Shown one piece after another: positions 1 to 13,456 of a DNA stretch of 13,456 nt. The position numbers and the translations under genes are program-made. Within the stretch, counting starts at the first letter, position 1. The number at the start of each line of letters is the position of its first letter. The notes beneath the pieces were generated by a model. That model was given only the letters and a program-made list of their open reading frames with translations. It made no database searches and was not told the origin of the DNA. The stretch spans positions 1 to 13,456 of the forward strand of contig JAIOPF010000227.1 in the NCBI GenBank assembly GCA_021414045.1, given 5' to 3'. This DNA is from Deltaproteobacteria bacterium. Lineage in GTDB: Bacteria; UBA10199; DSSB01.

Positions 1-3000
1 TCATAATCATCCAGCTTCTGCAGGTATTCGGCGGCCAGGGAATTTTCCCGGATCGTTCCCAGCAGTTTCTTGGCCTCGGCAACCTTGTTGTCGGCGAGCT
101 GAATCTTCGCGAGAGAAAACACCGCCAGTTCATGCAAGGACTTGTCCTGCTGTCCCACCGCCTTATCGCCCGGATCCATGGCGCCGACCTTGTTGAAATA
201 CTCCTTGGCCTTCTTGTCCATCCCCGAGACCTCGTAAAGCTGAGCCAGGGAATAATAACCGGAGGCTTGCTGGGCGGGATTGTCCTTGAGCGTTTCAATA
301 TGGTCCTTGACCGGCTTGAGCGCCTCCTCCATCCGGTTTTCGATGCCGAGTTGACCGAAGGCTTGGGCGGCTTCCATCGACTTCTCCAACCGGTCCTCGA
401 AGGGAATCGCCGCGTTGCGGCTTTCGGCGAGGATCTCGTGGGCCTGAACGTCGGCCTGGGCGAAACCGCGCACGAATCCGGGATTGAGCGCGGTGAAAAA
501 CTGCGCGTCGCTGTCGGTCTGGGCGCGAGCCAGGCGTTCCTGGAAATCCGTCGCGATCGCGTCCTTCTGCGCAATCTCATCATCGCTCAATTCGCGGAAT
601 TTACCGGCCTTGGTCAGATAGACTTTGATGGAGGTTTCCGCCATGGCCCAATCGCCGGAATACATCGTCTTGATTTTCTCGATTTCGGCCCAATCCTGCT
701 TGTCGAGTGCCTTCAAGGTCGAGTCGGAGCCGCGATCGATGTAATATCCTAAAATACCGTTTTCGAGGCGCGAGCCCAAGCCGTGCTGGCGCATTTCCTG
801 GACGGCCCAATCCTGGTTTCCGCCTAGGGACGGGAAAAAGTAATAGTCGTTGTCCTTCAGGATCGAGCTCGCCAGCTTACCGACCGCCTCGGTCGGCGCC
901 TTCAACGCATCGGCCTGCAAAATCGGGGTGTCCCCTTCAGTGAAGGATTTCTTGAACATGGCCAGGGTGGCGGCCAGTTGCTTGGTCTGCTCCAGGCGGA
1001 AGTCCGCCGGAAGATCGGGATTGGTCTCGATCATTCTGCGCCACAGGTCCGCGTGATTCATCAGCTGCTTGCCGAGCTCTTTACGGACTTCTTCTTTGGA
1101 AATATCTTGAGTAGCGATGAGCGCCAAATCGGTCTGCAGGAGGGAGCCGGCTTCCATCACCTGCCCCTGGCGCACTTCGGGCTTGTACATCGACCACTCG
1201 GCGCCGTACGCCTTCATGTCGTGCTCGGCACCGTGCTCGTTGCTATCCACCAGGAAGGAGATGTGATCACGCATCGTGCTCTGGTGCTCTTTCAGGTTCT
1301 TGTCGATCTCGTTGACGCTTTCCTGGTCCTTCAACTGGTCGAAGAAATTGCGGGCGGCCATCATCCCTTGGATGCCGACATTGTTGTAGCTGTAATCGTT
1401 GCCCTTGAGGCTGTTCGCGGTCCTCGTCGCCTTCTCCAGCATCATGTCCTCGTACGCCTGAAGAACTCCCCCATCGTCGGTCCTGATTCCAGAACCGCGA
1501 AGCGCGTCGAACATCTTGGACTGCATGTCCAAGGTATCGATCGTCGACAGAGCACCCTCATCCTCCGGCTTCACCCAGTACTGCATGTTTTCGATGTACT
1601 CGATGGTTTCCTTGACCTTGTCCGCATTTCCCAATTGGGCGTAGAGCTGCAGCGCCTCGACGGCCTTAGCCCTGCCGGCGACGTAATCGTCCTGCTGGAG
1701 AGCTACCCCTGCTTGATTCATGTCGGAATTGGCCTGTTGGTTGGCCGAGAAAAAAGTCCTCATACCGTCCGGCGTAAAAAACCTGCGAAACCTGGCGTCC
1801 TGCGTATCGTCGCCGACGAAAGCCTGGTGATACATCGCTTCAAAAGCCTTTTCGTCCCAAGCTAGGCCTTCGCTCGTGGCAAAGGCTTTCGCGGCGCTCT
1901 TCAACCCGGGTCCCTCAAAATTCGCCCCATGAAATACGTCCAGCATTTTGAGATTAATATCGTGGTCGCTGGGCAAGGGCATCGCATACTTCCGCTCATC
2001 GACGCCGCGAATGACTTTCCATCCGCTCATGATCTGTCCGTAGACTTCCACCCGAAAGCTGCTTTCCATGGAAGTCGCCGGCAAGGCGTCCATGAGGGTC
2101 TTCCATTGGTCCAGGACGTCAGCCAGGCCCGAGTAATATCCAAACTCCCGGTCGACCCCGGCGGCCGCTTGGGCGTTATCCAACTGCTGGACAGTCGAGA
2201 GTTCGCCTGGCTTCAGATTAAGAGTCGGCAGGGCCGCGTCGCGCAGCGCTATCATCTCGGCCTCCACCGTTGAGACGTCCTTCTGGTACAAGGCTAAGTT
2301 ATCCGTGTAATGGATGTCCTCGAGTAAAGCTGTAATTTTTTTGGTTTCCTCGATCTGGGCATAAGAATTCTTGGCGATATCGATGATATCGTGCGCCGGC
2401 TTAAAACCCTCGAAAGGTTGGAGGGATTTCGACTCCCAGAATTGCACCCGGAAATTGTAAAATTCCCGTGCCAGCTTTAAGTTTTCGAAGCGGTCGGTTT
2501 GGCTCAAAGTGGGAAATTTACGCAGAGTTTCGGCGTAATTGGAAAGTTTCCACATTGCCACCAAGGCATCCCGCTGTCCTGTCCAGGACTTTTCGTAGGA
2601 CTGGCGCCGGAAATTATCCATCTCCGTCCGGAAATCGGAGCGCAATTTCCCCTGATACCGAGTCCGAAAGTCCGTATAGATTTCCCCGAGGGAATTCGGC
2701 GCCGACTGCAGCAGCGTTTGGTAATCCGCCATCGCCTTTTCATAATTCCCGGCGCGTTCGTATGCCTCCGCTCGGTTCAACAAGGCCGAAGCATCGTTCG
2801 GAACTAATGCCAAAACCCTTTCGCTCGCTTCAAGAGAGCTTTGGTATTTCGCCTTCGCGGCGTCCAAATCGCCTTCCGCGACCTTGATGCGGCCCAGCAC
2901 GAGGTCCAGGCGGGCCCGCACACGTAGGACGCTCGCTTGGTCGTCCTTCGACAGCGTGGCGAAATTTTTCTCGAGATCCTCCAGCGCCTTGGAAACTTGC

Positions 3001-4508
3001 TCGGAGGACTTTTTGGCCTCGATGAGCTGTTCCTTACTGAAAGCGACCGTTTCCTGTTTCCCTGGGGTCGGCAGGTTTTGCGCGGTACGCTCCAAGGCCT
3101 TGGCACCCATAGCGACCATCTTGTTCAGATCGGCGATGTCCTGGGTCGCCAACCAAGACCCCGCGTTCTCAGCCTTGTCCAATAGGATGGGGACCGATTC
3201 GGCGACCGGCAGGTATTGCGAGGCTTCCTGCCACCGTTCTTGCTTCAGATAGAGGTCTCCCAGGGCCTTGCGGTCGTCGGCGCTGTCGGGAACGATGCCT
3301 ACGACCGCAAGATAAGCAGCAATCGCTGGTTCGTCCTTTCCCTGAGCGACGAAAAATTCGGCCAAATTGCGATTCGCGTCCGCCGAGCCGGGGCCGAAAT
3401 GCGCCGCCGCCTGGAGATGGCATAGCTTTTCCGCATCCGTCTTCGCCTGATCGGCGAGGCGGGAGTGATAGAAGGAGAGCTTTTCGTTCCAAGGCAGGGC
3501 CTCGAAGGCGGCCTTTTCCTTTTCCGAAGCAAAGGCGAGCTTCGCCAGGCCCTTTTTGCCGGCCCAAGGCGGCGGCTCCAGACCAATTTCGCCGCGAACC
3601 TGGACCACACGCGGATCGTCGCTGCTGGAGAACTTCATCAGCTCCACGGCGTCGAGCTTGCGGTCACCGTTGCTCGATCCCCCTTCCATGAGTCCAGTTG
3701 GGATCCCGGATTTCCGCAGGGCCTCGAACAATTTCATCGCCTCGGGATTACTTTTTCGGTCGAACCCCAGCTTGTAGGGCGTTCCCAATTCATCCGCGAC
3801 CAAGGCCTTTTCGTGAAATTTTCGCGCCTTCTCCTTATCCCCCAGTTCGGCGGCCTTGCTCGATGCCAGCTCGTAGAGCGTCTTCGCATCGTGGTAGCGT
3901 TTCGTAGCGATCAATTCTTTTGCAACGAAGTTCACCGCCAGCGCGCGGGCTATCTTCGCGTCGCCCGCGCCCTGCAGCCACTGCACGATGCCGACCAAGT
4001 CCTTTGGGTCGGCGACGCGGACGGCGGCGCTGGCGTGTTCCCGAGCCGCTTCCGTTTGGTGGCGGCGATACATCAGGTCCGCCAAGGCACGATGCGCGCC
4101 AGAGTTGTCCCGGTCCATTTGGAGGGCCAGCCGGTAGGATTTTTCGGCGAATCCCCAGGCCTTCTCGGCATCCTTGCTTCCGGCAGGCAATGCCTTGGCC
4201 TTGCCCTCGAGTTCTTGACCCTTTTCCACCAGTCGTTTCGCTCCGCCAGCGGGCGAGTCGGTCAAAAGCTTGTCGACCTCCGGCGCCACAAAACCCAGCA
4301 ACGCGAAGGCCTTTTTTAATATTTCGATTTCCTTCTGGATTTTCGGGGAAAATTTATCCGAGTGACTCAGGACATAGGCGACCACCTTCGGGCCATCGAC
4401 TTCGCCGGACTCTTTGTGCGGGAGCTCCTTTTCAGGGATGTGCCCCTCTTTCGCCCAGCGCAGGAAAGTACCGTAAAGATCTCGCTGAGTTTCAATGCCA
4501 TTCGCCAT
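1..4508 (-). CDS. Giant TPR-rich protein, C-terminus beyond the window (more than 1,500 aa)
   Basis: Open without a stop from ATG 4508 to the window edge, about 1,502 codons. Not recognised as a named family. TPR-like helix pairs are visible near residues 125-165, 365-430, 570-605 and 1405-1500. Examples are ALADLMYRRHQTEAAREHA, ALGDLYLKQERWQEAS and RAEAYERAGNYEKAMADYQ. Residues 278-289 (SSNGDRKLDAVE) resemble an EF-hand loop with Ser at position 1 and Arg at position 6. The preceding FEALRKSGIPT (261-271) recurs as FDALRGSGIRT (1000-1010), again followed by a loop-like segment. There is no signal peptide or obvious membrane segment, so it is cytoplasmic or exported by a route needing no Sec signal. 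The chosen start has AAGGGG seven bases upstream. An in-frame ATG nine codons earlier (4535) overlaps the restored stop of the upstream gene. TPRs suggest a protein-binding scaffold; a specific function is not inferred. Confidence 0.85.
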   Translation of the reverse strand, partial: MANGIETQRDLYGTFLRWAKEGHIPEKELPHKESGEVDGPKVVAYVLSHSDKFSPKIQKEIEILKKAFALLGFVAPEVDKLLTDSPAGGAKRLVEKGQELEGKAKALPAGSKDAEKAWGFAEKSYRLALQMDRDNSGAHRALADLMYRRHQTEAAREHASAAVRVADPKDLVGIVQWLQGAGDAKIARALAVNFVAKELIATKRYHDAKTLYELASSKAAELGDKEKARKFHEKALVADELGTPYKLGFDRKSNPEAMKLFEALRKSGIPTGLMEGGSSNGDRKLDAVELMKFSSSDDPRVVQVRGEIGLEPPPWAGKKGLAKLAFASEKEKAAFEALPWNEKLSFYHSRLADQAKTDAEKLCHLQAAAHFGPGSADANRNLAEFFVAQGKDEPAIAAYLAVVGIVPDSADDRKALGDLYLKQERWQEASQYLPVAESVPILLDKAENAGSWLATQDIADLNKMVAMGAKALERTAQNLPTPGKQETVAFSKEQLIEAKKSSEQVSKALEDLEKNFATLSKDDQASVLRVRARLDLVLGRIKVAEGDLDAAKAKYQSSLEASERVLALVPNDASALLNRAEAYERAGNYEKAMADYQTLLQSAPNSLGEIYTDFRTRYQGKLRSDFRTEMDNFRRQSYEKSWTGQRDALVAMWKLSNYAETLRKFPTLSQTDRFENLKLAREFYNFRVQFWESKSLQPFEGFKPAHDIIDIAKNSYAQIEETKKITALLEDIHYTDNLALYQKDVSTVEAEMIALRDAALPTLNLKPGELSTVQQLDNAQAAAGVDREFGYYSGLADVLDQWKTLMDALPATSMESSFRVEVYGQIMSGWKVIRGVDERKYAMPLPSDHDINLKMLDVFHGANFEGPGLKSAAKAFATSEGLAWDEKAFEAMYHQAFVGDDTQDARFRRFFTPDGMRTFFSANQQANSDMNQAGVALQQDDYVAGRAKAVEALQLYAQLGNADKVKETIEYIENMQYWVKPEDEGALSTIDTLDMQSKMFDALRGSGIRTDDGGVLQAYEDMMLEKATRTANSLKGNDYSYNNVGIQGMMAARNFFDQLKDQESVNEIDKNLKEHQSTMRDHISFLVDSNEHGAEHDMKAYGAEWSMYKPEVRQGQVMEAGSLLQTDLALIATQDISKEEVRKELGKQLMNHADLWRRMIETNPDLPADFRLEQTKQLAATLAMFKKSFTEGDTPILQADALKAPTEAVGKLASSILKDNDYYFFPSLGGNQDWAVQEMRQHGLGSRLENGILGYYIDRGSDSTLKALDKQDWAEIEKIKTMYSGDWAMAETSIKVYLTKAGKFRELSDDEIAQKDAIATDFQERLARAQTDSDAQFFTALNPGFVRGFAQADVQAHEILAESRNAAIPFEDRLEKSMEAAQAFGQLGIENRMEEALKPVKDHIETLKDNPAQQASGYYSLAQLYEVSGMDKKAKEYFNKVGAMDPGDKAVGQQDKSLHELAVFSLAKIQLADNKVAEAKKLLGTIRENSLAAEYLQKLDDY

Positions 4509-4532
4509 CGTCTTACCCCTTTGCCGCGTTCC

Positions 4533-4537
4533 CATCA
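4533..4537 (-). other. TGATG stop/start overlap, alternative start of the giant TPR gene
   Basis: The restored reading frame of the upstream 1,220-aa gene ends with TGA at 4537-4535. Its last base begins an ATG (4535-4533) that is in frame with the giant TPR gene. An AGGA lies eight bases upstream of this ATG. It would add nine residues (MGTRQRGKT) to the start at 4508. Either start is possible; both imply tight co-translation of the two genes. Confidence 0.5.
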
Positions 4538-7500
4538 GGGTTTTCCTGCCGCCTGGAAGGCGGGCTCGAAATCCATGGAGGAATCGGTAGAAAATCTCGG
4601 AATCGAATCGCTATTTTCATTGGCGCGGAACTCCAACCTCGCCTGCATTCTCTCACCCAACCACATTTGGAGTCTAGCAAAGCCGGGGACCCCCATCGCC
4701 ATGGTATTTCCAATTTTTAAGGAGAATAGGAAAGCCATCCCTTGGAGCCAGGCCTGGGGCGAAAATGCCGCTTGGAAGGCCTTTTTCGGATCGAAACGGC
4801 CGATTTTGGCGAGCTGGTAATTGCCCATCAGGAAATCCCAGCCTTGAAACGTCGCCTTCAAGATAGGCGGCTCTTAAGACCGCATCCTTGGCCAGCATCT
4901 CTTCCGTCACGGTGACGCCGGCGGCCAATTTCCCACGGGTGACCAGGCGGGCGGCGACGAGCCCCTCGACTTTGCCTTCGAAAAATTTGGAAAAGGCCTG
5001 ATTCGCTTTGCCCAAAACTCCGAACATGGCCCAGTTGAGCATCGTTTCTTCCACGAATGCGAAGGGATCGTTACCGATCTGAGTGAAAGCCTTCCCCACC
5101 CCGGAAAGACCATGATAGGCCGCACCATGCAAAACACGGGCGGTGAGAGTGAAACCCAGGGCATTCGCAAAACTCACCCCGAGTCTGCCCACACCTAAGA
5201 GAGCCGCGCCCTCCGCGAATAAGGCGCCCGCGCCCGCGGCGAAGGGAGTCACCGCCAAGCACAGCGAGAGGCGATTGCTCAAGGTCAGGTCTTTGTATTC
5301 GTCCTGCAACTCTTCGTGGATGGCCATCGCGTTGATGCGTCCCTCTTGGTCCAAGCTCGTGGACAACTCGCGGTATTTACGTTTCATGATCTCGAAATTT
5401 CCCGTGCTTTCAAAATCGTCCCATTCCGCATCGGTGACCGCCGAAGCGACCCAAGCACCGGCATTTCCAATGCCGTTCCAGATGTCGTCGAAGAGGTCGG
5501 CTTCGTCGCTCATCTCGTCATAGGCGCTGATGCGGGCGGAAACCTCGGCTCGCAAGACCTCGAAATCCACCCTTTGTTGGAGGCCCAGGTAGGCTTGAAG
5601 GCGCGCTTCCAGGGTGTTGACGGAATTTCCGGACCAAGGATCGGTGTTTTCGAGCTCTTGCAAAAGCGGCTTCATTCGGGAGCCCGCCGAGGAGGAAATT
5701 TTCTCCACTTCGCCCATTTCCCACTTGAGAATGGCGAGGCTATGGGCCTCTGCCCAGGTCTGTTCCTGTTTGGAGATTTGTTCAAGAGCGGCAAAGGTCT
5801 TGGGCAAATCGCTAGCATCGATGCTTTCCAAGTTATCTTGAACCTGCTTAAATTCGGTGCGAAATGCGTCCAACTTGCTTTGAGCTTTCTCCGTCTCCGT
5901 GCGGGCATCCTCGCGCAATCCATCCAGAACTTGCGATGACGCTCCCATCCATAGGCCATACTCGTATTTAAGAAGATTGAAGCCCCTCCCAAGAAGCGCG
6001 GCGCCAGGGCCCATGCCGGAAGTGTGGTGCTGGATATCGTGGTCTCGGGCGCGGGCCACCTCTTCTTCCAAAAATTTTTCATACAGCTTGCCGCTATTTT
6101 TCAAGAAGGCCACGAGCGCTTTTGCCATATCCGCATCGACGCCCACGTAACCGTTTTCACGGGCCGTGCGAAAGGCGGCTTCATTGATCGAGAAATCTTT
6201 CATCCGCGCCAGGTTGACTTCCAAATCCCTCTGGTAACGGTATCCGATATTCTTCTCGTATAGTTCGGCATGCTCGTCCTTTTGCACCTCTCGAATAAAA
6301 CGAACGATCTCCGCATCGTCATGCCCGTATAATTTCTCCAACGCTTGGACACGGGCTTCCAAAGCAGCGGCGTCGCGGCTCAGCCCATCGCTTTCTCCGT
6401 ATCCCGTGACTTCGTCCCCAAGGTCGTAGGTCAATCCCGTTTCGGGCTCGACCTCCAGATGTTCGTGTCGGTGAACGGTTTTCCTTAAATCCTCGAGCAC
6501 CTCCTTCATCAGGGCCGCCAAGGCGGGATCATCGGTTTCGAGCCGATGCAGGGTCTTCAGGATACGCGACTCTTCCACCAACTTGGGCGAAGGACGCATA
6601 TCGTAAGCGCAGGTTGCCTTATCCTGTTCGGTTAGCTCCGTTTTGAATAGGAGTCGGGAACCTTTCGGATAAAATTTGGCCAGGTCGAGCATGGCAGCGT
6701 TTTTTCGTGGTTCTATCTCCGAATAACGCTGTAGCGCCGCCAACTCCCTCTTCCCGGCTTCCGCCAAATCGGAGCGTCCGTAAAAATAGCCGGCGGCAAG
6801 GTGCAGTCGCGTTTTGCGCACCAGGGGCGACGAATCCAAGTGTTGAATTCCGCCTTCCGCGGAATCTTCCCACCGTGATAAAGACTCGCGCATCGCCGCT
6901 AATTTCACGACCAAGCCCGCAGAATTTCGTTCTTGCGCCATCGGCAAGGCTTCGGACAATAGACCCAGGAATTCCATCGCGCTCTCTTGAAATACCTTCG
7001 CCTTTTCCGGATCCTGGGAAGACCAGGGAAGGACTTTCTGGATGGGGTGAGCTAAATCGAAGAAAGCGGATTCCACCGCGTTCCAATCGCCTTTGCCCGC
7101 GGACTGTGAAAGGGACTCCAAAAGGACGCGGGCATTCTTCCACTCCCCGCCCGATTCCAAGACCTCCAGTTGCTGGAAGGAAGCCTTCAGGGAATCAAGC
7201 TCATCGCCACGTATTTGCAATTTTTTTTGATTACCTGCCGTGGCGCGATTCGCCATCTCCTGCAAAGAAGCCACGGCTTCTTCCTCCAAGAGATCCTTCA
7301 GACCCGACTCGAAGGAATGGATTTCGCCGCGCAGCGCTTCAATCTCCAAAAGAATGCCGGGATCGGCATCTTGCGTCTCTTTGGTGGGGACCAAATTCCA
7401 ACTTCCGTCCGAGGCTTTCTCGTTTTTTAAAGACCCCAAGCTTAGAGGATAGGAAATCACCAAGCGGTGCATCCCATTCTTGAGTTCCCTCCTCTGATAC

Positions 7501-8198
7501 ACGGTGAAACCGTTCAAGCGCTCGGCCTGCGTGAGCAGTTGCTCGGCGGCCAAAAAATCTCCCGCCGCAAGCTTGCGCCGGGCCGATTCGACCCACTTCT
7601 TCGGTTCGCGATGCAAGGCGATGTAGGCGCCCTCATAAGGCGGCTTCACATAGATCGATTGCTGGTAAAAGATCATCTCCGGATCGTTTTCCCGAAGATA
7701 AATCCATTTCGCCAGCACCAGGTCGTCGTTTTTTTCCGCCCAAGCGCCGACTTCGAGATCGTAGGCGATCTTATCTTCCGGCGTCGCAAAAGGCAGCCAA
7801 CGGCGCTGCAGCCCTACTTGGACGGCCTGGGCGAATTTCCCGGATTCGGCGTAGCGACGCGCCAATTCCTCGATAAGACGCGCGTCGCGTTGCCCGTCTT
7901 GATACCGCTCTTCCAGCGCCGGCAATTCGGACAATTCCGGCCTAAAGCCCGCGATCAGTCGCGGCCCCCTCGATTTCACCGTCTCCGCCCAGAGCGATGA
8001 CAAACCGAAAAACTTTGCGGGTTGCTCCAACATTCTCTTCAAGGAGGCCGTCGCTATGGCTCGCTCCGCCTCCCGCTTCCGAGGCGCCACGTGCGACTTT
8101 CTGACCGCAAGCTTCTCCTTGGGCGGGGTTTTCAACGGCAACTCTCCATCGGGAATGGAGACTCGACCCGGATTTAGTTTTTGGAATTTGGGCGTCAT
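4535..8198 (-). CDS. Large helical-repeat protein with hydrophobic C-terminal region, frameshifted near 4862 (about 1,220 aa restored)
   Basis: Start ATG 8198 has AAGGA seven bases upstream and lies 10 bp after the small upstream gene. The first frame runs to a stop at 4674 (1,174 aa), but its last 60 or so residues look out of frame. From about 4862 the neighbouring frame continues with natural composition and codon use to TGA 4535. Residues 1-50 are basic and proline-rich. TPR-like helices follow at about 105-135 and 205-235, long charged helices or coiled coil at about 285-345 and 760-855, and a Gly/Ala-rich hydrophobic region at about 972-1035. A further apolar stretch (WLQGMAFLFSLKIGNTMAMG) lies at about residue 1150 in the restored frame. 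No known family or catalytic motif is recognised. Membrane insertion by the C-terminal region is inferred. The restored stop overlaps a possible start of the next gene. Confidence 0.75.
4840..4873 (-). other. Probable one-base frameshift site in the 1,220-aa gene
   Basis: Frame A reads LRAAYLEGDVSRLGF and then becomes unlike protein (QLPARQNRPFRSEKG). Frame B, open after a TAA at 4874-4876, reads LKATFQGWDFLMGNYQLAKI and continues for about 100 plausible residues. Skipping one base between 4840 and 4873, for example C4862, joins RAAY to LKATFQGW. There is no homopolymer here. A CTT codon that could slip forward to TTG is present, but without a following stop or rare codon. A sequencing error or natural mutation is therefore likelier than programmed +1 shifting. 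Confidence 0.75.
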
Positions 8199-8208
8199 CC
8201 TGCGATCC

Positions 8209-8667
8209 TTAAGCGGCTTTCAGTTGCACGCTCAGTTGCTCTTGGAAATGCTCGCCCAGACGCTTCCACTTTTGGGCCTTGGTCCAGTGATCGCGAGCCG
8301 CGCCGCTTTCCGAGAGTTCGGCTTCGCGGGCGGATTTTTCCTCGGCCTGGGCCTGGACCTGGGCGCGCTTGCTCGCCTTGAGGAATAACGTCAATTCGTG
8401 TTGCTTGATCTGAACTTGGATCTCGAGGCGACGCATCGGATCGGCTTGGAGGGAAGCCAGCGCGGCTTCGACCCGGGGCAATTGCTCTTGCCAAGCCTTG
8501 AGGTCGCCGGTCTCGGCCGATTTTTCAAGCTTGCGGAGTTCCGCGGCGACTTGCTGGACGGGGGTCGAAGGCAGCACCGATTGCTTCGATTGCGCCATCG
8601 CGACGAGAAAAGGATTCAAACCGGGTTTGGTGAATTCGGGTTGGATCGTGGTATTTTCTTGGTTCAT
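8209..8667 (-). CDS. Small helical protein, paralogue of the 12403-12864 product (152 aa)
   Basis: An all-alpha, charged protein with no signal peptide. A short conserved N-terminal motif, PEFTKPGLNPF, is followed by two or three amphipathic helices rich in Gln, Ala, Glu and Lys, ending in KAQKWKRLGEHFQEQL. It aligns over about 136 residues with the other small protein at roughly 55 % identity with one single-residue gap. The start at 8667 is preferred over the in-frame ATG at 8676. AGGAGG (8677-8682) abuts the 8676 codon but lies nine bases from 8667, and the predicted sigma-54 transcript would start near 8684. It heads the left-hand gene group, 10 bp before the large 1,220-aa gene. The family is not recognised. 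An adaptor or chaperone-like partner of the large protein beside it is a guess from position, size and helical content. Confidence 0.9.
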   Translation of the reverse strand: MNQENTTIQPEFTKPGLNPFLVAMAQSKQSVLPSTPVQQVAAELRKLEKSAETGDLKAWQEQLPRVEAALASLQADPMRRLEIQVQIKQHELTLFLKASKRAQVQAQAEEKSAREAELSESGAARDHWTKAQKWKRLGEHFQEQLSVQLKAA

Positions 8668-8676
8668 AGCGCTCAT

Positions 8677-8682
8677 CCTCCT
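8677..8682 (-). promoter_or_regulatory. Ribosome binding site AGGAGG that decides the start at 8667
   Basis: AGGAGG on the minus strand directly touches the ATG at 8676, which is too close for initiation there. It sits nine bases before the in-frame ATG at 8667. Confidence 0.75.
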
Positions 8683-8690
8683 GCCCTTTT

Positions 8691-8710
8691 CTATTCCAAG
8701 AGGCGTGCCA
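8691..8710 (-). promoter_or_regulatory. Sigma-54-like promoter of the left-hand gene group
   Basis: The minus strand reads TGGCACG-CCTC-TTGGAATAG. The known sigma-54 consensus is TGGCACG-N4-TTGCW. The -24 element is perfect, preceded by C, and the spacing is exact. The one deviation is G for C at position -12 (8696). Predicted +1 is near G8684, giving a 17-base leader that carries AGGAGG ahead of ATG 8667. The site is 19/21 identical to the box before the paralogous gene. Confidence 0.55.
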
Positions 8711-8740
8711 GAGAACCGAAATAAAAAATCTGATTAACTT

Positions 8741-8755
8741 ATTAATATTATTAAT
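8741..8755. repeat. Perfect 7-1-7 inverted repeat upstream of the sigma-54-like box
   Basis: ATTAATA-T-TATTAAT, 31 bp upstream of the -24 element. It could be an operator or activator half-site pair. In DNA this AT-rich, short palindromes also arise by chance, and no equally clear copy was seen at the second promoter. Confidence 0.35.
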
Positions 8756-8807
8756 ATTTGTTACATCTAAGAGAATGAAGGAAATGGTGTAGTATGTATG
8801 ATTTGTT

Positions 8808-8817
8808 TAATATTTTA
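8808..8817. promoter_or_regulatory. Conserved upstream element, copy 1
   Basis: TAATATTTTA begins 98 bp from the -24 T of the left-hand promoter. The same 10-mer occurs 97 bp from the -24 T of the right-hand promoter. Flanks are also similar (TATGATTTG versus TATAGTTTG). The distance suits an upstream activator site of a sigma-54 promoter, but shared descent of the duplicated region explains it equally well. Confidence 0.4.
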
Positions 8818-8903
8818 ATTTAATATAAAAATTATATATAATACATATAGTTATTAGCATATTTTAAAATGGTTAAAATTGACAAAATAATGCCATTTTA
8901 GCT

Positions 8904-8946
8904 AAAAATTTACACTATTCCGAACCCCCAGCAGAACAGTAAATTT
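8904..8946 (-). terminator. Possible AU-rich terminator after the right-hand gene group
   Basis: On the minus strand AAATTTACTGTTCT pairs with GGAATAGTGTAAATTT through about 14 pairs, including two G-U pairs and a two-base bulge, around a G-rich loop. Five T residues (8908-8904) end the stem. It starts 27 bases past the stop of the 541-aa gene. The stem base is AT-rich and the T-run is short, so termination may be partial. It separates the two gene groups. Confidence 0.4.
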
Positions 8947-8972
8947 CTTCATGCCCCACAGGTACCCCTCTT

Positions 8973-10598
8973 TCATCCCTTCCCCTTGACGCGTCCCACT
9001 TCATGGCTCATCCCGGCGGCGCGATAGTCTTTCCAGGCCTTCTTCAACAGGACTTCGGCGGAAATGACCGGGTGGTTCGCGTGATTCCGGTGGTAGGAGA
9101 CAGAGCTTTGACAGGCCGTAGCCCAGGTGACGAATTTCGCCGCGGTCTCATAGGCTAAAGCAGCATCGGCTAGATTCCCCTGGTCGTGATTGCGCTCCGC
9201 CTTTTGATAATAGAGACGGTGAGCGCGATACGATACCCACTCAAGACTTACCTTGATTCCCCACACCTGGCTGGCCTGTGCCCACTCCCGCATGGACTGA
9301 GTTACCGGTGCCGCGGCGGCAGACAGCAAGCCCTCGAGACTGTCGACCGCGACGGCGTAAGCTTCGGCCGCATCTTCCGGTTCCTGGAGCCTCTCTAAAA
9401 TCTCGCCACGCCGCTCGTACAGCTCGATCATCTCGAGTCGAAGCTTGATTTCTTCGGGAATTTTTCCTGGATACCAAGAAGCCTTGGCGGAGTCCTCGGC
9501 ATCCGAACGGCCCCCGAACTCCAATATTTTTTGGCGGAGCACGAACTCCGCGATCTCCAGGACCTTGAGCGCTTCACGCGGATAACCGGTGTCTTCCAGA
9601 AGCTTCGCGGCATTGAGCCGGAGCGCCGCCGGTTCGACATTAAACCCATTGCTAAAACCCAAGGCATCGAAAATCGCCTTATCGAAGTCCGATGAGGGTT
9701 TCTCCAAGACCAAGTCCGATTCCCGATGGATGCCGCTGAGAAAATAATGCAGGGATTTTCCCCGGATGCGGCGCACCTGAATGGAATCAGATGCCGGCGA
9801 GCCTTCGATCGCCACGAGCACGGCCTCCATCTCTTGGGCACGCTGCGGGATATGAAAGATTTCTTTCCAACCGGGAGGTTCGCCGAAGGCCAGTACCATA
9901 CCTCTTTTCAGCAAGAGCGGCTGTTGTGGCTCGACACGAGTCCATTTCGCCCCGGCCCGGTTCCAAAGCCAAGTGGCCGCGGTCTCGCCCCCGTCCCGAG
10001 TCCTAAGAAAAACCTGATTTTCTTCGCGAACCATTTCTTCATGCCCGAACCAAGAATTGGAATCGGAGGAAAATTGCAGATAAGACTTACTCGGACGTCC
10101 GACTTGGATCACGCCTTCTCCCGCGGGAAATTTGAGCGTCGCGAGGTCCCCCTCGACGCGTACTCGCTCCTCCATCCCTCCACCCAACAATAATTGGATC
10201 CCTTCCAAGGGCATGGCGACCAGGGACCCGCCCCGCCATCCTTGATACAGGCGCCTCAGCATGGAAGCAGGGCGATAGGATTCGCCGGATTGCGTGATCC
10301 ACCGCCAGGCTTGCTGCCAAAGGTTCCGTATCGATACAGGATGGTAGAACGAGCGGGATTCGGGAGCTATGAGCCGCGCCTGCGGCAGATTTTGAAACTG
10401 GCGAAGACTCTTTGCGAAACGGGGCGCCAAGGCTGTGTCCTTCTCGAAACGGCGGAGCGCCACCATTTCGACCGGCTCCTGCTCTACAAGGGCAAGGGCC
10501 GTCTCTCGAGTGGAGGTCCGTTCCTCGAAAGGGCCTTCACCGATATCCAGCGACCGTTCGCCGAACGGTGAAGGGCCACGTGGAGCGCGTGGTGTCAT
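8973..10598 (-). CDS. FHA-like and TPR-like protein (541 aa)
   Basis: The start ATG overlaps the stop of the upstream gene (ATGA), with GGAGG ten bases upstream. Residues 1-85 are charged and low in hydrophobics. Residues 152-242 have a beta-rich pattern resembling a forkhead-associated domain: VIQVGRPSKSYLQF, then FGHEEMVREENQVFLRTRDG, then PLLLKRGMVLAFGE. The Gly-Arg of the first FHA motif (167-168) is present, but the Ser/His and Asn-Gly phosphothreonine-binding motifs are not clear. Three TPR-like helix pairs follow at about 324-357, 385-425 and 456-490 (NHDQGNLADAALAYETAAKF). There is no signal peptide or membrane segment. It shares its layout of disordered N-terminus, FHA-like domain and helical C-terminus with the 595-aa product just upstream. 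A scaffold or binding role is inferred; phosphopeptide binding is doubtful. Confidence 0.88.
   Translation of the reverse strand: MTPRAPRGPSPFGERSLDIGEGPFEERTSTRETALALVEQEPVEMVALRRFEKDTALAPRFAKSLRQFQNLPQARLIAPESRSFYHPVSIRNLWQQAWRWITQSGESYRPASMLRRLYQGWRGGSLVAMPLEGIQLLLGGGMEERVRVEGDLATLKFPAGEGVIQVGRPSKSYLQFSSDSNSWFGHEEMVREENQVFLRTRDGGETAATWLWNRAGAKWTRVEPQQPLLLKRGMVLAFGEPPGWKEIFHIPQRAQEMEAVLVAIEGSPASDSIQVRRIRGKSLHYFLSGIHRESDLVLEKPSSDFDKAIFDALGFSNGFNVEPAALRLNAAKLLEDTGYPREALKVLEIAEFVLRQKILEFGGRSDAEDSAKASWYPGKIPEEIKLRLEMIELYERRGEILERLQEPEDAAEAYAVAVDSLEGLLSAAAAPVTQSMREWAQASQVWGIKVSLEWVSYRAHRLYYQKAERNHDQGNLADAALAYETAAKFVTWATACQSSVSYHRNHANHPVISAEVLLKKAWKDYRAAGMSHEVGRVKGKG
10595..10598 (-). other. ATGA start/stop overlap between the 595-aa and 541-aa genes
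   Basis: The upstream frame ends AAA CCA TGA, and the downstream ATG uses the A of CCA plus the TG of TGA. A GGAGG inside the upstream gene serves the downstream start. This is the usual sign of translational coupling and equal expression. Confidence 0.85.
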
Positions 10599-12382
10599 GG
10601 TTTTTTATCCTCCGTGATGGAGAAATACCGTTCCAAATTTTGCCGAAGCCGTTCATTCGGCGCGCGGGAAGCCTCATAGATGTCCTGCCACCACCGGGCG
10701 AAGCCGGTCCCCTGCTCTCGATGCGTCGCCTGTAGGATGGTACGGGCTTGGATCAAACCGAAATTCAATCGAAACATCGCCTCGAGCGCCACGGGTATCG
10801 TATCAACGGCCTGCGGCAGCCAGGCTTCCGGGGCGGCGAGCTCCGCGGGCGTGCGTTCCATCAGACCGAGAAAGGTGTCCAGACCGATGCGCGTGGCGAG
10901 TTTTCCGTCCAACCCCCAACGTTCCCGCAGCTCGGGCAGAATCGCCAGCATGCCGCGGAAGAAGAATCCTAAGCCCCCGGGGACGCCGGAGAGAAATCCT
11001 CGGAACAAGCTCATCTCCATCTGGGTCCGGTCGAAGAAGGCCAACAGTTCGTCGAAGCGCGGGTTCGGCCCGGAGCTATCCTTCCAATCGCGGATAAAGG
11101 CCGGAACCTGCTCCAGGCCGCCTTCGAATCTCGGTTCGAAACGGGCTAAGCGTTCCAGGAGAGAGGCGATTTGATCCGGGTTGAAGCCCTGACCAGAGAG
11201 GTCTTCGAGGAATTTCGGCAGGCGATCCAGCATACCGATACCGAAACGCTTCGCCATCGGCCCCTCGAACAATACCTGCGTTAGCTTTTCCGGAGACCAC
11301 CCGATGCAACGCGCCATCTCCAACAAGGGCGGCAGGCGCACCAATCGAAGCTCGGCCTGCTCCGGACTATTCGCGACGACGGCGCTCAACAAGGCTTTGC
11401 TCTGGTCCTTCGACCAGCCAACCTCTTGCATCGATCGAAACAGGTCGCGGAAACGCCATTGCGTCCAAGCGGGAGACTGCCCGATCAGGATGGCCAGATA
11501 GTCGCCAAGCTCCGGAATCTTTTCGAATTGGGCGGGATCGGCCCGGGTAAACTCTACCAGACTCCAACGATAGGGATCCTTCGCCGTATCGCGGTGCCGC
11601 TCGACGCGCAGGACGGTTTGGGAAGTCGGATCCAAGGGCTCGCCGGGCGAATCCTTCGGATCTTTTCCGAAGAGAAGGATAGTTCCATCTTCCAGCACGA
11701 CGTCCTTCCCTCTTGGTTGCGGAATCCATTCCTTCCCTACTTCGCCGCTTTTTTTGGTTAAGATCCAAACGACCGGATCGCGACCCAGGTTGCGCACCAT
11801 CAGAACCCCATTTTTCTCCTCGAAAACCGCCTGCTCCGGGCCAATGGCGGCATTTTTGAAGAGGTTGACGAATTGCGGGCCGCGAGTGCCAAGGTCCTCG
11901 ACACGGCTGCGTAAATGCAGCATTCCGTCCCGGACGCCGTAAAGTTCATTCTCCGCCGTGTTGGAACTTCCTGAAAGATTTCGGTCATTATGGTCTTTCG
12001 AGGGCTTGCTCCCCAGCGTGAAAATGGTGCCGGGCTTGAGAAAGGACAAGCGATGGACCCGAGTGCCGAACAAATTCCGAGCGCGCAAATAACTTGGAAA
12101 TTCCGACCAACTCGTTTTCACCGGTCGAGGCGCGATCCCGTCGGCGCCGGCTATCGCCTGAAAACTGATGTAGTCGCGAGACATTTCCGCGCTAGAAGCT
12201 CCCGCCTCCCCGAAACGGGCCTGAGCTTGGTCGACCGGCTTTCCCAGCGTGGATTCGTGCGCGGAAGTTTCCGAAACGCCTAAACCCCCGCGTCCTTCAC
12301 GAGCGCCCTCCAAGTCTCTCAATTCCGTGGGATCTCTTTCAGAACCACCCCTAGGAGGTGGAATTCGCCCGTTACCGCCCAT
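10595..12382 (-). CDS. FHA-like protein with tandem helical repeats (595 aa)
   Basis: Start ATG 12382 has AGGAG five bases upstream and lies 20 bp after the small gene. Residues 1-70 are Gly/Arg/Glu-rich and probably disordered. Residues 153-240 resemble an FHA domain: LGTRGPQFVNLF, then IGPEQAVFEEKNGVLMVRNLG, then KDVVLEDGTILLFGK. Compared with the family, the Ser-x-x-His pair reads Gly-x-x-Gln and the Asn-Gly loop is replaced, so phosphothreonine binding is doubtful. From about 287 to 436 there are four units of about 38 residues; three start VGWSKDQ, IGWSPEK and QGFNPDQ, and two of these have a central RLP. The remaining C-terminus is helical and moderately hydrophobic. The repeats recall mTERF or TALE-like helical repeats by pattern only. 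There is no signal peptide. It probably works with the coupled 541-aa protein. Confidence 0.88.
   Translation of the reverse strand: MGGNGRIPPPRGGSERDPTELRDLEGAREGRGGLGVSETSAHESTLGKPVDQAQARFGEAGASSAEMSRDYISFQAIAGADGIAPRPVKTSWSEFPSYLRARNLFGTRVHRLSFLKPGTIFTLGSKPSKDHNDRNLSGSSNTAENELYGVRDGMLHLRSRVEDLGTRGPQFVNLFKNAAIGPEQAVFEEKNGVLMVRNLGRDPVVWILTKKSGEVGKEWIPQPRGKDVVLEDGTILLFGKDPKDSPGEPLDPTSQTVLRVERHRDTAKDPYRWSLVEFTRADPAQFEKIPELGDYLAILIGQSPAWTQWRFRDLFRSMQEVGWSKDQSKALLSAVVANSPEQAELRLVRLPPLLEMARCIGWSPEKLTQVLFEGPMAKRFGIGMLDRLPKFLEDLSGQGFNPDQIASLLERLARFEPRFEGGLEQVPAFIRDWKDSSGPNPRFDELLAFFDRTQMEMSLFRGFLSGVPGGLGFFFRGMLAILPELRERWGLDGKLATRIGLDTFLGLMERTPAELAAPEAWLPQAVDTIPVALEAMFRLNFGLIQARTILQATHREQGTGFARWWQDIYEASRAPNERLRQNLERYFSITEDKKP
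11075..11524 (-). repeat. Tandem repeats of about 38 codons in the 595-aa gene
   Basis: Translated units begin near residues 287, 321, 360 and 398 and end near 436. Shared positions are Gly-Trp/Phe-Ser/Asn-x-Asp/Glu-Gln/Lys at the start, a Leu-Leu or Val-Leu pair four to five residues later, and [LV]P-x-[LF]-[LI] near the end. The first unit is the most divergent but keeps the SPxxxxxR and Met-x-x-x-GWS register. Diverged protein-level repetition, not recent DNA duplication. Confidence 0.55.
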
Positions 12383-12402
12383 ACCCGCTCCTGATCAAAA
12401 GT

Positions 12403-12864
12403 TTAGAAAAGTCCGCCCACGTGATTCTGCAAGCGCTGCTGAAAGTGTTCGCCCAAGCGCTTCAATTTCTGCGCCTTCGCCCAAAGTTCGCGCGAAGCGG
12501 CGGCATTGTCGGACAGCTCGGCTTCCTTCGCCTGTTGTTCGCTGGCCTGAGCCTGCTGCAGGGCTTGCTTGCTGGCCTTGAGATACACGGTCAATTCCTG
12601 CTTCTTGACCTGCACCTGAACTTCGAGACGCTTGATGGGATCGCTGTAGATCTCTTCGGAAAGTTTCAAGACCTCGGGAAGTTTCGCCTGCCAAGCTCGA
12701 AGCTCGCCAGCTTCCGCCAATTTTTCCAATGACCGAATCTCGACATTCAATTTCTGCAACGGCGTCGCCACAATCAGAGCGCCGCGCGATTGCGCTAGCG
12801 CCGCGAAGAAGGGATTCATTCCAGGTTTGGCGAATTCGGGCTTGATTGGCGATTTGATTTCCAT
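12403..12864 (-). CDS. Small helical protein, first gene of the right-hand group (153 aa)
   Basis: Paralogue of the 8209-8667 product. PEFAKPGMNPFFAALAQS at residues 9-26 is followed by helical segments with LEKLAEAGELRAWQ, RLEVQVQVKKQELTVYLKAS and KAQKLKRLGEHFQQRL. The C-terminal block KRLGEHFQ is identical in both copies. No signal peptide, no membrane helix and no catalytic motif. The start at 12864 is supported by alignment with the paralogue, since the conserved PEF block begins a few residues in. However, a predicted sigma-54 start site would lie only one or two bases before it, and just a weak AGG lies seven bases upstream, so translation may be leaderless. It is followed after 20 bp by the 595-aa gene. 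Role unknown; a partner of the larger products is inferred. Confidence 0.9.
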   Translation of the reverse strand: MEIKSPIKPEFAKPGMNPFFAALAQSRGALIVATPLQKLNVEIRSLEKLAEAGELRAWQAKLPEVLKLSEEIYSDPIKRLEVQVQVKKQELTVYLKASKQALQQAQASEQQAKEAELSDNAAASRELWAKAQKLKRLGEHFQQRLQNHVGGLF

Positions 12865-12872
12865 GGCTTTAC

Positions 12873-12892
12873 CTATTCCAATAAGCGTGCCA
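12873..12892 (-). promoter_or_regulatory. Sigma-54-like promoter of the right-hand gene group
   Basis: The minus strand reads TGGCACG-CTTA-TTGGAATAG. The -24 element and spacing fit the sigma-54 consensus exactly, and position -12 is G instead of C. The box is 19/21 identical to the one at 8691-8710 and starts at the same place relative to a paralogous gene. Predicted +1 falls at about 12866, nearly touching ATG 12864. Confidence 0.5.
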
Positions 12893-12988
12893 GGGCGCTC
12901 GCAAAGACCCTCATTTTAACCACTTGAATTTACTTATTGTTTTATGCAGAAGCCGGAAGGTTTCGAATTGGGATGTTGTATAGTTTGC

Positions 12989-12998
12989 TAATATTTTA
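12989..12998. promoter_or_regulatory. Conserved upstream element, copy 2
   Basis: TAATATTTTA begins 97 bp from the -24 T of the right-hand promoter and pairs with the copy at 8808-8817. The preceding TATAGTTTGC resembles TATGATTTGTT in the other copy. Confidence 0.4.
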
Positions 12999-13272
12999 CA
13001 GTGACTACCTTAAACTAATTTATTTTCAATAGGTTATATTCATTTACCCAATATGTATTTATAAGAATAAATTCAAACATATCATTCAAAATAGCCCAAA
13101 AACCTTGAGACTCTCCCATTTCACCGCGCCCCACAACGGCAAGAAACAAAGACAAATACGTCTAATCATTTCATAAGAATCAAAAATCATACATTCAAAA
13201 TCAGGCTTATAAATAATTGATTTTTATACATTTTTTTAAAAAATATAATTTCATCTCATAATAGACCCTTTT

Positions 13273-13288
13273 TCCTTCATCAGAAGGA
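13273..13288. repeat. Inverted repeat TCCTTC-ATCA-GAAGGA
   Basis: A perfect 6-4-6 inverted repeat lying 81 bp before the -24 element of the plus-strand sigma-54-like box. That is a suitable distance for an activator site. It could also be chance. Confidence 0.35.
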
Positions 13289-13368
13289 CACACCCCATTC
13301 CCGGCCCTCAGAAGAATTTTTCCATACTTTTCATCAAGTTAAAATCGCATCCACCACGAACGCCGATC

Positions 13369-13388
13369 TGGCACAGCCTTTGTAATAG
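13369..13388 (+). promoter_or_regulatory. Plus-strand sigma-54-like promoter pointing out of the window
   Basis: The plus strand reads TGGCACA-GCCT-TTGTAATAG. It shares C-TGGCAC, the exact spacing and the AATAG tail with the two minus-strand boxes, though its surroundings are unrelated. Deviations are A for G at the end of the -24 element and T for C at -12. Predicted +1 is G13395. No start codon lies between there and the window end, so it would drive a gene or small RNA further right. Confidence 0.4.
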
Positions 13389-13399
13389 CTTTTAGGCAG

Positions 13400-13423
13400 T
13401 GCCGCTCGGGGCGGCAAAAAAAA
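13400..13423 (+). other. Hairpin with A-tract just after the predicted plus-strand start site
   Basis: TGCCGC-TCGGG-GCGGCA forms a six-pair GC-rich stem with a five-base loop, followed by eight A residues (13416-13423, the first inside the stem). It begins about five bases after the predicted +1, so it would form the 5' end of that transcript. The tail is A, not T, on the plus strand, so it is not an intrinsic terminator in that direction. On the minus strand the T-run precedes the stem. Confidence 0.4.
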
Positions 13424-13456
13424 GATCTCTGTACCAGACCCTATTCCTCATCCTCA

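Follow-up and report, generated by a model that had tools for sequence, protein, structure and literature searches.

The window analysed in this study (the whole stretch of 13,456 nucleotides, which is the entire contig C174 of a genome, G000, of 2.6 Mb in 385 contigs and 84% completeness) carries three boxes of the sigma-54 type, none of which has the consensus C at -12. The locus is probably a co-regulated one, with sigma-54 promoters whose -12 element is relaxed, and a pair of a kinase and an enhancer-binding protein (bEBP) is the probable switch. The lineage has mainly canonical sigma-54 promoters, and the locus of the window is a minority variant with TTG[GT]AAT. The features of the window are listed in Table 1.

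Table 1. Positions of promoters, upstream regions, the third leader and genes in the window.
Feature	Position	Strand	Description
Promoter A	12873..12892	-	TGGCAC-GCTTA-TTGGAATAG; sigma-54 type, G at -12; predicted +1 near 12866
Promoter B	8691..8710	-	TGGCAC-GCCTC-TTGGAATAG; sigma-54 type, G at -12; predicted +1 near 8684, immediately 5' of AGGAGG
Third promoter	13369..13388	+	TGGCAC-AGCCT-TTGTAATAG; T at -12; divergent from A; predicted +1 near 13395
A+T-rich upstream region of promoter B	8711..8972		25% G+C (window 56%); candidate enhancer region
A+T-rich stretch between divergent promoters A and third	12893..13368		34% G+C
Third-transcript leader	13395..13456	+	small hairpin and block 13415-13455, 93% identical to G001
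Small gene A	12403..12864	-	153 aa; family matches at chance level only
595 aa protein	10595..12382	-	no Pfam, NCBIfam or PDB sequence match
541 aa protein	8973..10598	-	TPR signal weak, below cut-off
Small gene B	8209..8676	-	listed as 155 aa, start probably at 8667; paralogous to A
1174 aa protein	4674..8198	-	no family match; 4 database relatives
TPR protein	3..4535	-	at least 1511 aa; continues past contig end

An initial annotation of the window had placed the box TGGCACG-N4-TTGGAATAG at 8710-8691 and 12892-12873 of the reverse strand, and both boxes were found there exactly. An additional third match, TGGCACAGCCTTTGTAATAG, lies at 13369-13388 of the forward strand and is directed toward the contig end. 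The window contained three matches to the motif at three or fewer mismatches, while the mean of shuffled windows was 0.11 and none of 200 shuffles reached three. The -24 element TGGCAC, including its GG, was exact in promoter A, promoter B and the third promoter, and all three possess the five-base spacing to TTG; in the annotation, the fit of the first two boxes to sigma-54 was called exact apart from G at -12. The consensus TTGC, by contrast, is absent: promoters A and B have TTGG and the third promoter has TTGT, and the three are thus variants rather than members of the consensus class of sigma-54 promoters. The spacer bases, said to differ between A and B, do so apart from one to three letters in common among the sites (three of five between A and B), by chance or descent. 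The whole-genome scan that had been suggested, when applied to G000, gave three exact matches to TGGCACN5TTGNAATAG, all of which are on the contig of the window. At two or fewer mismatches, 18 sites were found with this pattern and 10 with a reversed-pattern control.

Similar boxes were identified at the corresponding loci of related genomes. In G001, TGGCAC-CAATT-TTGGAATAT lies before the copy of small gene A and TGGCAT-GCCGT-TTGTATTGG, which deviates further from the consensus, before that of small gene B, and the same contig carries two further sites, TGGCAC-GAGAA-TTGTATTTT and TGGCAC-TGTCT-TTGTAATGA. In G004, TGGCAC-AAACA-TTGGAATAT precedes the small gene and TGGCAC-CTCGC-TTGTAATAG is divergent from it. 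The B site of G002, which also has TGGCAT, is nearly identical to that of G001. None of these ten locus sites (three in the window and those of the relatives) has C at -12; an eleventh, on contig C236 of G002, is 99% identical to the third site of G001 and its leader. Genes of the locus also contain weaker matches, such as L063:6208 and L090:16763, which were left out. For seven listed sites of the locus, the joint absence of C had a probability of 1.6e-5, a value that was calculated post hoc on related sites and given no weight.

Boxes were found upstream of all six copies of the small gene identified in four genomes (A and B of G000, A and B of G001, the single copies of G004 and of G002, the latter being B), so the absence of boxes before orthologues, which would have spoken against the annotation, was not observed. 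Over nine sites, G002 B being excluded for its near identity to G001 B, the positions agreed in 442 of 504 comparisons within the box, in 40 of 180 within the spacer (22%) and in 925 of 2880 within the 80 nucleotides upstream (32%), although the agreement of the boxes is partly by construction as the sites were found by motif search. More informative is the presence of a site at a similar distance before every copy of the small gene found. In addition, G at -12 was kept in promoter A, G001 A and G004, which share TTGGAATA, despite divergent spacers and flanks. An unlinked pair of sites, on contig C233 of G000 and contig C131 of G004, which are taken as orthologous by their neighbour, has kept T at -12 in both genomes.

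The arrangement of TGGCAC and TTG was also surveyed across genomes. The pattern TGGCACN{3,7}TTGNNNNH, whose final H excludes sites with G at that position, was found at 152 sites in G000, G001 and G004, of which 150 were listed (the two missing are from G001). Among the sites listed, spacing 5 accounted for 33 in G000, 35 in G001 and 31 in G004, and each of the other spacings for 2 to 10. Of five further genomes scanned with the same pattern (G002, G003, G005, G006 and G007), counts are given for the three with complete lists, and 41 of 56 sites of G002 had spacing 5. The enrichment was weak in G005, with 18 of 41 sites at spacing 5, and absent in G006, where spacing 5 had 13 of 49 sites and spacing 4 had 12. 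Clustering of the pairs at the sigma-54 spacing was thus seen in four of the six genomes tallied. The bases at -12 of the 99 listed spacing-5 sites of G000, G001 and G004 were C in 76, T in 11, G in 8 and A in 4, and C was also found at 31 of the 41 spacing-5 sites of G002, from which it follows that canonical promoters prevail in the lineage. The sequence after -12 also varied in the listed sites of G000, G001 and G004: C is mostly followed by T (TTGCT), and G or T mostly by AAT or AAC. When the search was confined to TTG[GT]AA[CT] in eight genomes, 28 of 34 sites had spacing 5 and six were spread over the other four spacings, some of the 34 being counted twice as G001 and G002 are close. Finally, TGGCACN5TTGNAATA was found at 29 sites in 46 genomes of the class (3 in the control), with T at -12 in 10, G in 9, C in 7 and A in 3. 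Among the sites with G or T outside the own family that were inspected, five are in ORFs and may be chance matches (both sites of G007 and those of G009, G014 and G043), and the two of G024 are outside ORFs.

The shared GG and AATAG tail had been attributed to a lineage-specific preference of sigma-54, and a general preference of this kind for TTGG(AATAG) is hardly credible in light of the counts given above. G or T does occupy -12 in 12 of the 13 sites of the own family (G000 to G004) found with TGGCACN5TTGNAATA, but the AATA tail is fixed in that pattern, and C predominates at -12 once the tail is left free. Nor is GG a fixed feature, as other sites at the locus have TTGT. It is also very improbable that the boxes merely resemble -24/-12 elements and are bound by something else, such as another sigma factor or a repressor. 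Such a binder would fit the loss of C at -12, which is second only to the G as a typical base, yet TTG[GT]AA[CT] keeps the sigma-54 spacing, TGGCAC is common to these sites and to the numerous TTGC sites found in the same genomes, and the boxes of B, G001 A and G004 are at the right distance from ribosome sites.

The promoters could, alternatively, be of the sigma-54 type and normally silenced, with a -12 change that is tolerated drift inherited through common descent of duplicated promoters. We regard this as unlikely, even though the changes are not independent, because A, B and the copies in relatives are paralogues or orthologues, and even though G and T alternate at the locus and any effect of the change is a prediction. 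Spacers and flanks have diverged while TTGGAATA was retained in three copies, the unlinked pair of G000 and G004 retains its T, and the subclass has a tail of its own, AAT or AAC, unlike TTGCT. The preferred reading thus remains that of a co-regulated sigma-54 locus with a relaxed -12 element. An extension of it is offered tentatively and appears rather doubtful: TGGCAC-N5-TTG[GT]AAT would be a retained subclass that makes use of the loss of the -12 C, so that the kinase-linked locus of very large proteins is primed or partly independent of its activator, beside TTGC promoters that are served by the same single RpoN.

The sigma-54 machinery is present. The occurrence of rpoN, on which the proposal of the annotation depended, was confirmed in G000 by one match to PF04552 (E 8.1e-65). 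Exactly one RpoN match was found in 38 of 40 genomes searched and none in the other two; a second RpoN with its own taste at -12 was therefore rejected, as no genome of the 40 had two matches. Residues 8-487 of the RpoN of G001 align with solved sigma-54 chains, including the HTH and the RpoN box, and the RpoN fragment of G000 is similar to it in the part with the HTH and RpoN box. G000 also has 29 matches to PF00158 (AAA+ activators). The L1 loops read in 22 of these 29 were 10 of the GAFTGA type, 10 GAFTHA/GSFTHA and 2 others. Covariation of the -12 base with altered GAFTGA was considered and rejected, as proteins with GAFTHA/GSFTHA are on contigs with TTGC (C156, C244 and C288) and on one with TTGT (C333); GAFTGA in the bEBP linked to the locus also opposes it.

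That bEBP was identified in the relatives. The locus of G004 contains a Ser/Thr kinase-TPR protein of 973 aa and a protein of 588 aa with GAF, AAA+ and HTH_8. In G001, the kinase reaches the end of contig C13, and the end of contig C25 resembles the C-terminus of the kinase and is followed by the bEBP. The bEBPs of G001 and G004 are 90% identical and both contain GAFTGA. The suggestion that bEBP genes should be sought nearby was thus supported in G004 and also in G001, where a contig junction intervenes, but not in G000, where the best match among the loci compared, including all 29 places of PF00158, was 48% and no close orthologue was found, perhaps as it belongs to the absent part of the genome. 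From the linkage in relatives, a bEBP common to A, B and the third promoter is plausible. In the upstream regions, no shared enhancer motif was clearly beyond shuffles: the best 8-letter words occurred in five of seven regions, the shuffle maximum was also five (in 2 of 100), and these words are no evidence, as the regions of A and of the third promoter are one stretch read in both directions.

Promoter A is followed on the same strand by the genes of 153 aa, 595 aa and 541 aa, and promoter B by those of 155 aa, 1174 aa and at least 1511 aa (TPR). The first proteins of the two groups are 51-55% identical, in agreement with the annotation, according to which the boxes are just upstream of paralogous small genes that head gene groups. 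A profile search with the small proteins, in which scoring was confined to the 7993 candidates with the most words in common, gave 24 database relatives, and all named ones are "hypothetical protein." Against Pfam, NCBIfam and PDB sequences, the matches of the small, 595 aa and 1174 aa proteins stayed at chance level. The comparison with PDB sequences covered the small, 595 aa, 541 aa and 1174 aa proteins.

The start sites were assigned 12 nucleotides past the -12 base. The starts predicted in this way for B, G001 A and G004 are immediately 5' of AGGAGG. Small gene A has no ribosome site and its ATG is about 2 nucleotides from the predicted +1, and a leader this short without a ribosome site speaks either against the start assigned to A or in favour of an unusual mode of translation. 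When CCTCATCCTC of the third leader was tested for pairing with the ribosome sites of the small genes, it did no better than shuffled leaders in five tests (fractions 0.10-0.53). A search of Rfam gave a single sub-threshold match in L063 (E 0.2), which is regarded as chance.

In the mechanism that we propose, RNA polymerase with sigma-54 would start the two paralogous operons, each encoding a small protein and then large proteins, some of which are TPR-like, as well as a divergent transcript from the third box. The boxes would represent a minority sigma-54 subclass in which G or T stands at -12 instead of C and AAT mostly comes next. Similar to known sigma-54 systems, the polymerase would bind and wait until it is remodelled by an AAA+ activator on the A+T-rich upstream DNA, and the likeliest activator would be an orthologue of the GAF-AAA+-HTH protein that adjoins the Ser/Thr kinase-TPR protein in relatives. 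Without the -12 C, silencing of the closed complex is expected to be less tight, and with looser silencing expression of the operons may be basal or easy to trigger. The relaxation of the -12 element is predicted, and leaky, primed or merely weaker promoters would look alike in their sequences.

The locus resembles canonical sigma-54 (RpoN) promoters, TGGCAC-N5-TTGC[AT], in its -24 element, spacing and TTG, as well as in the A+T-rich upstream DNA and the rpoN and enhancer-binding proteins of the genome. Where the canonical promoters have C at -12, however, the locus has G or T, mostly with AAT after it. The C at -12 has been described as what holds the sigma-54 polymerase in a silent state, and its loss is linked to weaker silencing without an activator (PMC4551910). 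In the E. coli activator-bypass sites described there, the -12 C is less conserved, and it is likewise not kept here. That bypass was observed with a sigma-54 mutant that had no region I (PMC4551910), whereas the change reported here is a sequence feature that different genera have conserved at one locus. The HTH and region I of sigma-54 are described as lying over the -12 region (PMC7057263, PMC5505868). Single non-consensus sigma-54 promoters are already known (PMC12316311), and, in a narrow search of open-licence PMC papers, neither this locus nor a conserved sigma-54 promoter subclass without C was found described. Similar to the NorR-like enhancer-binding proteins of the GAF type (PMC2941729), the bEBPs of G001 and G004 have a GAF domain, AAA+ with GAFTGA and an HTH. 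Different from NorR, they adjoin a Ser/Thr kinase-TPR protein, and their targets are predicted.

A locus without the -12 C that is kept across genera beside ordinary promoters is a natural test of the role of this base, and the subclass would be overlooked in scans that require TTGC. The subclass also points to a probably co-regulated locus whose large proteins are uncharacterised and linked to kinase signalling. The variant boxes were also considered as markers of bEBP genes, which was rejected: such genes were within 5 kb of 2 of 19 sites with G or T and 14 of 76 with C, and of 3 of 50 wrong-spacing controls. Kinase genes were near 4 of the 19 sites with G or T, 7 of the 76 with C and 5 of the 50 wrong-spacing controls, the sites with G or T being numerically nearer.

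The transcript from the third promoter of the window, a sigma-54-type box facing the contig end, possesses a long and structured leader. A small hairpin in this leader was common to the source genome (G000) and its family relative G001, and a 40 nt leader block was 93% identical between these two genomes. Further along the leader, G001 and G004, another relative, contained a perfect G+C-rich hairpin flanked by TTCCTCA and TGAGGAA, two stretches that could pair and so enclose it; the paired region in G004 would cover the ribosome site. The contig of the window ends at the point where the G+C-rich hairpin would start. Rfam search of the leader region found no match.

Downstream of small gene B, the head of the operon behind promoter B, G001 contained an open frame of 5942 amino acid residues (search-tool count). 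By position, this frame is the counterpart of the truncated TPR frame of 1511 residues in the window.

The variant sigma-54-type site, with G or T replacing C at -12, may extend past its own family, because in G024, a genome of the same class but another family, a TGGCAC-GTGTT-TTGGAATA site was found 40 nt ahead of the start of a 231-residue ORF.

Among the 22 sigma-54 activation domains whose loops were read in G000, 10 had GAFTHA or GSFTHA instead of GAFTGA, and 9 of these 10 were in ORFs of 1100–1713 residues. For Desulfovibrio, GAFTHA is listed among tolerated variants (PMC4641369).

In G000 and its relative G003, genes encoding Ser/Thr kinase proteins were found with a TTGTAAT-type sigma-54 site a short distance upstream that points away from the gene. 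On contigs C333 and C41, a single very long protein combines the kinase with AAA, TPR, GAF and sigma-54 activation domains.

Coordinates of the features described (L, extracted loci; C, contigs)
Feature	Location	Strand	Remark
TTGTAAT-type sigma-54 site	G000:C333, L068:1996	-	adjoins Ser/Thr kinase protein gene
TTGTAAT-type sigma-54 site	G000:C41, L069:1186	-	adjoins Ser/Thr kinase protein gene
TTGTAAT-type sigma-54 site	G003:C258, L106:2234	-	adjoins Ser/Thr kinase protein gene
TGGCAC-GTGTT-TTGGAATA site	L114:8046 = G024:C14:32045	-	
5942 aa open frame	G001:C13, from L061:8895 into L090	minus	
Structured leader, third promoter	window 13395-13456; L062:6514-6643; L063:10155-10069		
GAFTHA/GSFTHA activation domains	G000 loci L007-L010, L012-L014, L017, L020, L023
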